Source of the DNA: a virus
Strand: one strand, 5' to 3'
Virus record (IMG/VR): IMGVR_UViG_3300032284_001165
Coordinates: 1-62,823 of that record
DNA length: 62,823 bases
Shown here: in pieces, positions 1-62,823 of the stretch
Layout of the letters: the number at the start of each line of letters is the position of its first letter
Position numbering within the stretch: position 1 is the stretch's first letter
The notes under the pieces: generated by a model
Database searches by the model: none
Told to the model about the DNA's origin: nothing
What the model saw: the letters and a program-made list of their open reading frames with translations, nothing else
Translations under genes and position numbers: made by a program

Positions 1-28
1 ACATATATGAACAAGGAGTAACACCGAC

Positions 29-1123
29 ATGGCATCAGCCGTAACAGGTACCGGCAATCTAGCCGCAGCACCTACAGCGTACTCTGGCGCTAACAGCCAG
101 CTTACACAAGCAATTCAGACCATCTGGTCTAAAGAAATTCTATTCCAATCAATGCCTATCTTGCGTTTTGAACAATTCGCAGTTAAGAAGACAGAACTTG
201 GCGTAGCCCCTGGTCTCCAGATCAACTTCATGCGTTATAACAACCTCGGAAACGCTTCTTCACTCGTTGAAGGCGTCCGTATGTCAACAAGCGCATTGAC
301 AGCACAGCAATTCTCAATCACTGTAGCTGAACACGGCTACGCTATTGCAGTATCTGAGCTACTTCTTAACGCATCATTCGATGATGTTATGGCATCAGCT
401 TCACGTCTTCTTGGACGTAACATGGCTCTCTACCTTGATGGCCAGGCTCGTGACACACTTATGGCTGCATCTTCAGTCATCTACGGTGAAGATCGTTCAG
501 GACTCTACTCATCAGTTTCTAACGCTGCTGGTAACAACCTATACGCATACGGCACAGAAGCTACTTCTCGTGCAGAATTGACAGGAAACTCATTCCTCTC
601 AACACGTACCGTTAAGGACGCTGTAGAGACCTTGGCAACCAAGAACATCCCAAGGTTGGGTGAGACTTACGTCGCATTCGTACACCCACACCAATCACGT
701 CGTCTTCGTGATAACTCAGAGTTCATTGAAGTAACCAAGTACGCAGCTCCAGGTAACTTCATGCTAGGTGAAATCGGTCGTCTATATGACACAGTATTCA
801 TCGAAACAACTCAGATCGAAAAGGTAACAAACGGTGCAGGTTCTGGCTACTCAGCTGATTCAGTTGTTGCCCCAGGAGATATCGTTTACCCAACAGGTGG
901 AGGATATACAACTCCTGTTCGCAAGACCGGTAATGGTAACAAAGACCGTTACTCAGCTATCTTCATTGGAGATAACGCATTCGGTCACGCCATCTCACTT
1001 CCAGTAGAACTCCGCGATGGCGGTATTCTAGACTTCGGTCGTGAGCACGCACTTGCTTGGTATGCTATTTACGGTCTTGGTCTTATTACTGACCAGTCTG
1101 TAGTTATTGCAGAAACCAACTAA
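29..1123 (+). CDS. Major capsid protein (N4-gp56-like family)
   Basis: This 364-residue protein forms the phage head shell. The sequence has the look of the N4-gp56 type of HK97-fold capsid proteins: an N-terminal segment before a long helix (residues about 20-60), a central region with the ARDTLMAASSV stretch near residue 140, and a C-terminal part with KDRYSAIFIGDNAFG. It starts at an ATG preceded by a good AAGGAG ribosome site at about 14-19. Highly optimised codon use compared with later genes (many C-ending codons) fits a very abundant protein. The portal and protease expected upstream lie outside the window. Confidence 0.85.
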   Translation: MASAVTGTGNLAAAPTAYSGANSQLTQAIQTIWSKEILFQSMPILRFEQFAVKKTELGVAPGLQINFMRYNNLGNASSLVEGVRMSTSALTAQQFSITVAEHGYAIAVSELLLNASFDDVMASASRLLGRNMALYLDGQARDTLMAASSVIYGEDRSGLYSSVSNAAGNNLYAYGTEATSRAELTGNSFLSTRTVKDAVETLATKNIPRLGETYVAFVHPHQSRRLRDNSEFIEVTKYAAPGNFMLGEIGRLYDTVFIETTQIEKVTNGAGSGYSADSVVAPGDIVYPTGGGYTTPVRKTGNGNKDRYSAIFIGDNAFGHAISLPVELRDGGILDFGREHALAWYAIYGLGLITDQSVVIAETN

Positions 1124-1138
1124 TTTAATACAGTGGCT

Positions 1139-1160
1139 TGGGGGAACGCAAGTCCCCCCA
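1139..1160 (+). other. G-rich hairpin after capsid gene
   Basis: TGGGGG at 1139-1144 pairs with CCCCCA at 1155-1160 around a 10-base loop. It lies between the capsid stop and the ribosome site of the next gene and has no T-tract, so it may act as an mRNA stabiliser or attenuator rather than a full terminator. Confidence 0.4.
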
Positions 1161-1197
1161 GCTACTACCAAACACAACTATAAGGAGAACACTAATC

Positions 1198-1563
1198 GTG
1201 TCAAAAGCAAAAGTATCTGACGTTACAGGACGTCAACGTGAAGAGCAGTTAAAGGCAGTGGCAGAACAGCAAGCCTCTCGTGCAAGCGAGATGTCAATGG
1301 CTACAATAGCCCAGTCATACAAGGATGAGGTAGAGGTTACAGATCTCACCGTATCGTCTAATCCAACAATCATTGATGAAGTAGAAAGCGTGGGTGTATC
1401 CCTAGCTGATGATCAAGTTGTTGTGCGTTTAGCAGAAGACCTTGAACAGATGACATTTGGCTCAGGTAACTATTACTCATTTAAAGCTGGTAAAAAGTAC
1501 AAAGTTTCTAAAGCTTTGGCTAACCATCTTGAAGAAAAGGGTTATCTTTCTAACCGATTGTAA
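1198..1563 (+). CDS. Small protein downstream of capsid, unknown role
   Basis: A 121-residue acidic and polar protein beginning at GTG 1198, chosen because TAAGGAG stands 10-15 bases upstream; the in-frame TTG at 1138 has no such site and would read through the hairpin. The first 50 residues look helical and charged (VTGRQREEQLKAVAEQQ). The last 40 residues (YYSFKAGKKYKVSKALANHL) look like a compact basic domain. Its place right after the capsid gene and before a terminator suggests a head-associated or decoration protein, but I do not recognise the family. Confidence 0.7.
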   Translation: MSKAKVSDVTGRQREEQLKAVAEQQASRASEMSMATIAQSYKDEVEVTDLTVSSNPTIIDEVESVGVSLADDQVVVRLAEDLEQMTFGSGNYYSFKAGKKYKVSKALANHLEEKGYLSNRL

Positions 1564-1588
1564 GAGGACATAGTATCCTCTATAGACC

Positions 1589-1632
1589 GCTTATCCCGAC
1601 AACCGCCCTCCTGTCGGGATAAGCCTTTTTTT
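1589..1632 (+). terminator. Rho-independent terminator
   Basis: A perfect 13-base-pair stem (GCTTATCCCGACA at 1589-1601 with its complement at 1612-1624) around a 10-base loop is followed by CTTTTTTT (1625-1632). This ends the capsid transcript and separates head from fibre/tail genes. Confidence 0.9.
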
Positions 1633-1691
1633 ACCCTGACTAATAGCAGATTTTATTAGATGATTAGCACACTACCTTACTTGGAGGATCA

Positions 1692-2780
1692 GTGACAACT
1701 TTAGCAGCGCTTTCTGATAGATTACGTGCAGAACTTGGTGATACTGCTAGACCTTTTGTCGATACCTTTACAGGTGATGGGGTTACGGTAGAATTTCATC
1801 TCTCACATGCCCCTGTTTTAGGCAGTAGCCTAGTTGTTAAGGTGGGAGCTACAAACGTTTCCTCTACCACTACGGTTAATGAGGGTACTGGAATCATAAT
1901 TTTGGCAACACCACCAGCCAATAACGCAGTCATAACAGTGGCCGGAACAGCTTTTCGTTACTTTACCGATACTGAAATTTGTTATTACGTAAATACGGCT
2001 TTTACTGAACATGCCCAACGCACAACCGATAGCAATGGTAGCCCAGCTAGTATGAGCACTCTTCCTGCTATTGATGAGTACCCAGTGATTATTTTGGCCT
2101 CTACTTTAGCTCTATACACACTGGCTACAGATGCTTCGTTTGATATTGACATAATCTCTCCCGATGGTGTGAGTATTCCACGATCTGAGCGTTATCGTCA
2201 ACTTTCTGAGGTTATTTCTCAACGTAAAGAACAATACAAAGAACTATGTAGCATGCTTGGTATTGGCATGTACCGCATTGAAAACTTTACTTTACGCCGT
2301 ATCAGCCGCCTTACAAATCGTTATGTACCAATCTATCGCCCTCAAGAAGTGGATGATGGGTCTATTCCACAACGTGTATTCCTTCCCATTCCAAACTATG
2401 GGGATGTCACTCCTACTACACCCGCAATCTCTAAAGATCTTTCTCTTTATGCAGGAGATGACTTTGAAGAAATTATTCGTTTTGGCATGGATATTTCAGG
2501 TTACACTCCAGTGGCCCAAGTTCGTTTGTACCCTTCAGTACCAGGAAGTGCTGTAGGCCCAGTTATTATTGGATCCTTTAGCTTTACCAAAACTGCCTCT
2601 GTATCTGGTGGCCCATTAGATACTCTTCATATGACACTGCCTAGTGCAACAACTAAAGACTTTCCAAACGTATCGTACTATGATCTACAGCTAACTTCTC
2701 CTGATGGCAAGGTTAAAACATACACATACGGAAAAGTATTTACTCATGCACAAGTTAGTGAACCTCTAGGACCATTCTAA
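1692..2780 (+). CDS. Virion structural protein with C-terminal fibre-type beta domain
   Basis: A 362-residue protein starting at GTG 1692 with GGAGG eight bases upstream. The N-terminal segment (LAALSDRLRAELGD) and the helical middle with two dense basic stretches resemble head-tail connector or appendage anchors. The C-terminal 110 residues, from KDLSLYAGDDFEEI, look like the beta sandwich found at the start of baseplate upper or fibre proteins. It is the first gene after the terminator, and its stop overlaps the next start, which ties it to the fibre block. Exact role not known; it could join the collagen-like fibres to the virion. Confidence 0.65.
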   Translation: MTTLAALSDRLRAELGDTARPFVDTFTGDGVTVEFHLSHAPVLGSSLVVKVGATNVSSTTTVNEGTGIIILATPPANNAVITVAGTAFRYFTDTEICYYVNTAFTEHAQRTTDSNGSPASMSTLPAIDEYPVIILASTLALYTLATDASFDIDIISPDGVSIPRSERYRQLSEVISQRKEQYKELCSMLGIGMYRIENFTLRRISRLTNRYVPIYRPQEVDDGSIPQRVFLPIPNYGDVTPTTPAISKDLSLYAGDDFEEIIRFGMDISGYTPVAQVRLYPSVPGSAVGPVIIGSFSFTKTASVSGGPLDTLHMTLPSATTKDFPNVSYYDLQLTSPDGKVKTYTYGKVFTHAQVSEPLGPF

Positions 2781-3478
2781 TGACTAACGGCCATCCTTCT
2801 AATTGTGGCTGCAATGTCTGCAACAACGACGTACTATTTATAACAGACAGTGGCCCTGGTGTTGTTGAAATAACATCTGCACCTATTCCAAATCCAATTT
2901 TTCCTGATATCACTAATATTGCTAATGAAGGTCCTGTTGGTATTCAAGGATCAACAGGTTTTCAAGGCGCACAGGGTACACAAGGACGTCAAGGTACTCA
3001 AGGCCTACAAGGTCCAAATGCAGCTATTACTTTTAGCCCAACACCCCCAACAAATCCTTTACTAGGAGACCGTTGGGTAGATTCAAACAGTGGCCTTGAA
3101 TACACCTGGATCTATGATGGTAATGGCTATCAATGGGTTGAAGTTTCAGCCAGTGGCTTTATTGGGGCTCAAGGAACTCAAGGATCTATTGGGTTACCCG
3201 GCCCACAAGGCGTACAGGGAACAACGGGTATTCAAGGTTTCCTTGGTTTCCAAGGAACACAAGGAACACAAGGCACTACCCCACTTGTTTCCTTTGTATA
3301 CACACAATCACCGGCATCAGATACTTGGGTTATTGAACATAATTTAAGTTTCTACCCTAACATTACAGTGTTAGATTCTGCTGGTACAATTCTAGAAGGT
3401 GAAATATCGTATACAAACTCTAACTCTCTTACCCTATACTTCTCGGCATCTTTCGCTGGAACAGCATACTTATCTTAA
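2780..3478 (+). CDS. Collagen-like fibre protein 1
   Basis: A 232-residue protein with a Cys-rich start (NCGCNVCNN, residues 8-16), two blocks of Gly-X-Y triplets with Gln in the Y position (GIQGSTGFQGAQGTQG near residue 53, and again near 130-170), a Trp-rich spacer domain between them (DRWVDSNSGLEYTWIYDG) and a small C-terminal beta knob. Such proteins form trimeric stalks on phage particles. Overlaps the previous gene by one base. Confidence 0.75.
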   Translation: MTNGHPSNCGCNVCNNDVLFITDSGPGVVEITSAPIPNPIFPDITNIANEGPVGIQGSTGFQGAQGTQGRQGTQGLQGPNAAITFSPTPPTNPLLGDRWVDSNSGLEYTWIYDGNGYQWVEVSASGFIGAQGTQGSIGLPGPQGVQGTTGIQGFLGFQGTQGTQGTTPLVSFVYTQSPASDTWVIEHNLSFYPNITVLDSAGTILEGEISYTNSNSLTLYFSASFAGTAYLS

Positions 3479-3492
3479 GGAGATAAAAAGCT

Positions 3493-4737
3493 ATGGCACG
3501 TAAATTTTTAACTAACATTGACCTAAGTCAATTAGAGCTTCAGAATGCTGCCATACAAAATTTGGCTGCTGCTCCTGCTGATCCAGTTGTAGGTCAAATT
3601 TATTTTGATACCGTTCTTGGCTATCTTCGTGTTTGGGATGGCGCTGAATGGCTAAATACTTCTACAGGAGCTCAAGGAACTACAGGTACCCAAGGTATCC
3701 AGGGCTTTGATGGTACTCAAGGAACACAAGGCATTCAAGGCTTTGATGGCACACAGGGTACGCAAGGTATTCAAGGCTTTGATGGTACGCAAGGTACTCA
3801 AGGCATTCAAGGATTTGACGGTACTCAAGGTACTCAGGGAATCCAAGGTTTTGATGGAACACAAGGAACCACGGGTGCACAAGGTACTCAAGGCACACAG
3901 GGAACTCAAGGAATCCAAGGTACCCAAGGTGTACAGGGTATGCAAGGAACTAATGCTGGAATTCTTTCAGTAGGCACTGGTCTTAACCTTGATGGAATGA
4001 CTGGCGAGCTTACAGTTGATGAAACTGTAATTGCTACTAAGTCTTATGTAGATTCAACTGCTCAAGGACTCTTTGTTCTCGGATCAGTTCGTGCGGCTTC
4101 TGATGCAGCACTTGACCTTACAGGAACAACACCAGTTGTTGGCGGAGTAACTCTTGCTAATAATGACCGTGTACTTGTTAAAGACCAAGCAACTGCTACT
4201 GAAAACGGAATTTACATCTTTAATTCCACAACAAGTACACTAGTTGCTTCTACAAACGTTGAAGATATGGACCTAAAAGAGGGTTCATACACACTTGTAA
4301 CTGAAGGAACTGCTGCAGCTCAAGGTTGGCTTATTACTAACTACACAGGTGGAGCATCTACTTGGACACAATTCTCAGCCGCAGGTGAGTATACCGAAGG
4401 TGATGGAATCCAATTTGTTAGCGGTGCTATTAAAGTAAAACTTGATGGTACATCTGGTTTATCAGAATCCGCTAGCGGCCTTAAAATTGATACTTCTATT
4501 GTTGTACGTAAGTTTGCTGCGGATATTAGTGGTGATGGCTCTACAACTTCGTTCTTAATTAATCACAACTTAGGAACAACAGAAGTAGAAGTGGTCGTGT
4601 ACTCTTATGAAACATCACAAGAGGTTGTAACCGACATGACTGTTTCTGATGTGAATAACGTGTATATCGGTTTTGGAGCTGCCCCTGGAGTAGTCTCTGG
4701 AACTGTTAATAAATACCGCGTTGTAGTGCACGCCTAA
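3493..4737 (+). CDS. Collagen-like tail fibre protein 2
   Basis: A 414-residue fibre. Residues 1-55 form an N-terminal domain (starting MARKFLTNIDLSQLEL) with a YFDT...VWDG..W motif. Residues 57-155 are Gly-X-Gln collagen-like triplets including five near-identical 12-residue units. Then follows a fibre domain of a type common in phages (VRAASDAALDLTG, DRVLVKDQATATENGIYI) and a C-terminal domain of about 75 residues (DGSTTSFLINHNLG). AAGGAG stands before the start. Probably an appendage with a receptor-binding tip. Confidence 0.8.
   Translation: MARKFLTNIDLSQLELQNAAIQNLAAAPADPVVGQIYFDTVLGYLRVWDGAEWLNTSTGAQGTTGTQGIQGFDGTQGTQGIQGFDGTQGTQGIQGFDGTQGTQGIQGFDGTQGTQGIQGFDGTQGTTGAQGTQGTQGTQGIQGTQGVQGMQGTNAGILSVGTGLNLDGMTGELTVDETVIATKSYVDSTAQGLFVLGSVRAASDAALDLTGTTPVVGGVTLANNDRVLVKDQATATENGIYIFNSTTSTLVASTNVEDMDLKEGSYTLVTEGTAAAQGWLITNYTGGASTWTQFSAAGEYTEGDGIQFVSGAIKVKLDGTSGLSESASGLKIDTSIVVRKFAADISGDGSTTSFLINHNLGTTEVEVVVYSYETSQEVVTDMTVSDVNNVYIGFGAAPGVVSGTVNKYRVVVHA
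3694..3873 (+). repeat. Five tandem 36-bp repeats in fibre gene 2
   Basis: Five successive 36-base units encode GIQGFDGTQGTQ or close variants. Bases differ mostly at third codon positions, so the protein repeat is conserved while the DNA has diverged. The array probably grows or shrinks by slippage or recombination and sets stalk length. Confidence 0.85.
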
Positions 4738-4765
4738 AAACTAACTATTTTAGGAGTTCAGTATT

Positions 4766-5050
4766 ATGGCCCGTAAGTTTGTCGTACCGATTGGTCTGCT
4801 CGCTTCTGCGACCGACCCTACGGGCCATAACGTTGGCGACACGTATTTTAACACCGCAATAAGTGCAATAAAAATTTATGATGGCGTTTCTTGGATTATA
4901 AGTTATGGCGCTGTACAGGGAACAACTGGTAGCCAGGGAACAACAGGTACTCAAGGATTAACAGGTCTACAGGGTTTAACGGGTTCACAAGGAACCCAAG
5001 GTATAACTGGCTCATTTTCAGGAACAACTATTGATGGGGGTACAGCATGA
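4766..5050 (+). CDS. Short collagen-like protein 3
   Basis: A 94-residue protein with an N-terminal domain opening MARKFVVPIGLLASATDP, like that of the preceding fibre, then about 30 residues of Gly-X-Gln/Thr triplets and the tail TTIDGGTA. It overlaps the next collagen-like start by four bases. It lacks a C-terminal knob and ends in the same IDGG(T/S)A peptide as the next protein, so it looks like a shortened sister copy or a stalk base. Confidence 0.7.
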   Translation: MARKFVVPIGLLASATDPTGHNVGDTYFNTAISAIKIYDGVSWIISYGAVQGTTGSQGTTGTQGLTGLQGLTGSQGTQGITGSFSGTTIDGGTA

Positions 5051-6726
5051 TTGACTTCCCAGTAGGGGCAGAAGTTGGGTTTATTTACACAGTTGGTGAT
5101 CGCTCTTGGCAGTGGACCGGTGTTGCATGGAAAGCTGTATCAACTACCTATGGTCCCCAAGGTATACAAGGTTTATCTGGAGCACAAGGTGCAGATGGTT
5201 TGCAAGGAGCTGATGGTGCTGGTGCTCAAGGTGCTCAAGGAAGTAGTGGACTGGGTACACAGGGTTCCACAGGTATTCAGGGTATTAGTGGTGCTCAAGG
5301 CATTGGTGGTTTTCAAGGAACTCAAGGTATTGTTGGAGCTGGAACACAGGGTGCAACCGGTATTCAAGGCGCAACAGGTGTTCAAGGACATTATGGACTA
5401 CAAGGTGATTTAGGTGCTCAAGGCATTCAAGGAGTACAAGGTGGGTACGGCATACAAGGTGCTCAAGGAATTCGTGGTAATCAAGGTGTACTTGGTAACC
5501 AAGGAATAACTGGTAATCAAGGTATTCAAGGTTTTGTTGGAATTATTGGATCACAAGGTGTTCAGGGATTTACTGGATCTACAGGAATTCAAGGTCGTAC
5601 AGGACCACAAGGAGACACTGGCTCTTTAGGATTTCAAGGCGTTCAAGGCAACCAAGGTATACAAGGTTTGCAAGGTTTGCAAGGTTTGCAAGGTGGAGGA
5701 TTTAACCAGTTACAAGGTATTCAAGGTTCAATAGGTAATCAAGGTATCCAAGGCATAACTGGATTGCAAGGCGTACACGGTATACAGGGTATTCAAGGAC
5801 AAGCTATCCAAGGAACAACCGGGGCGCAGGGAACGCAAGGCGCTATCGGTACACAGGGACAGTATGGAAATCAAGGTGTTCAAGGTATAAGTATCCAAGG
5901 CACAGTTGGTCCACAAGGCGTTCAGGGAGTACAAGGCGCACACGGTGTACAAGGATATGGTTTTTCCCAATTACAAGGTGTTCAAGGTAATCAGGGTACC
6001 CAAGGTAACCTCGGTATCCAAGGTTACTATGGCTTACAAGGTATACAAGGAAATTATGGTCCACAAGGTGTTCAGGGCAATTTAGGAATACAAGGGTCTT
6101 TTGGTGTACAGGGTTATCAAGGTTTCTTAGGTAACCAGGGTACTCAAGGTATTCAGGGCATTCAAGGCAACCAAGGAACACATGGTGTTCAAGGTAACTA
6201 TGGTGTACAAGGAATCCAAGGTCTACAAGGACTACAAGGTTACATTGGACTACAAGGTTTTGTAGGAATTCAAGGTTTCTACGGATTACAAGGTATTCAG
6301 GGAATTCAAGGATTGCAAGGTGTTCTTGGTCTTAAAGGTGACCCTGGTACATCCGTAACAATTTTGGGAACCTACCCAGATTATGCATCTTTAGTTGCTG
6401 ATCATCCAACAGGTAGCCCAGGAGATGGTTACTTAATTGCGGGAAATCTTTGGGTATGGGAAGGCACCGCATGGGTTAACGTAGGAACTATTCAAGGCCC
6501 ACAAGGTATCCAAGGAAACAGTGGTGCCGATGGTGTTCAGGGTGTGCAGGGACTTCTAGGTCTACAAGGATCTACGGGCGTAATCGTAGCAAACCCGCCT
6601 TTAAACTATAGCTCGGGAAGTTTAACAATTGCATATGGCGTAGGATTAACCATTAGTGGTACGGCCCTGTCACTAGACAGTACTGTTCTTACCACTAATA
6701 CAGGAATTGATGGGGGTTCGGCCTAA
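5047..6726 (+). CDS. Long collagen-like stalk protein 4
   Basis: A 559-residue protein. After a 35-residue Trp-containing head (DRSWQWTGVAWK), about 390 residues are Gly-X-Y repeats dominated by G-I/V/L/T-Q. They are briefly interrupted by GGGFNQLQG and GYGFSQLQG, which would kink the triple helix. A short domain (YPDYASLVADHPTGSPGDGY, residues about 440-475) and a second short collagen segment precede the tail NTGIDGGSA. It has almost no Pro, the residue that usually stabilises collagen. Likely a long flexible trimeric fibre shaft. Confidence 0.75.
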   Translation: MIDFPVGAEVGFIYTVGDRSWQWTGVAWKAVSTTYGPQGIQGLSGAQGADGLQGADGAGAQGAQGSSGLGTQGSTGIQGISGAQGIGGFQGTQGIVGAGTQGATGIQGATGVQGHYGLQGDLGAQGIQGVQGGYGIQGAQGIRGNQGVLGNQGITGNQGIQGFVGIIGSQGVQGFTGSTGIQGRTGPQGDTGSLGFQGVQGNQGIQGLQGLQGLQGGGFNQLQGIQGSIGNQGIQGITGLQGVHGIQGIQGQAIQGTTGAQGTQGAIGTQGQYGNQGVQGISIQGTVGPQGVQGVQGAHGVQGYGFSQLQGVQGNQGTQGNLGIQGYYGLQGIQGNYGPQGVQGNLGIQGSFGVQGYQGFLGNQGTQGIQGIQGNQGTHGVQGNYGVQGIQGLQGLQGYIGLQGFVGIQGFYGLQGIQGIQGLQGVLGLKGDPGTSVTILGTYPDYASLVADHPTGSPGDGYLIAGNLWVWEGTAWVNVGTIQGPQGIQGNSGADGVQGVQGLLGLQGSTGVIVANPPLNYSSGSLTIAYGVGLTISGTALSLDSTVLTTNTGIDGGSA

Positions 6727-6770
6727 TTGAAAAAGTTAGTGTTGTATACTAGTTCTCTAAGGAGCCATAA

Positions 6771-7895
6771 ATGACAGTACAAACAGTTATTAAACACCGC
6801 CGCGATACTGCGGCTAACTGGACTGCTGCCAACCCTACACTAGCTGCAGGTGAAATTGGCGTTGAAATTGATACACTTAAGTTTAAGATTGGTGATGGCG
6901 GTACTGCATGGACTGTTCTTGCATATCAGAATACACAAGGCCCACAAGGTATCCAGGGATTACAAGGACTTCAAGGTAATGCTGGCTATGTAGGTAGCGA
7001 CGGTGCACAAGGTCTACAGGGTAGACAAGGAACTCAAGGTGTGCAAGGCACACAAGGAATCCAAGTTCAAGGAACACAAGGTATCCAGGGTAATATTGGT
7101 ACACAAGGAATTGTAGCCTCAAGTACTGCTCCAACAAATACCTCTATTTTATGGGTTGATACCTCTCAAACATCTCTTACATCAGTAAGTGGTGGAACCG
7201 TAACAAGAGATACAAATATACAACTCCGCAGAGACACCGCTGCAAACTGGACTTCATCAAACCCTACGCTTGCAGTTGGTGAAACTGGTTTTGAAACTGA
7301 TACTGGTTATTCAAAGACAGGTAATGGTTCAACTGCTTGGACAAGTTTACAATATGGTAACTTTCAACAATTTAAACGCGGGTATATTTCTCAAGCTTGG
7401 TACTACGGAGGATTTGCTGGCAGTGGTGGAACAAATAGTGCTATAACGCAAAATACTTTACACGCCATACCATTTTATGTAGGTAACACAACAACTTTTG
7501 ATAGAATAGGTATTAATGGTGTTGGCGGTGCTGCTGGAACAGTACGCCTAGGAATTTACTTAGATAACAATGGTTTACCTGGAACACTTTTGGCAGACTA
7601 TGGAACTGTTAGCATGGGCGGAAGTGGTTTTCTTTCTATTACAATTTCTCCAACATTGTCTGGAATAGTATGGTTAGCGGCTGTGTCACAGGGTGCAGGA
7701 TGTACTACTAGTACAGTGGGTTTCATGTATAACCCATTTATTGGAAATACAGATAGTCCTTATGCTAGTGGTGCAAGTGGAACAGGATATTATCAGACAG
7801 GTGTGAGCGGGTCATTACCCTCGACGTGGGGAAGTACATTTAACATATTAAGAGCTGGAACGATTACTCCCGCAATATATATGAGGACGGTATAA
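6771..7895 (+). CDS. Fibre protein with two Mtd-N-like domains and collagen segment
   Basis: A 374-residue protein. Residues 1-50 (HRRDTAANWTAANPTLAAGE through KFKIGDGGTAW) match the pattern of the major tropism determinant N-terminal domain. A collagen-like Gly-X-Gln segment covers about 55-115. A second Mtd-N-like copy (LRRDTAANWTSSNPTLAVGE) spans about 145-200. The last 170 residues form a Gly/Thr-rich beta domain (RLGIYLDNNGLPGT) that may be the binding tip. Start preceded by TAAGGAG. The last base of the stop codon overlaps the next ATG. Confidence 0.75.
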   Translation: MTVQTVIKHRRDTAANWTAANPTLAAGEIGVEIDTLKFKIGDGGTAWTVLAYQNTQGPQGIQGLQGLQGNAGYVGSDGAQGLQGRQGTQGVQGTQGIQVQGTQGIQGNIGTQGIVASSTAPTNTSILWVDTSQTSLTSVSGGTVTRDTNIQLRRDTAANWTSSNPTLAVGETGFETDTGYSKTGNGSTAWTSLQYGNFQQFKRGYISQAWYYGGFAGSGGTNSAITQNTLHAIPFYVGNTTTFDRIGINGVGGAAGTVRLGIYLDNNGLPGTLLADYGTVSMGGSGFLSITISPTLSGIVWLAAVSQGAGCTTSTVGFMYNPFIGNTDSPYASGASGTGYYQTGVSGSLPSTWGSTFNILRAGTITPAIYMRTV

Positions 7896-8098
7896 TGGCA
7901 ATTCACATAACTTACGGTGAAGGCGGATTTTGTGAAAATTGTGACCCTAATCACCCCCACCCTTTTAATAATATAGTTGAACAAATTGAAGTACCAGATG
8001 AAATATCTATAGATATACATCCAGATAAAAAATCTGCTATGAATAAATTAATTGCTCTAGGACTGACTGAAGAAGAAATTAAGGGGTTGTTATCATGA
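7895..8098 (+). CDS. Small acidic protein with CxxC and HPHP motifs
   Basis: A 67-residue acidic protein with CENCDPNHPHPF near residue 13, which could bind one metal ion, and a C-terminal helix ending LGLTEEEIKGLLS. It overlaps both neighbours by one to four bases, so it is translated with the fibre genes. A role as a fibre chaperone or adaptor is a guess from position only. Confidence 0.65.
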   Translation: MAIHITYGEGGFCENCDPNHPHPFNNIVEQIEVPDEISIDIHPDKKSAMNKLIALGLTEEEIKGLLS

Positions 8099-11000
8099 GT
8101 GTTGTTAAATACTATGACACAGGTTCTGCCCAATGGATAGCAGCAGCTTACGGTGCACAAGGCGTTCAAGGTTTACAAGGCACACAAGGTTTACAAGGAC
8201 CACAAGGCCCAAGTGTAACAGCTGGTCCTGGACTTCAATATGTTTCGGGTATTGTTCAACTACAATCACCTACTGGTACTGGTAACAACGTAGTATTGCA
8301 AAATACACCAACGCTTACTACTCCAAATATTGGTGCTGCAACAGGTACATCAGTCATTGTAACGGGCCAATTACAGGGAACGTCTATACAAAGAACTGGT
8401 GGTACTTCAGCTCAGTTCCTTAAAGCTGATGGGTCAGTAGATGGAAATACTTACATAACTGGTTTAACAGGGGCAGTACTTACTGCTGGTGGTTCAACAA
8501 TTACGCCACCTACTGCTGACATAAAAGGTCTTATTATTAAGCCCGCAACCACTGGTCTTAGCGCAACTATTACTGGAGCGTCTGTAACCTCTTCTTTTGC
8601 AAGCATAACTGGTGGAAGTATAACTGCATCTACAGCTACAACTACTATTACAGGAATAAGTTCAACGGCAGGTCTTGCTATTGGAATGAAGCTGACCAAA
8701 ACTGCTGGTACAGGAGTTTTTGGGGGTACCGCTGGAACTACGGTAATTAAAAGCGTTGATAGTGCAACTCAAATTACTATTTTTTCTACAGCCGCAAACA
8801 CTGCTGGAACTATCACATTTTCTGTTGCTCCACCAACAGGTGGAGTTACATACACAGCAACAAATTCATTTTCTGTTGGACAATTAGTTTCTGTAACGGG
8901 AGTTGTTCCATCTACATTAAACCCAACATATATATATTCAGAAATTGTTGGCGCTAACTCTACAACCTTTACTATTATAGCTGGACTTACTGGAGTTTAT
9001 ACCTCTGGTGGAACTGCAACGGCATGGTCTAACACACAAGAATGGCAAAATCCTTCAGGAACAGCTTCAGCTCAAATAAATGCATTGGGAGCAAGTAAGT
9101 TTACTGGTTTAATAAATGAATTTAGCCTTACTAATGGTATCCACCTGGGTGTTGGTGGTGGAGTTTCTATTGGTTCTGATACGTCCCCTAGATTACTTTT
9201 TGTTCCTCCTGGGGTTACAGATTATCTAAGTAACTGGCAGATAGATGTAAATGCTGGAGTTTTTAGATGGTTTACTCCAGGCAACGTAGCGATGAGCCTT
9301 ACAACTGCGGGAGCACTTTCTGTAGCGAGTACTGTTTCAGCTTCCGGTCAAATTCAAGCACTTTCTGCAGGAAGTACCGCAGATGGAACTGGTCAAATCT
9401 ACTTAAACGGATCTACAAGCAATAGAATTGAATTTTCTACAACTGGTAGTAACGCTCCATCTTATACTACAAGGTCTTCAGGAACTAAAATCCTTTTGTA
9501 CCCTCAGACTACAGGCTCTTCAGTTGACCACGCAATTGGATTAGATGCCAATACACATTGGGTTTCAGTGCCTACCTCTGCACATTTCTTTAAGTGGTAT
9601 GCAGGAACTACACTTGTTGGAACATTAACTGGTGCTGGGGTATTTACAACAACATCACTTATTGGAAACCAGATTCAAATTACATCATCAAGCGGTGGTG
9701 TTAAAGGTGTAACAGTAAAGCCTGCGGCTGCTGGACTTACTGCAACTATTACTAACGCAGTACAATCGGCTGGTACAGTAACCTATACAGCAACTAACTC
9801 ATTTACCGCAGGGCAACAAGTAACTATTACTGGTATCACCCCTACTACTTTTAACGTTACTAATGCTACTATTGCTTCTGCTACTGGCTCTAACTTTACA
9901 ATAGTCAATGCCTCACTTGGTGGAACTTACTCATCTGGCGGAACAGCAACAGCGTATGCCAACTTGCAAGAATGGCAGACAAACGCTGGAGTTTCCCAAG
10001 TAGTAGTAAACCAAGCAGGTTATGTAACAACTCCAAATACAGAACTTGTTATGGAGCAAACTGGTGATAGTTATGGCACCTCTCGCTTACGTTTGCAAAA
10101 CCGTGGCGGTCAAAACGGTCCATTGTTTGATACTTCAAATAGCACAGTAGATTTAGTTGACTTTGGTTTTAAGTCTATTTCTGGACAAGGAAATATACGT
10201 TATGAAGCCAGAGCATTTAGCGCTGCGGCTACCATAACAAATGGTCCAGAATTTCAAATTGGAAATACACAATTAACTGCACAAGGTGGACTTTTAGGTT
10301 CAGCAACATCATTTCCTCTTATAGTTGGAACAGGGCTAACTGACCGAAAAATACAAATTAACTCTACCACTGGTAATACTGTACCCCTTACTATTAAAGG
10401 AATAGCAACAAATACAGCAACCATTACTGGTGCAACAGTAACTACGTTTGCTAATATAACTGGTACCCTTATTACTCCTCAAGGTGTCTCTGTGGGAGTT
10501 TCAAGAATTACTGGTATAGCCTCAACAGCAAACCTATTACCAGGGATGACACTCACTTATGTTTCTGGTGCTGGTACATTTGGTGGAGGAACTGGACAAA
10601 TCATATCCGTTGATACTGCAACATCTATCAGCATATATACAACAGCATCATCTGTAGCAGGTTCAATTACATTCTCTATTCAAAATTCTGTAACATACAC
10701 GGCTACTAATACGTTTTCACAGACGCAAAACGTAACTATTACTGGAGCAACAGCTGGAACTCTTAACGTAGCTAATGCCTTTATTGGAGCAGTAACAGCT
10801 TCTAACTTTACAATTATTAATACCACCGCTTCTGGTACTTGGTCATCGGGCGGTACGGCAACAATTACTCAATCTGCGGGGTTAACCTCTTGGATAGGTT
10901 CAGCTGGTACATCTGTTGCCTCTATAGATACTTCTGGTAACGTAACGGCTACATCGCTTATTAAGTCTGGCGGTACTTCAGCTCAATTCCTTAAAGCTGA

Positions 11001-12264
11001 TGGATCAGTAGACAGTTCTACATATGCAGCAGCTTCTGCAGTAGCTACAGTAGCTGGAGTAAGAGCTGCTACTCAGGTATTAGCTAAGCAGTCCTATGTA
11101 GGCTCTAACAATATTATTCCAGCGTATTCATCCCCCGCGGGTTATGACACCGCTATTGACTCCCTATCATTAACTAACTTAAACGCTGGTTCTGCCTCTA
11201 TTAAGATGTTTTTAACTAACAAAAACATTGAAAACCAAAAATATATTGCAGTAGCACAAGGACCATCAACAAATGCATCTACTTCCACTGATGGTATAAC
11301 TTGGACTTTAACAACTATGCCAGTATCTGCAGCCTGGAGATCAGTAGCTTACGGTAATGGAGTATTTGCTGCAGTAGCAAATAGCGCAACATCAGCGGCT
11401 ACTTCAACTGACGGCATAACTTGGACTTTAACAACTTTGCCATCATCTGCATCTTGGTATTTAGTAACTTACGGTAACGGAGTATTTGTTGCAGTAGCAT
11501 ATGGCCCAACAACAACAGCTGCTTCCTCAACTGATGGAATCACTTGGACGCTAAGAACTATGCCATCATCTGCAAACTGGCGCACAGTAACTTATGGAAA
11601 TGGTGTTTTTGCTGCAGTAGCAAACAACTCAACAACAGCGGCTTCATCAACTGATGGCGTTACTTGGACTTTAAGAACTATGCCAGCATCTGCAACTTGG
11701 AGCTCGACAACTTATGGAAATGGTATATTTGCTGCTGTAGCAAACGGACCATCAACAAATGCAGCTAGCTCAACCGATGGTATAACTTGGACGCTAAGAA
11801 CCTTGCCAGCAGTTGCATTCTGGGTTTCAGTAGCCTATGGAAATGGTGTATTTGCTACAATAGCACCAAGCTCATCATCAGCGGCCTCATCAACTGATGG
11901 CGTTACTTGGACTTTAAGAACTAATGCATCATCATCTGCAAACTGGAACGCAATGGTTTATGGAAATGGTGTATTTGTTGCAATATCACCAAGCTCAACA
12001 ACAGCGTCCTCATCAACTGATGGAATCACTTGGACGCTAAGAACTATGCCATCATCTGCAAACTGGCAAGGAGTAGCTTCAGGACATGTTCAGGACTACG
12101 AGCTAATCTATAAAAATACTGCTTTAGCAACTAACGCTACTGGTTGGCTTGATGCTAACAAGTATGACCCTATCTTTGTACCAGCTGGATACTCTGTAAT
12201 TGCACAGTCTTCAGTATCCCCGGTTAATATTCAACTATCAGGAGAAAAGTGGGTTAACACATAA
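8095..12264 (+). CDS. Giant adhesin: collagen start, repeated beta modules, inserted seven-repeat propeller
   Basis: A 1389-residue tail fibre/adhesin. It opens with a short Trp domain and collagen-like triplets (to about residue 42), then common fibre motifs (TSAQFLKADGSVDGNTY, repeated near residue 965). Three copies of a beta module (VTYTATNSF...FTI...SGGTATA) lie at about 250-310, 560-625 and 865-925. Seven tandem repeats of about 40 residues with S-T-D-G-[IV]-T-W then follow, about residues 1050-1330. The repeats sit inside a small beta domain that resumes as QDYELIYKNTALATNATGWL and ends VNIQLSGEKW. Likely the main receptor-binding fibre. Confidence 0.75.
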   Translation: MSVVKYYDTGSAQWIAAAYGAQGVQGLQGTQGLQGPQGPSVTAGPGLQYVSGIVQLQSPTGTGNNVVLQNTPTLTTPNIGAATGTSVIVTGQLQGTSIQRTGGTSAQFLKADGSVDGNTYITGLTGAVLTAGGSTITPPTADIKGLIIKPATTGLSATITGASVTSSFASITGGSITASTATTTITGISSTAGLAIGMKLTKTAGTGVFGGTAGTTVIKSVDSATQITIFSTAANTAGTITFSVAPPTGGVTYTATNSFSVGQLVSVTGVVPSTLNPTYIYSEIVGANSTTFTIIAGLTGVYTSGGTATAWSNTQEWQNPSGTASAQINALGASKFTGLINEFSLTNGIHLGVGGGVSIGSDTSPRLLFVPPGVTDYLSNWQIDVNAGVFRWFTPGNVAMSLTTAGALSVASTVSASGQIQALSAGSTADGTGQIYLNGSTSNRIEFSTTGSNAPSYTTRSSGTKILLYPQTTGSSVDHAIGLDANTHWVSVPTSAHFFKWYAGTTLVGTLTGAGVFTTTSLIGNQIQITSSSGGVKGVTVKPAAAGLTATITNAVQSAGTVTYTATNSFTAGQQVTITGITPTTFNVTNATIASATGSNFTIVNASLGGTYSSGGTATAYANLQEWQTNAGVSQVVVNQAGYVTTPNTELVMEQTGDSYGTSRLRLQNRGGQNGPLFDTSNSTVDLVDFGFKSISGQGNIRYEARAFSAAATITNGPEFQIGNTQLTAQGGLLGSATSFPLIVGTGLTDRKIQINSTTGNTVPLTIKGIATNTATITGATVTTFANITGTLITPQGVSVGVSRITGIASTANLLPGMTLTYVSGAGTFGGGTGQIISVDTATSISIYTTASSVAGSITFSIQNSVTYTATNTFSQTQNVTITGATAGTLNVANAFIGAVTASNFTIINTTASGTWSSGGTATITQSAGLTSWIGSAGTSVASIDTSGNVTATSLIKSGGTSAQFLKADGSVDSSTYAAASAVATVAGVRAATQVLAKQSYVGSNNIIPAYSSPAGYDTAIDSLSLTNLNAGSASIKMFLTNKNIENQKYIAVAQGPSTNASTSTDGITWTLTTMPVSAAWRSVAYGNGVFAAVANSATSAATSTDGITWTLTTLPSSASWYLVTYGNGVFVAVAYGPTTTAASSTDGITWTLRTMPSSANWRTVTYGNGVFAAVANNSTTAASSTDGVTWTLRTMPASATWSSTTYGNGIFAAVANGPSTNAASSTDGITWTLRTLPAVAFWVSVAYGNGVFATIAPSSSSAASSTDGVTWTLRTNASSSANWNAMVYGNGVFVAISPSSTTASSSTDGITWTLRTMPSSANWQGVASGHVQDYELIYKNTALATNATGWLDANKYDPIFVPAGYSVIAQSSVSPVNIQLSGEKWVNT
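11246..12080 (+). repeat. Seven tandem 120/123-bp propeller repeats, copy A
   Basis: The ACTGATGG-type core recurs at 11287, 11407, 11530, 11650, 11773, 11893 and 12016, giving a period of 120 or 123 bases. Each unit encodes SSTDGITWTLRTMPSSANW followed by a variable stretch and YGNGVFAAVA. Seven units suggest a seven-bladed beta-propeller. Confidence 0.85.
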
Positions 12265-13481
12265 TGGCTACTTGGAATAGAGATGAATCCACACTACGCA
12301 AGGCTTTTGTATCTCAAGGAGAAGCTGCGGTTACTAACTCAACTCCCGTATATCGTTCTCCTCAGAGTAAAACCTCTTATGTAAAAAAGATTGTTGTAAC
12401 TAATAACTCCGGTACTGCAGGCACTTTTGATATCTCATTACATGAGAATAGCTTCATACAAGGTGGAAACGTATTTGTTGCTGTAGCATATGGCCCATCA
12501 ACAGCAGCAGCATATTCAACTGACGGTATTACTTGGACGTTAAGAACCTTGCCATCATCTGCAGCTTGGTATGGAGTAGCTTATGGAAACGGTGTTTTTG
12601 CTGCAGTAGCAGGCGGCCCAGCATCAACAGCAGCCTCTTCCACTGATGGTATAACATGGTCTTTAAGAACTTTGCCAGTATCTGCAAACTGGCAATCAGT
12701 AACTTACGGTAATGGGGTATTTGTTGCAACAACAATCGGCACAACAACATCAGCGGCTTCATCAACTGATGGTATAACTTGGACGCTAAGAACTATGCCA
12801 TCATCTGGATATTGGTATGGAGTAGCTTATGGAAACGGTGTTTTTGCTGCAATAGTACAAAACTCAACATCGGCAGCTTCATCTACTGACGGAATTACTT
12901 GGACTGCTAGAACTATGCCATCATCTGCAAGCTGGATTTCAGTAGCTTATGGAAACGGTGTTTTTGCTGCAGTAGCAAGCAGCTCAACATCAGCGGCAAC
13001 CTCAACCGATGGTATAACTTGGACGCTAAGAACTATGCCATCATCTGCATTTTGGTATTCAGTAACGTACGGCAATGGTGTTTTTGCTGCAATATCATAT
13101 GGATCAACATCGGCAGCCTCATCTACTGATGGTATTACTTGGACGCTAAGAACTATGCCATCATCTGCAAACTGGTTTGCAGTAGCATATGGCAATGGAG
13201 TATTTGCTGCAGTATCAGCATCCTCAACATCAGCAGCCACATCCACTGATGGTATTACTTGGACGCTAAGAACTATGCCATCAAACGTAAACTGGAATGC
13301 AATAGCTTACCCACAGCGTTCAGACTTCTCTAGCGATAACTACCTATATAAGTCAGTAAATATAGGTTTTGGTACATCAGCAACCCAGTCTATATCTTAT
13401 GAAGTTATGGTTCCTCCTACCCACGAAATTAGAGCTAGAGCTACAGTACCGGTGCAGGTAACCGTTATAGGCGAGGTATAA
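12264..13481 (+). CDS. Adhesin with inserted seven-repeat propeller
   Basis: A 405-residue protein that is essentially one small beta domain split by a propeller. Residues 1-65 (KKIVVTNNSGTAGTFDISLH) are the first half and the last 55 (SDNYLYKSVNIGFGTSATQS to VTVIGEV) the second. Between them seven repeats of about 40 residues carry S-T-D-G-I-T-W and YGNGVF(A/V). The motif is one residue shorter than the classical Asp-box (SxDxGxTW). It overlaps the preceding adhesin by one base and probably works with it at the fibre tip. Confidence 0.75.
   Translation: MATWNRDESTLRKAFVSQGEAAVTNSTPVYRSPQSKTSYVKKIVVTNNSGTAGTFDISLHENSFIQGGNVFVAVAYGPSTAAAYSTDGITWTLRTLPSSAAWYGVAYGNGVFAAVAGGPASTAASSTDGITWSLRTLPVSANWQSVTYGNGVFVATTIGTTTSAASSTDGITWTLRTMPSSGYWYGVAYGNGVFAAIVQNSTSAASSTDGITWTARTMPSSASWISVAYGNGVFAAVASSSTSAATSTDGITWTLRTMPSSAFWYSVTYGNGVFAAISYGSTSAASSTDGITWTLRTMPSSANWFAVAYGNGVFAAVSASSTSAATSTDGITWTLRTMPSNVNWNAIAYPQRSDFSSDNYLYKSVNIGFGTSATQSISYEVMVPPTHEIRARATVPVQVTVIGEV
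12463..13320 (+). repeat. Seven tandem 120/123-bp propeller repeats, copy B
   Basis: Cores recur at about 12519, 12642, 12765, 12885, 13005, 13125 and 13245. The unit is nearly the same as copy A. The residues just after the Trp (YG, QS, YG, IS, YS, FA, NA) and the loop after FAAVA are the main variable positions, while the scaffold is strongly kept. Confidence 0.85.
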
Positions 13482-13517
13482 TATGATACAGTATAAAGAT
13501 AGCCTTAAGGAGACACT

Positions 13518-13802
13518 ATGTCAGTAAGATATGAAATCGAAGATGGTACAAATGCCGTAAAGGTATTCTATGATGATAGTACAGTCCCATCCCTCTATCA
13601 ACCAAACTATCCAGGTGGAGATGCTTGGGCAGATGCTGCTGAAGCAGCGGCTTGGGCGGAACTATACATTGAATCTATTGTAAACGAAGATGCCCCATAT
13701 GCTCCAGGAAATCGTGGAGAAGAGGGTGGCAAAAAGCCTACACCTGAAGAGATTGCAGCTCAACAAGCTGAACTAGAAGCTAGCCGTAATCCAGCAGAAT
13801 AA
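13518..13802 (+). CDS. Small protein at end of fibre block, unknown
   Basis: A 94-residue protein with AAGGAG before its ATG. A beta-type start (VRYEIEDGTNAVKVFYDD) is followed by an Ala/Glu-rich helix (DAAEAAAWAELYIESI) and a charged, probably disordered tail. I do not recognise the family; its position between adhesins and glycosyltransferases suggests a fibre-associated role. Confidence 0.65.
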   Translation: MSVRYEIEDGTNAVKVFYDDSTVPSLYQPNYPGGDAWADAAEAAAWAELYIESIVNEDAPYAPGNRGEEGGKKPTPEEIAAQQAELEASRNPAE

Positions 13803-13822
13803 CTATTAACGAGGGCGACTAA

Positions 13823-14533
13823 ATGGAACACTATGACGTACTAATTGCAACACCCGGCGCAATGCTAGAGGCTCAGTATGTTAAGAGTCTAGTGTTAACT
13901 TTAGCCGAATGTGATAGGCGGGGAATCACTTACAAGTGGTTAAACGCCTACACATCCCTTGTTCATCATGCTCGTGAGTTAACCGCTAGTGGTATAGAGG
14001 GAATGCAGCTTGATCCCACCCAAACTACACCTGGTGGTAAAGACATCACCTATAACAAGATTTTTTGGATTGACTCAGACATTTCTTGGACCACTGAGCA
14101 GTTCTTTAAAATATACGACTCAGAATATGATGTAGCTTGCGGCTCTTATCTACTAGCTGATGGTATGACTACAACTGTTCATGCGTGGGGAGCACCTGGC
14201 GGTATGCCTGCCCATGAGATTGTAAAGATTACAGAACCTCTACGTGTACAAAGTTGCGGGTTTGGTTTTGTCGCCATGAAGTCGGGAGTATTTGAAAAGA
14301 TTCAACGCCCTTGGTTCTCCCACGAATATGTAAAAGTCGGGGAAGATGCAAACGGCAAAGACATTATGGATGCTGTGGGTGAGGATATCTCTTGGTGCGT
14401 TAAAGCCTATCGTGCAGGTATTGAACTTTACTTTGACCCTACAGTTCTAGTAACCCACATGAAGAAACAACCTATTACCTGGGACCATATCCCTAAAAAC
14501 TTTGTCCCTTCTACATTTAAACAGAGGCTCTAA
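13823..14533 (+). CDS. Glycosyltransferase-like protein (GT-A fold type)
   Basis: A 236-residue protein with features of family 2-type glycosyltransferases: an N-terminal strand (YDVLIATPGAMLEAQYV), a helix holding ARELTASG, and a DSD motif in FWIDSDISW (near residue 79) that would bind the metal and nucleotide-sugar phosphate. A later E/D-rich segment (AVGEDISWCVKAYRAG) matches the usual acceptor-activating region. The stop overlaps the next start by one base, so the two transferases are likely a pair. It may decorate virion proteins or alter host surface sugars. Confidence 0.7.
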   Translation: MEHYDVLIATPGAMLEAQYVKSLVLTLAECDRRGITYKWLNAYTSLVHHARELTASGIEGMQLDPTQTTPGGKDITYNKIFWIDSDISWTTEQFFKIYDSEYDVACGSYLLADGMTTTVHAWGAPGGMPAHEIVKITEPLRVQSCGFGFVAMKSGVFEKIQRPWFSHEYVKVGEDANGKDIMDAVGEDISWCVKAYRAGIELYFDPTVLVTHMKKQPITWDHIPKNFVPSTFKQRL

Positions 14534-15270
14534 TGGCTAAGAAACCACAGTCAGTATTTATTGCTACCCCGATGTACGGAGGTATGTGCCATGGCTCTTA
14601 TGCTAAGAGCCTATTTAACACTATGAAGCTCTTACTTGATAGTGGTTACGAGGTCCAATTTAGGGATATGTATAATAACTCTATTATCACAGAGGCAAGA
14701 GATTCCCTTACCCAGATGTTCTTAAATTCTGGATGTAACTATCTATTCTTTATAGATGCGGACCAGTCTTTTAAGCCAGAAGATGTACTACGCATGATTA
14801 AAGAAGATAAAGATATTATTGGTGGGGTTGTACCTAAAAAGCGTATTAATTGGGACACGGTTTCAGAAGCTACAAAACACGGGGTGCCTGCAGATAAGCT
14901 CAGCAAGTTTAGCGGGGAGTTTAATCTAGCCCTACTACCTGGTGCAGAGCAACCAGAAGACTTTACTAAGTCCTTTGAGGTATCCCATATTGGCACAGGT
15001 ATGATGATCATCAAGCGTTCTGTATTTGAAAAGTTAAAACCCCAAACTAAAGCCTATCTATTTTCATCTACGGGTGTTCTTGGTATTAACCCAGGAGATA
15101 CTCTTAATCAATACTGGAAATGTGAAGTATCAAGTTCAGGACTTTTAATGGGTGAGGATGTTAATTTCTGCAATATGTGGAGAGACTTGGGAGGAAAAGT
15201 ATTTGCTGCCCCATACGCTAAAACAACCCATGTTGGATCTTATGAGTTTGACGGTACTTTAAACCCCTAA
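14533..15270 (+). CDS. Glycosyltransferase-like protein (GT-A fold type)
   Basis: A 245-residue relative of the preceding protein: N-terminal strand VFIATPMYGGMCHGSYAKS, ARDSLTQMFL helix, and the metal-binding FIDADQSF motif near residue 75. SSSGLLMGEDVNFCNMWRDLGG is the likely catalytic-acid region. The 3' end overlaps by 12 bases the end of the convergent - strand TPR gene, with no room for a terminator between them. Confidence 0.7.
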   Translation: MAKKPQSVFIATPMYGGMCHGSYAKSLFNTMKLLLDSGYEVQFRDMYNNSIITEARDSLTQMFLNSGCNYLFFIDADQSFKPEDVLRMIKEDKDIIGGVVPKKRINWDTVSEATKHGVPADKLSKFSGEFNLALLPGAEQPEDFTKSFEVSHIGTGMMIIKRSVFEKLKPQTKAYLFSSTGVLGINPGDTLNQYWKCEVSSSGLLMGEDVNFCNMWRDLGGKVFAAPYAKTTHVGSYEFDGTLNP

Positions 15271-15810
15271 CCTATCCAAGTTAGCTTGTATAGAAACCTT
15301 ATACTGAACAGGAAGTTTTTGAGACAGTAAGTCTACAAATAAACTCTTAGACTCTTGTGCACGTCCCACCCACCAGCCTGCTACAGCCTTTTCAAATAGC
15401 AACCCTAATTTACCAGGATAATCTAAAAATTCATTTGCTTGGTCTAGTGAATGATACAAGCCAAGTTCAGCCCAGGTATAGCACTCTCTCCATTCAGCGT
15501 TACGCTCATGGAATCGGGACATTAAAAAGTACCCTTCTTCTCTATGAGGCTGTAAAGCAACCGCTTGTAGTATGCAGTTACTAACTGTATGCTTCCTATC
15601 ATTTTGGCTTTCAAAACATATAGACATACGCAATAGCGATTGATAGGCTAGGTCTGGATGGGTTTCATAACCAAACTCAGCAGTGCGTAGATAAAAAGAA
15701 ACTGCGGAGGCCGTTTGTCCACGGCTATCATATTCTTTGGCACAAGCAAAGTTAAGTTCGGGATTAAAGGGATCACTAGATAGATTTACTACTAAGTCCT
15801 CAATGCGCAT
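15259..15810 (-). CDS. TPR-like protein, partner of sugar enzymes
   Basis: A 183-residue, mostly helical protein with TPR-like pairs (FACAKEYDSRGQTASAVSFY, then LQPHREEGYFLMSRFHERNA and ECYTWAELGLYHSLD). Such helical repeats often accompany glycosyltransferases in phage and bacterial surface loci. It is encoded on the - strand just after the GH130-like gene, overlapping it by 11 bases, so the two form a small operon against the general direction of transcription. Confidence 0.65.
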   Translation of the reverse strand: MRIEDLVVNLSSDPFNPELNFACAKEYDSRGQTASAVSFYLRTAEFGYETHPDLAYQSLLRMSICFESQNDRKHTVSNCILQAVALQPHREEGYFLMSRFHERNAEWRECYTWAELGLYHSLDQANEFLDYPGKLGLLFEKAVAGWWVGRAQESKSLFVDLLSQKLPVQYKVSIQANLDRLGV

Positions 15811-16801
15811 AGTTAGTTGCCTCTTTTACTAGTCCGTCAATTAAATCCCCGGGAGTTCTTAATACAAAAGCGCAGTTATCTTGAAACCCAAAGGAAATAA
15901 ACAGATCTCCTTGGTATTCAGCAGCACCCACACAGAACTCAATCTGCCCATCTAAAAATGAGAATGGGTTAGAAATACCTATAAAGTTAAAGTCCTCATC
16001 CCACAATACTAGGCGATGGCGATATAGTCCATCTTTTTGCATAAGATAGTTTTTATATAGGTCTACCTCATGGGTAATGGAAATATATTGACCCTTCCAC
16101 TTAAGTACATGGGAGCTTCCACGTTGGTCCTTAGGAGCCGCAGGAGTCGTTTTAAGGGCCTCTTGTGTAGTGTCTGGGGTATCTGGGTGGGAGTATACAA
16201 TTTCGGTCGGCATAGTCCATTTAACAAAGGTATAGGGCCTATCCAAAACCGGTACCCAGTTCTTTTCACAATAAGATTCATCGGGTTCTGGTGTAGGAAT
16301 ACGCTTACGGACTATTTCCTTAACAGTCCAGTTAGTCTTATCTAACTCAATTTTGGTGTACTCCATACGTCCTTGACCATTGGTAGTGGTATCTCTACGT
16401 ACCCCGATTAAATAATAGGAACCTTCCCATTGAACTATTCGGGCATCTTCTAAACCAACGAACTCCCATATAGGTGTATGAAGGCTTAACATCTCAACAC
16501 GAGTGTAATCAGTCATTTCTAGATCTGAGTTAAGCCTACATAGGTAGTTCTCAGTTATAAGACGTTGATCCTTTTCAGGGTGTAAGTAAGCTAAAGGACC
16601 CCAGCGTGAAGGAAACTTTTGAGTATTCTCAGAATGATAAAGTGTGTAGTTAACGTGGCGTAAATTAACTAGAATATCCCCATCGTCATCTATAAAAATA
16701 GATGGGTTCATTAAACCCGTACCAGAAGTAAGGCCTTGGGATATTACGAGGGGTGCTAATTTGCCCCCTTGGGCTACCGCCCGTTGCACCAGATTGTCCA
16801 T
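15800..16801 (-). CDS. GH130-like five-bladed propeller glycoside phosphorylase/hydrolase homologue
   Basis: A 333-residue protein with blade-like motifs of the GH130/GH43-type propeller enzymes: MNPSIFIDDDGDILVNLRHV, GLEDARIVQWEGSYYLIGVR, EKNWVPV, RGSSHVLKWKGQYI and IEFCVGAAEYQGDLFISFG. GLEDAR and EKNW are typical landmarks of GH130 relatives. It probably binds or cleaves a mannose-type glycan, but I cannot confirm a catalytic acid. There is no ribosome site; a TATAAT ends eight bases before the ATG, suggesting a leaderless message. Reads against neighbouring genes. Confidence 0.65.
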   Translation of the reverse strand: MDNLVQRAVAQGGKLAPLVISQGLTSGTGLMNPSIFIDDDGDILVNLRHVNYTLYHSENTQKFPSRWGPLAYLHPEKDQRLITENYLCRLNSDLEMTDYTRVEMLSLHTPIWEFVGLEDARIVQWEGSYYLIGVRRDTTTNGQGRMEYTKIELDKTNWTVKEIVRKRIPTPEPDESYCEKNWVPVLDRPYTFVKWTMPTEIVYSHPDTPDTTQEALKTTPAAPKDQRGSSHVLKWKGQYISITHEVDLYKNYLMQKDGLYRHRLVLWDEDFNFIGISNPFSFLDGQIEFCVGAAEYQGDLFISFGFQDNCAFVLRTPGDLIDGLVKEATNYAH

Positions 16802-16808
16802 ATAACCT

Positions 16809-16814
16809 ATTATA
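16809..16814 (-). promoter_or_regulatory. -10 element for leaderless - strand operon
   Basis: On the - strand TATAAT lies just before the ATG at 16801, so transcription would begin at or within a base or two of the start codon. No Shine-Dalgarno sequence is present. This arrangement is frequent in actinobacteria. No clear -35 is seen. Confidence 0.5.
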
Positions 16815-16889
16815 CCCTAGGTAGTTTGGGTAAAAGACAGGGTAAATATGGCATATACTTTAGGCTACTAGCAACTCTCAAGGAGTCCC

Positions 16890-17234
16890 ATGGCAATCAC
16901 ATACAAAATTTTAGGTCAAACAATGGCTGCAGCTACAAATGCTGAAACCGTTCTATATACAGCTGGTCAATATGTCTCTGGAGCATCTGCAGTTGTCTCT
17001 ACTATTACTATCTGTAATCAGCTATCTACTGCAGCATCATATACAATTGCAGTACGTCCATCTACTACAGGCTCAACTCTTCCACAAAACCGCATTGCAT
17101 ACAATGCTCCTATTGCTGGAACAGATACAACGGCTCTAACTATTGGAGTAAGCTTAGCCCCTGGTGATAAGATTATCGTTTCAGGCTCTACTACTACTCT
17201 TTCATTCTCAGCTTTTGGAACTGAAATACTCTAA
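16890..17234 (+). CDS. Small beta-domain surface protein, uninterrupted form of the adhesin domain
   Basis: A 114-residue beta protein (TICNQLSTAASYTIAVRP, RIAYNAPIAGTDTTALTIGV, LAPGDKIIVSG). Its layout matches the two halves that flank the propellers in the adhesins ending at 12264 and 13481: first half ending in a T/D-I strand, second half with a tyrosine-containing strand and P-x-x-x-I turn. Start chosen at ATG after AAGGAG. Likely a virion decoration or fibre tip domain. Confidence 0.65.
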   Translation: MAITYKILGQTMAAATNAETVLYTAGQYVSGASAVVSTITICNQLSTAASYTIAVRPSTTGSTLPQNRIAYNAPIAGTDTTALTIGVSLAPGDKIIVSGSTTTLSFSAFGTEIL

Positions 17235-17236
17235 AG

Positions 17237-18145
17237 ATGACCCTTAAAAGAAGCCTACTCTCTAGTAGCCTAAATACTGGGGATCGTTTTCATTTGTTTA
17301 ACGCCACATCTCAGTACAACTATTTAGCGGGTACTGCTTCAGGCACAACAGCAAGTGGATTGCTTACAGTTACATTTGGAACACCATTTGCAACAATCCC
17401 GTCTATTAGTCTTAACCTTGCTCAAGTAACAAACATTGCAGCAGGTCTTAGTGCCATTAATGTAACTACTACGGGGTTTCAGATTCTTGCTTTCCAACTT
17501 GAAGGCGGAACAACTAATGGGTTACCTATAGCCAACACATCTATTACAGTTGACTGGATTGCAGTTAGCCCTATTGGTTCTGCAACAGGAATATCAGCTG
17601 GGTACACCTCAGCTATTACAACAGATGTAAATGGAAGCTACCGTGTTAACTTCCCAGTTGCATATACTAGTACTCCAATTGTAGTAACTACTTATAGAGA
17701 TAACACTTCTTTCTTAGCCCAAGATAACACAAACCATTTTGTATCAGCTGTAGATTTAAACGGATTTGTTGTTACCTTTAGTGCAGGAGAAAATGGCGAC
17801 TTATGGAGAAGCAGTGCTGCAGGTCAGCTCTCTTGGGTAGCTAATCCACCAGCAAGTGTTAATAGTGGATTTAGTAGTGGGTCTGTTACAACGGCTAACT
17901 CTACAGTTTCTCCATCTTATACCGCCCCTGCTGGATTTGGAACAACCTATACTGGAACACCTATCGTGTGCGCAGGCTGGGGTTCTCTACCAGAACCTGT
18001 TGGAACAAACGAACCTGGTGCTGAAATTTACATTACATCTAAAACTACCACAGGATTTACTGCCCAAATTGAAACTTACGAAGGAAGTCTACCAACCTTT
18101 ACACGTACATATAATTGGATAGCTGCAGTTCCTAAGAGTTCTTAA
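17237..18145 (+). CDS. Virion protein with three H-type-lectin-like modules
   Basis: A 302-residue protein with three similar beta modules of about 85-95 residues. Each has a P-x-(I/V) strand (FATIPSISLNLAQ; YTSTPIVVTTYRDN; YTGTPIVCAGWGS), a T-x-G-F strand and a closing W-x-A (VDWIAV, LSWVAN, YNWIAAV). This is the pattern of H-type lectin domains that bind N-acetylgalactosamine-like sugars. Only three bases separate it from the previous gene, so both are likely made together. Sugar binding is inferred from pattern. Confidence 0.6.
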   Translation: MTLKRSLLSSSLNTGDRFHLFNATSQYNYLAGTASGTTASGLLTVTFGTPFATIPSISLNLAQVTNIAAGLSAINVTTTGFQILAFQLEGGTTNGLPIANTSITVDWIAVSPIGSATGISAGYTSAITTDVNGSYRVNFPVAYTSTPIVVTTYRDNTSFLAQDNTNHFVSAVDLNGFVVTFSAGENGDLWRSSAAGQLSWVANPPASVNSGFSSGSVTTANSTVSPSYTAPAGFGTTYTGTPIVCAGWGSLPEPVGTNEPGAEIYITSKTTTGFTAQIETYEGSLPTFTRTYNWIAAVPKSS

Positions 18146-18155
18146 GGAGTAATCA

Positions 18156-18740
18156 ATGCGTGGTGAGATTCGTGAAGGTCGCTTTAACATCCCGTATGAA
18201 CGAGATTCGTTTATTAATGGGACTACTGCAGAGTTGGTTAACACCGTAGGTACTACGGTTGAGTGGTGGATCTTTGATGAAGTCAATACTGTTGTAGATC
18301 CTATATATGACGTAGGCTCATCTAACTCTGTTACTGGTGGACGTCGTTGGAAAACCCCACTTATTGTCCCTGTAATCAGTGCGAGCCTTACCCAAGGAAC
18401 TACGGCACAGAATGACCGAGGTTTCTACAACACTGATATTTTGCATATTACTATTAACGTAGATCTTATTGAAGAGCGTGTAAGTCTTAGGGGTTCTAAC
18501 TACTCTACAATCCCTCAACTTAAAAATATTGAAGTTAACCCTGATGATTACCTACGCGATCGTATAGTTTTTAGGGATGAAGTCTTTACTCCTACCCGGG
18601 TATTTCCACGAGGTAATATTAAGAACAAGTACACTGTTCTAGTTATTGAGTGCAATCAGGTTAACCCTGAAGAGCTTGTTAATGACAAGCAGTTTGTACA
18701 CTATGCTGACTATAACCCATTCGACCCAACCACACTATAG
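18156..18740 (+). CDS. Putative neck / head-tail connection protein
   Basis: A 194-residue protein with an N-terminal domain (NIPYERDSFINGTTAELVNT, VEWWIFD) and a beta-rich C-terminal half (HITINVDLIEERVSL, NKYTVLVIECNQVNPEEL). It starts at ATG after TAAGGAG. Position between head genes and tail terminator/sheath argues for a connector or neck protein; the family is not recognised with certainty. Confidence 0.6.
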   Translation: MRGEIREGRFNIPYERDSFINGTTAELVNTVGTTVEWWIFDEVNTVVDPIYDVGSSNSVTGGRRWKTPLIVPVISASLTQGTTAQNDRGFYNTDILHITINVDLIEERVSLRGSNYSTIPQLKNIEVNPDDYLRDRIVFRDEVFTPTRVFPRGNIKNKYTVLVIECNQVNPEELVNDKQFVHYADYNPFDPTTL

Positions 18741-18749
18741 GGTACAATT

Positions 18750-18884
18750 ATGCCGATGAAATCTAAAGCACAGCGTAGAGCCTTATGGGCAAAGAACCCA
18801 AAGGTGGCAGAAGAGTTTGAAAAGAAAACGCCTAAAGGCAAAAAACTACCAGAGAGGGTGACAAAGAAAAATGCCAAAAAGTAA
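18750..18884 (+). CDS. 44-residue basic protein
   Basis: A small Lys/Arg-rich protein beginning MPMKSKAQRRALWAKNPKVA, a type of opening seen in many small phage and prophage proteins of unknown role. The end overlaps the next gene by 14 bases in another frame. Could bind DNA or RNA; no direct evidence. Confidence 0.6.
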   Translation: MPMKSKAQRRALWAKNPKVAEEFEKKTPKGKKLPERVTKKNAKK

Positions 18885-19101
18885 AGTACGGCCTAAAGCT
18901 GCAGAAAAGAAAAAGGCATCAGCTAAATTTAAAGCCGATGGCAAAACTCATATTGTAGACAAGCACGGTAAAGAAGTAAAAGTACACCACCCAGGTGGAG
19001 GTAAAACCTACAATCTAACCAAGCTTGCCGGAGCCGTCACCGTTGGTGCCGGTGTAACAGCAACTAAAAAATACCATAGCAAAAAGGGAAGTGGAGAATA
19101 A
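18871..19101 (+). CDS. Lysine-rich small protein
   Basis: A 76-residue, strongly basic protein (KVRPKAAEKKKASAKFKAD, KEVKVHHPGGGKTYNLTKL) ending in a short Gly/Val/Ala stretch and KKYHSKKGSGE. Overlaps the previous gene by 14 bases. Likely a nucleic-acid-binding or packaged basic protein, by composition only. Confidence 0.6.
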   Translation: MPKSKVRPKAAEKKKASAKFKADGKTHIVDKHGKEVKVHHPGGGKTYNLTKLAGAVTVGAGVTATKKYHSKKGSGE

Positions 19102-19102
19102 C

Positions 19103-19198
19103 ATGTGCAAATCATGTGGATGTGGCTGCTCAAAGCCTAACTGCAAGGGCGCCTGCAAGAAAAAGGCTGGCAAGCCTACTACTAAAAAAGGCAAGTAA
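19103..19198 (+). CDS. 31-residue cysteine-rich mini-protein
   Basis: Starts MCKSCGCGCSKPNCKGACKK and ends in a Lys/Thr tail. Six cysteines (residues 2, 5, 7, 9, 14, 18) lie within 17 residues, as in metallothioneins, so metal binding is likely. It begins one base after the previous stop and its stop abuts the next ATG, arguing that it is really translated. Confidence 0.6.
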   Translation: MCKSCGCGCSKPNCKGACKKKAGKPTTKKGK

Positions 19199-19372
19199 AT
19201 GAAGAAAAAGATGTCCGATAAGGAACAAGATAAGAAGCTTGAAAAAGGCATGACCCCAGCTCAGAAAAAGAAGTTTGAAGCTGCGGATAAGAAGATGGAT
19301 AAGAAGAAACCGTCTCGTGCCGAAGACAAGAAAATGGATAAAGCCTTAGCTAAGAAGGTTAAAAAGAAGTAA
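19199..19372 (+). CDS. Lysine-rich helical mini-protein
   Basis: A 57-residue protein with 26 lysines and an acidic counter-pattern (MSDKEQDKKLEKGMTPAQ, KKMDKKKPSRAEDKKMDKAL). Predicted to be one or two charged helices. Follows the Cys-rich gene directly and ends at a hairpin terminator. Confidence 0.6.
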   Translation: MKKKMSDKEQDKKLEKGMTPAQKKKFEAADKKMDKKKPSRAEDKKMDKALAKKVKKK

Positions 19373-19378
19373 CGATTT

Positions 19379-19404
19379 AGGCCCCGTAAGGGGCCTATTT
19401 CATT
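19379..19404 (+). terminator. Probable terminator hairpin
   Basis: AGGCCCC (19379-19385) and GGGGCCT (19390-19396) pair around a GTAA tetraloop, followed by ATTTCATTT. A strong stem but an imperfect T-tract; it closes the string of basic mini-genes. Confidence 0.65.
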
Positions 19405-19437
19405 TATGCTTGGTCTTATAAACCTGTGGAGGATCGT

Positions 19438-19602
19438 ATGATTAACCTAGCTCAACGTCTAGCCCGTGCTGAATCAGATGCTGATAAGAACGCATTTGTT
19501 AATGGCTTAGTTGGCCAAGACAAGAAAGCCGGCGAAATGAAAGTCGCAGCCGGATTTGTTGCGGGTTACCTACTCCCAAAGATCATTAAAAAGCATGGAT
19601 AA
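19438..19602 (+). CDS. 54-residue small protein, unknown
   Basis: Reads MINLAQRLARAESDADKN at the start and ends in a hydrophobic stretch (KVAAGFVAGYLLPKIIKKHG) that could be a membrane-associated helix. GGAGG stands nine bases before the ATG. Overlaps the next gene by eight bases. Confidence 0.6.
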   Translation: MINLAQRLARAESDADKNAFVNGLVGQDKKAGEMKVAAGFVAGYLLPKIIKKHG

Positions 19603-19879
19603 GATCATACAGGCATATTTAAATTTAGCTAAAACAGCCGTAGCCATGGATGCACCCGCTTATACTGACCATCTTCGTAAAACTGCTACAGGGGTTTTTG
19701 GATGGGAAAAAAGCACAGCCAGCATGCTTACAGTAAAACCGGTGGGGTTTGAATACCACCTAGCCCCGCCTGCTGACAATAGAGACCTAGTCAACACCGC
19801 GGAGTATGGCAAACAGTCAGTGCCTCCGTCTCCAGCTATGCGTACCTTTGCAGACAATGTAAGAAACGGTAGGATCTAA
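19595..19879 (+). CDS. Putative head-tail completion protein
   Basis: A 94-residue protein starting MDKIIQAYLNLAKTAVAMD, ending PAMRTFADNVRNGRI. The ATG at 19595 is chosen over an in-frame TTG at 19556, which would lie deep in the previous gene. It overlaps the tail terminator-like gene by one base, so a minor neck role is likely by position. Confidence 0.55.
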   Translation: MDKIIQAYLNLAKTAVAMDAPAYTDHLRKTATGVFGWEKSTASMLTVKPVGFEYHLAPPADNRDLVNTAEYGKQSVPPSPAMRTFADNVRNGRI

Positions 19880-20478
19880 TGCCATATCTTATTAATGAAG
19901 ATGAAGCTCTTAAAACCCTACTTACCGGAATAACAGTATCAGACTCTGAAAAAGATCAACGTACTGTAGGGGTGTTCTTTGGACAGCCTGACGTACAGAT
20001 CCGTCAGCAGGCCTACCCATATATCGTCATAGACCTTGTAGGGGTCTCAGAAGACTTTACCCGTGCCCACAGAGGTATTGCAACACTCCCATATACCCCA
20101 GACTTTGTAGTCTCTAACGTAGATGTCGTTACTAGTTACCCCATCCCAGTTACCCTGTCCTACCAGATAACTACATATGCTAGACAGCCTAGGCATGATA
20201 GACAGCTAATTAATGCTATCCTTAGTCCTACTAAGATACCTTTTAGATTTGGAACCTTGAGTATTCCTGAGGATGGCACCGTCCGCAGGTTAGATATGAT
20301 TGGTTTCGTAAAAAGAGATGTTACTGAACAAGATAAAAGATTGTTTAGTAATGCTTTCAATGTACAAGTTAGCGCTGAGTTCTTGGCAGACGAACTTGCA
20401 CAGATCTACAAGGTGCTGTACCCGCCAACTATTACGACAAACAGTTCTACAGACCCATACACAATATTATCTGTATAA
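19879..20478 (+). CDS. Putative tail terminator / neck protein
   Basis: A 199-residue alpha/beta protein with QAYPYIVIDLVGVSEDF and PIPVTLSYQITTYARQPRHD, the layout of proteins that cap the tail tube and receive the head (gpU/gp15-like). It lies directly before the sheath gene, where contractile phages usually encode the terminator. Confidence 0.55.
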   Translation: MPYLINEDEALKTLLTGITVSDSEKDQRTVGVFFGQPDVQIRQQAYPYIVIDLVGVSEDFTRAHRGIATLPYTPDFVVSNVDVVTSYPIPVTLSYQITTYARQPRHDRQLINAILSPTKIPFRFGTLSIPEDGTVRRLDMIGFVKRDVTEQDKRLFSNAFNVQVSAEFLADELAQIYKVLYPPTITTNSSTDPYTILSV

Positions 20479-20532
20479 TATCTGGACCCCAAAGAAAACA
20501 TACTTAACCCTAACCCTAAGGAGTAAAACCGG

Positions 20533-22107
20533 ATGACTACCTACAATACTGGTCGGCCCGGCGTCTTTATTCAAGAAGTAGCCCTTCCACAGGTTGTGAC
20601 CCTACCTGACACAGGCACCGCAGTTGGTGCTCTTGTTGGAGTATTAGGACAAGGCCCAACCGATGTACCGGTTCTACTTCAAAGCTGGACAGACTTTGTA
20701 AATACGTTTGGTCCTCTTAATGACGTCTATCCAACCACATGGGCTGCCTTTAACTTTTTTGCTAATGGCGGACGTTCCCTTTATATTAAGCGCATTCCTG
20801 GAACTGCATCAGCTGCATCTATTACATTAGATGACGCATCAGTTTCTGCAACGCCAACACTTACAGTTTCAGCAAAAAACCCAGGAACATGGGGTAACTA
20901 CCTTTCTGTTTCTGTAGATGCAGGTTCTGCAGCAGGTCGTTTTAACCTTGTTGTTTACAAGACAACTATAGTATCAGGACGCTCAAGTACGGCTGTTGCT
21001 GAGACATGGCGCGATCTTACACTAAGCGCAATTGATCCTCACTATGCACCAATTGTTATTAATACTGGTTCTAAGTTAATTAGTCTTGTTGACCTTGGTT
21101 CTACATCTACTGCCCCAACCAATATCCCAGTAGCTTCGTCTGCTGCATATCTAAGTGGTGGAACAGATGCGGGATCAGCACCAGTTCGATCTGACTTTGC
21201 AGATGCTTTACTAACATTTGATGCTATCGATAATCCTATTATCTTTAACTTACCTGATGCCGGTTATATCTATAACCCAGTTACAGGTATCTCAGATCAA
21301 CGCACACTTTCTATCAACATCCAAGCTGATGCAGTGGCTTATGCGGATGCTCGTAATGATGCCTTTGTTATCATCGACACACCAAGTAGCCTAACAGTTC
21401 CAAATGCACAGCAATATGTATCTGATGTGGCTGCTGCTTTTGCCGCTAGCTCAACAGGAAACGTTGCTGCGGCTTATTATCCATGGCTTGAAATTCCAAA
21501 TACCTTGAGCGCAGCTCCAGGTGCTCTTCGTCACCAGGCTCCTGGTGCAGCTATGATCGGACAGTATCTTGCAACAGATGCTTCACGAGGTGTCTTTAAG
21601 ACTCCTGCTGGTTACGGCAACCGTGTAGCAATTGCAGTTGCTACTGAAACCCAACTTACAAATGCCCAACTTGATTCACTCAACGTAGGCACATACCCAA
21701 TCAATGCGATCCGTCAGATTCCTGGTGTAGGCATAGTTGTTATGGGTGGCCGTACATTGGATGCAGATCCACGTAACCGCTATATCAACATTCGTCGTTC
21801 CCTTAACTACATTGAGAAAGAACTTAAGCGTCTTTCTGCATTTGCTGTCTTTGAGAATAACGATTCAATTCTTTGGGGTAAGCTACGCGCCACACTAGGC
21901 AATTTCTTGTCAAGTTACTGGCAGCAAGGCGGACTCCGCGGTACAAGTCAATCCCAGGCATTCTACGTGACCTGTGATGCATCTAACAACTCCTTTACTG
22001 ATATGCAAAACGGCACTGTTAATATCTCAATAGGTGTTGCTTTAGAGTATCCAGCAGAGTATGTTGTTATTCAATTGGGACAAATCACAGCTAGCGCTAC
22101 GGCCTAA
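20533..22107 (+). CDS. Tail sheath protein
   Basis: A 524-residue contractile sheath protein. The N-terminus (TTYNTGRPGVFIQEV) and FVNTFGPLNDVYPTTWAAFN match the classical sheath family; the C-terminal domain (INIRRSLNYIEKELKRLSAF, GTVNISIGVALEYPAEYVVI) is the strand-swapping part that meshes subunits. It polymerises around the tail tube and contracts to drive it through the envelope. AAGGAG precedes the ATG; the gene is followed 13 bases later by the tube gene. Confidence 0.93.
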   Translation: MTTYNTGRPGVFIQEVALPQVVTLPDTGTAVGALVGVLGQGPTDVPVLLQSWTDFVNTFGPLNDVYPTTWAAFNFFANGGRSLYIKRIPGTASAASITLDDASVSATPTLTVSAKNPGTWGNYLSVSVDAGSAAGRFNLVVYKTTIVSGRSSTAVAETWRDLTLSAIDPHYAPIVINTGSKLISLVDLGSTSTAPTNIPVASSAAYLSGGTDAGSAPVRSDFADALLTFDAIDNPIIFNLPDAGYIYNPVTGISDQRTLSINIQADAVAYADARNDAFVIIDTPSSLTVPNAQQYVSDVAAAFAASSTGNVAAAYYPWLEIPNTLSAAPGALRHQAPGAAMIGQYLATDASRGVFKTPAGYGNRVAIAVATETQLTNAQLDSLNVGTYPINAIRQIPGVGIVVMGGRTLDADPRNRYINIRRSLNYIEKELKRLSAFAVFENNDSILWGKLRATLGNFLSSYWQQGGLRGTSQSQAFYVTCDASNNSFTDMQNGTVNISIGVALEYPAEYVVIQLGQITASATA

Positions 22108-22120
22108 GGAGACAATATAA

Positions 22121-22756
22121 ATGGCTAATACAAATACACTAAGTAATTTACTTACTGATCCAGTTCGTAATTTTAAGTTCCTAGTAAAGTTCTTGCCAAA
22201 AGACGCAAACGATGGAAAGACACAGTGGGATGAATACTCAACTACTTTCGGTTTTATTTCCGTAAGTGGACTAAGCATCTCAACAGAGTCAATTGCATAC
22301 CGCGAAGGCGGATACAATACCAACGTACACCAGATCCCAGGTCAGACAGCTTTCCAACCAATCTCCCTTTCTAAGGGCGTTATGCTGGGACAGCAAGCTA
22401 ACAAGGATTGGATGAAGCGTTTGTTCTCTGTTCTTACAGACACTACGCCTTTTGGTTCAACAAGCAACTTCCGTTGTGATCTTGAGATTCAGGTGCTAAC
22501 CCATCCAAATCCTAAGTTAACAATTGGAAATGATTCAGCTGTGCCTGTTGCCCCACAAGACGCCCACACCTCTCTTCGTTTCTATGTGTATAACGCTTGG
22601 ATTACAAGCCTTACATATAGCAACTTAGACGCAGGAAGCAATTCAATCATGGTAGAAGACATCACTCTTGTCCATGAAGGCTTTGATGTAAAGTACGGAA
22701 AAAACCTAGATTCTGGAAACTCAGCAGGTTCGTTTGCTACTGGCGGCACATACTAA
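22121..22756 (+). CDS. Tail tube protein
   Basis: A 211-residue protein of the gp19-like tube family: N-terminal DPVRNFKFLVKFLPKD, central YREGGYNTNVHQIPGQT and PISLSKGVM, and C-terminal WITSLTYSNLDAGSNSIMVED. It forms the inner hexameric tube through which DNA passes. Directly downstream of sheath, as in most myoviruses; GGAGA precedes its ATG. Confidence 0.9.
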   Translation: MANTNTLSNLLTDPVRNFKFLVKFLPKDANDGKTQWDEYSTTFGFISVSGLSISTESIAYREGGYNTNVHQIPGQTAFQPISLSKGVMLGQQANKDWMKRLFSVLTDTTPFGSTSNFRCDLEIQVLTHPNPKLTIGNDSAVPVAPQDAHTSLRFYVYNAWITSLTYSNLDAGSNSIMVEDITLVHEGFDVKYGKNLDSGNSAGSFATGGTY

Positions 22757-22802
22757 AAGTAATACACGGTTTAAATCTATCAACTAACAAAAGGTAAATA
22801 AA

Positions 22803-23627
22803 ATGACTACAAATGAGACTACAATCAGTGCCGAGAGTAATCCGGCTCTCGCTAACAAGCTAGTTGAAGAAGCATTATCTGGTGCTCAGGAGGAAACGGT
22901 TCAGCCTATTAAAGCTGAAGTACCGTTGCCTCCTGAGACACAGGTATCCCTTCCAGGCGGTATCTCTGATCCACTATTAGGATTAATTGATTCTGCTGAA
23001 ATTAGAGAACTAAATGGCGCAGATGAAGAAGCCGTTTCTAAGATTACAGACACAGGTAAAGCACTTATGCTTATCCTTGATCGTGCTGTTGTATCGCTAG
23101 GTGGAGAGAAACCATCTAAAGAGCTTATGGATAATATGCTAGCGGGGGACCGCGAAATGCTTTTATTAGCTATTAGAAAAGCCACTTTTGGTAGCGATAT
23201 TGAACTAGGACCTGGAGCCTGCCCATTTTGCGGTACAGAACAGGTTTATGAAATAGACTTAAACAAGGACGTAAAGATTCGTACCTTAAGCCAAGAAGAC
23301 CGTATTTTTACAGTTGCCTGCAAGGTAGGGGCAGTAAAGCTGCGTCTTCCTAGCGGCCACACCCAAAAATCTATCGTAAACTCCACAGATAAAACTTCTG
23401 CGGAAATCGATTCTATTATCCTTAATGGGTGTATCATATCTATCAATGATCAGAGTATCTTTGGCATGGACGAAGTCCGTAAGCTAAGTGTCTCAGATCG
23501 TAGAACCTTACTATCAGAAATAGCATCCCGCAACCCAGGTCCACAACTTAGTTCAATAGAGAAGACATGTCAGTCTTGTAACGAGGAGGTTCCGCTACCA
23601 CTAACGTTAGCGGATTTGTTTCGTTGA
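22803..23627 (+). CDS. Tail assembly chaperone (gp26-like), zero-frame product
   Basis: A 274-residue protein with the layout of gp26-like baseplate/tail chaperones: IRELNGADEEAVSKI near residue 75, GDREMLLLAIRKATFG near 120, then a CPFCG finger (residues about 140-143), RLPSG and a second CQSCN finger close to the end (LTLADLFR). The two cysteine pairs probably hold one zinc. The gene lies between tube and tape measure, where chaperones with translational frameshifts are found. An open +1 frame without any start codon continues past its stop. Confidence 0.7.
   Translation: MTTNETTISAESNPALANKLVEEALSGAQEETVQPIKAEVPLPPETQVSLPGGISDPLLGLIDSAEIRELNGADEEAVSKITDTGKALMLILDRAVVSLGGEKPSKELMDNMLAGDREMLLLAIRKATFGSDIELGPGACPFCGTEQVYEIDLNKDVKIRTLSQEDRIFTVACKVGAVKLRLPSGHTQKSIVNSTDKTSAEIDSIILNGCIISINDQSIFGMDEVRKLSVSDRRTLLSEIASRNPGPQLSSIEKTCQSCNEEVPLPLTLADLFR
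23619..23622 (+). promoter_or_regulatory. Candidate +1 frameshift site UUU C
   Basis: In TTG TTT CGT TGA (23616-23627) the Phe tRNA on UUU can re-pair with UUC by moving one base forward, changing the next codons to GTT GAT. The shift must occur between 23611 and 23625, because the +1 frame has a TAG at 23608-23610 and the zero frame stops at 23625-23627. A -2 shift would give the same frame. Confidence 0.5.
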
Positions 23628-23769
23628 TACTGATTATGAAACTTTAATAGATACTTATGAGGCATTAACTAGGTTTTATCCTGGTTGGTCCTTACAAGAT
23701 ATACGTTCTCTATCTCCAAGAGAGCGTTTAATCTGGTTAACTAAAGCATTAAACAGACCTAGGCGGTGA
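23623..23769 (+). CDS. Frameshift extension of tail assembly chaperone
   Basis: Forty-eight codons in the +1 frame read VDTDYETLIDTYEALTRFYP and continue to RLIWLTKALNRPRR before TGA at 23767. No ATG, GTG or TTG exists in this frame after 23610. The pattern Y-x-A-L ... W-x-x-x-x-I-R-x-L-x-x-x-E-R-x-x-W resembles the short helical proteins (DUF6760 type) that follow gp26-like genes in contractile injection systems. Probably expressed only as a fusion. Confidence 0.6.
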   Translation, partial: VDTDYETLIDTYEALTRFYPGWSLQDIRSLSPRERLIWLTKALNRPRR

Positions 23770-23774
23770 CGTAA

Positions 23775-26561
23775 ATGGCTATTGATAATCTCAATACTCC
23801 CTCAGATGCTGAGGGTTTGGGTTTTGGTGTCAATAACACCGGCGGTATGGATGAGGCAATAAAGATCCTTTCAAAGGGCATGGCCCAATTTCTTAAGGAT
23901 GCTGTTAAAGCTGGCGCTACAGTTAAAGACATGGAGAAAAGCGCTGCAAAGATAAGTCAGTATCTTACAGGCAAAAAAATTAATGACCTAGGTCTTGGCC
24001 TAGGTGAGATGCCAACCTTTAAAAATATCTGGGGTGCAATGACCCCTATGCAAAAAGGCATCATTGGGGCTGGAACTCTAGGCTCTTTGGGTATGGGTCT
24101 TTTGCCAAATACACAACAAGCAGTAGGTTTAAGAACATCCGCAGATATGTATGCAGGGTTAAGCGGGTTAACTCCTAATCAAGCAATTAACCAAGCTAAC
24201 GCAGTAGCTCGTGCTGGTGGTGCTACCAGCGCTACGGGCCCAACGATGGCTGCAATGAACATTGCATATACTGGTGGTTATCTAGCAAATACGGCAAGCT
24301 CTAAAAACATCATGAGTCAACTCGGTGGGTTAAGCGCGTTGACTGGTATGACCAATGAACAGGCTGCAGGTGCAGCAGCCGGTGCAAACGGTATGAGTTT
24401 CTTACGTATGGGTGTACGTATCCGTGATGCTAATGGTCAGCTTAGACCAATGAGTGACATCATTAATGATGTCTGGAACTTTATCTACCGCGGTAGAACA
24501 GACATAACTAAAGACGAAGCTATGATGCTTCTCAACCCTGGCAGTCCAGGAGGCACCTCTATTCGTAGAATAGCTGGAGACCCCAATCTTGCCAATGAAA
24601 TTATTATGGGTATTGTTGCACGTGCCGGTAATAAAGGAAACCCATTAACAGCTAAGCAACTATCTAGCGCTAAAACTTCTTTAGGACTACTAGGTGTTCA
24701 AGGAACAAGCCCATTAGCTACCGCATTTAACTACAACAGCAAGCAAGCAAACTACTTACAGTCTACTTATCAGGGACAAGTAAGTGGCTATAACATGTCT
24801 TTAAATGCGGCATCAGATATAACCTCTGGTCTTACAGGAATGGCAAATGAACTAGGGCCTGTTACTGCATTGTTAGGGCAACTTAAAGGTGTTCTTCAAA
24901 CCTTCCCAGGATTAGGCGGAGTAGGCGGAACCTTAAGTGGCTTGGGTGGACTAGGAATGTCTATCGGCATGCAGGGAATGCAAGCCAAAATTATGGGACA
25001 GTATTTAGCAAAGGCTGCTAGTGGCGGTACAATTGCTGAAGAAGCGGGAGCAGCAGCATCACGACTTGGATCAGTAAGCAAAGTGTTTAGTGCACTACGC
25101 TTTTTAGGACCAGCTGCTACTGCAGTTGGCGCAGGCGTAAGCGGTTTTGCACAAGGCAAGCAACACAACGGTTTTGGATATGGTTCTTTATTTGGAGCAT
25201 TAGGTTCAGGCGCATTAGCCGGCGGGCTTACTTTTGGTATTCCTGGGGCTATTGCTGGTGGACTAGGTAGCGCAGCTATAAATGCTTTAGGTCAATTGTT
25301 TGGTAGCGGTGGTCCTGAGACTTCTTCTACTGGACTATCTTCAAATGCAAGCGGCGGTCAACTAGGAAGCTCACTGGGAATACCTACATCTGGTGACACA
25401 GTAGTTACCTCACCATTTGGACAACGTAAAGCAGACCACGGAATTAAAGCCGGTTTCCACCCAGGCATTGACCTTGGTCTTAAAGAAGGAACCCCTGTTA
25501 AAGTTACCGCTGACGGTACTGTTACCTACGTTGGAAATGGGCGTGGTTATGGTAACCATGTAATTGTTAACCATGGGGATAAGTCAACCCTGTACGCACA
25601 CTTAAGAAGTATTATTGTACGCAATGGGCAAAAGGTAAAAGCTGGGCAAATTATTGGTTTATCTGGTGGTAAAAAAGGTGCCCCTGGATCAGGTAATTCT
25701 ACCGGGCCCCACCTGCACTATGAGGTAAGAGATAAAAGCGGTCGTGCAGTAAATCCACTTTCTGCAAAGAATTCAAAGGGTATTAGAACTAAGTACGACT
25801 ATAACATGTCTGATAATGATTCGCCTTTGGGTAATGCGACAACTACAAATAGCCGTCACATGCAGAGTAGCTTAAGCTCTCAGGATGTTTCCGCTATGTT
25901 GGCTGATGGTAACCCTGGTTCTGTAGTTGGTAAGATCTTTGGGAATAAAGCCTACTCAAATGGTAAGTTACTTTCCGGGTACTCTGGAACTATATTGGGA
26001 ACAGGTGATCAAAAAAACTGGGCTAAAACTCTTTTAGAAAAACTTCACTATCCAACTTCGAAAGCAAACGTAGAAGCTCTTACTACTTGGATGGCTTGGG
26101 AAGGCGGGCATTGGCATAATTCCGATCATTACAATCCTTTAAATACAACCATGCCTATGCCTGGTGCTATAAGCACTAACAAAGAAGGGGTTAAATCTTT
26201 TACTTCTTGGGACCAAGGATATCAAGCAACTATTAAAACTTTAAACAATGGGCTTTATGGACCAGTGTTAAAAGCACTTTCTGCAGGAAATAATTCTAGA
26301 GCCGTACTTAAAGCAGTTAATCATTCTAAATGGGGAACACACATCCCTGGCATAGGAGGACCAGACGGTAGTGGAGGTAGTTCTACAGTGGGGTCCTCTA
26401 CGGGCGGTGGTAATCTTTCTAGTACTAACATTACAGTTAATGTTGGTGGTATTAAGGTTCAATCAAATAAGTCAGGACCTGTAGGCGTAGAGCTCATTAT
26501 TAACGAAGTAACTAAACAAGTAGCGGCAAAGATGCGCAAAGACCTGTTAGGAAAGTATTAA
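23775..26561 (+). CDS. Tape measure protein with M23 peptidase and lysozyme-like domains
   Basis: A 928-residue tail protein after the chaperone pair. The first 500 residues are helical and Gly/Ala-rich with hydrophobic stretches (IIGAGTLGSLGMGLLPN, ALGSGALAGGLTFGIPGA). Residues about 543-665 are an M23/LytM metallopeptidase with zinc ligands in HPGID (561-565) and HLH of GPHLHYEV, plus YAHL. Residues about 748-860 (TTWMAWEGGHWHNSDHYNPL, FTSWDQGYQATIKTLNNGLY) form a lysozyme-like domain. It sets tail length and opens the peptidoglycan during entry. Confidence 0.85.
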   Translation: MAIDNLNTPSDAEGLGFGVNNTGGMDEAIKILSKGMAQFLKDAVKAGATVKDMEKSAAKISQYLTGKKINDLGLGLGEMPTFKNIWGAMTPMQKGIIGAGTLGSLGMGLLPNTQQAVGLRTSADMYAGLSGLTPNQAINQANAVARAGGATSATGPTMAAMNIAYTGGYLANTASSKNIMSQLGGLSALTGMTNEQAAGAAAGANGMSFLRMGVRIRDANGQLRPMSDIINDVWNFIYRGRTDITKDEAMMLLNPGSPGGTSIRRIAGDPNLANEIIMGIVARAGNKGNPLTAKQLSSAKTSLGLLGVQGTSPLATAFNYNSKQANYLQSTYQGQVSGYNMSLNAASDITSGLTGMANELGPVTALLGQLKGVLQTFPGLGGVGGTLSGLGGLGMSIGMQGMQAKIMGQYLAKAASGGTIAEEAGAAASRLGSVSKVFSALRFLGPAATAVGAGVSGFAQGKQHNGFGYGSLFGALGSGALAGGLTFGIPGAIAGGLGSAAINALGQLFGSGGPETSSTGLSSNASGGQLGSSLGIPTSGDTVVTSPFGQRKADHGIKAGFHPGIDLGLKEGTPVKVTADGTVTYVGNGRGYGNHVIVNHGDKSTLYAHLRSIIVRNGQKVKAGQIIGLSGGKKGAPGSGNSTGPHLHYEVRDKSGRAVNPLSAKNSKGIRTKYDYNMSDNDSPLGNATTTNSRHMQSSLSSQDVSAMLADGNPGSVVGKIFGNKAYSNGKLLSGYSGTILGTGDQKNWAKTLLEKLHYPTSKANVEALTTWMAWEGGHWHNSDHYNPLNTTMPMPGAISTNKEGVKSFTSWDQGYQATIKTLNNGLYGPVLKALSAGNNSRAVLKAVNHSKWGTHIPGIGGPDGSGGSSTVGSSTGGGNLSSTNITVNVGGIKVQSNKSGPVGVELIINEVTKQVAAKMRKDLLGKY

Positions 26562-26562
26562 T

Positions 26563-28320
26563 ATGTCAGTAGTTATCCCCGGAGTAACCTATAAAATTCA
26601 GATGTATGAGTGGGTAGGAAACAACTATACCAGCGCCACTAGCGCTAACAATATTGGTACAAAGACCAACTCTTCTTCAGGAGATTGGACCCCGCTACCT
26701 TCTGATTCTGTGTCAAAAACATTTAATACAAGCAGTGCCATAATGTTTGTTGTTACTGTGGTTGAAACAAGTAGTGGTAGGTTGTTAGATGAGGGTGCAA
26801 ACGTACAGGTAAGCGTACAGTGTAATACTGCGGATATTCAACTATTTGGCACAGCCCATAATAATAGTGGTGGAGCAGACCTACAAAATGGTGGGCATAA
26901 TGCCTCAAGCAACGATCATTGGTGGGGATTTTACATTCCAACAAAGGCCACATCACGTCAGTTTACCGCAGCAGATTTTAGTATTACCTTGCCAGATACA
27001 TCGCAACTAGCCCAATCGCTTTATTCTGCAGTTCATGGTGGACCTTTTACAGGCACAGGAACGGTAACACCATACAATGTATTTCCAATCACACTAAATG
27101 TTACTAATGCAACTGTGCCCTCTTTGCCCGGGACAATTACCGCGTTCCTTGGAAAGGGTAACATTGTAGATAGCGTGTTTAATACAGCCCTTTCTCAATG
27201 GATTGTAACTGCAAAAATTTCTGGAAATTATATTGTTTACACCTTTCCTAAACCTTGGTATATAATTCCACTTTCTAATTACTATGCCGCCCCCACATCA
27301 CCGGCCAGTCCAGGCAAGTATACTTATAAAACTTTTAAAACCCTAAGTGATGCTTTAAAAGATTCTACTGCTGCAGCTATTGCTGGATCTGGTAGCACAA
27401 AGACAACAAACCCCCCGTCACCTAAGGGGGCTGTACAAACCTCTAGTCAATTAAACCAAGCACCATACACATCCCAATGGAACCCGCCTCCACATGCAGC
27501 CACTAAAGGCGTATCTTTTTCTGACTTTTTGGCACAAGAAGCATTTTCGGGAGATAGTCTTGCATACAGTGGGCCATCATTATCAACATCCTATAACACA
27601 AATGATGCGGCACTTGTTGCCTTAGAAACATCATACCGTTCTAGATTAGGACGTTTATTTCAAGACACGGCTAATATAACTAAGACAAATAAAAAAAGTC
27701 AAGCACCTTGGGGTTTTCACTTTATGTACAACCCTAACAACATTAACTATAGTAGTACCTCAGATACTTCAATTGACTGGACATTAGGTAAGGCAGATCC
27801 TTCCAATGCTATTGGTGGAAACACAACTGTTAGTTTTCAACTTTATCTTAATAGAATTATTGATGTAAAAGATCTTAGAACTAATGGTCCTTCAGCCCTT
27901 GCCCGTGCTTATCCTGGGTATAGCAAGGCAGGAGATGTATTCAATGGAATTACAACCCGTGGAACTGAATATGATTTAGAGTATCTATATAGAGTTTTAA
28001 ATGGGGACCCATTAAAAGGTGAAGCTTTATTATCAAGCGGTGACCTTACCTCCGATGTTGGCTATATAACTATGGCCCCTTTTTGGTTGCACATCCATGA
28101 CAACATGCGTTACTTTGGATCTATGGCCAGCCTAAGTGTAAATCATTTAATCTTTACATCTGATATGGTTCCTGTATTTAGTACAGTAGACATATCCTTT
28201 ATCCGTTACCCTGCTACCGGCAACCAAGGTGTATCTGCTTCTCAATGGCAGAATAAATATCTTGGAACTGTTACAAGTACTGGCGCTGGTGCTGCACCTA
28301 CAGGAAAGCCTAAGAAATGA
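26563..28320 (+). CDS. Tail/baseplate protein, probably near the hub
   Basis: A 585-residue protein, beta-rich at the N-terminus (residues 1-240), with a low-complexity Ser/Thr/Pro/Lys linker around 270-310 and a C-terminal domain (WGFHFMYNPNNINYSSTSDT, VSFQLYLNRIIDVKDLRTNG, RYFGSMASLSVNHLIFTSDM) that matches the kind of protein placed between tape measure and LysM-type hub genes in actinophages. It starts one base after the tape measure stop region. Exact baseplate position inferred. Confidence 0.6.
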   Translation: MSVVIPGVTYKIQMYEWVGNNYTSATSANNIGTKTNSSSGDWTPLPSDSVSKTFNTSSAIMFVVTVVETSSGRLLDEGANVQVSVQCNTADIQLFGTAHNNSGGADLQNGGHNASSNDHWWGFYIPTKATSRQFTAADFSITLPDTSQLAQSLYSAVHGGPFTGTGTVTPYNVFPITLNVTNATVPSLPGTITAFLGKGNIVDSVFNTALSQWIVTAKISGNYIVYTFPKPWYIIPLSNYYAAPTSPASPGKYTYKTFKTLSDALKDSTAAAIAGSGSTKTTNPPSPKGAVQTSSQLNQAPYTSQWNPPPHAATKGVSFSDFLAQEAFSGDSLAYSGPSLSTSYNTNDAALVALETSYRSRLGRLFQDTANITKTNKKSQAPWGFHFMYNPNNINYSSTSDTSIDWTLGKADPSNAIGGNTTVSFQLYLNRIIDVKDLRTNGPSALARAYPGYSKAGDVFNGITTRGTEYDLEYLYRVLNGDPLKGEALLSSGDLTSDVGYITMAPFWLHIHDNMRYFGSMASLSVNHLIFTSDMVPVFSTVDISFIRYPATGNQGVSASQWQNKYLGTVTSTGAGAAPTGKPKK

Positions 28321-28595
28321 TAGAACGCGTATCTAGATACTATACAGGACCTTTAGCTCAGACCCCAAATAAATATACGGGTGCCTATGAAATCTCTGTA
28401 TTTAGGCTTTTTCCTACCAGCAAAAAAACCACATATGACTCTTATACATGGGTAGATGGTGACACCCTAGGGGGGTTAGCTAACCTAAACATAGGTGATC
28501 CACGATTCTGGTGGGAGATAATGGACGCTAATCCAACTGTTACAGACCCGTTTAACATCCCACCGGGTACGTTATTAAGGGTTCCAAATGCTTGA
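28317..28595 (+). CDS. Baseplate protein with LysM-like domain (gp53-like)
   Basis: A 92-residue protein. The second half (TWVDGDTLGGLANLNIGDPR, FWWEIMDANPTVTDPFNIPP) has the look of a LysM domain, with GD-T-L, a short helix and N-x-I-x-P-G-T-L-L-R-V-P at the end. T4 gp53 and similar wedge or hub parts use this fold to join baseplate pieces. Overlaps both neighbours by four and eight bases. Confidence 0.7.
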   Translation: MIERVSRYYTGPLAQTPNKYTGAYEISVFRLFPTSKKTTYDSYTWVDGDTLGGLANLNIGDPRFWWEIMDANPTVTDPFNIPPGTLLRVPNA

Positions 28596-30009
28596 TATTG
28601 GTATCCCACGTAGTGTATTTATATGGAATTCTAATGCCTCTATATACGACAGCTCTTTTACTGTGGTGTTTCCAAAAACCCCAGACATTGAAGTACTCCT
28701 TATTGGTGCTGAACTGCACCAAGATATTCACATGCACGATAGATTAACTTTACATATCAAAGGAAGACCTTGGTTAAAGTCAACAGCCATAGTTAATGGG
28801 GATCCTATGATTTTTACTTATATTTCAGGCAAAATTAAATCTACATTTAATGGATACGTATCAGCTATAAATCAAGCAAACGGTATGGACGGTGCAAATA
28901 CAGACATTGAATGCGTATCTGCATCTTATGTATTAAAAGAAACAGATCAAAAGATTTATAAAAACATGACTGCAGATAGGTGTGTAGTCAACATAGGTAA
29001 TAAACATGGGTTCTCTACAACAGTTCAACGCCACTCTAGAGTACGAAGTGCAATTGTACAGTCGGGTCAAACAGACTGGCAACTTCTTACTAGCCTAGCT
29101 ACTCAATGTGGTTTTGCTTTGGTTGTAGAAAATACGCATATTACTTTTGTGTCTAAAGACAAAATCTTTAATAGTAAGAAAGCAAAAGCCCCCTACTATT
29201 ACTATGTAGATGATGAGATAACCGGATTGGTTACAAAGCACGATAGATTATCAGGTAGCATTTTTTCATTTGCTCCCATCATTGCCGACGAAAATCCAGA
29301 TTCAGGCATAGCAGTAGACAGGGTTGTATCTGGAAAGTCAACTACTACAGGGCAACCCTTTAAAACCACCCATACTATTAATACGCTTGTTTCTCCTACT
29401 TCAGGTGCAGTAACTAACTTTTCTAATAACCCTACAAAAGCAAAGTTTAAAAAGCACCATACACATGAAGTAGTAACCTCTTTAGCAAACTCTAAACTAC
29501 TTGCTATTGATTACGCCAACCAGCATAGATACCGCCACCGTGCTGAGGTTATGATCATTGGTACGGCTGATCTTCGCCCATATGATCCTATATACCTTGA
29601 TGGTCTACCCAACGGTATGTCCGGGTATTGGACAGTTCTTTCTTTAAAACATATTTTTAATGGGCGTGTAGCTAACTACATGCTTGAAATTGTAGTGGGA
29701 ACAGACACCATAGGAGACACATCTAGTACTGCCTACCTTAACGCAAATACTAGAGATGTACAAGCAGAGCTTGCAGGTCAATCTTTGGTAGCCCCTGCTT
29801 CTCAACTTATAGATCAAGTACCTTCTATAAATGCCTCTTCTTTATCATCAAACACTAACACCATAGTCTCTACCCCACAGGTAAGCCCTAGCAACCCACT
29901 AATTCCTAACCTTACTAATATTCCTTTTCCAAACGGCGCTCCTAATATAAATAGCATAAAAAGAACGGTACAATGGACTGCTACTAAAACAGGGACGGTG
30001 ATAGCATGA
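28588..30009 (+). CDS. Baseplate hub protein (gp27 / gpD-like)
   Basis: A 473-residue protein with the hub-family layout: N-terminal beta domain (PRSVFIWNSNASIYDSSFTV), then a domain with VSASYVLKETDQKIYKNMTA and FALVVENTHITFVSKDKIF, followed by a region with HRYRHRAEVMIIGTADLRPY and MSGYWTVLSLKHIF. These resemble late control D/gp27 proteins that form the trimeric adaptor between tube and spike. The Ser/Asn-rich tail is probably disordered. The next gene, a spike protein, overlaps by four bases. Confidence 0.75.
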   Translation: MLDIGIPRSVFIWNSNASIYDSSFTVVFPKTPDIEVLLIGAELHQDIHMHDRLTLHIKGRPWLKSTAIVNGDPMIFTYISGKIKSTFNGYVSAINQANGMDGANTDIECVSASYVLKETDQKIYKNMTADRCVVNIGNKHGFSTTVQRHSRVRSAIVQSGQTDWQLLTSLATQCGFALVVENTHITFVSKDKIFNSKKAKAPYYYYVDDEITGLVTKHDRLSGSIFSFAPIIADENPDSGIAVDRVVSGKSTTTGQPFKTTHTINTLVSPTSGAVTNFSNNPTKAKFKKHHTHEVVTSLANSKLLAIDYANQHRYRHRAEVMIIGTADLRPYDPIYLDGLPNGMSGYWTVLSLKHIFNGRVANYMLEIVVGTDTIGDTSSTAYLNANTRDVQAELAGQSLVAPASQLIDQVPSINASSLSSNTNTIVSTPQVSPSNPLIPNLTNIPFPNGAPNINSIKRTVQWTATKTGTVIA

Positions 30010-30620
30010 ACCACAGCATAGACTATATGCATGATCCTCAGGGTCGTCCAAGATTTTATGGACTTTACCGCGGGGAAGTAATATCGGTAAACGATCCGCT
30101 TAAAAAGAATAGAATTCAAGTAAACGTTCAAATGACTACAGGTGCTGGAGTTACGGCATGGGCTGAGGCTTGTGTACCTGTTACTGACAACTCTTATCAT
30201 CCAGATCATATGGCACATACAGCTGCTCAAGTTGCAGCGTTACTTTTAAACCACACCGATGTTATAACTACTAGTTCGGTTAGTGATGGTGGAACCGGAG
30301 CTTCGGCACATTCCCATACGGTAACTCTTAATGCCGCACATCGCCCTGCGACAGGCCAGCTTAACCATCCCCACGTTAACCCAGTTCATACTATGGTTAC
30401 AGCATCCAAGACAGGTACAAGTACCGCAGCCTCTCCGACCACGGTTACTGATACCCAAGAAACTAGCGTTTATGCTCATGGACAAACTGCCCCAGATGGG
30501 ACTAATAAACCTGAGCATACTTTTCACCGAGCCCTTCCTGCCGTAAAGCAACACGTATGGATTATGTTTGAAGCAGGGGACCCAGAGTATCCCGTATGGA
30601 TTGGAACGCAGATCATATGA
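30006..30620 (+). CDS. Baseplate spike protein with OB-fold (gp5/gpV-like)
   Basis: A 204-residue protein with an OB-fold-like beginning (RFYGLYRGEVISVNDPLKKN, RIQVNVQMTTG, WAEACVPVT) and closing VKQHVWIMFEAGDPEYPVWI, motifs typical of gp5/VgrG-type spikes. A His-rich middle (AHSHTVTLNAAHRP, LNHPHVNPVH) could bind metal, as spikes often do. It forms the needle at the tail tip. Confidence 0.8.
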   Translation: MNHSIDYMHDPQGRPRFYGLYRGEVISVNDPLKKNRIQVNVQMTTGAGVTAWAEACVPVTDNSYHPDHMAHTAAQVAALLLNHTDVITTSSVSDGGTGASAHSHTVTLNAAHRPATGQLNHPHVNPVHTMVTASKTGTSTAASPTTVTDTQETSVYAHGQTAPDGTNKPEHTFHRALPAVKQHVWIMFEAGDPEYPVWIGTQII

Positions 30621-31012
30621 GCAAAGCACTTAATTTTCCATTTACCCTCAACTATTATGGGGTAGTTGATACAGCTATAGATGTCCATAAAATCTATGAA
30701 GATCGGGTTCTAACCCTATTGTCTACCAACGTAGGTCAGCGCCCTATGCTTCCCACCTATGGAACAAATATGGGTGTGGCCCTTTTTGAAAACGATAATA
30801 ACTTTTCCAAGGCAGCCACTCAGGCCATAAAGACAGCCATATCAAATTGGATCCCAGATGTCTCCATAGACAGCATAGTTATTGGTACAATTAACCCGGT
30901 TACCAATGAGGCTGATATAACTATTACCCTGATAACCCCAGATAACCTTTTAACCTCAGTAAGCACTACAACGGCAATTCTAAACTATGATGGGACTGTG
31001 ACACGGCCATGA
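30617..31012 (+). CDS. Baseplate wedge protein (gp25/GPW-like)
   Basis: A 131-residue protein with the gp25-family signature: DRVLTLLSTNVGQRPMLPTY followed by GTNMGVALFEN and AISNWIPDVSIDSIVIG. ATG at 30617 overlaps the spike stop (ATGA) and is preferred over upstream in-frame codons inside the spike gene. It anchors wedges to the hub and starts sheath polymerisation. Confidence 0.85.
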   Translation: MSKALNFPFTLNYYGVVDTAIDVHKIYEDRVLTLLSTNVGQRPMLPTYGTNMGVALFENDNNFSKAATQAIKTAISNWIPDVSIDSIVIGTINPVTNEADITITLITPDNLLTSVSTTTAILNYDGTVTRP

Positions 31013-32799
31013 CGCAGATTGATTATACCTCTAGAGACTTTGCGGCTCTTCGCTCAGATCTCATTCAACTTATCAATTATCGTACAGATCTTGCATGGGA
31101 TCCAACAGATTTTTCAGACCTAGGTAACGTATTGGTTGAAGCCTTTGCTTATATGGGTGACATCATGTCCCATTATATTGACCGTGCTGCAAATGAAACT
31201 ACTGTAGATACGGCCATCAAAACAGAAACACTTATTAATTTTGGTAACCTGTATGGATACAAACCTTCAGGACCAACACCAGCAACTGTTAGTCTTATTT
31301 TTACAAACGTAAGTGCTAATACCGTTGATCTTCCTCTAGGTACCCAGGTAATGGCGCCATTAAGTTACGGGCCATTCTCAGAAGTTTACTTTGAAACCAC
31401 TAGTTCTCATGTCGGTATCCTTCCAGGACAATCTATCACCGTTTCAGCAGTAGAAGGAAAGACGGTAAACACCGATCGTCCTGATTTAATTGACCCTACG
31501 TATAATAAACCTATACCAGCAAATGTTGGGTTAACAACAGGACTTGCTAACCAAAGCATCTTATTACCTTTTGATACAGGAATCATTGATGGTTCTTTAA
31601 CTGTGTACATTGGGCAGAGCGCTGCTTTTGCACCATGGACTTATGTAAGTAATCTTTTAGAACAACAACCAGAAGCGTTGGTGTTTACTACAACTCAAAA
31701 TACAGATGGAACTCTTAACATAATCTTTGGCGATAATGTCAATGGTGCCGTCCCCCCTGCTAACCAATTAATCAGCGCTATATATAAAAAAGGTGCCGGA
31801 GCTGCAGGAAACGTTGTACCTGGGGCCATTACCGAAGTTACTTTTGTTCCTGGAAATGTTGATCCCCAAGTCACATCTTACTTTACAGTTACCAACTCAG
31901 TAGCTGCTACAGGTGGAGCAGACGCTGATAATCAAACCCAGATTAAAAAGAAAATTAAAGCGGCAGTTGCTACAAGAGGACGTGCTGTAACACTTAAGGA
32001 TTATGAAAATTTGGCAGTATTAGTACCACAAGTGGGACGAGCTAAAGCTTCAGGTGCGTACTATTCAGCAATTAATTTATACATACAATCTCAAAATGAT
32101 CCTAGTAGTTTAACGCCTGGAGTATCACTATCTCCTCGTGGTATTACAGCTATTTCTTCGGGACATGTGGGTGCAACTGTTACTTCAGGGTATGTAACAT
32201 ACACTACGGACGCTGATCATGGCTATGTTGTAAACGATTATATTAGTATCTCAGGAATATCACCAAGTGGATATAACGCAACAAACGTTCAGATTACAAA
32301 CGTACCCACATCTAATACATTTGTTATTGCAAATTCCACAACAACTGCAGGCTACGTATCCGGTGGAACGGTCATTGATCCACAACCTACTAGTGCTTGG
32401 AACACCCTAGCAAACAGCGTATCTACATATTTAGCAGATAAAATTCCAGTAGGTACAACATTAACTGTACTGCCCCCTGCGTATATACCTGTGTACATGA
32501 CTATCAATCTTACTATTGCTCCTGCTCAAAGCAAGACAACAATGCAACAGAGTGTGTATACAGCAATACTTGGTCCTAATGGGTTATTTGCTTATGACAA
32601 CAACCCATTTAATCGAACCATTACAGTTTCTCAAGTTATTACAACAGTACAAAGTATTCCAGGAATTGTAGATGTATCTATTGGGGCTATGAACATTGAC
32701 AATCTAGGTGGGGTTAGTAACCTTGCTTTTAGTGCTAATCAGATTCCATACCTAACAATTGGAAATCTAAACATCCCAACCCCAACTGGTGGTGTATAA
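31009..32799 (+). CDS. Baseplate J-like wedge protein with inserted beta module
   Basis: A 596-residue gp6/gpJ-type protein: DYTSRDFAALRSDLIQLI at the start, NVLVEAFAYMGDIMSHYIDR, a middle beta region, and VAATGGADADNQTQIKKKIK with RGRAVTLKDYENLAVLVPQV, all classic for the J family. Residues about 385-456 (VTYTTDADHGYVVNDYISIS to YVSGGTV) are an extra beta module like those in the large adhesin ending at 12264. The C-terminus returns to J-type (IPVYMTINLTIAP). It forms the wedge ring. Confidence 0.85.
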   Translation: MTQIDYTSRDFAALRSDLIQLINYRTDLAWDPTDFSDLGNVLVEAFAYMGDIMSHYIDRAANETTVDTAIKTETLINFGNLYGYKPSGPTPATVSLIFTNVSANTVDLPLGTQVMAPLSYGPFSEVYFETTSSHVGILPGQSITVSAVEGKTVNTDRPDLIDPTYNKPIPANVGLTTGLANQSILLPFDTGIIDGSLTVYIGQSAAFAPWTYVSNLLEQQPEALVFTTTQNTDGTLNIIFGDNVNGAVPPANQLISAIYKKGAGAAGNVVPGAITEVTFVPGNVDPQVTSYFTVTNSVAATGGADADNQTQIKKKIKAAVATRGRAVTLKDYENLAVLVPQVGRAKASGAYYSAINLYIQSQNDPSSLTPGVSLSPRGITAISSGHVGATVTSGYVTYTTDADHGYVVNDYISISGISPSGYNATNVQITNVPTSNTFVIANSTTTAGYVSGGTVIDPQPTSAWNTLANSVSTYLADKIPVGTTLTVLPPAYIPVYMTINLTIAPAQSKTTMQQSVYTAILGPNGLFAYDNNPFNRTITVSQVITTVQSIPGIVDVSIGAMNIDNLGGVSNLAFSANQIPYLTIGNLNIPTPTGGV

Positions 32800-32834
32800 T
32801 GCTAACGATAGATATAAGACAGGTAGGTAAATAA

Positions 32835-33380
32835 ATGTCCTCAGCTACATTCCCAAATAGAGTACGCTCGTTTAGTGCTAAGGTAGACTTGGTTGACTAC
32901 GTACTTGCTGATCACGTTAACTCACTTCAGAATGAAGTGGTGGCGCTTGAAAAATCTTTAGGTGATACAGGTAGTGGTGGCACTTCTTATCTCTTATCTA
33001 GATTTGATGCGACACCTTTTAGCACCTCAGTTCTTGACTGGAGTGTTAATGGCAACCTAGGCGCTCGTCTTCTTAATATTGAAGCCGGTCTTGTTAATGG
33101 TGTGTCTAACAGTCCATATGTAAGAATTAAAGGCGGTTCTATTATTCAACCGCTTTCTGGATCTGTGGGCCTTACACTTCAAACCCAAGCCGGTACAGCT
33201 AACCTTATTACTACGCTTTCTAGTGGGGCGGTACTTGGCTTTAATGTAGACTATATGGGTATTCCTAAAGTAGGAACCGCTAATGTAGTGTACGTAGGAA
33301 GCTCGGACTATAACAACATTCTTTCAACTGCGGCTTCAGCTGCAGCATCTATGCACCCATTCTTACTAGGCGGATTGTAA
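32835..33380 (+). CDS. Tail protein, probable fibre attachment or wedge-associated
   Basis: A 181-residue protein with a helix-forming start (DYVLADHVNSLQNEVVALEK) that is common in phage fibre-base proteins, followed by beta segments (LTLQTQAGTANLITTLSSGA). It lies between the J-like wedge and a very large tail protein. The AGGTAAATAA sequence before the ATG is only a modest ribosome site. Confidence 0.55.
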   Translation: MSSATFPNRVRSFSAKVDLVDYVLADHVNSLQNEVVALEKSLGDTGSGGTSYLLSRFDATPFSTSVLDWSVNGNLGARLLNIEAGLVNGVSNSPYVRIKGGSIIQPLSGSVGLTLQTQAGTANLITTLSSGAVLGFNVDYMGIPKVGTANVVYVGSSDYNNILSTAASAAASMHPFLLGGL

Positions 33381-33389
33381 AACTAAAAT

Positions 33390-36300
33390 ATGGCAACGTA
33401 TCTTTCGGGCATATACGGGTTACCCCTGTATGGTGATCGCACCACTACAACATACTATGATTCTAAGATTGTTGCCTGGGCCTATGACTATAATGCTGTC
33501 TTTGTTAAATGGCAAAATATTACTTACAACCCAAACTATACTCCAATTCTTTATTGGAGATTAACCCGTACAAATACGGGCACACCAGATAACCCATTTG
33601 CTGGTGATTTAGTAACGGGCGGGGCAATAGAAAGTTTTTTAACATCCTATACAGATTATTTATCCGCCGATGTAACGACTCAAACAGTATATTCTTTGTG
33701 GGTATTTGATGGACTACGTTGGGTGTTTTGTGGGTCTTCTACAGTTAATATCCTTGTTGATAGCAATAGTTTACTGAAGGTAAGCCGTTGGATTCCACGA
33801 GCATGGCTAAATGCTATTCAGGGTACTGGAGATATAACAGGTGAACCTGGATCAACAGATTTAGAGCACATGCTTTCTGGTTTTGTATTTGAGTACGATC
33901 GACTCAGAGGAGAGATTGAACTGCTCAGCAAAGCATCTAGCACAGTATACGCGCCCAATCAACTACTTAAAAATAAAATTGAAGAACTTGGGTTTACATA
34001 CGAACCTACTCTTGGTGACACATACCATAGATCACTTTATAACTCAGGTAACCTAATCAATTCAGATAAAGGAACCTTAAAAGGTTTAGCCGGTTATATT
34101 ACTGCCCTAACACATTGGAATAGTAAGATAACTGTTGGCCACAACCTTATGCTTGATTATAATGATTCTTCTTTTGAAGAGAACACAGGTAACTGGTCTT
34201 CCTATATTGAAGGAACAGATGCAGGCGCCCCAGGATCTCTTCTTAGCCAACACCTTTATGCAAACAATGCAACAAGTGGCGGAGAGCTAGGCGTAGCTAT
34301 TAACCCACCATCACCAAACCTATATGACCATACATACACACCACGTAATTTGGGGTTTGGTGTAATAAGCACCTCAGCAACAAGTACAGTATCCATTTGG
34401 CTGCCTGATGAAGAGTACACAGCTACAACAACAACTATACCTATTAAACAAAACACCCGTTATATTTTTACCGGTTGGGTTAAACAATTAGATGCTACAA
34501 CAGCCACAGTTACTGCCAGCATTTATTGGTATGACAGGGTTGGAAATATAATCGGCACCACACCCGCCGGACCATCTTTAGCCACAACTACGGGTTGGAA
34601 CGAGTTTACTTCGTATTGTTCTACAGCCCGTAACGGGTACCTTTCTCCAGTAAATGCCGTCTATGCAGGACTTCGTCTGTACGTAACCCCAAGCTCAGCA
34701 ACTACTGCAAGATATGCTGTAGATATGTTTATGCTTTGTGAACCTGAAAATAGTCTTGAATATCAAGATGCCAGACGTATTAACATTGCGGTTGCTGGTG
34801 ATCTAGAAAACTATATTCTTAACCCTTCTTTTGAAGAAGGAGTAGGTTTTTGGACTGCTTCATACAATGGTTCGTTTGCTCAAGATCCTACTATTTCTCC
34901 TAGCTCTTTAGTATGGCCATTATATAATGTGGCTGCGTATAACCCTAATGACCCCGCCCAATACTTATCAGCACACGTTGGTGAGCTTACGGCATTTCCA
35001 AATGATGGAACACATTATGACCCTGCTTGGATTACATCTGATTGGATTCCTGTAGACCCAGGACAAAACTATACTTTTAGTGGTTCAATTTCTAGCGATG
35101 ACACACAAAGTGTGGCTATTGCAAGAATTGAATTCTCTAATAAAATTACGGCTGATCAACAAGACCATACTCTTAGTGACAGTAATGGTCAGTACTTTGA
35201 CCCAAGTGTTTACTATGTTGACTCTATTCCTTTTAATTTTGCGGGATCTATCTATACAGACCCCCTATCAGGGCAACCTGCGCTTCTTCCAGTAAAAACT
35301 AGATTTTATGTTACAGGTATTGCACCCCAAACAACAACAGACTCTGGTCAACCTATGGCAAAAGTGTCAGTTTACTTCCCACATCTTCCTAACAATCCTC
35401 CCGGACAACTTGATAGAACTATGTGGTTTGATGGGTTATTGTTACAGGACGCAATAACAGTACCTATTTTAGATGATGCAGGTAATCCAGTATTAGATTT
35501 TGCTGGTAACCCCACTGTTGAAATTAATTCTTACTTTGATGGTACTGGTGGGCCTATCCCAACAAACCCCGTTAAACAAACCTACCTTTCAGTTATTGAT
35601 AGTTCATGGGAAACAAAGACACGTACTAACTTTTTGTCTAATCCTTCTTTTGAAACTTTAGATAGTTGGACTGGTTACAATACGCACACTAATACCTCTA
35701 TTACTTTATCTAATCAATCTGATAATGGCGGCTTTGGTGTCAACCCTAACTTTCCTGCAAACTGGGAAGGCCGTCGTTATATTAACCCGGATGGGTCTTA
35801 TGGTCTTTTAGTAACAGAGCCAAGCACTGGGCAACCTAAACTTTTCTACTACCCACCAAGATACGGCAGCTATAATTTGGTTGTTAACTACGCCCCTAAC
35901 TTCCTTGTAGGAGGTGTACCTGTTACACACTACGGTGTGACAGAACTTGAAAACCCGAACGCTGAAAACATTTACTCTTATATTGAAACAACAGCTTACT
36001 TACCGTCTCCTGCAGTAGGGGGAGAAGATGTAACTATTTCTATGTATGTACGAGGTTCAGAAGGCCGGTATATTCTTTCAGCATATACTGGTGCTTTTGC
36101 TACAACAGCAGATATTTATAATAAGACTATTAAAGTAGTCCAGCATGATCAATATCAATGGATTCGTATTCAAGTGGTACGTCAATTAAAAAGCGGAGAG
36201 ACATCATTTACTATTCGTTTAGGACATACTAGCGAGGCTGCATATTCATCCCCAGGCAAGATACCTCAATCCGGTTACTTTGTAGTAGACGGAGCACAAG

Positions 36301-37313
36301 CTGAATATGGGCGCGTAGCTTCCTCATTTGTAGACCCATCAGATTCTGGAACAGTTGTTATTTCCAACCCATCGCACACATCAAGCAATATTTACCTAAC
36401 AATGAACCAAAATGCATACGCAGGAAAGAGTAGCTATCACAATAACTGGACAGCTAAATCCACCCGCCTTGCTGCAAATTTGCCTTCAGTTCTTCCCTAT
36501 GGCAGTACTTGGTCATTGCAACGCGGAGACCTATTAAATGTATTTGCATCTGAGCTTAGTGGTTCATTAATACCTTCTGCATCTTTTGAAAAAGATTTAG
36601 GAAGCTGGGCAGGTATACGTTCTACACTTACTCGTAAGTATGCTTTAGGCTCTTTGTTCTCAGATAGTTTAGTGCATGGAACGGCATATGCTGAGGTTAC
36701 AACAACAAACACTGATCCATTTGGTGATCTTAGCTTTGGTATTACTACAGACTTTATACCGGTTAAATCAGGACACGGATATTACGCCTCTGTTGCCATT
36801 AAACCAGAAAATCTTTTATCTGAAGGCGTCTATACAATGCACGTAGATTTTTACGCTGCAGATAAATCAACATTAATTGCAGCGAACGAACGATATACAA
36901 TTACTAATCTAGAAGTCATATCAAACGTTGCCTATATTGATATTGGTCCTAACAACATACCTACTGGAGGAACGATTGTAATACAAGGTCTTCCTTTATC
37001 AGGCTTTAATGGTACTTTTACCGTGCGTGAACCTGGTTTAGACCAACCAAGTAATATAGTTGCTTTTGCCATAACATCACCAAACTACCCTTCCACTACG
37101 GTATCGGGAGTAGTAACTTATGATGTTACTAATAGTACACGCGTAGTTTCTCAGTCTATTAATCAACTAAATCGTTGGGCCTATCTTGGACTAGTAAACC
37201 CAGGACAGACAACAGTAGGCGCAGCGTATGCTAAGGTTAGCGTTATCTGTACCCCCAACTCTTTGGATGCTACTCAAGCATTCAAAATTGACAAAGCTGT
37301 ATTTAGAGAATAG
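33390..37313 (+). CDS. Very large tail protein: gpI-like base plus four carbohydrate-binding-like modules
   Basis: A 1307-residue protein. Residues 130-250 (VSRWIPRAWLNAIQ, DLEHMLSGFVFEYDRLRGEI, KNKIEELGFTYEPTLGDTYH) resemble the tail protein I/fibre-attachment segment. Four modules start with an (N/S)xSFE motif typical of CBM4/9-like beta sandwiches near residues 255, 477, 750 and 1063 (DSSFEENTGNWSS, NPSFEEGVGFW, NPSFETLDSWTGY, SASFEKDLGSWAG). A final beta segment includes GTIVIQGLPLSGFNGTF. It probably binds cell-wall glycans and joins fibres to the baseplate. Confidence 0.7.
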   Translation: MATYLSGIYGLPLYGDRTTTTYYDSKIVAWAYDYNAVFVKWQNITYNPNYTPILYWRLTRTNTGTPDNPFAGDLVTGGAIESFLTSYTDYLSADVTTQTVYSLWVFDGLRWVFCGSSTVNILVDSNSLLKVSRWIPRAWLNAIQGTGDITGEPGSTDLEHMLSGFVFEYDRLRGEIELLSKASSTVYAPNQLLKNKIEELGFTYEPTLGDTYHRSLYNSGNLINSDKGTLKGLAGYITALTHWNSKITVGHNLMLDYNDSSFEENTGNWSSYIEGTDAGAPGSLLSQHLYANNATSGGELGVAINPPSPNLYDHTYTPRNLGFGVISTSATSTVSIWLPDEEYTATTTTIPIKQNTRYIFTGWVKQLDATTATVTASIYWYDRVGNIIGTTPAGPSLATTTGWNEFTSYCSTARNGYLSPVNAVYAGLRLYVTPSSATTARYAVDMFMLCEPENSLEYQDARRINIAVAGDLENYILNPSFEEGVGFWTASYNGSFAQDPTISPSSLVWPLYNVAAYNPNDPAQYLSAHVGELTAFPNDGTHYDPAWITSDWIPVDPGQNYTFSGSISSDDTQSVAIARIEFSNKITADQQDHTLSDSNGQYFDPSVYYVDSIPFNFAGSIYTDPLSGQPALLPVKTRFYVTGIAPQTTTDSGQPMAKVSVYFPHLPNNPPGQLDRTMWFDGLLLQDAITVPILDDAGNPVLDFAGNPTVEINSYFDGTGGPIPTNPVKQTYLSVIDSSWETKTRTNFLSNPSFETLDSWTGYNTHTNTSITLSNQSDNGGFGVNPNFPANWEGRRYINPDGSYGLLVTEPSTGQPKLFYYPPRYGSYNLVVNYAPNFLVGGVPVTHYGVTELENPNAENIYSYIETTAYLPSPAVGGEDVTISMYVRGSEGRYILSAYTGAFATTADIYNKTIKVVQHDQYQWIRIQVVRQLKSGETSFTIRLGHTSEAAYSSPGKIPQSGYFVVDGAQAEYGRVASSFVDPSDSGTVVISNPSHTSSNIYLTMNQNAYAGKSSYHNNWTAKSTRLAANLPSVLPYGSTWSLQRGDLLNVFASELSGSLIPSASFEKDLGSWAGIRSTLTRKYALGSLFSDSLVHGTAYAEVTTTNTDPFGDLSFGITTDFIPVKSGHGYYASVAIKPENLLSEGVYTMHVDFYAADKSTLIAANERYTITNLEVISNVAYIDIGPNNIPTGGTIVIQGLPLSGFNGTFTVREPGLDQPSNIVAFAITSPNYPSTTVSGVVTYDVTNSTRVVSQSINQLNRWAYLGLVNPGQTTVGAAYAKVSVICTPNSLDATQAFKIDKAVFRE

Positions 37314-37323
37314 ACTAACTCAT

Positions 37324-37590
37324 ATGGGCACATTAATTGTTTCAGCGTTAGCTACGGCTTGCGTCTTGTCAGCAGTTGAGGCATTTTTAATCTCGTTAGG
37401 AAAATGGCGGGGTTTATTAGGACTTGTACTTAACATACTTTTTTGTATAACCCTAAAGGTTACATTAAGAGAACTACTGCCATATGTTCTAGGAGCTACC
37501 TTTGTAGCATTAATCCTATCACTTCTAGTAGAACAGATATTTACTGGACTACCGAAAGGCAATTTGCCAAAACGCATTCCACCGCGCTAG
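37324..37590 (+). CDS. Small membrane protein, possible holin
   Basis: An 88-residue protein starting MGTLIVSALATACVLSAVEA with three likely membrane helices (about 3-19, 25-42 and 48-68) and a basic tail (GNLPKRIPPR). The ATG at 37324 is the first after the previous stop. It is the last gene before the replication module. A holin is possible from size and topology, but it lies far from the endolysin. Confidence 0.55.
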   Translation: MGTLIVSALATACVLSAVEAFLISLGKWRGLLGLVLNILFCITLKVTLRELLPYVLGATFVALILSLLVEQIFTGLPKGNLPKRIPPR

Positions 37591-37593
37591 AAT
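37564..37593 (+). promoter_or_regulatory. Promoter of the replication module
   Basis: TTGCCA (37564-37569) and TAGAAT (37588-37593) are 18 bases apart, each one mismatch from the sigma-70 consensus. Start would be near 37600, leaving a short leader with GAAGGAGGG before the ATG at 37614. Confidence 0.5.
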
Positions 37594-37613
37594 ACTTTTA
37601 GAAGGAGGGATAC

Positions 37614-38588
37614 ATGCAATCACCATACTCAAACCCTAATTTGTCCATGCGGGCTAGGGGATTATTTGCATACTACGCAGAGCTAGGCAGGGTTGTATCT
37701 GCTGATGAGCTCTCTGCTGTTATGCCTGAAGGTAGAGACGCTATTCGTTCTGCCATCAAAGAATTAAGAGACCTCGGGTACATCATGGTAACCAAACAAC
37801 AGGTTAAAGGTCAGTGGCGAACCTATTTGAAATTTTCGGAAAGTGCCCTAAAGCTCTTGTCTACCGACGACGGATTTTCAGGCGCTCTGTCTATAGTACA
37901 TAGTAGTAGTACAACTACTAGTACTAGTACTAATACTACTAGTGATAATAGTATATATAAAGATACTAACGTATCTTTATATATATCGGGAGACAAGCTC
38001 CCGAGGAAAGAAGGTGCTGAAATGCCATGGAACCTAGATGGTGAGGATAAATCCGAAGCCGAACTTAAGAGGGAAGCTAAAACAAAGGCCGCACTAGAAC
38101 AAATAGAAGCTACCTTTGGTGTAGGGAAGATTAAGAACTCTTCAGACAAGCAGGCCATGCGTAATGCTAAGTACAAGAAGGTAGAAGAAGACTCGTCTCT
38201 CAACCACCGCAGAAATAAACCTGAGGCGGATTGGAATACCAACGACCTGCTCTCAGAATTTTCAATGCTGTTTTATCAAAGTTCAGCTAAAGAACTTACT
38301 ATGCAGATCAATGCTCGATCCCTTGCGATCTGGATTAATCAACGTGTAGGTATGGGTGCGACTAGACAACAGATACTAAATGCTATTAGAATGTTTTTTG
38401 GGGACCCACGCAACTTAAACGAAGCGGGCAATGGTGAACCTGTCTGGCGTAGATTTATTGCATTCTATCAATCAGTAGAAGGCAAGGCTCGTGAAGAAGA
38501 GGTTGTTGTCTACGCTGATGAAGAATTCTTAGCACATCAAGAAAAGATGCTTAAACTATTGGAGAGTCGACATGTACGATCTGAATGA
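37614..38588 (+). CDS. Replication initiator-like protein (winged helix)
   Basis: A 324-residue protein. Residues 8-70 (NLSMRARGLFAYYAELGRVV, VMPEGRDAIRSAIKELRDLG) form a winged helix-turn-helix like those of phage replication initiators. A Ser/Thr linker of about 30 residues is encoded by the repeat-rich DNA at 37897-37985. The C-terminal helical part (NARSLAIWINQRVGMGATRQ) may contact the helicase loader, whose gene overlaps by 17 bases. Function inferred from context: loader and DnaB-like helicase follow. Confidence 0.65.
   Translation: MQSPYSNPNLSMRARGLFAYYAELGRVVSADELSAVMPEGRDAIRSAIKELRDLGYIMVTKQQVKGQWRTYLKFSESALKLLSTDDGFSGALSIVHSSSTTTSTSTNTTSDNSIYKDTNVSLYISGDKLPRKEGAEMPWNLDGEDKSEAELKREAKTKAALEQIEATFGVGKIKNSSDKQAMRNAKYKKVEEDSSLNHRRNKPEADWNTNDLLSEFSMLFYQSSAKELTMQINARSLAIWINQRVGMGATRQQILNAIRMFFGDPRNLNEAGNGEPVWRRFIAFYQSVEGKAREEEVVVYADEEFLAHQEKMLKLLESRHVRSE
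37897..38003 (+). other. Candidate replication origin inside initiator gene
   Basis: A cluster of short TACTAGT/AGTAGT units (about 37897-37945) is followed by a perfect 15-base-pair AT-rich inverted repeat (37952-37966 with 37971-37985, loop TAAC) and a GC hairpin (CGGGAG 37987-37992 with CTCCCG 37998-38003). The layout matches origins with iterons and an AT-rich unwinding region placed in the initiator gene, as in lambda. Confidence 0.5.
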
Positions 38589-39201
38589 CGTTTCACCTAC
38601 GGTGAGGCATATGGTTAAGCGGGCGGGGTTGCCTATGAAGTCCATTGGCATGGAGTTCAGCGACCTAGACCAAACCCCTGCTTTGAAGATGGTTGAAGAA
38701 TGGGTCAGTACAGTTGAATCAGGAATGGTCATTAAAAGCCCTGGAAGCCCCCTTAGCGGCCTTGGGCTCCTATTAGTAGGGGAACCAGGTCATGGCAAGA
38801 CCACAATGGCCTCTACGGCTCTTCAGAGGCTGATTAAGGGTATGTCGATCCCCGGGATCTTTTATGACTATCCAAAGTTCTTACGACTAGAAAAAGATTC
38901 TTGGTCAGACGAAGAGTCAGCAAACCTAATCAAAAGGATTAATGGAGATGGTAAAGATTCCATACCACTTTTTGTTTTAGATGACTTGGGAAAAGAGTAT
39001 CGAACTCAAGCAGGTTGGTCAGAAAATCAATTCGATGCGTTGTTGCGTTCACGCTTTAACGCGGGATTACCAACAATTGTAACTACAAATGTACCTAGAA
39101 ATAAGTGGGCCACTACATATGGTGCACCCATGGCTAGCTTTGCCCATGAAGCTTTTGTATGGGTTGATGTAGAATCAGGTAAGGGAGACCGACGAAAGTG
39201 A
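38572..39201 (+). CDS. DnaC/IstB-like helicase loader ATPase
   Basis: A 209-residue AAA+ ATPase with Walker A GEPGHGKTT (residues 70-78) and Walker B PLFVLDDLGKEY (near 140), plus a sensor-like TIVTTNVPRNKW. It would deliver the DnaB-like helicase to origin DNA opened by the initiator. Overlaps both the initiator and the next gene. Confidence 0.85.
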   Translation: MYDLNDVSPTVRHMVKRAGLPMKSIGMEFSDLDQTPALKMVEEWVSTVESGMVIKSPGSPLSGLGLLLVGEPGHGKTTMASTALQRLIKGMSIPGIFYDYPKFLRLEKDSWSDEESANLIKRINGDGKDSIPLFVLDDLGKEYRTQAGWSENQFDALLRSRFNAGLPTIVTTNVPRNKWATTYGAPMASFAHEAFVWVDVESGKGDRRK

Positions 39202-39494
39202 GTAATATGACAGTAGAATGGATGATTACCCAAATCTTTTTATCAGATACTGGGGTGCACGAAGTTTACGTACATAACTCAACACATCGCTTACGTTGCG
39301 ATTGCCCTGGGTTTGATACTCGTGGTCAGTGTAAGCATACTAGGTTTGTGCGCACACGTATGGACCGCAATGGTGGAATTTATCCTGTTGAGATTTCTAC
39401 ACGGGCCAGCGAAGATGCTGTAATTATTACCAGCGACGATCCAGTAGAGTTTAGAAACTTACTCGTTAACTACGGTAAGATCGAAACGGTTTAG
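39198..39494 (+). CDS. SWIM-type zinc finger protein
   Basis: A 98-residue protein with a CxCx(n)CxH zinc motif (RCDCPGFDTRGQCKHTRFV, near residue 33) as in SWIM domains, which bind DNA or proteins. GTG at 39198 lies 10 bases after GGGAG and overlaps the loader stop; ATG 39207 is an alternative. The C-terminal half looks alpha/beta (EDAVIITSDDPVEFRNLLVN). It may assist the loader or regulate early genes. Confidence 0.65.
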   Translation: MSNMTVEWMITQIFLSDTGVHEVYVHNSTHRLRCDCPGFDTRGQCKHTRFVRTRMDRNGGIYPVEISTRASEDAVIITSDDPVEFRNLLVNYGKIETV

Positions 39495-39497
39495 CAA

Positions 39498-39914
39498 ATG
39501 CGCGGGGGCGATATTTCAAACGACATTCCTATGCGTGTCTTAGTTTCTTTAGACTGCTTACTTGTTAGAGAAGCTAAGATTAACAAAGTGCTGGGAATTT
39601 CAGTGCCGTATGTAGAGACCACTTACAACCGGCAAGCCTTAGCACATTTTTGGCGTTTCAGAGAAAATTATGATTACGTTTTAGAGATCGTGGGGTTTGA
39701 ACGTACCCAATCAGATATGGACAGGGTATTAGAAGATTTAGATAATCTAGGAACTAACCCATTTAACTATGCGCGAGCTTATAATGTTGTTGCAGATCTA
39801 GTAGCAGAGTTGCCTTATAGGCCAGAAGTAAAGCATGTGATCGACATACCAGATCGTGCATTAAGATATGGGCACTGGTTTTTAGAAGAAGGGGGTATAC
39901 ATGGCAAAGCATAA
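39498..39914 (+). CDS. Unknown replication-module protein
   Basis: A 138-residue protein with LVSLDCLLVREAKINKVLGI near the start and DIPDRALRYGHWFLEEGG near the end. The first motif recalls HAD-type nucleotidases, but the rest does not support this strongly. Its end overlaps the helicase start by 14 bases. Confidence 0.6.
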   Translation: MRGGDISNDIPMRVLVSLDCLLVREAKINKVLGISVPYVETTYNRQALAHFWRFRENYDYVLEIVGFERTQSDMDRVLEDLDNLGTNPFNYARAYNVVADLVAELPYRPEVKHVIDIPDRALRYGHWFLEEGGIHGKA

Positions 39915-41139
39915 TGAGCTTCGTTTGCTGTGGAAAGTGGCCTACGAACGAGACATCTCTAAACTGATTGATTCAGGAGTACAAGATGACTGGTTCTTTG
40001 ATGACTACTATAAGCAGGCGTGGAAGTTTGTATTAAAGCACTACGCTAAGTATTCAGAGGTGCCGACTGCTGTAACTATTTTGGATAACTTCCCAAATTT
40101 GGGTGAGCCTTTTATAGTTGAAGACACGGTTGATTATCTTATAGATGCTCAGCTAGAGTATAGAAAACACCAAAAAACTCTTCAAGCATTGATTGATGCT
40201 AATGAGAAGATCGCGGTGCGTGATGCAAATGGTGCAATTGAAGTCTTAGGTAAAGCAGTTCAGGCTATCCTGAATGAGAATACTCGTGACTCAAATGATG
40301 AGAACCTTAGTGAAAATCCAATGCAACGTTTTGATGAGTACCAGGCCATCAAGACTCGTCCTAATGGTTTGTTGGGCATCTCAACCGGTTTTAAGACTAT
40401 TGATGAGATTACCCATGGTGTGCTAAAGCAACAGCTTTGGACTATTGCAGCACCACCTAAAACGGGTAAGTCAGTGTTGGCTATGCAAATGGCTTTACGT
40501 GCACAGGATGAAAACATGAGGATCTTATTTCAATCCTATGAAATGACCGCAGATGAAATGAAACGTCGTTACGATGCTATGCGTGCTCATATTGCATACA
40601 GTCGCTTACTTACTGGTGGTTTGCATCCTAAGGAAGAAGCTGATTTTATAGCTAGCCTTAAAGTAGAGCGCTCTGATTTTTGGATGCCTGACAATATTGC
40701 TACTAGAACTGTTACAGGTCTTTGTGCCAAGATTGAAAAGTTTGAACCAGAGATTGTATTTGTTGACGGTATGTACTTGATGCATGATGAAGATACTGGG
40801 GAGAAAGAAACAGAGCGGTCTCTACGTAGCTTGACTCGTAACATGAAGCAAGTGGCCCAGCGTTATGACATCCCGGTAATTGTTAGCACACAGACTCTAG
40901 AATCAAAACGCAGAGGCGGCAAAGTAACTGCTAACTCTATCGGATACACTTCCTCGTTTTTACAGGACTCAGACATTGTTCTAGTTCTACAAAGGCAGGA
41001 TGAAGAGGATGATACGTCTCGTTCTCTTACTATTGCAGCAAGTCGTATTTCAGGTATGGGTTCCGCAGACCTACTGTGGGATTGGGAGGAGGGTCGCTTT
41101 GAAGAATTTGCAGCTTTCAATAACATCAAGTCCATTTGA
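39901..41139 (+). CDS. dnaB: DnaB-like replicative helicase
   Basis: A 412-residue hexameric helicase: N-terminal helical domain (residues 1-120), then the RecA-like core beginning LLGISTGFKTIDEITHGVLK, Walker A PPKTGKS (185-191), QSYEMTADEMKRR, Walker B EIVFVDGMYLM, and later RGGKVTANSIGYTSSFLQDS. It unwinds DNA at the fork together with the primase encoded at 41553. Slightly shorter than bacterial DnaB (about 450-470 residues), mainly at the N-terminus. Confidence 0.88.
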   Translation: MAKHNELRLLWKVAYERDISKLIDSGVQDDWFFDDYYKQAWKFVLKHYAKYSEVPTAVTILDNFPNLGEPFIVEDTVDYLIDAQLEYRKHQKTLQALIDANEKIAVRDANGAIEVLGKAVQAILNENTRDSNDENLSENPMQRFDEYQAIKTRPNGLLGISTGFKTIDEITHGVLKQQLWTIAAPPKTGKSVLAMQMALRAQDENMRILFQSYEMTADEMKRRYDAMRAHIAYSRLLTGGLHPKEEADFIASLKVERSDFWMPDNIATRTVTGLCAKIEKFEPEIVFVDGMYLMHDEDTGEKETERSLRSLTRNMKQVAQRYDIPVIVSTQTLESKRRGGKVTANSIGYTSSFLQDSDIVLVLQRQDEEDDTSRSLTIAASRISGMGSADLLWDWEEGRFEEFAAFNNIKSI

Positions 41140-41371
41140 TGGTACTCAGTTATGTACACAGTACTCCACAGACGTGTTCTATCCAGACTCAGATGAATTT
41201 GGAAATTACAACGAGTCTGATTTTGATATGGCTAAGAGTATTTGCAGTGGCTGTTGGCTTAAGGAAAAGTGCTTAGACTTTGCTATTAAGACCAATGAAA
41301 AAGAGGGCGTATGGGGTGGAACAACTCCTTCTGAACGCCGTCGTATTCGTAGAAAGATGTACCGTAAATGA
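41099..41371 (+). CDS. WhiB-like iron-sulfur transcription regulator 1
   Basis: A 90-residue WhiB-family protein. Four cysteines, C19, C49, C52 and C58 (CxxC-x5-C), would hold a 4Fe-4S cluster, and GVWGGTTPSERRRIRRK provides the conserved turn and basic DNA-binding tail. The start TTG 41099 is chosen because GGAGG stands seven bases upstream; it overlaps the helicase end by 41 bases in another frame. WhiB proteins act with the main sigma factor and are essentially limited to actinobacteria and their phages. Confidence 0.85.
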   Translation: MKNLQLSITSSPFDGTQLCTQYSTDVFYPDSDEFGNYNESDFDMAKSICSGCWLKEKCLDFAIKTNEKEGVWGGTTPSERRRIRRKMYRK

Positions 41372-41553
41372 TGGATCTAAGAGGAGAACCAATTCACGTA
41401 TGTCCTTGTGGTTCTAAGCTGTGGAATTTACAGGCTATGTTTGAAAACTATGAGATCTCTTTATACTTTACAGAGATGTCCTGCGCATTATGTGGAACGT
41501 TAGCTACTGCACCAACGCCTATTGACAATCCAACCTATATTTGGGGTGAGTAA
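41368..41553 (+). CDS. Small zinc-ribbon protein
   Basis: A 61-residue protein with CPCGS (residues 12-16) and CALCG (near 39-43), the two halves of a zinc ribbon. Overlaps the WhiB gene by four bases and the primase by one. Likely a nucleic-acid-binding accessory protein. Confidence 0.65.
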   Translation: MMDLRGEPIHVCPCGSKLWNLQAMFENYEISLYFTEMSCALCGTLATAPTPIDNPTYIWGE

Positions 41554-42524
41554 TGTATAACGAGGGTGACGTAGAGGGCGTGCTGTTAAATATGGGTATT
41601 GATACCCTACAGCGTGGCGATGAACTAATAGGGTTATGCCCTATGCATTTAGAGCGCACCGGCAGAGAAGATTCTAATCCTTCTTGGTCTATGAATGTAG
41701 AGACCGGAGTACATCATTGTTTCTCTTGTGGGTACAAAGGAACTCTTATCAGTCTAGTGGCTGAAGTAAAAGAGTTTACCTCTCCTTGGGGACGTCCTGA
41801 CTTTGATGCTGCAAAAGAATGGCTTCGTAGCAATATTGAAGTTAACTTTGAGTTCATAGCACGTCAGCTAGAAGAGGCTAAAAATACTTACATACCAATA
41901 TCTCCTCCTATCGGCATGAGTGAAGCACGTCTTGCGATCTTTGATGCCCCACCACAATGGGCTTTAGATGCCCGTGATCTTACTGCTGAGGCTTGTGAAA
42001 CCCATTCAGTTTTATGGAACAATGCTAAAGATTCGTGGATCACTCCTATACGTAATCCAAATGGTTTCAAGCTTATGGGTTGGCAAGAAAAAAGCCAGAC
42101 AGAAAGATTCTTTCGCAATCGCCCTACTGGCGTAGCTAAGTCGCAAACGTTATTTGGATTAGAATTATTTACCGGTGGAACTATGATTGTGGTTGAGTCA
42201 CCTTTAGATGCAGTAAAACTTACATCATTGGGATATACGGGGGCTGTCTCAACCTTTGGAGCTATGGTCAGTGATGCTCAGCTCTCATTAATGGGAGTAG
42301 CAGATAAGTTAATCTTTGGCTTTGATAACCCACGAACAGATTCAGCCGGTAAGAAAGCTGCTAAAGAGATGCTTACTCGTATACGTAAAGCTGGAATGGA
42401 ATGCTGGTTTCTTCACTACCCTGATGATCAATACAAAGATGTTGGCGATATGCCAAAAGAGTTGGTATCATTATCAGTTGAGGGTTCAAAGCATTTTGTG
42501 TATGGGGAGGCAGCGTTTCTATGA
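41553..42524 (+). CDS. DNA primase with zinc-binding and Toprim domains
   Basis: A 323-residue primase. LCPMH (near residues 27-31) and HHCFSCGYKGTLISLV (near 50) make the CHC2-type zinc finger. The Toprim core has MIVVESPLDAVKLTSLGY (near 210) with the catalytic Glu and FGFDNPRTDSAGKKAAKEML with the metal-binding acidic residues. It makes RNA primers for the phage fork. Shorter than bacterial DnaG and lacking its C-terminal helicase-binding domain, as is common for phage primases. Confidence 0.85.
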   Translation: MYNEGDVEGVLLNMGIDTLQRGDELIGLCPMHLERTGREDSNPSWSMNVETGVHHCFSCGYKGTLISLVAEVKEFTSPWGRPDFDAAKEWLRSNIEVNFEFIARQLEEAKNTYIPISPPIGMSEARLAIFDAPPQWALDARDLTAEACETHSVLWNNAKDSWITPIRNPNGFKLMGWQEKSQTERFFRNRPTGVAKSQTLFGLELFTGGTMIVVESPLDAVKLTSLGYTGAVSTFGAMVSDAQLSLMGVADKLIFGFDNPRTDSAGKKAAKEMLTRIRKAGMECWFLHYPDDQYKDVGDMPKELVSLSVEGSKHFVYGEAAFL

Positions 42525-43126
42525 GTCGTATGTACTATTTTCCAGACAGTAATAGTGAGGCGGGGCAAGAGTCCTTTGTTCTCAACATGCTTGATGAGAA
42601 ACGGGATGGTTGGTACCTTGAAATAGGTGCCTTTGCTTCTAAGAAAACAAGTAACACCTGGTTGTTAGAAACAAATTATGACTGGAAAGGTTGGGCTTTT
42701 GAATTTGTTGGGGAGTACGTAAGAGAGTATAACGATAACCGACAAAACTTTTGCTATACAGCGGATGCTACTATCTTTCCGTATAAAGATGCCCTTGATC
42801 AAGCGGGTTGGCCTAAGCAGATTGATTATTTACAGTTAGATATAGAGCCTGCTAGTAATACCCTATTAGCTTTAAAGCAATTGCCATTAGATGAATATAG
42901 GTTTTCCGTTATTACTTTTGAGCATGACCTGTACTTTTCTCCAGAAAATGCAGCAGTAAAACAAGAACAAAAAGAAATACTTGAGTCTCATGGCTACGTC
43001 CTCGCAGTCGAGAATGTCAAGGTAGATGCCCCTGGTTGGCCTCTACGAGAGTTCGAGGACTGGTGGGTTGACCCGTTGGTGGTACCAGAAGAAAAATATA
43101 AGGATATAAAACTACGCTATATGTAA
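42521..43126 (+). CDS. FkbM-type methyltransferase-like protein
   Basis: A 201-residue SAM-dependent methyltransferase-like protein: GWYLEIGAFASKKTSNTWLL is the cofactor loop, GWAFEFVGEYVREYNDNRQN the acidic loop region, and IDYLQLDIEPASNTLLALKQ the motif near the active site. FkbM enzymes often methylate sugars or small molecules. Placement in the replication block, overlapping the primase by four bases, is unusual. It could modify sugars made by the 13.8-16.8 kb island, but that is a guess. Confidence 0.7.
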   Translation: MSRMYYFPDSNSEAGQESFVLNMLDEKRDGWYLEIGAFASKKTSNTWLLETNYDWKGWAFEFVGEYVREYNDNRQNFCYTADATIFPYKDALDQAGWPKQIDYLQLDIEPASNTLLALKQLPLDEYRFSVITFEHDLYFSPENAAVKQEQKEILESHGYVLAVENVKVDAPGWPLREFEDWWVDPLVVPEEKYKDIKLRYM

Positions 43127-43136
43127 AGGGGAACAA

Positions 43137-43646
43137 ATGATTATCGGTCTATCAGGCTATGCACAATCAGGAAAAGATACAGTGGCTGCACACTTAGAGG
43201 GCAACCATGATTTTAATTGTATTGCTTTTGCAGATCCAATTAAAGCACTTAGTCTAAGAATTAATCCTGCTCTTGCAGAGGTTGTTTATGCTTACGGTTG
43301 GGATGTGGCTAAAGCTCGTCCAGAACATCGTAGGTTTCTTCAAGAACTTGGCGTAGGTGCTAGAGAACTTATTGATGAAGACATATGGATTAATAAAGCC
43401 CTCAGTTCTATGACCGATGGGGATCACTATGTTATTACAGACGTTCGCTTTCAAAATGAAGCTAACGCTTTAAAAGCTATCGGAGCTCAGATTTGGCGTG
43501 TAGAACGTGCTGGCGTAAAAGCTGTAAACGATCACATCTCAGAACATGATTTAGATAATTGGGAGTTTGATGCTTACATCCCTAACAACTCTACTCTTGA
43601 AGATCTTATGTTTGCAGTAGATCACGCTTTAAAGGTTGTAGTGTAA
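43137..43646 (+). CDS. Deoxynucleoside monophosphate kinase
   Basis: A 169-residue dNMP kinase with P-loop GYAQSGKDT (residues 6-14), FADPIKALS, a lid-type region (FLQELGVGARELIDEDIWIN) and VITDVRFQNEANALKAIGAQ. It raises dNTP precursors for phage DNA synthesis. Start ATG follows AAAGGGG. Ends one base into the next ATG. Confidence 0.85.
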   Translation: MIIGLSGYAQSGKDTVAAHLEGNHDFNCIAFADPIKALSLRINPALAEVVYAYGWDVAKARPEHRRFLQELGVGARELIDEDIWINKALSSMTDGDHYVITDVRFQNEANALKAIGAQIWRVERAGVKAVNDHISEHDLDNWEFDAYIPNNSTLEDLMFAVDHALKVVV

Positions 43647-43858
43647 TGTGGTCCTGGTTACTAACCTTTTGTGGAATTACGGGCACATATATTGTTGGGC
43701 GTAAAAATAAAATGGGTTGGGTTGTTCTTTTCTTTAATGAAACTCTATGGCTTATTTACGCCCTTCATACAAAGCAATATGGTTTTATCTTAGGGTCTTT
43801 TGCATACATGGCTGTATACATTAAGTCCCATAGAAACTGGACAAAAACTGAGCAATAG
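43646..43858 (+). CDS. Small membrane protein
   Basis: A 70-residue protein with three hydrophobic segments (WLLTFCGITGTYIVG, MGWVVLFFNETLWLIYAL, YGFILGSFAYMAVYI) and a short polar tail. Possible multi-pass inner membrane protein; role unknown. Confidence 0.65.
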   Translation: MWSWLLTFCGITGTYIVGRKNKMGWVVLFFNETLWLIYALHTKQYGFILGSFAYMAVYIKSHRNWTKTEQ

Positions 43859-43872
43859 AAGGAGTTGGGATA

Positions 43873-44037
43873 ATGCAGTGTGTTGCTAAGACAGCTACCG
43901 GTATACCTTGCAAAATAGTAGGGGAAGAATCTAGGGCTGGTTTGTGCCACGTACATGATCCAAAAGGTAAATATCAAATACAACACCCTAAGTTTGCAGA
44001 AGCAGTTAAACGATTGCAACTTAAGGAGTCTAAGTGA
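43873..44037 (+). CDS. Small zinc-binding protein (C-x-A-x-T-x-x-G-x-x-C type)
   Basis: A 54-residue protein opening MQCVAKTATGIPCKIVGEES with a second half LCHVHDPKG, the common Cys/His motif seen in many phage and nuclease-associated proteins. Cysteines 3, 13 and 25 and His 28 probably hold zinc. GGAG precedes the ATG; overlaps the helicase gene by four bases. Confidence 0.65.
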   Translation: MQCVAKTATGIPCKIVGEESRAGLCHVHDPKGKYQIQHPKFAEAVKRLQLKESK

Positions 44038-45584
44038 GCTTTACAGGAACACTTCTACCCTATCAAGTTGAAGCCGTAGAAGCCATGGTGTCGCGTAAGA
44101 AGATGCTTGTGGCCTACGACCTTGGCTTGGGTAAAACTGTTCTTACTATTGCCGCTATTGAACAATTAAAAGACCTTGGAGAGATACAAGAACCTGGTAT
44201 TATAATCTGCCTATCCTCATTAAAATATCAATGGGCTGAACAGATTAGGAAATTTACAAATGGAACTGCAAACCCTTTGGTCATTGATGGAACCCCAAAG
44301 CAAAGAGAATCACAGTACAGTCAAGCCTTTGATTGGGGCCATACGCTCGTTGACTATGTCATTATTAACTACGAGCAGGTTGTTAACGACTGGGACCAAG
44401 TATCAAAGCTTACTAGAGGATTCCTTGTCTGCGATGAAGCAACAGCAATAAAATCCTTTCGTTCTAAACGTTCAAGATATGTTAAAGATTTAACAAGCCC
44501 TATTAAGTACGCTCTTACCGGTACCCCAATAGAAAATGGAAAACCTGAAGAGCTCTATTCAATTATGCAATTTGTAGATAAGACGGTGCTTGGTAGGTTT
44601 GACCTCTTTGATAAAACATTTATTATTAGAAATCATTTTGGTGGGGTGGAAAAGTACCGTAATCTACCAACCCTTAATAAAACTATGGCGGCAGCTAGTG
44701 TCCGTAAACGTCAACAAGATCCTGATGTAGCCCCATATCTACCTGATACTATTTTTGCAGAACCTATTAGGATTCCTTTTGATAAAGCAGGGGCCAAGCT
44801 ATACACCCAAATCTCTAGTGAGATCTTGCAAGACTTAGAGGATGCTATTGATAGCTATGGAACCTCTTTTGACTTGTTTTCCCACTATGCTGGGGAAAAA
44901 CAAGACGAGGCTGCTAATGCTCTTAAGGGCAAGATTATGTCCAAGCTTACAGCTCTTCGTATGCTGTGTGATAGCTCTGGTTTGTTTGAGCATTCAGATT
45001 CAAACTATGTATCATCATTGAAAGATGCAGGCAAGCTTGATAACCTTAAAGCACATCCTAAACTCTCTGTTCTTAAAACTTATGTAGATGAGTTCTTAGA
45101 ACAAAATGATGATAACAAGCTAGTTATTTTTACTAGCTATGTACATATGGTTTGGTTAATTCAAGAACACCTTGGATACGATTCAGCAAAATACACAGGA
45201 GAAATGGATGCAAAACAAAAAGAAGAATCGAAGGTTCGGTTCCAAACCGATCCAGATTGTCGCATACTTGTTTCTAGTGACGCCGGTGGCTATGGCGTGG
45301 ATCTGCCTCAGGCTAACCTACTTATTAATTACGATCTTCCGTGGAATGCTGGGTTGGCTCTTCAACGTAATGGAAGAATTCGTAGAGCGTCTTCAACGTG
45401 GCCTTCTATAGTCATACAGGACTTTCTCATGGCAGGTTCTATTGAAGAAAGGCAACATGATATGTTGTTACAAAAGAACTCTATAGCTGATGCCATCATG
45501 GACGGAGAAGGCATAGACGCAGCTGGAGAGATTAAGTTAAATTTGGGAAGTCTTAGGACGTTTTTACAAGAGACATGGGTATAA
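44034..45584 (+). CDS. SNF2-like DNA helicase/translocase
   Basis: A 516-residue SF2 helicase starting at GTG 44034 after AAGGAG. LLPYQVEAVEAM (Q-motif), Walker A DLGLGKTVLTIAAIE (near 29-36), GIIICLSSLKYQWAEQIRKF, VCDEATAIKSFRSKR (DEAT box near 133), ALTGTPIENGKPEELYSIMQ, then the second RecA domain with LVIFTSYVHMVWLI, CRILVSSDAGGYGVDLPQAN, INYDLPWNAGLALQRNGRIR. It probably remodels replication or recombination intermediates. Confidence 0.88.
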   Translation: MSFTGTLLPYQVEAVEAMVSRKKMLVAYDLGLGKTVLTIAAIEQLKDLGEIQEPGIIICLSSLKYQWAEQIRKFTNGTANPLVIDGTPKQRESQYSQAFDWGHTLVDYVIINYEQVVNDWDQVSKLTRGFLVCDEATAIKSFRSKRSRYVKDLTSPIKYALTGTPIENGKPEELYSIMQFVDKTVLGRFDLFDKTFIIRNHFGGVEKYRNLPTLNKTMAAASVRKRQQDPDVAPYLPDTIFAEPIRIPFDKAGAKLYTQISSEILQDLEDAIDSYGTSFDLFSHYAGEKQDEAANALKGKIMSKLTALRMLCDSSGLFEHSDSNYVSSLKDAGKLDNLKAHPKLSVLKTYVDEFLEQNDDNKLVIFTSYVHMVWLIQEHLGYDSAKYTGEMDAKQKEESKVRFQTDPDCRILVSSDAGGYGVDLPQANLLINYDLPWNAGLALQRNGRIRRASSTWPSIVIQDFLMAGSIEERQHDMLLQKNSIADAIMDGEGIDAAGEIKLNLGSLRTFLQETWV

Positions 45585-45596
45585 ACTTATGTCACT

Positions 45597-45752
45597 ATGC
45601 CAAATGCACCTAAAACCCCAACCCGTACCATCCGGGTATCAAATGAGCTGTGGTCTGCTGTTAAGGACAAAGCTCTAGAAGATGGCCGTACAGTTACAGA
45701 TGTTATTATTGCTGCCCTAAAGGAGTATGTAAAGGCGGATTTGCAAGACTAA
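45597..45752 (+). CDS. Ribbon-helix-helix DNA-binding protein
   Basis: A 51-residue protein with the Arc/CopG pattern: a strand (TPTRTIRVSNELWSAVKDKA) followed by GRTVTDVIIAALKEYVKAD, giving the ribbon and two helices. Likely a dimeric repressor of nearby genes. Not preceded by a strong ribosome site. Confidence 0.75.
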   Translation: MPNAPKTPTRTIRVSNELWSAVKDKALEDGRTVTDVIIAALKEYVKADLQD

Positions 45753-45789
45753 AAATCTTGTGGTAGAGTAAGTAATAAGGGGGGTTAAC

Positions 45790-46227
45790 ATGCCTAATAT
45801 AATCGAACGTAATTTGCCAGTCGAAGGCAATACAGTTGTAAGTAAGGTGCGCAAGTACCTATCGCTCAAGGGTCGTATTGATGACCTGACTAAGGAACAG
45901 TCCAGTCTTAAGACTGAGCTTTCTGAGCTTGTAGATTCTCAGGGTACTCCAGATGAGAAAGGCCATATCTGGTATTCATTGCCTGAGGATGTAAATGGAG
46001 TCACATCTCTCCAACGTCAACGCCGTGTTACTCAAAAACTTGATGCTGATGTGGCTGAGTCAATTCTTAAAGAAAAAGGATTAGCTAGCCGTTGCTATAA
46101 GCTTGTCCCGGTATTAGATGAAGCAGAGGTTATGGCTTGTCTTTATGAGGGGGCCCTTACCGAAGCAGAGATTGACACTATGTTTCCTAAGTCTATCTCA
46201 TACGCTTTTATCCCAAGTAAGCAATGA
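45790..46227 (+). CDS. Unknown early protein with coiled coil
   Basis: A 145-residue protein: residues 20-50 (VRKYLSLKGRIDDLTKEQSS) suggest a coiled coil, then a domain with HIWYSLPEDVNGVTSLQRQR. The C-terminal part (ILKEKGLASRCYKLVPVLDE, MFPKSISYAFIPSK) is alpha/beta. The ribosome site AAGGGGGG precedes the ATG. Family not recognised; it lies between regulators and the recombination/replication genes. Confidence 0.65.
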   Translation: MPNIIERNLPVEGNTVVSKVRKYLSLKGRIDDLTKEQSSLKTELSELVDSQGTPDEKGHIWYSLPEDVNGVTSLQRQRRVTQKLDADVAESILKEKGLASRCYKLVPVLDEAEVMACLYEGALTEAEIDTMFPKSISYAFIPSKQ

Positions 46228-46697
46228 GCACATCGGATCCAATTGATCGTTTACTCTCAGAGTTGGATGAGTATTATCCTGGCTCTAAGAAAAAACGCCG
46301 TCCTTTGAATCCTGAAGCTAAAAAGCGTACAGTAAAAGAAGAAGGATCCTGGGATGCAGATCCTCAGGTGAAGAAACTACCTAATGGAAATGTGGTAGAA
46401 TTATTTAGTGCCGGGGCATTATCCCTTGCATTAGGTCGTCCACTAGTGACGATCAGACTTTGGGAACGAAAAGGGTATATACCACGTGCACCCTATCGCT
46501 TAAAGTCGCCAATTGTAGATGGGGTAAAGAAGCCAGGTTGGCGGATGTACTCTAGATCAATTATAGAAGCAACACTAAAAGCTTTCGAAGCTCGCGGGCT
46601 TATGGAAGCACCACGGATTGATTGGAATAAACACCCCGATCTATCAATTGAATTGATGGAAATATGGAAGAAAGTTCACGATCAAGAAGTAAATTAA
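46224..46697 (+). CDS. MerR-like helix-turn-helix protein
   Basis: A 157-residue protein with a Lys/Arg-rich first half (GSKKKRRPLNPEAKKR) and a MerR-type winged helix at about 68-115 (AGALSLALGRPLVTIRLWER, KGYIPRAPYR). It probably binds DNA as a regulator. Overlaps the previous gene by four bases. Confidence 0.7.
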   Translation: MSTSDPIDRLLSELDEYYPGSKKKRRPLNPEAKKRTVKEEGSWDADPQVKKLPNGNVVELFSAGALSLALGRPLVTIRLWERKGYIPRAPYRLKSPIVDGVKKPGWRMYSRSIIEATLKAFEARGLMEAPRIDWNKHPDLSIELMEIWKKVHDQEVN

Positions 46698-46741
46698 TTA
46701 CCAATGACTATGATCCTATGATCCAATGAAAGGCAATACCA

Positions 46742-47443
46742 ATGTCAACATCACTTCGCGTTAACAAGTCTACAACTCCAAACGTAGACTCATATATCTC
46801 TGAAGATGTTCTAGAAGACTCAGACATCTTTATTGAAGAAGATGCAACATCGTCTTCTGATTCATCCTCTATCATCCAATCAGGGTGGGATGCTGCTAGA
46901 AAGTCTGCAGCAAAATCAGGCAAGAAGTTTGCTACTGATTTCCGCTTTGATGAAAATGTACAGCTTGTAAAGTTTATTTCTGCTGAGCCTCTATCCTTTA
47001 TGCAACACTGGGTTAACCGCCCAGGTAAGAAGTCATTTGTTGCTCTTCCTGATGGAGATCCTCTAGTTGAGGTGGGCAGTATTCCATCACAGAAGTATGC
47101 GTTTACTGTTCTAAATCTTTCAGATGAAGAACCACAAGTCCAACTTATGGTTGTTGGCATTCGTCTTTTCAATCAACTTGAAAAGCTCGCTACTGATAAG
47201 AAAACCGGTCCGCTTAATCGTTCTGATATGTACTTCGCAGTAAGTAAATCAGGCACAGGTACTAAAACTGTTTACAGTGCAATGCCTGTTAAAGAGCGTG
47301 ACCTTATTGATGATTGGGATATCGACCCAGTTGCCGCTGCTGAAATGATCAAAACTCTAAAGCCTCTAGGAGCTGAAGCACTTCATGTTTCAACTCGTGC
47401 TGAGCTTGCTGAGATTGCTCGAGAAATCGCATCTGCTAACTAG
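46742..47443 (+). CDS. Probable single-stranded DNA-binding protein
   Basis: A 233-residue protein with an acidic Ser/Glu/Asp-rich stretch near the start (EDVLEDSDIFIEEDATSSS), a beta-rich core (VQLVKFISAEPLSFMQHWVN, YAFTVLNLSDEEPQVQLMVV) and a helical tail. Actinophage ssDNA-binding proteins of this size often lie next to the polymerase, as here. The acidic part is N-terminal rather than C-terminal, unlike bacterial SSB, so the call is inferred. Confidence 0.5.
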   Translation: MSTSLRVNKSTTPNVDSYISEDVLEDSDIFIEEDATSSSDSSSIIQSGWDAARKSAAKSGKKFATDFRFDENVQLVKFISAEPLSFMQHWVNRPGKKSFVALPDGDPLVEVGSIPSQKYAFTVLNLSDEEPQVQLMVVGIRLFNQLEKLATDKKTGPLNRSDMYFAVSKSGTGTKTVYSAMPVKERDLIDDWDIDPVAAAEMIKTLKPLGAEALHVSTRAELAEIAREIASAN

Positions 47444-47461
47444 TACGTCCCACTAATGTTG

Positions 47462-47499
47462 GGGAGCCGGCTTTTTGTACCTCCTTTCTACCGGCTCCC
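47462..47499 (+). other. Hairpin between SSB-like gene and polymerase
   Basis: GGGAGCCGG (47462-47470) pairs perfectly with CCGGCTCCC (47491-47499) around a 20-base loop. No T-tract follows, so this may be a processing or attenuation structure before the polymerase message. Confidence 0.55.
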
Positions 47500-47520
47500 T
47501 AACCCTTTATCAGGAGCGCA

Positions 47521-49497
47521 ATGAATATTATTACAACAGAAGAACATCTGTCAGAGATGGTTGACGCCTACCTACAACAAACTGCTTTTGTGTTTGACGT
47601 AGAAACAATGGGTGATCATCGAGGAGATCCTAGACAGAACCAAGTAGTATGGATTGCGCTTGCTACTGAAGGTCGCGTTGATGTTATACCTATGGGCCAT
47701 CCTAATGGAGAGTACGTTAGTACAGAGTACCCATTGCTTCCTTCTGCCCAAGATAGAATTATTAAAGGGTTGCCTTTGCGCCCAATCGACTACAGCAAAG
47801 ATGAGCGCAAAGCTAAAAAGATTTTTACAGAAGGTCCAGACCAACTTAGCCCTGGTGAAGTGTTTAAAGCTTTAAAGCCATTATTCTTTAGTGACCTTCT
47901 CAAGATTGGTCACAACCTTAAGTTTGATTTACAAAGTGTTACTAAATACATAGGTAAACTTCCCGCTCAGCCATACGCCTGTACCCTTAACGCTGCGTTT
48001 ATTTTAGATACCCGCAACCAACGTTCACTTGGTTTAGATGATTGTCTAAAACGGGAATTTAATTACAACATGGTTAAGGGTGTGGGTAAAGAGATTGAGG
48101 CGCATACCTTTGATGATGTAGCAACCTATGCAGCATTAGATGCCGAATGGACTTGGAAGCTTTGGAAGAAGTATGAAGAAGACCTAGATAACTATAATCT
48201 TGAGGGCCTCTTTTTATTAGAGATGGATGTTCTTGAGGTTATCTGTAACATGGAACTTCATGGTGCAGAGATTGATGTTGAGGCTCTTATGAAGCTTAAA
48301 GCTGATCTAGATCTTCAACTTGAAGTTACTAAGGCTAACATCTATAGGTTAGCTGGCAAGGCATTTAATATCAATAGCGTACCTGAAAAACAACGTTTAC
48401 TTTTTTCCGCAAAGAAGGATGGCGGTCGTGGACTCCGACCACGCGTCCTCACTCCGAAGGGCATCAAGAATAGCGAAGCAGGACTATCTACTGCTATCTC
48501 AGACTACTCGGTGTCTGAGCCCGCTCTCAAAGCATTCCAGGGCAAGGATGCTTTAGTTGATGCCCTTCTCAGTTATTCAGACCTCAACAAGTTGCTAACC
48601 ACCTATGTAATTCCGTACTTGGGTGGTGACATCGTTCGTACTACTGCAGGTAAATCTAAGACTTTAGTTAAAAAGAGCTTGTTGCTTCGTGGGCGTATCC
48701 ACACTGACTTTATTCAGTATGGTGCAGAGACCGGTCGTTTTTCTAGTCGTAACCCTAATCTGCAAAACATTCCAAACCCACGTACAGCTAATGGTAAAGC
48801 TATTCGTAATATCTTTATAGCACCGGAAGGGTGTCAGTTAGTTGTAGCAGACTATTCTCAGATTGAACCTCGTGTTATTGCTTCTTTTAGTGGCGATAGA
48901 ATTATGTGTAATGCTTATTTAAATGGAGAAGATCTTTATACAACTGTTGGTGATACCGTTGGTGTAGACCGTGCTGCTGGTAAGGAACTGGTTCTCTCTA
49001 TTGCCTATGGAGTTGGTCCTGAAAAGATTGCTGAAAAGATTGGGTGTACTCCAGCTAGGGCACGTCAACTTTTAGAAAACTTTGATACTAAGTTTCCTTC
49101 AGTAGCCAAGTACAAACGTCGTGTTGTATCTGATAGTCGTAAACGTGGTCCTATACCTCACGCTTTGACTTACCTGGGACGTCGTAGATACCTGCCAGAG
49201 TTGTTGTCTCCTTTGATTAGAGATCGTGCAAGGGCAGAACGTCAGGCATTTAATACAGTTATACAAGGGTCATCAGCTGATTTTATCAAATTAGCTATGG
49301 TTCGTGCACATCGCTTACTACCTGAGGGTGCTCATATGACTTTAACTATTCATGATGAATTAGTTACGGTTGCACCTAAAGAGATTATCAATGAAACAGC
49401 AGCGGCTATCCGCGAGGCTATGGAAGGCATCCAAGCTTTGAACATACCACTCCTGGCAGATGTTAAAATAGTTAATAGATGGGGAGAGGCAAAATAA
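47521..49497 (+). CDS. polA: Family A DNA polymerase with 3'-5' exonuclease domain
   Basis: A 658-residue replicative polymerase. The exonuclease has FDVETM (D26, E28), IGHNLKFDLQSV and YAALDAEWTW. The polymerase domain has motif A VADYSQIEPRVIASF (D444), motif B with R484 and K488 in RAAGKELVLSIAYG, and motif C HDE (611-613). No 5'-3' exonuclease domain is present. It copies the phage genome with the helicase and primase encoded upstream. CAGGAG precedes the ATG. Confidence 0.92.
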   Translation: MNIITTEEHLSEMVDAYLQQTAFVFDVETMGDHRGDPRQNQVVWIALATEGRVDVIPMGHPNGEYVSTEYPLLPSAQDRIIKGLPLRPIDYSKDERKAKKIFTEGPDQLSPGEVFKALKPLFFSDLLKIGHNLKFDLQSVTKYIGKLPAQPYACTLNAAFILDTRNQRSLGLDDCLKREFNYNMVKGVGKEIEAHTFDDVATYAALDAEWTWKLWKKYEEDLDNYNLEGLFLLEMDVLEVICNMELHGAEIDVEALMKLKADLDLQLEVTKANIYRLAGKAFNINSVPEKQRLLFSAKKDGGRGLRPRVLTPKGIKNSEAGLSTAISDYSVSEPALKAFQGKDALVDALLSYSDLNKLLTTYVIPYLGGDIVRTTAGKSKTLVKKSLLLRGRIHTDFIQYGAETGRFSSRNPNLQNIPNPRTANGKAIRNIFIAPEGCQLVVADYSQIEPRVIASFSGDRIMCNAYLNGEDLYTTVGDTVGVDRAAGKELVLSIAYGVGPEKIAEKIGCTPARARQLLENFDTKFPSVAKYKRRVVSDSRKRGPIPHALTYLGRRRYLPELLSPLIRDRARAERQAFNTVIQGSSADFIKLAMVRAHRLLPEGAHMTLTIHDELVTVAPKEIINETAAAIREAMEGIQALNIPLLADVKIVNRWGEAK

Positions 49498-49940
49498 TGT
49501 TTGGACGTAAACGTAAAAAGAAAAGGATTAGCTTTGAGGTGAAGCGTATACCGCTGCCCATCCTTATGCGTCAAGCTATCTATGATTCTATGCTGGAACC
49601 TTCAGAGGGTATTGCTGAAGCACTAGGATTGTCTCCAGTTTCTGATGAGGTTGCTCTTATGGAAGAGCAAGAAAGTCAAAAACGTTTAGAGAATATTTCT
49701 GTGTTGATTCCATTTATTGAGTCCCATTCAGACATGTCAGCCAGAATCTGTGCAGCTGCATATGCTCTTGGTGACGATGAAGAGGGTTTGTTAAACGAGC
49801 TACTAGGGCAAGAAGGTGCTCTTGATCTTTTAACTGATTTGTTTAAAGTAGTTTGCATTTCTTCTTCTATGTCCTGTGTATCAACCCTTTTAAACTTAGA
49901 ACTAATCGATACGAAAGTTGGTTACTACGATGGCGAATAA
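49497..49940 (+). CDS. Unknown basic-start helical protein
   Basis: A 147-residue protein opening MFGRKRKKKRISFEVKRIPL, then mostly helical and acidic (LMEEQESQKRLENISVLIPF, ALGDDEEGLLNELLGQEGAL). Start at ATG 49497 after GGGGAGAGG, overlapping the polymerase stop by one base; an in-frame ATG 49479 is less likely. Conserved place after the polymerase suggests a replication accessory role. Confidence 0.6.
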   Translation: MFGRKRKKKRISFEVKRIPLPILMRQAIYDSMLEPSEGIAEALGLSPVSDEVALMEEQESQKRLENISVLIPFIESHSDMSARICAAAYALGDDEEGLLNELLGQEGALDLLTDLFKVVCISSSMSCVSTLLNLELIDTKVGYYDGE

Positions 49941-50316
49941 AGATTGGTGGGCTAATAAGTTAGGTAGCACTCAACCTGCTAGGCAGTCCCCTCCAACAGG
50001 TCCTAATCCCAATGTACCTTATACACCTCCGGTACAGCAACCTAACGTTAGGGTTGGTTATGACTCAGACAATGATCAATTAGTTACTAAAGCGGTAAGT
50101 GCTAAGACGTCAAACCTCTGTCCTAATTGCAATTCGGGTAACTATTTTGCACCACAGGGTACTCAACGTATGCGTTGCTATGATTGTGGGTATCCAATTG
50201 TTCAACAAGGTTCAGGTCTCGCAAGTTCGGGAGGCAGTGGTCCGGCTACTCCAGCAATACAACGAGGACAAGGCAATGGGTTTAATCCAGGCACAATAGT
50301 AGATAGGATCGGGTAA
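49930..50316 (+). CDS. Pro/Gly-rich zinc-ribbon protein
   Basis: A 128-residue protein. The first 45 residues are Pro-rich and probably disordered (PARQSPPTGPNPNVPYTPPV). A zinc ribbon follows (NLCPNCNSGNYF and MRCYDCGYPIV), with a Gly/Ser-rich tail. ATG 49930 is preferred to an in-frame TTG at 49918. Next to the RecA-like gene, overlapping it by one base, so a recombination accessory is possible. Confidence 0.6.
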   Translation: MANKDWWANKLGSTQPARQSPPTGPNPNVPYTPPVQQPNVRVGYDSDNDQLVTKAVSAKTSNLCPNCNSGNYFAPQGTQRMRCYDCGYPIVQQGSGLASSGGSGPATPAIQRGQGNGFNPGTIVDRIG

Positions 50317-51377
50317 TGAAAACACTAATTAATTCAGAGGCATTGAAGGTAGCTGCCAATATCAATAAGAAACTTGGTGGCAATACTGTTGTTACTGCTA
50401 ATGAGGTACACATTCCTGATCGAATACCTACGGGATCTTTAACCCTCGATGTTGTTTTAGGTGGGGGTTGGCCTATGAATCGTTGGGTTGAGCTAGTAGG
50501 AGAAGCTTCACATGGTAAGACTGCACTAGCCCTACGTACTATTGCTGCCAACCAACAAAAGAATCCAGAGTTTACTGCAGTATGGATTGCTGCAGAAGAC
50601 TTTGATTCTAAGTATGCAGAATTATGCGGGGTAGACACAAGTCGTGTACTACTCGTAGAGACTAATAGTATGGAGGACGCATTTGATGCGGTTATTCAAT
50701 TCATGGAAAGCAAAGCTATTGATATGGTCGTTATTGATAGCCTTCCCGCTTTGGTTCCTAGTGCGGAAGACGAAAAGCACATGGAAGAATTTACTGTTGG
50801 ACGAGGAGCTTTAATAACCAACAAGTTCTTTCGTAAGGTTATGTCAGCAACTAAAAGAGATTTGATTGAATCAGAACGCCCAGTACTGGGCATGATGATC
50901 AACCAATATCGTATGAAGATCGGCGTAATGCACGGCGATCCACGTACAACCCCGGGAGGTCTTGGCAAAGACTATGCCTACAGCGTTCGTTGCGAAGTAA
51001 AACGTGATGACTGGCTTGAGGTAGGCACCGGACAGGAAAAACGCCGTGTGGGGCAAACTATCCGTGTCCGTACTATAAAGAACAAGACCTACCCGCCACA
51101 ACAGACAGCCTACCTAGACTTCTACTTTGCCGACGGGGGCGTTGTGGATGCTGGGGGATATGATACCGGTAAGGAAATTGTAGCCCTCTCCATCCTAAAT
51201 GGCATCGTAGAACGTCGAGGTGGTTGGATGTACTATAATGATCGTAAGTGGCAAGGAGCTCAAGCCTTGATTGATTCTCTTCGTGAAGAAATTGATCTAA
51301 GGGATGAGCTAACTACTGCGGTCATGAGCACTCTGAAATCTACACCAGTATTAATGCTGAGCCCAGATGAAGAGTGA
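50316..51377 (+). CDS. recA: RecA-like recombinase
   Basis: A 353-residue RecA/UvsX-type recombinase: PTGSLTLDVVLGGGWPMNRW, Walker A GEASHGKT (62-69), Walker B AIDMVVIDSLPALVP, and MMINQYRMKIGVMHGDPRTT. It pairs single-stranded DNA with homologous duplex for recombination-dependent replication and repair. The gene sits among nuclease genes and overlaps the next one by 11 bases. Confidence 0.88.
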   Translation: MKTLINSEALKVAANINKKLGGNTVVTANEVHIPDRIPTGSLTLDVVLGGGWPMNRWVELVGEASHGKTALALRTIAANQQKNPEFTAVWIAAEDFDSKYAELCGVDTSRVLLVETNSMEDAFDAVIQFMESKAIDMVVIDSLPALVPSAEDEKHMEEFTVGRGALITNKFFRKVMSATKRDLIESERPVLGMMINQYRMKIGVMHGDPRTTPGGLGKDYAYSVRCEVKRDDWLEVGTGQEKRRVGQTIRVRTIKNKTYPPQQTAYLDFYFADGGVVDAGGYDTGKEIVALSILNGIVERRGGWMYYNDRKWQGAQALIDSLREEIDLRDELTTAVMSTLKSTPVLMLSPDEE

Positions 51378-51684
51378 AGGACAAAAACAATCCCTAAAAC
51401 ATGAAAAGCGTTTAGAGAAAGTTGCAGGTGGCAAGCGCAACGCCGCCTCCGGTGCTTTTTGGTCTCGTAAAGGAGACGTCAGAACAGACGATCTTCTTAT
51501 CGAACATAAATGGACTGGAAAGAAGCAGGTGACTATTAAGTCAGACGTGCTTCAAAAGATAATAACAGAAGCAGTTCTAGATAGCAGAACACCTGTTCTG
51601 GGATTGCATCTTGACGGTGAGAACTACGTAGTACTCTTGGAGGAGGATTTTTTTGAACTGCGCAATGCAGTAAGAGGAGAGTAG
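51367..51684 (+). CDS. Small PD-(D/E)XK-type nuclease, possible Holliday junction resolvase
   Basis: A 105-residue protein whose core (KRNAASGAFWSRKGDVRTDD followed by LLIEHKWTGKKQVTIKS) has an acidic residue and E-x-K in the right order for a PD-(D/E)XK nuclease. The strand VLGLHLDGENYVVLLEEDFF ends the fold. Next to RecA, a resolvase or recombination nuclease fits. Start overlaps the RecA-like gene by 11 bases. Confidence 0.65.
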   Translation: MKSEGQKQSLKHEKRLEKVAGGKRNAASGAFWSRKGDVRTDDLLIEHKWTGKKQVTIKSDVLQKIITEAVLDSRTPVLGLHLDGENYVVLLEEDFFELRNAVRGE

Positions 51685-52049
51685 TGCGTTACAAAGACGA
51701 CCCCGATTGGGCTTGGAGATATGAAGCCAAGTGTCGTGGAGAAGATACAGAGTTATTCTTCCCTCCACGAGACAAAGCACTCTACAAACCTATTGCAGAT
51801 AAGGCTAAAGCTATTTGTTGGGGCAAGGATGGAAGACCGCCTTGTCCGGTACGGAAAGATTGCCTTAAGGAAGCTATCTTAAATGAAGAATTGCACGGAA
51901 TTTTTGGTGGGTTATCTCATCGAGAGAGAAATGCAGCTGAACGTAAGATGCGTAAACAAGGTTTAACATTAGATGAGTGGCTTAAACAGGAGGACACAGA
52001 TGGCAAAGCAAACAAGCATCCCGAGCAAGGATCTAAAAGCCTTTCTTAG
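51684..52049 (+). CDS. WhiB-like iron-sulfur regulator 2 with changed cysteine spacing
   Basis: A 121-residue WhiB-type protein starting at GTG 51684. Cysteines C17, C45, C54 and C60 are in the expected order, but the middle pair is C-x8-C (CWGKDGRPPC) instead of CxxC, so a six-residue loop is inserted. GIFGGLSHRERNAAERKMRK replaces the usual GVWGG turn and gives the basic tail. It probably still binds an iron-sulfur cluster and acts on transcription. Confidence 0.75.
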   Translation: MRYKDDPDWAWRYEAKCRGEDTELFFPPRDKALYKPIADKAKAICWGKDGRPPCPVRKDCLKEAILNEELHGIFGGLSHRERNAAERKMRKQGLTLDEWLKQEDTDGKANKHPEQGSKSLS

Positions 52050-52878
52050 TACGAGTAAAAGAGAGTCTCGTTTGATGGGTGCTTTAGAGCGCCATGTATT
52101 ATCTAAGCCATTTGATGAGCGTGATCAATCTTATATACATCCTTCAGATATTATTAAATCTGAATGGTGTGCGTTGGCTCAGTATCATGCTCTAAAAGGA
52201 AACTATGTTGAGACTCGTGATAAGACTACGCTTCGTTTAGCGTCTATCTTTGCAGAAGGCCACACTATCCATGCTAAATGGCAGAACTGGTTTAGAGAGA
52301 TGGGCGTACTTTACGGTCTGTGGCACGGACCTACAGGTAAAGGTTGGGACCTGGCCTCTAACAATGTAGATATTGAAGATGAGTATCTAGAGGTTCCTTT
52401 GCGTAGCGATAAACATATGATGCGTGGACATGCTGACGGTTGGATCAAAGGATTAGGCGATGATTGCTTAATTGAAATTAAATCTATTGGTACGGGCACC
52501 ATTCGTATGGAGATGCCCGCTTTGATGGCACAATATAATAATGATATAGATCAGGTATGGAAAAACATTCGCATACCCCTAAGAACCCATCAACTACAGG
52601 GTCAAATCTATCTACATCTATGTCATCTAATGGTAGAAGATGGTTTGCTTGAAACAGCTCCTAATGAGATTGTTTTTATCTATGAGCTTAAAGCTAACCA
52701 AGAATATAAAGAATTTGTTGTAAAGTATAATCCTGAGTACACAGCAGAGTTGTTTGATAAGGCTCTTGATGTGGCTTGGGCAGTAAACAATAACAGGCCA
52801 CCGCTATGTAATCTTGATTCAGAAAAAGGTTGTAAGCGTTGTGCGCCTTTTCAAGGAGGTAACAATGTCAATATCTAA
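52000..52878 (+). CDS. PD-(D/E)XK exonuclease, Cas4/RecB type
   Basis: A 292-residue nuclease. SYIHPSDIIKSEWCALAQYH, GHADGWIKGLGDDCLIEIKS (the D and E-x-K active site) and HQLQGQIYLHL form the RecB/Cas4 core. Cysteines near the end (LCNLDSEKGCKRC) together with the early C could hold an iron-sulfur cluster. ATG 52000 is chosen because AGGAGG stands six to ten bases upstream; the codon at 51973 lies inside the WhiB gene. Likely resects DNA for recombination. Confidence 0.75.
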   Translation: MAKQTSIPSKDLKAFLSTSKRESRLMGALERHVLSKPFDERDQSYIHPSDIIKSEWCALAQYHALKGNYVETRDKTTLRLASIFAEGHTIHAKWQNWFREMGVLYGLWHGPTGKGWDLASNNVDIEDEYLEVPLRSDKHMMRGHADGWIKGLGDDCLIEIKSIGTGTIRMEMPALMAQYNNDIDQVWKNIRIPLRTHQLQGQIYLHLCHLMVEDGLLETAPNEIVFIYELKANQEYKEFVVKYNPEYTAELFDKALDVAWAVNNNRPPLCNLDSEKGCKRCAPFQGGNNVNI

Positions 52879-53344
52879 GCACGCACTTAGTGCCCTACAA
52901 GAACTAGGCTTTGCCCTAGCTCCAAAACCTGAATACGAGATCCCTACCCTACCCAGAGATATAACCGATCTAGATGATGAGGGTCTTATGGATCTTTTTG
53001 TTCAGTATACGCAATGGAATGACCACCTAGCAGGTGCTCAGGCTATTGCTGCTATCAATCTACGTGAAGCTGAAACAACTATTAAAAATGCAGAAGCTAC
53101 CGCCATTCTTAAAAATTGGACTGGCAACAAGAAAGATACTGTAGCTGTACTGAAAGCTCAAGGCGCTGCTAGCGAAGAGATGCAAGAGCTTCGTTATGAT
53201 CTGGATACTAAGTATGCTTTTCATGAATTAATTAGAACACGAACAGAAAACATAGAGCGGGATTGCCAGCTAGTTTCACGTGAGCTTACACGTAGAACTT
53301 CTGATGGTGGTCTACGTTCACGTCAACGGAGGTTTGTATCATGA
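52865..53344 (+). CDS. Helical protein, possible recombination partner
   Basis: A 159-residue, almost wholly helical protein (DEGLMDLFVQYTQWNDHLAG, NLREAETTIKNAEATAILKN, FHELIRTRTENIERDCQLVS) with a basic tail (SRQRRFVS). ATG 52865 follows GGAGG and overlaps the nuclease stop. Such coiled helical proteins beside exonucleases may be annealing or mediator factors, but the family is not recognised. Confidence 0.6.
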   Translation: MSISKHALSALQELGFALAPKPEYEIPTLPRDITDLDDEGLMDLFVQYTQWNDHLAGAQAIAAINLREAETTIKNAEATAILKNWTGNKKDTVAVLKAQGAASEEMQELRYDLDTKYAFHELIRTRTENIERDCQLVSRELTRRTSDGGLRSRQRRFVS

Positions 53345-53514
53345 CTTGGGAACAACTCTCATTATTTACAGACGAAGAGTTGGGACTACAAGGTCCCAAA
53401 GAAATTTCAAAAACAGTGGCTTGCTACTGGTGTCAGGGGACGGGTTTGCTTCAGTCAGATGAAGAGTGTCCATGTTTTACTAATACCTGTGAATGTAAGA
53501 ATTGTAAGCAATGA
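53341..53514 (+). CDS. Cysteine-rich zinc finger mini-protein
   Basis: A 57-residue protein with CYWCQGTG, CPCF and CECKNC, seven or more cysteines arranged like a short DnaJ-type zinc motif. Its ATG overlaps the stop of the previous gene and its TGA overlaps the next ATG, so it is translated in a chain. Confidence 0.65.
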   Translation: MTWEQLSLFTDEELGLQGPKEISKTVACYWCQGTGLLQSDEECPCFTNTCECKNCKQ

Positions 53515-53849
53515 GTAACCCGGCTAAGGCAAAAGGTAGTGGTGCAGAGCGTGCTGTAGTGGCATGGCTTAAGCAATGGTTTCCCTATGCAGATAGAAGA
53601 CTGGCTGGTGCTGCTTTAGATAAAGGGGATATCTCTGGCATTCCTGGAGTAACTATTGAGATTAAAAATCATGCCACTATGAAACTATCTGAATGGTTAA
53701 AAGAACTAGAGACGGAGATGGCAAATGACAATGCCTGGACCGGAGTAGTTATCCATAAGAAAAAAGGAACCACCGATGTAGGCCAATGGTACGCCACAAT
53801 GCCTGCATCAGTGTGGGTTGACCTTCTGGGTAGGGGACTTAAGAATTAG
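53511..53849 (+). CDS. Holliday junction resolvase-like nuclease (PD-(D/E)XK)
   Basis: A 112-residue protein with the archaeal/phage resolvase layout: GSGAERAVVAWLKQWFPYAD, DKGDISGIPGVTIEIKNHAT (D and E-x-K) and WTGVVIHKKKGTTDVGQWYA. It would cut branched recombination intermediates before packaging. Confidence 0.8.
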   Translation: MSNPAKAKGSGAERAVVAWLKQWFPYADRRLAGAALDKGDISGIPGVTIEIKNHATMKLSEWLKELETEMANDNAWTGVVIHKKKGTTDVGQWYATMPASVWVDLLGRGLKN

Positions 53850-53936
53850 GGTCTTATAGGCGTACTGACGGGCGTTTAAAGGGTATTGTAGGACTAGGTG
53901 GGCGACCTAAAAATCGAACCTAAAGGACTACAAATC

Positions 53937-54215
53937 GTGACTGAAATATCAGAAGACCGTTTCTTGCGTGTCAGCGCAAGTTCCAACGCACAATCCGTGG
54001 GCTCAGCAATTGCCCACGCTCTATATGAAAAGCCTCAGGTGTACCTACGTGCAGTCGGGGCCTCAGCAGTTAACCAGGCAGTAAAGGCTATTGCTATCGC
54101 TAGTGGGTATGTTGCCCCTCGTGGTATGAACCTAAGTTGTCGTCCAGGATTTACTACGGTAGATTCAAGAGACGGGCAAATTAGTGCGATTGTCTTTACA
54201 ATCACTGTAAGTTAA
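53937..54215 (+). CDS. spoVS: SpoVS-family DNA-binding protein
   Basis: A 92-residue protein closely following the SpoVS pattern: FLRVSASSNAQSVGSAIAHA, then AVGASAVNQAVKAIAIASGY and VAPRGMNLSCRPGFTTV. SpoVS proteins are small, about 86 residues, with an Alba-like fold that binds DNA or RNA, and influence sporulation and cell division in bacteria. GTG 53937 is chosen because AAAGGA stands about ten bases upstream and gives the family length; an upstream GTG at 53898 would add 13 residues. Phage copies may adjust host development or nucleoid state. Confidence 0.85.
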   Translation: MTEISEDRFLRVSASSNAQSVGSAIAHALYEKPQVYLRAVGASAVNQAVKAIAIASGYVAPRGMNLSCRPGFTTVDSRDGQISAIVFTITVS

Positions 54216-54261
54216 TATATTCTTTGTTATGAGATCTCAAATCTAACAGTTAGGTACCAAC

Positions 54262-54606
54262 ATGGCAAAATCAGATCTAGATGTTGCAGTAGCAGCAGAA
54301 AACACACAGGGTCGTTCATCAATGGGTCGTGGAGGCACAGCCTTCTCTTCACCATCAGCTTCACCTGTTGCAGGAAAATCTATGCCTCGCAATAATAAGC
54401 AAGCTGCTGATCCAGCAGTTGAGGGGCAGAAGGCTCGTGTTAATCGCCCAATCACCGCAGGCGAACGTAATGGAGCAGCACATACAATCATTACTAATAT
54501 CGTAAAGCAAAATGATCCCGCTGCAGGAACAACATTGGCTAACTCGCCAATCATTCCAGCAGTTACAAAGCGTGGCTTTAGCCAAGGTATTGGATCTTCA
54601 TACTAA
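54262..54606 (+). CDS. Disordered Ser/Ala/Pro-rich protein, unknown
   Basis: A 114-residue protein of low complexity (NTQGRSSMGRGGTAFSSPSA) with a more regular C-terminal part (AGERNGAAHTIITNIVKQND). It is followed by a promoter-like TATAAT and a hairpin. Its function is unknown; codon use resembles the abundantly expressed capsid gene. Confidence 0.6.
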   Translation: MAKSDLDVAVAAENTQGRSSMGRGGTAFSSPSASPVAGKSMPRNNKQAADPAVEGQKARVNRPITAGERNGAAHTIITNIVKQNDPAAGTTLANSPIIPAVTKRGFSQGIGSSY

Positions 54607-54619
54607 TCTAGAGTATAAT
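54590..54619 (+). promoter_or_regulatory. Promoter for HTH/phosphoesterase genes
   Basis: TTGGAT (54590-54595) and a perfect TATAAT (54614-54619) are 18 bases apart. Transcription would start about 54625, right at the hairpin 54624-54651. Confidence 0.45.
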
Positions 54620-54623
54620 AAGT

Positions 54624-54651
54624 AGTACGGGGCTTTAATCGGCCCCGTACT
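54624..54651 (+). terminator. Hairpin, terminator or 5'-leader stem
   Basis: AGTACGGGGC (54624-54633) pairs with GCCCCGTACT (54642-54651) around an eight-base loop. No real T-tract follows (TTATC). It can end the upstream message, or, if the TATAAT at 54614 works, form a stem at the 5' end of the next transcript. Confidence 0.5.
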
Positions 54652-54668
54652 TATCAAGGAGGCGCACA

Positions 54669-54908
54669 ATGGGATTAGACTCTCTATATTTAGAGGCTAA
54701 GGAAAGAAACACTTACATTGTAGGTAAGTGTGTTGTTGGTCAATGGGCGTTTGCTTTACCCGAGAATGACCAAGCAGCTTTTACTCAATCATTAAATGAC
54801 GAAGACTTCTCTACGAGAAGTTTATTTACGCTGTATACATCCGCAGGTGCAACATTCGGATTAACATCACTCAAAGAGCATAGAAATGGGAACTGCGCAT
54901 GTCGCTAG
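54669..54908 (+). CDS. Small HTH DNA-binding protein of actinophage type
   Basis: A 79-residue protein with a helical C-terminal half ending LTSLKEHRNGNCACR, the HRxGxCxC ending of a widespread actinophage helix-turn-helix family. CVVGQWAFALPENDQAAFTQ gives the first helices. Overlaps the metallophosphoesterase by ten bases, an arrangement also typical of actinophages. It may regulate or assist packaging. Confidence 0.65.
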   Translation: MGLDSLYLEAKERNTYIVGKCVVGQWAFALPENDQAAFTQSLNDEDFSTRSLFTLYTSAGATFGLTSLKEHRNGNCACR

Positions 54909-56029
54909 AAGACGCATATAATACTGCTAAAGCAGACGGGGCTTTAAGCTCTATTGATAAATTACTTAAAGCTAACGGTCTTACTGCAGATGATGTAGGT
55001 AAAATTAGCAAGGTCAGCCTATCAACTAACCCCGATGATACTAAGATTATTCTTTCTCCTAAATGGAGTGAGGGTCCCAAGTGGCAGCCGGTACAACCAG
55101 CAGACCCTGTAGTAATTAACCCAAAGCCAACACCCGCTTTAATCAGCAGCGACTGGAAAGTTGCTGTTGCATTGCCTGATCCACAAATTGGGTACCGCAA
55201 ATATGAGGACGACACATTAGATCCCTTCCACGATGAGGCTGCTATGGACGTAGCACTACAGATTGTGGGATTAGATCATGGTCATCCACTAGACCAAGTA
55301 ATTAACCTCGGGGATTTCTTAGATCTCCCTATGTACGGAACTTATGAACAGGAGACTAACTTTGCACATACTGCGCAACTTGCTATTAATCGCGGATATC
55401 GTTTTCTTGCTGAGCAACGTGCTAACGCCGGAGTGGATGCACGAATTATCCTTTTGGAAGGCAACCATGACAAGCGCCTCAATCGTTTTATCAATACTAA
55501 CGCTGCTGCTGCTTATGGCATAAAGGTAGCGGATATGCCAGATTCCTGGCCTGTTCTTAGCCTACAAAATCTATTACGTTGTGACGAATTAGGAGTGGAG
55601 TTTATTGATGGATACCCTGCTGCAGCTCATTGGATTAATAAGCGTCTTCGTGCTATGCATGGTGACCGTGCTAATTCTAGCGGGTCTACGGCAGCTCAAT
55701 ACGCAAATTCCAACCCTAACATCTCTACCTTATTTGGTCATACGCATCGTATGGAACAGCAAAGTAAGACTGTATTTGATCGTGACCAGGCAATTAAGAG
55801 TGTATCTTTTAGCCCAGGATGCTTATGCCGCGTTGATGGTGCGGTCCCATCTGTAAAAGGCGGGGTTGATGGTAAAGGTCAAGCTCTACAATACTTTGAG
55901 AACTGGCAGCAAGGTGTAAGCGTTATCTTCTTTAAAGACGGGGATGACGATAGCTTCCATTTCGATCAGGTGCATATACACAAGGGTAAAACCATGTACC
56001 GTGGTCAGGAAATTATCTCTAACGTATAG
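54899..56029 (+). CDS. Calcineurin-like metallophosphoesterase
   Basis: A 376-residue protein with the metal-binding series LPDPQIGY (D near 92), NLGDFLD (near 136-142), LEGNHDKR (near 188) and GHTHR (near 280). The 80 residues before the core include a helix (DAYNTAKADGALSSIDKLLK). It could cut nucleic acid or cyclic nucleotides. Ends 11 bases inside the convergent - strand gene. Confidence 0.8.
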   Translation: MSLEDAYNTAKADGALSSIDKLLKANGLTADDVGKISKVSLSTNPDDTKIILSPKWSEGPKWQPVQPADPVVINPKPTPALISSDWKVAVALPDPQIGYRKYEDDTLDPFHDEAAMDVALQIVGLDHGHPLDQVINLGDFLDLPMYGTYEQETNFAHTAQLAINRGYRFLAEQRANAGVDARIILLEGNHDKRLNRFINTNAAAAYGIKVADMPDSWPVLSLQNLLRCDELGVEFIDGYPAAAHWINKRLRAMHGDRANSSGSTAAQYANSNPNISTLFGHTHRMEQQSKTVFDRDQAIKSVSFSPGCLCRVDGAVPSVKGGVDGKGQALQYFENWQQGVSVIFFKDGDDDSFHFDQVHIHKGKTMYRGQEIISNV

Positions 56030-56345
56030 AGGTTTCGTTCTCATCTAGAATGGCTAAGATCTGCTTCACATGGCCACGTAGTTCTTCTATGTGGTTGTGT
56101 GTAGCTTGGTCTAATCTAAGGTCTTTAGTAATAATCTTGCGGTCTTCGTCTCCCTGACGATTAGTAGCGTTTAATAGTAATCCTGAAAGCAATATAGACT
56201 CGAGCGATACAATCAGAGTTAAGAACATAAATGGGTATGGTTCCACAAAGAACCAAATTGACCATAAAGATAAATGAAATAAGATAAACCAAGGCGTTCC
56301 AAATGCTACAGAAGCCCAGTCGGATAGTCTTTGAAAGTGCTTCAT
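56019..56345 (-). CDS. DUF1003 membrane protein
   Basis: A 108-residue protein of the DUF1003 type: WASVAFGTPWFILFHLSLWS and PYPFMFLTLIVSLESILLSG form two membrane helices, followed by the RQGDEDRKIITKDLRLDQAT helix. It lies on the opposite strand with its own AAGGAG site before the ATG. Its function is unknown. Confidence 0.8.
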   Translation of the reverse strand: MKHFQRLSDWASVAFGTPWFILFHLSLWSIWFFVEPYPFMFLTLIVSLESILLSGLLLNATNRQGDEDRKIITKDLRLDQATHNHIEELRGHVKQILAILDENETSIR

Positions 56346-56370
56346 GTATCTCCTTAATTAGATACTTATT

Positions 56371-56399
56371 TTAACATGACAAGGTGTATTTTTTATAGG
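56371..56399 (+). promoter_or_regulatory. Promoter of lysis-type cassette
   Basis: TTAACA (56371-56376) and TATAGG (56394-56399) with a 17-base spacer lie in the divergent gap between the DUF1003 gene and the lysis cassette. Five of six and four of six matches to consensus. Confidence 0.4.
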
Positions 56400-56436
56400 A
56401 TAGTACGTGTATTGACATCGTTACACGGGAGATGAA

Positions 56437-56700
56437 ATGAGCAACTCTACTATCAATATTCTTCAAGGAATATCCGCAGCTTTGGCCATATTGGGTGCAG
56501 CTGGTATAGCGTTGCGGTATTTAGTTAAACACTATCTATCAGAGTTAAAGCCTAATCATGGTACATCTCTTAATGATAAGATTAACTTAGAGATACTCCC
56601 TATTCTTAGAGATCTTAAGGCTAATCAAGAAAAGATTGCACTTAAAGTTGCAAAGCTCGAAGGCCGTTTCGAACAACACGTAGACGACGGAGAAGAATAA
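56437..56700 (+). CDS. Single-pass membrane protein, possible holin
   Basis: An 87-residue protein with one membrane helix near the start (ILQGISAALAILGAAGIALR) and a charged coiled tail (LRDLKANQEKIALKVAKLEG). Size, topology and place directly before cell-wall hydrolases suggest a holin or holin partner. Overlaps the next ATG by one base. Confidence 0.55.
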   Translation: MSNSTINILQGISAALAILGAAGIALRYLVKHYLSELKPNHGTSLNDKINLEILPILRDLKANQEKIALKVAKLEGRFEQHVDDGEE

Positions 56701-57182
56701 TGCCTTACACGCCTCGTCCCGGTGACTATGGCGTGGTAAAAACCAACGGCATAGTAGGTAAATTAATTCGTGTAGGTACTCTAAGCCGATGGAATCATGC
56801 GGTTATTTGTATATCAGACGATCTAATTGTTGAGGCTCGCCCTGTAGGCGTACGCTTTGGTAAAGCAAGCAATTATGACCATCTTGCTTGGAATCAACAT
56901 GAATATGGTCTTGATGACGCACAACGCAAAATAATTACAGATTTTGCTGTTGATCAAATTGGTAAACCTTATGGATTTTTTGACATATTTACAATTTTTC
57001 TTCGTATTGTGGGTTTACGTATGCCTCCTGTAAAACTATGGAACAATCTTTCTAAACGTCAAGGATTTATTTGTTCTGAATTAGTAGCAGAGGCTTATAG
57101 TAAGGCTGGTTTTAAGCTAATAAATAAACCTGTTAATCTTGTAACACCGGGGGATTTAGCAGAGAGGTTAATCTATCAGTGA
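56700..57182 (+). CDS. Permuted NlpC/P60-like cysteine peptidase/hydrolase
   Basis: A 160-residue protein of the YiiX-like permuted papain fold: His in SRWNHAVICISDDLIVEARP (H33) before the Cys in FICSELVAEAYSKAG (C125), plus PRPGDYGVVKTNG at the start. These enzymes cut amide or ester bonds in peptidoglycan peptides or lipids. It lies between a holin-like protein and an endolysin. Short overlaps on both sides. Confidence 0.7.
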   Translation: MPYTPRPGDYGVVKTNGIVGKLIRVGTLSRWNHAVICISDDLIVEARPVGVRFGKASNYDHLAWNQHEYGLDDAQRKIITDFAVDQIGKPYGFFDIFTIFLRIVGLRMPPVKLWNNLSKRQGFICSELVAEAYSKAGFKLINKPVNLVTPGDLAERLIYQ

Positions 57183-57610
57183 CAGATGCCCACACGCAGT
57201 CTATGAATCTGCACTTGGCTATCTCTATACCTGCCCATGAGCCTCGTGAATCAGACCCCCATTATCACTTGTTTAACCAAGCTAAGGCCCGTATAAAAAA
57301 ACAAGGCCTATGGAAATGCATAATCAATGATGATTTATGCTCAGGACAACCCGAGCTTCACCACAGTCATATTGAGTTTAGCCAGGTAAATAACATGGAT
57401 CCAGTTAAAGTTGAGAAGGCTTTTGGTGTGCATTTTGAAAATGATGAAGACTTTCAAAAGTGGATTGAAAGCCCAGGAAATCTTGAAGTACTTTGTATGG
57501 CCCATCACCGTACTCGCTTTGGTATTCATGAAATTCCTGCCCCATTATGGGAAACATTTAGATATCGTAAAACGGGAACAGCCCCTGCAGCGGAAGTGAA
57601 ACATGAGTAG
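57179..57610 (+). CDS. HNH endonuclease-like protein
   Basis: A 143-residue protein with PELHHSHIEFS (the first His pair) and SPGNLEVLCMAHHRTRFGIH (Asn and His of the HNH core), framed by cysteines in WKCIINDDLC that could bind zinc. Starts at GTG 57179, overlapping the previous stop. Found in the lysis region; may cut DNA at packaging or as a defence against other phages. Confidence 0.7.
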   Translation: MTDAHTQSMNLHLAISIPAHEPRESDPHYHLFNQAKARIKKQGLWKCIINDDLCSGQPELHHSHIEFSQVNNMDPVKVEKAFGVHFENDEDFQKWIESPGNLEVLCMAHHRTRFGIHEIPAPLWETFRYRKTGTAPAAEVKHE

Positions 57611-58469
57611 CGGTTTAGATATTGTATTAGAAGCACAAGGACAGCTTGGATTTATAGAGGGACCAAACAACGAAAATCCGTATGGTTCTTGGTATGGTGT
57701 TCCAAACCAACCATATTGCGCGATGTTTGTTAGCTGGGTTTTTAACCAAAAAGGACTATCATCATTGGTTGAAGCAGAAACTAGTAAAGGTTTTAGTTAC
57801 TGTCCTGCCGCTTTAGCACATTTTCAAAAAAACGGACAAGTAGTAGGTAAATATGATGGACAACCTGGTGATTTAGTGTTCTTTAACTTTTCAGGTAACG
57901 GGCAGGCAGAACATGTAGGCATCATAGAAGGCGCAAGCTCTGATGGAATAACTACTATTGAGGCAAATACTTCACCTGACCATGCTACAGGTAGCCAAGC
58001 TAATGGCATAGGTGTGTTTAGGCGCCACCGTCCCTATCTTGGGGTTATGGCAATAGTTCGCCCTAAATATCCTAGTGCGGTTAAACCTTCTTCGAGTAAA
58101 TCTTTAAATAATAAAGGATTGGCTACAGGTGTTGCCGGTATTACTGCATTAGGTGGTGCTGGGGCTGCAGGCGTTACCCACAATACTTCCACAGGTCCTA
58201 CTACTAAGACTGTTGTTATAGCCGCACCTCCATTTCCAGGAAGTTCAACATTTAAAGTAGGGGCTAAAGGAAAAGCAGAACTTATAGTGGCCCGTGCTTT
58301 AGCAAATGCGGGGTTGCTTCCAGCAAACTTAGTTTCTGATGTTCTTACGGATGCTGAAATAGCACTTATTCCCGTTTATCAATCCAGATATCCTGGACTT
58401 AAAAAAGAAAAGGGTAAAGGTATTGGGCCGTTTACCTATGCCTCTATGGTGGCAAAGGCAGGCTCATGA
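57603..58469 (+). CDS. CHAP-domain endolysin
   Basis: A 288-residue lysin. The CHAP domain (residues 1-155) has the catalytic Cys39 in PYCAMFVSWVF and His104 in AEHVGIIEGA. The linker is rich in Ser, Gly and Thr with a weakly hydrophobic stretch (GLATGVAGITALGGAGAAGV). The C-terminal 75 residues (VGAKGKAELIVARALANAGL) look like a small wall-binding domain. It breaks peptidoglycan at the end of infection. Overlaps the HNH gene by eight bases. Confidence 0.82.
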   Translation: MSSGLDIVLEAQGQLGFIEGPNNENPYGSWYGVPNQPYCAMFVSWVFNQKGLSSLVEAETSKGFSYCPAALAHFQKNGQVVGKYDGQPGDLVFFNFSGNGQAEHVGIIEGASSDGITTIEANTSPDHATGSQANGIGVFRRHRPYLGVMAIVRPKYPSAVKPSSSKSLNNKGLATGVAGITALGGAGAAGVTHNTSTGPTTKTVVIAAPPFPGSSTFKVGAKGKAELIVARALANAGLLPANLVSDVLTDAEIALIPVYQSRYPGLKKEKGKGIGPFTYASMVAKAGS

Positions 58470-58474
58470 ATTGT

Positions 58475-58503
58475 TTGCAGCCGTTATCTTTTCGTGCTAG
58501 AAT
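58475..58503 (+). promoter_or_regulatory. Promoter before small late genes
   Basis: TTGCAG (58475-58480) and TAGAAT (58498-58503) are 17 bases apart. The -10 and the GC just before it are the same as in the promoter at 37588-37593. Confidence 0.45.
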
Positions 58504-58530
58504 ATTTGATGAGGGGTTGGGGGTTTAAAA

Positions 58531-58761
58531 ATGATTAAGTTCAACTTTAAAAGCCCAGTGTCTATGGGTATAGCTAGCACTGCAGGGTTTACAGCCTGGG
58601 CTAACTCAGGTTTTCAACCTGATGTAAAGCACATTGGACTGGCAATATCTGCGGCTTTAGCTGGTTCAGCTCAGCCACACTTTTCGTCCTCTCAGCCGAA
58701 TATCTCGGCAGATTCACACATCGTAACACCATATGTTAACAACATGGAACAGGATAAATAA
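58531..58761 (+). CDS. Small protein with hydrophobic segments, unknown
   Basis: A 76-residue protein with two weakly hydrophobic helices (VSMGIASTAGFTAWA, HIGLAISAALAGSAQ) and a polar tail. Next to the endolysin it could be a second holin-type protein. GAGGGGTTGGGGG before the start is unusually G-rich. Confidence 0.55.
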   Translation: MIKFNFKSPVSMGIASTAGFTAWANSGFQPDVKHIGLAISAALAGSAQPHFSSSQPNISADSHIVTPYVNNMEQDK

Positions 58762-58944
58762 ATGAACGCAAAGACAAAATCACTCGTTGAACACTATGTA
58801 TATGCAACTGCCGCTGCAGGCGTAGCAATCTGGCAAACAGGGGACCACGACCTTAAGAAGGTTGCTTGGGCTGCTCTTGTTGGTGTACTTGGTCCAGTCC
58901 TAAAGGCTGCTATCGACCACGCTACAAAGCCAGCATCTAAGTAA
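58762..58944 (+). CDS. Small membrane-type protein, possible holin
   Basis: A 60-residue protein with two hydrophobic stretches (YVYATAAAGVAIWQTG and VAWAALVGVLGPVLKAAID) and a Lys-rich end. It directly follows the previous stop and precedes a terminator, so the two small genes form one unit. Confidence 0.55.
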   Translation: MNAKTKSLVEHYVYATAAAGVAIWQTGDHDLKKVAWAALVGVLGPVLKAAIDHATKPASK

Positions 58945-58956
58945 GTATTTAATGCC

Positions 58957-58996
58957 AAAGCCCCGGGGATTACACCCTCGGGGCTTTAGTATTTAC
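58957..58996 (+). terminator. Terminator after small membrane genes
   Basis: AAAGCCCCG (58957-58965) pairs with CGGGGCTTT (58979-58987) around a 13-base loop that can partly pair itself (GGG with CCC). TTTAGTATTT follows. Strong stem with A-T flanks. Confidence 0.75.
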
Positions 58997-59027
58997 TGTA
59001 TGATAGGTAGGTCTAAGGGAGCACTAA

Positions 59028-59573
59028 ATGCCTCAATCGCATCAAAACTGGCAGTACCTCGGTGCTAGCGGTTATATAGGAGCGTACACTACTACAGGTG
59101 GTGGCGGTACTCCTGTTACACCGCGTTCTGGTATGGATTTTCTTCGCATGGGTGTTGGTCGTGCCCCACAAGCTGAGTATCCTGATGGTTACCTAGGAAC
59201 AATTCGTACACGCCGAGATGATAAAGGTAAGCCATTCTCAGTAGGCGATACAGTTTTAGATTCATTAAAGAATCGTCAGAATCAACGTGCTTACCAACGC
59301 GGTGTTCACCGTGGTGAGCGTATCGATCCTGCTCAATATCTGTGGCCAGAAAATCTTGAGCCAGATAGAAGAGTCAAAAACAAAAACTACCAACTCACAG
59401 AAGTTGAGGGGGCAGTGGTGTATCTCGGTAAGAGAAATGCACCTAAGATGGCTTTGGCTCCAGCACCTCATTTAGTTAATGATGGTAAGAGTAATATTTC
59501 ATCCAATGTACCTGCGGAATTTAATCCACGTATTGCTCAAAACTTCACCCATCTAGCACCTCAATGGAAATAA
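59028..59573 (+). CDS. Unknown protein, first gene of the right-hand block
   Basis: A 181-residue protein with a Gly/Thr-rich, probably unfolded start (GASGYIGAYTTTGGGGTPVT), then polar segments (KNRQNQRAYQRGVHRGERID) and a beta part with VVYLGKRNAPKMA. Low hydrophobicity suggests a virion or DNA-associated protein. Family not recognised. Confidence 0.6.
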   Translation: MPQSHQNWQYLGASGYIGAYTTTGGGGTPVTPRSGMDFLRMGVGRAPQAEYPDGYLGTIRTRRDDKGKPFSVGDTVLDSLKNRQNQRAYQRGVHRGERIDPAQYLWPENLEPDRRVKNKNYQLTEVEGAVVYLGKRNAPKMALAPAPHLVNDGKSNISSNVPAEFNPRIAQNFTHLAPQWK

Positions 59574-59574
59574 A

Positions 59575-59937
59575 ATGGCTGAAGAAGAATTCTATAATCA
59601 TAGAGAAGTTGCTGAGCTTTTTGGTATACATCCAGATACGGTTCACAAGCTTACACGTATTAATAGAATTCCTGTAGAGCGTAGAAAAAAACCAGGTTTA
59701 AACGATCAGCATACTCTTCATTACCCTAAAGATGCAATCCATGCATTACAAGATAAGTTAAAACGAGGAATAAGCGGAAGAGCACTTCGTGAGGCCTCCC
59801 GTCCAACCTCCACACCACAGGCTGAACAAATAAATGGCGTACAATCTTTTCCTTGTGATTCTTGCGGCATAGATGTACCTATTGGAGACGTTGTCTCTCA
59901 TACTCGTTTTCACGAAAGAGAAGGATTAGGTTTCTAA
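59575..59937 (+). CDS. MerR/excisionase-like HTH protein with C2H2-type tail
   Basis: A 120-residue regulator. Residues 5-55 (NHREVAELFGIHPDTVHKLT) form a MerR/Xis-type winged helix. The C-terminal part has CDSCGIDVPIGDVVSHTRFH, a C2H2 zinc finger pattern rarely fused to this HTH in phages. Starts two bases after the previous stop. Confidence 0.7.
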   Translation: MAEEEFYNHREVAELFGIHPDTVHKLTRINRIPVERRKKPGLNDQHTLHYPKDAIHALQDKLKRGISGRALREASRPTSTPQAEQINGVQSFPCDSCGIDVPIGDVVSHTRFHEREGLGF

Positions 59938-60296
59938 TGGAAAATCAAAATAGTGTCTATGATTATAGTAAGGGTCGCCCCATAACTAACGAGGATCCAG
60001 ATCCTTCGCTGCTTCGCTATGATTTTATGGGCCCGTTTGCTAATGCTCAAGAAGCATTTATGGCCCGCGCTCTTAAGTCTGCTACTATGCCTGCAGCTCT
60101 ACTTACAGATTTAATTCGTCCACCTCTTCCTCAAATACAGCTATTCCCCCCTAAGTTTGGGTATCGTACCCGTGCTTTGGGTATTGAGGATGTAATGGAC
60201 GTTAATCAAACATTCTCCCCAACTCGTGTAGACTTTACTCGTGAGCCTGGTGGATACCAGGGCACAGCCCGTAACGTCTCAGAAAGCGTCTGGTAA
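59937..60296 (+). CDS. Unknown protein, possibly structural
   Basis: A 119-residue protein starting at ATG 59937, which overlaps the previous stop; upstream in-frame codons fall inside the zinc-finger coding part. It has RPPLPQIQLFPPKFGYRTRA and VDFTREPGGYQGTARN, polar and Pro-rich. No recognised family. Confidence 0.6.
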   Translation: MENQNSVYDYSKGRPITNEDPDPSLLRYDFMGPFANAQEAFMARALKSATMPAALLTDLIRPPLPQIQLFPPKFGYRTRALGIEDVMDVNQTFSPTRVDFTREPGGYQGTARNVSESVW

Positions 60297-60297
60297 C

Positions 60298-60552
60298 ATG
60301 GCTAAAAGAAACTATCCTGAAGATAAAAAACTATTTACTCCATCAGAAGCAGGAGAAATTCTTGGGGTTGACCCAAAAACAGTAACCTCATATACCAAAC
60401 CAGGTGGAAAAGATAAAGATGTTAAGCCAAAGCTAGATGCTGTGTTGACTCCTGGTGGAACCCGGCGCATCACAGCAGACAGCTTGGTTTCATCAGGTGT
60501 TTGCAGAAAATGTTGGACATTAAGAAGCTTGGGCGGTCAATGTGAGTGCTGA
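60298..60552 (+). CDS. BldC/MerR-like HTH protein with cysteine tail
   Basis: An 84-residue protein. KLFTPSEAGEILGVDPKTVT and LTPGGTRRITADSL match the BldC-like short MerR winged helix. CRKCWTLRSLGGQCEC at the end gives two cysteine pairs that may hold zinc. ATG 60298 begins one base after the previous stop. BldC is a developmental regulator in actinobacteria. Confidence 0.72.
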   Translation: MAKRNYPEDKKLFTPSEAGEILGVDPKTVTSYTKPGGKDKDVKPKLDAVLTPGGTRRITADSLVSSGVCRKCWTLRSLGGQCEC

Positions 60553-60631
60553 GGATGTCTCAACTCTAACTATCTATGATGGTATAGTTATGTGCCGTAG
60601 TTTCAGAATCGGTGTGGTAAATGGCGATTGA
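60542..60631 (+). pseudogene. Remnant of a duplicated zinc-ribbon gene
   Basis: A 29-codon reading frame starting GTG encodes EDVSTLTIYDGIVMC, very like the start of the protein at 60956-61129 (DDISTLTIYDGTLPC). About 25 of 27 bases agree over the central part. After the first Cys the resemblance ends. It overlaps genes on both sides, so it is probably a broken duplicate. Confidence 0.55.
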
Positions 60632-60956
60632 CAAACAAGCTTGGTACCGTAGACTGCACTTAGAGGACGCTATGAAAGAGCAAGAGATACGACAAAAATA
60701 CAAGATGCCACCTTTAGAGGGCCCTAGAGGAATGGGGCATGATGATGATTGCCCAGAGTGTAGTGCTGTAAGATCTAATGGTAAAAAAAGCGTTAACTTT
60801 GTAAAAGATCATGCTAATGACCCTAAGCAAAAAACATACAGAGATCCCCCAAGCAATTTAAACCACGGCAACGAGTGCCCATACTGCAACGAAGCTGTTC
60901 TAAATACTATTGGCCGTAACAACCATTTTGATATAGGCGGAAATGAGGGTAAATAA
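60621..60956 (+). CDS. Zinc-ribbon protein
   Basis: A 111-residue charged protein with DDDCPECSAVR (near residue 42) and NECPYCNEAVL (near 85), the two halves of a treble-clef or ribbon zinc site. Its stop overlaps the next ATG by one base. Possible nucleic-acid binding. Confidence 0.65.
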   Translation: MAIDKQAWYRRLHLEDAMKEQEIRQKYKMPPLEGPRGMGHDDDCPECSAVRSNGKKSVNFVKDHANDPKQKTYRDPPSNLNHGNECPYCNEAVLNTIGRNNHFDIGGNEGK

Positions 60957-61129
60957 TGGATGACATCTCAACGTTAACTATCTATGATGGTACTTTGCCA
61001 TGTAGAAAGTGTGGGTACCCTATGACTCCTCTGGAAGCTATGTATAGTGATGATGGTTTATGCCCTTACTGCCGTAATGAAAAGTATGAAAAGCATGCTG
61101 AGGGGTTGATGGTTGATGGAGAAAGGTAA
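60956..61129 (+). CDS. Small zinc-ribbon protein, parent of the 60542 remnant
   Basis: A 57-residue protein MDDISTLTIYDGTLPCRKCG with CPYC near residue 36, a compact zinc ribbon. It starts on the last base of the preceding stop and its end overlaps the next gene. Confidence 0.62.
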   Translation: MDDISTLTIYDGTLPCRKCGYPMTPLEAMYSDDGLCPYCRNEKYEKHAEGLMVDGER

Positions 61130-61328
61130 GCAGTTTAAGTCTGTAGAGAGTTGGGAGAAAATGGCACGCCATGCCAAGTGGGTAGGCGGGCAAGCAAGTA
61201 AGCTCAATCCCGGATCTTCAGCAGCTGAATCAAAGCGTAGACAGGGCAAGAAGTTTAAAGCTCGGGGTAAAAAGGTTATCCGCCCACGGATTCCTAAGTA
61301 TCATAACCCTGACAATAGAGAGAAATAA
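61116..61328 (+). CDS. Basic small protein
   Basis: A 70-residue, Lys/Arg-rich protein (WEKMARHAKWVGGQASKLNP, KRRQGKKFKARGKKVIRPRI). ATG 61116 with GAGGGG upstream; overlaps the zinc-ribbon gene by 14 bases. Probably binds nucleic acid. Confidence 0.6.
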   Translation: MEKGKQFKSVESWEKMARHAKWVGGQASKLNPGSSAAESKRRQGKKFKARGKKVIRPRIPKYHNPDNREK

Positions 61329-61344
61329 AGGAATAATTACACCC

Positions 61345-61521
61345 ATGGCACAAAATAAGAAGCACAAGGTTAAAGACCCTCATGGTAAGGATATGGACTA
61401 CAAAGTCCAACCTATCAAGGTAATGACTATGGAGCAAAAAGAAAAGGCTAAGGCAGATGCTAAGGCTAAAGCTAAACCAGCCATAGCAGGACAAGCAAAG
61501 AAAAAGGCTAAAAAGAAATGA
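61345..61521 (+). CDS. Lysine/alanine-rich small protein
   Basis: A 58-residue basic protein (MAQNKKHKVKDPHGKDMDYK then repeated K-A units near the end), similar in style to the Lys-rich mini-proteins at 18.9-19.4 kb. Overlaps the next ATG by four bases. Confidence 0.6.
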   Translation: MAQNKKHKVKDPHGKDMDYKVQPIKVMTMEQKEKAKADAKAKAKPAIAGQAKKKAKKK

Positions 61522-61697
61522 CAATAAGTTATCTTGAAAATCGCGCAGCACATCGCCGCGCTATTAGCTATAGCCGTGCTCAAGAGCTTGGCCATAATGA
61601 TTTTGCAGGAAACGTAAACAATACTTCAGCTGCAGCTGGGGTACCAAATGTAAGCTATGGAGCAGAAGCTCCAAAGAATGATCAGGAGCGACCATGA
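61518..61697 (+). CDS. Small unknown protein
   Basis: A 59-residue protein (MTISYLENRAAHRRAISYSR, SAAAGVPNVSYGAEAP) with an N-terminal basic helix. Overlaps neighbours by four bases at each end (ATGA), so translationally coupled. Confidence 0.6.
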   Translation: MTISYLENRAAHRRAISYSRAQELGHNDFAGNVNNTSAAAGVPNVSYGAEAPKNDQERP

Positions 61698-62059
61698 CGT
61701 ATCTACCACGTAGAGAAAATCGTGCTAAGCGTAAAGCGAAGGCATTTAAAGCCACTAATAATAGTATAGGAAAGCACCAGTCTGCTATGGATGCTATTGA
61801 AACTGCGTCCTTGAGTGGTGATCCTCAGTTAAAAGAGACTTATTGGGACGGTAATACAGGCTCTTATTCTTCCGTATATACGCACGTACCACCAAGATCT
61901 GTAAACATTGTAGGTTCACCAGAACAAAAAACAAATAAATATGCTAGAGAAGGTAAACTAACTCAGGGTGAAACTATGCAGTACAAAGCAGAACATCATC
62001 TTAACAGATTACTTAACGATGACAGACTATTTAACGAAGGAAATAAGGAGAATAAGTAA
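61694..62059 (+). CDS. Unknown charged protein
   Basis: A 121-residue polar protein (MTYLPRRENRAKRKAKAFKA at the start, KYAREGKLTQGETMQYKAEH near the end). No recognised domain; it ends with one base of overlap with the next gene. Confidence 0.6.
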   Translation: MTYLPRRENRAKRKAKAFKATNNSIGKHQSAMDAIETASLSGDPQLKETYWDGNTGSYSSVYTHVPPRSVNIVGSPEQKTNKYAREGKLTQGETMQYKAEHHLNRLLNDDRLFNEGNKENK

Positions 62060-62337
62060 TGCGTACAGAAAACAAGTCACTAAACAATAGCGTTAAAGAA
62101 GGCGCTACTGACGGTAAGTACCGTAAGGTACGCCCAAACACAACTGTTGCTCCAGGCACCGGTGAAGATATTATGCTTGCAAATCGTCGTGCTTTGCACC
62201 CATACTGGAACTATGATTTTATTGATCAAGAGTCACCTTCAAAGGTTGCTCCAGGAGATATGACTGCCGGCTCAAAGCCTCGTCCAGCTATGCCTGTAGA
62301 TCACATCTCTAATGATCAGATGTTAGGTACATACTAA
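62059..62337 (+). CDS. Unknown protein
   Basis: A 92-residue polar protein (KYRKVRPNTTVAPGTGEDIM, ALHPYWNYDFIDQESPSKVA). AAGGAG stands before the ATG. Family not recognised. Confidence 0.6.
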   Translation: MRTENKSLNNSVKEGATDGKYRKVRPNTTVAPGTGEDIMLANRRALHPYWNYDFIDQESPSKVAPGDMTAGSKPRPAMPVDHISNDQMLGTY

Positions 62338-62341
62338 TATT

Positions 62342-62632
62342 GTGGAAGAAACTCCAGACAATGTAGTCAAATTTCCTATGACTAGAGCTATGCGCTTTCG
62401 GCATTCCGTAAATAAAGCTAAAGATGCATTGTTTGAACCTGAGCAGGACACCCATGAAACAAAAGAACCCGTAGCAGAAGAGCCGCTAAGGCAAGAACAT
62501 TTTGAAGTAGGTCAGCAAGAAGCAACGATTCATTCCTTGCGTGATCAACAGATTAAGCGCAATATGCGAGCTGGGGATGAAAGTGTAATGAAGATTATTA
62601 ATATGGAAGACCCAACAAAGGATGAACTATGA
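62342..62632 (+). CDS. Unknown acidic helical protein
   Basis: A 96-residue protein from GTG 62342 (VEETPDNVVKFPMTRAMRFR, HETKEPVAEEPLRQEHFEVG). Probably mostly helical. Overlaps the next ATG by four bases; ribosome site weak. Confidence 0.55.
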   Translation: MEETPDNVVKFPMTRAMRFRHSVNKAKDALFEPEQDTHETKEPVAEEPLRQEHFEVGQQEATIHSLRDQQIKRNMRAGDESVMKIINMEDPTKDEL

Positions 62633-62670
62633 CCACAGTAACTACTAGAAATACAGGTAAAACAACATGA
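62629..62670 (+). other. Thirteen-codon reading frame linking two genes
   Basis: ATG 62629 overlaps the previous TGA and its own TGA overlaps the next ATG at 62667, spelling MTTVTTRNTGKTT. Far too short to be judged a gene, but it could act as a coupling peptide that carries ribosomes to the next start. Confidence 0.3.
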
Positions 62671-62823
62671 GCGACTCAAATAACCTTAGCCCTAAACAAG
62701 TTAATCCTCTAGAAAAAACTGCTGGATTTGAAAATCCACATGGTAAATGGTCATTTAAAGTTGGGGATATTGTTAATATGGCTGCTAGTAAAGGTAAGTT
62801 AAATACCTTTAATCCTCAGATAT
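62667..62823 (+). CDS. Partial gene running off the window
   Basis: Fifty-two codons are visible (MSDSNNLSPKQVNPLEKTAG, GKWSFKVGDIVNMAASKG) with no stop before the end. VGDIVNMAASKGK suggests a small beta domain. Not recognised. Confidence 0.55.
   Translation, partial: MSDSNNLSPKQVNPLEKTAGFENPHGKWSFKVGDIVNMAASKGKLNTFNPQI

Follow-up and report, generated by a model that had tools for sequence, protein, structure and literature searches.

A small phage domain interrupted by a predicted seven-bladed propeller, and its empty and filled versions in related viruses

Virion binding modules inserted into a loop are already known, as are propellers in phage tails. The evolved Dit proteins of lactococcal and other Gram-positive siphophages have an internal binding module that is present or absent within phage groups (PMC6669499). 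The nozzle protein of phage SU10 has a seven-bladed propeller that is entered and exited via one opening from a platform domain (PMC9509320), and the Bdellovibrio fibre Bd2133 has a tip domain, a beta-sandwich, at the fibre end (PMC10769870; PDB 8ok3). Here we describe two adjacent genes, ORF1 and ORF2, and a third gene nearby, ORF3, in a virus record of 62,823 bases (the window, which is the whole stretch of DNA analysed).

ORF1 and ORF2 resemble evolved Dit in having a candidate binding module inside a virion protein that some phages have with the module and others without it. However, the carrier of evolved Dit is the Dit baseplate hub and its insert is a BppA-like carbohydrate-binding module (PMC6669499), whereas the carrier in ORF1 and ORF2 is a domain of the ORF3 family and the insert is a predicted seven-bladed propeller; searches of Pfam and PHROGs gave no Dit match for ORF1, ORF2 or ORF3. 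ORF2 is predicted to be similar to the SU10 nozzle in that its propeller is joined through one neck to the flanking platform domain, but the nozzle has a structural role in the tail channel and is not reported as a variable fibre head that is gained and lost. The tip of Bd2133 is the best PDB fold match to ORF3, albeit a weak one (Foldseek E 6e-4, TM ~0.45, 12% identity) and with no sequence-profile match between the two, and it differs from ORF1 and ORF2 in being without a propeller insert.

The sequence-only reading of the window knew of no described phage adhesin with this layout. We also found no description of the platform–propeller layout, or of its repeated gain and loss, in the open-licence literature, and among annotated phage records none matched more than 80% of an ORF2 query or of a query from L113, one of the related contigs discussed below. 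The pairing of platform and propeller with repeated gain and loss appears to be undescribed.

Genes and predicted domains of the locus

Judged from its gene sequences, the window phage is contractile-tailed, because a sheath gene at 20533 (its closest matches, from Streptomyces phage BRock and relatives, are 35% identical) is followed by tube and tape-measure genes, named from gene order and sequence. Its host is likely an actinobacterium, because the window has a gene for a WhiB transcription factor (51684-52049; PF02467, E 5e-17). ORF1 and ORF2, which share one overlapping base (12264), sit within a run of fibre-type genes (4766-13481) that includes collagen-like repeats and a Mtd_N-type protein. 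Behind the adhesin genes (13518-15270) come a gene for a conserved protein of small size and either one or two genes resembling glycosyltransferases (MxHYDVLIATPG...), and the same types of genes likewise lie 3' of the adhesin genes in most insert-bearing relatives. An H-type lectin protein (17237-18145; PF09458, E 4e-14) adjoins ORF3.

Table 1. Coordinates in the window of the three genes and of their predicted domains.
Feature	Position	Strand	Basis
ORF1, 1389 aa, predicted platform domain interrupted by propeller at C-terminus	8095..12264	+	
ORF1 predicted platform, first half, aa 988-1045	11056..11229	+	joined-flank HMM; L070 orthologue
ORF1 predicted seven-repeat propeller, aa 1046-1328	11230..12078	+	seven motifs; alignment with ORF2 propeller
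ORF1 predicted platform, second half, aa 1329-1389, plus stop	12079..12264	+	joined-flank HMM, alignment
ORF2, 405 aa, predicted platform domain interrupted by propeller	12264..13481	+	
ORF2 predicted platform, first half, aa 1-65	12264..12458	+	HMM; AlphaFold2
ORF2 predicted seven-bladed propeller, aa 66-348	12459..13307	+	AlphaFold2; Foldseek
ORF2 predicted platform, second half, aa 349-405, plus stop	13308..13481	+	joined-flank HMM; AlphaFold2
ORF3, 114 aa, uninterrupted same-family domain	16890..17234	+	profile, PHROG 1276, AlphaFold2

ORF1 has a short collagen-like N-terminal stretch, then a long fibre-like region and then the interrupted platform at its C-terminus. The range first proposed for the feature, 11200-17234, applies to the last 400 or so residues of ORF1; the gene itself starts outside that range, at 8095, and its upstream remainder is a separate fibre-like region. 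Both ORF1 and ORF2 have seven STDG[IV]TW motifs, with spacings of 40, 41, 40, 41, 40 and 41 residues in ORF1 and of 41, 41, 40, 40, 40 and 40 in ORF2, in agreement with the seven repeats of 40-41 residues initially noted. Each array is 283 residues long and comprises seven full blades in register, from a first FVAVA-type strand to a last xWxxVAY-type strand.

Structure prediction points to a propeller, as had been proposed from the repeats. The AlphaFold2 model of ORF2 (overall pLDDT 88) consists of four strands (14-21, 27-31, 38-47, 53-61), a propeller and four further strands (359-367, 373-383, 387-393, 397-404), and in it the repeats are predicted to close into a seven-bladed ring with a pLDDT of about 92-97; values were low at the two necks (65-67 and 353-357). 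The input alignments for AlphaFold2 were shallow, at 17 and 39 sequences. Foldseek matched the ORF2 propeller to seven-bladed structures, including 7bid (TMt 0.74, rmsd 3.9 over 302 columns) and virginiamycin B lyase (2z2p, TMt 0.76), and the same fold is probable for ORF1, given the 72% identity of the two propellers. PDB sequence searches with ORF2 and with profiles of ORF2 and ORF3 returned nothing credible; a match to 2l04 (7e-4) was dismissed as compositional, as it starts in the platform and extends into the propeller while the matched domain has 91 residues.

Phage propellers labelled DUF6242, BNR or EPTP have the same repeat type as ORF1 and ORF2. The EPTP profile (PF03736; cut-off 21 bits) scored 32.6 for ORF1 and 19.8 for ORF2, with no single stretch passing, and the DUF6242 profile (PF19755) matched neither protein, with matches in three of 17 insert-bearing proteins. 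The closest predicted viral structure among the matches listed was A0A6J5SXG5 (TMt 0.86, 42% identity). The best-ranking structural matches were confined to the propeller and none of those listed spanned the whole of ORF2, the highest TMq among the best 50 listed being 0.64.

The sequence-only reading had also pointed to flanks on both sides of each array, and these are present in ORF1 and ORF2: a pre-array strand (SIKMFLTN in ORF1, FDISLH in ORF2) and, after the array, a Tyr strand, a turn with P-x-x-x-[IV] and a closing V-T/N-I strand. An HMM of 62 uninterrupted ORF3-family sequences, with ORF1 and ORF2 excluded, was run on the flanks with the array removed. The joined flanks of ORF2 gave an E of 4.4e-8 versus 6.2e-7 for the N half alone, those of ORF1 gave 1.4e-4 versus 0.013, and those of fourteen other insert-bearing proteins gave 1e-18 to 1e-26. 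In comparison, the joined flanks of the full set of 18 proteins were residue-shuffled 3,600 times in total, with a best E of 0.0026. ORF1 and ORF2 matched the whole-domain profile only after removal of the insert. The score of the C halves of ORF1 and ORF2 alone was not significant with this HMM, so support for the C side comes from the joined alignment, from close relatives, which align along the full 109-position profile, and from the order of the strands in the models. The AlphaFold2 model of ORF3 (pLDDT 91.3) has eight beta strands, whose number and order are common to the four plus four strands of the ORF2 model. That the flanks represent one split ORF3-family domain is supported by the profile and by the number and order of the predicted strands, and for the ORF1 platform the same assignment is supported by sequence. 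The protein at 16890 accordingly fits the description, given from the outset, of the same domain without the insert.

ORF3-family domains were found at 57 viral loci, and ORF3 itself is by sequence a member of PHROG 1276, the family that includes proteins of Pontimonas phage phiPsal1 and Pelagibacter phage HTVC010P. Those members are uninterrupted, unlike ORF1 and ORF2, and the PHROG 1276 annotation in phiPsal1 is "putative virion structural protein". Some proteins of the ORF3 family have matches in PHROGs with the name tail fiber protein. A search of bacterial genomes with one pattern, the ORF3 profile, found no relative.

Occurrence of the layout in other viral contigs

With the whole of ORF1 as query no match was obtained in viral contigs, so the C-terminal part was used instead; an alignment of eight flanks was too divergent to serve as a query. 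Scans of viral contigs with the ORF2 and ORF1 alignments revealed at least 160 distinct propeller ORFs. The flank-profile search that had been suggested for proteins with and without inserts found both kinds, including at least 18 proteins with a platform split at the same loop, at least 16 of them outside the window. The 18 include ORF1, ORF2 and two syntenic orthologues in contig L070.

Motif counts over complete arrays peak at six and seven, and in the six-motif proteins that we inspected the seventh blade is apparently shared between the two ends. One protein of 726 aa (L123:2438-4618) has about fourteen motifs in the same platform loop, and these are probably two propellers in one socket. 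A second insertion site, near the N terminus of the platform, is occupied by propellers in at least L118, L091 and L176, among others. At this N-terminal site we also observed a CBM_4_9 domain (L041:6330-8453) and a 230-residue insert without family assignment (L068:5827-6888). Elsewhere, four tandem propeller genes (L003:5812-10257) each have six full motifs, the seventh blade apparently being formed jointly by both ends, and no platform domain was detected in them.

In close relatives the same gene was observed both empty and filled. The empty L098:9936-10268 (110 aa) and the filled L086:2005-3201 (398 aa) are 78% identical in DNA across the N flank and 94% across the C flank, each is then followed by a gene beginning MPTSIYPAVSSS, and further downstream their DNA is 97% identical over 1.56 kb. 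In this pair the insert stands in place of a loop of about ten residues. A second pair, the empty L084:5633-5986 (117 aa) and the filled L113:4673-5962 (429 aa), has flank DNA identities of 82% and 94%. L098 also has paralogues of both kinds, one empty (8354-8686) and one filled (5983-7152). A tree of the joined flanks indicates at least four gains or losses by well-supported branches, and the best tree needs six. On that tree ORF3 is a distant cousin of the ORF1 and ORF2 platforms; a role for ORF3 as their direct empty-site ancestor has no support from the tree, in which its placing is unsure and branches are long.

The inserts also vary separately from the domain that carries them. Between contigs, mean propeller identity was 0.46 when the flanks were more than 0.6 identical and 0.47 otherwise; because propeller identity does not follow flank identity, the evolution of the head is independent of that of the socket. 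The window pair is distinct in this regard. ORF1 and ORF2 are 72% identical in their propellers and 27% in their flanks, whereas against the L070 orthologues the flanks are 62-65% identical (65% for ORF1) and the propellers 53-59%, and blades at the same position in orthologues resemble each other no more than those at different positions do. The propellers in the window were thus copied or homogenised between long-separated platforms, and the pair bears the mark of either a recent copy, a conversion or re-amplification in parallel. The earlier suggestion that the insertion happened or was copied in two adjacent genes therefore holds for the propellers, but the two platforms themselves separated long ago. 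General homogenisation of propellers within genomes was considered and rejected: same-contig pairs averaged 0.48 versus 0.47 for others, and only the window pair stands out. Variable codons in the repeats include CAA, AGA and TTA. A diversity-generating retroelement was also discarded as the source of variation, as the record, possibly an incomplete one, gave no match to RVT_1.

A candidate receptor-binding head and competing explanations

The blades vary chiefly at positions 16, 17 and 19 (3.3-3.5 bits), next to a nearly invariant Trp18. In the ORF2 model these positions lie at the turn between two strands (e.g., approximately residues 142-145 in blade 2) and, because of the rotational symmetry, all seven sets are predicted to be on one face of the disc, as a candidate binding face would be.

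We consider it probable that the small eight-stranded domain is a fibre-tip platform and that the inserted seven-bladed propeller is a cassette-like head that binds the host receptor. The ORF3-family domain would serve as the platform and, in ORF1 and ORF2, a complete propeller would be inserted between strands 4 and 5, so that the chain exits and re-enters via one neck and the propeller projects. The projecting propeller, which may bind a sugar or a protein, would be the receptor-binding head, and the variable residues beside the Trp would form an adjustable binding surface. The insert would act as a cassette, in that the same genes occur with or without it and its sequence changes apart from that of the platform, and it may move by recombination.

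In ORF1 the platform ends a fibre-like chain within one polypeptide. Elsewhere, a short hydrophobic C-terminal tail (FLLMGA, FLFGGM, HPMFIIGGV) was observed in 34 of 67 distinct genes directly upstream of ORF3-type genes and in 44 of 2,381 other genes across L013-L069 and the insert-bearing loci, a ratio that is descriptive as the pattern was picked after the tails had been seen; several of the misses are tail variants or tandem platform genes. The tail is possibly a peptide by which the fibre docks to the platform. No tail-bearing upstream gene adjoins ORF1, ORF2 or ORF3 in the window. One window gene (32835-33380) ends in HPFLLGGL ahead of a 1307-aa protein.

The strongest alternative, which we regard as unlikely, accepts both the split domain and the propeller but takes the latter for a structural spacer or an element of assembly, with no host contact. 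Propellers do have structural roles in phage tails, as does the seven-bladed one of podovirus nozzle proteins, e.g. in SU10. However, one would expect phages to keep and conserve a structural part, whereas this insert is missing from close relatives and varies apart from the platform, mostly at a few positions per blade.

That the propeller is instead an enzyme, for example a glycosidase acting on surface glycans, is quite improbable. Asp-box (BNR) propellers include sialidases, and the Asp-box consensus is S-x-D-x-G-x-[TS]-[WF], which S-T-D-G-x-T-W resembles; BNR-named phage proteins were also among the structural matches. Nevertheless, S-T-D-G-[IV]-T-W departs from the Asp-box motif in being one residue shorter between D and G, the near-identical blades leave no distinct catalytic blade, and no enzyme family match was obtained. 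Still less probable is an arrangement in which each flank is a small domain of its own, one at either end of the propeller. The lack of an HMM score for the C half alone and the low pLDDT of the necks speak for it, but joined flanks outscore either half, relatives cover the entire profile, and the same genes also occur uninterrupted. An assembly artefact, conceivable for repetitive DNA in a metagenomic contig, can practically be dismissed, as the ORF1 and ORF2 arrays differ at 28% of residues and L070, an independent contig, carries the two genes in this order too, again with seven repeats in each.

With the propeller as a projecting receptor-binding head, the swappable head looks like a means of changing what the phage sticks to. 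We give roughly even chances to the broader proposal that a loop of a widespread fibre-tip domain is a dedicated socket in which intact propellers, among them the apparent double one of L123, are repeatedly added, taken out or exchanged whole, so that receptor specificity changes while the platform and its docking stay constant. The natural series of empty and filled alleles in close relatives offers a model for the gain and loss of candidate receptor-binding heads, and a propeller able to enter and leave a single loop would make a natural scaffold on which to engineer binders. Overall, our data suggest a partial role, as a fibre-tip platform, for a widespread and functionally uncharacterised family of virion proteins.
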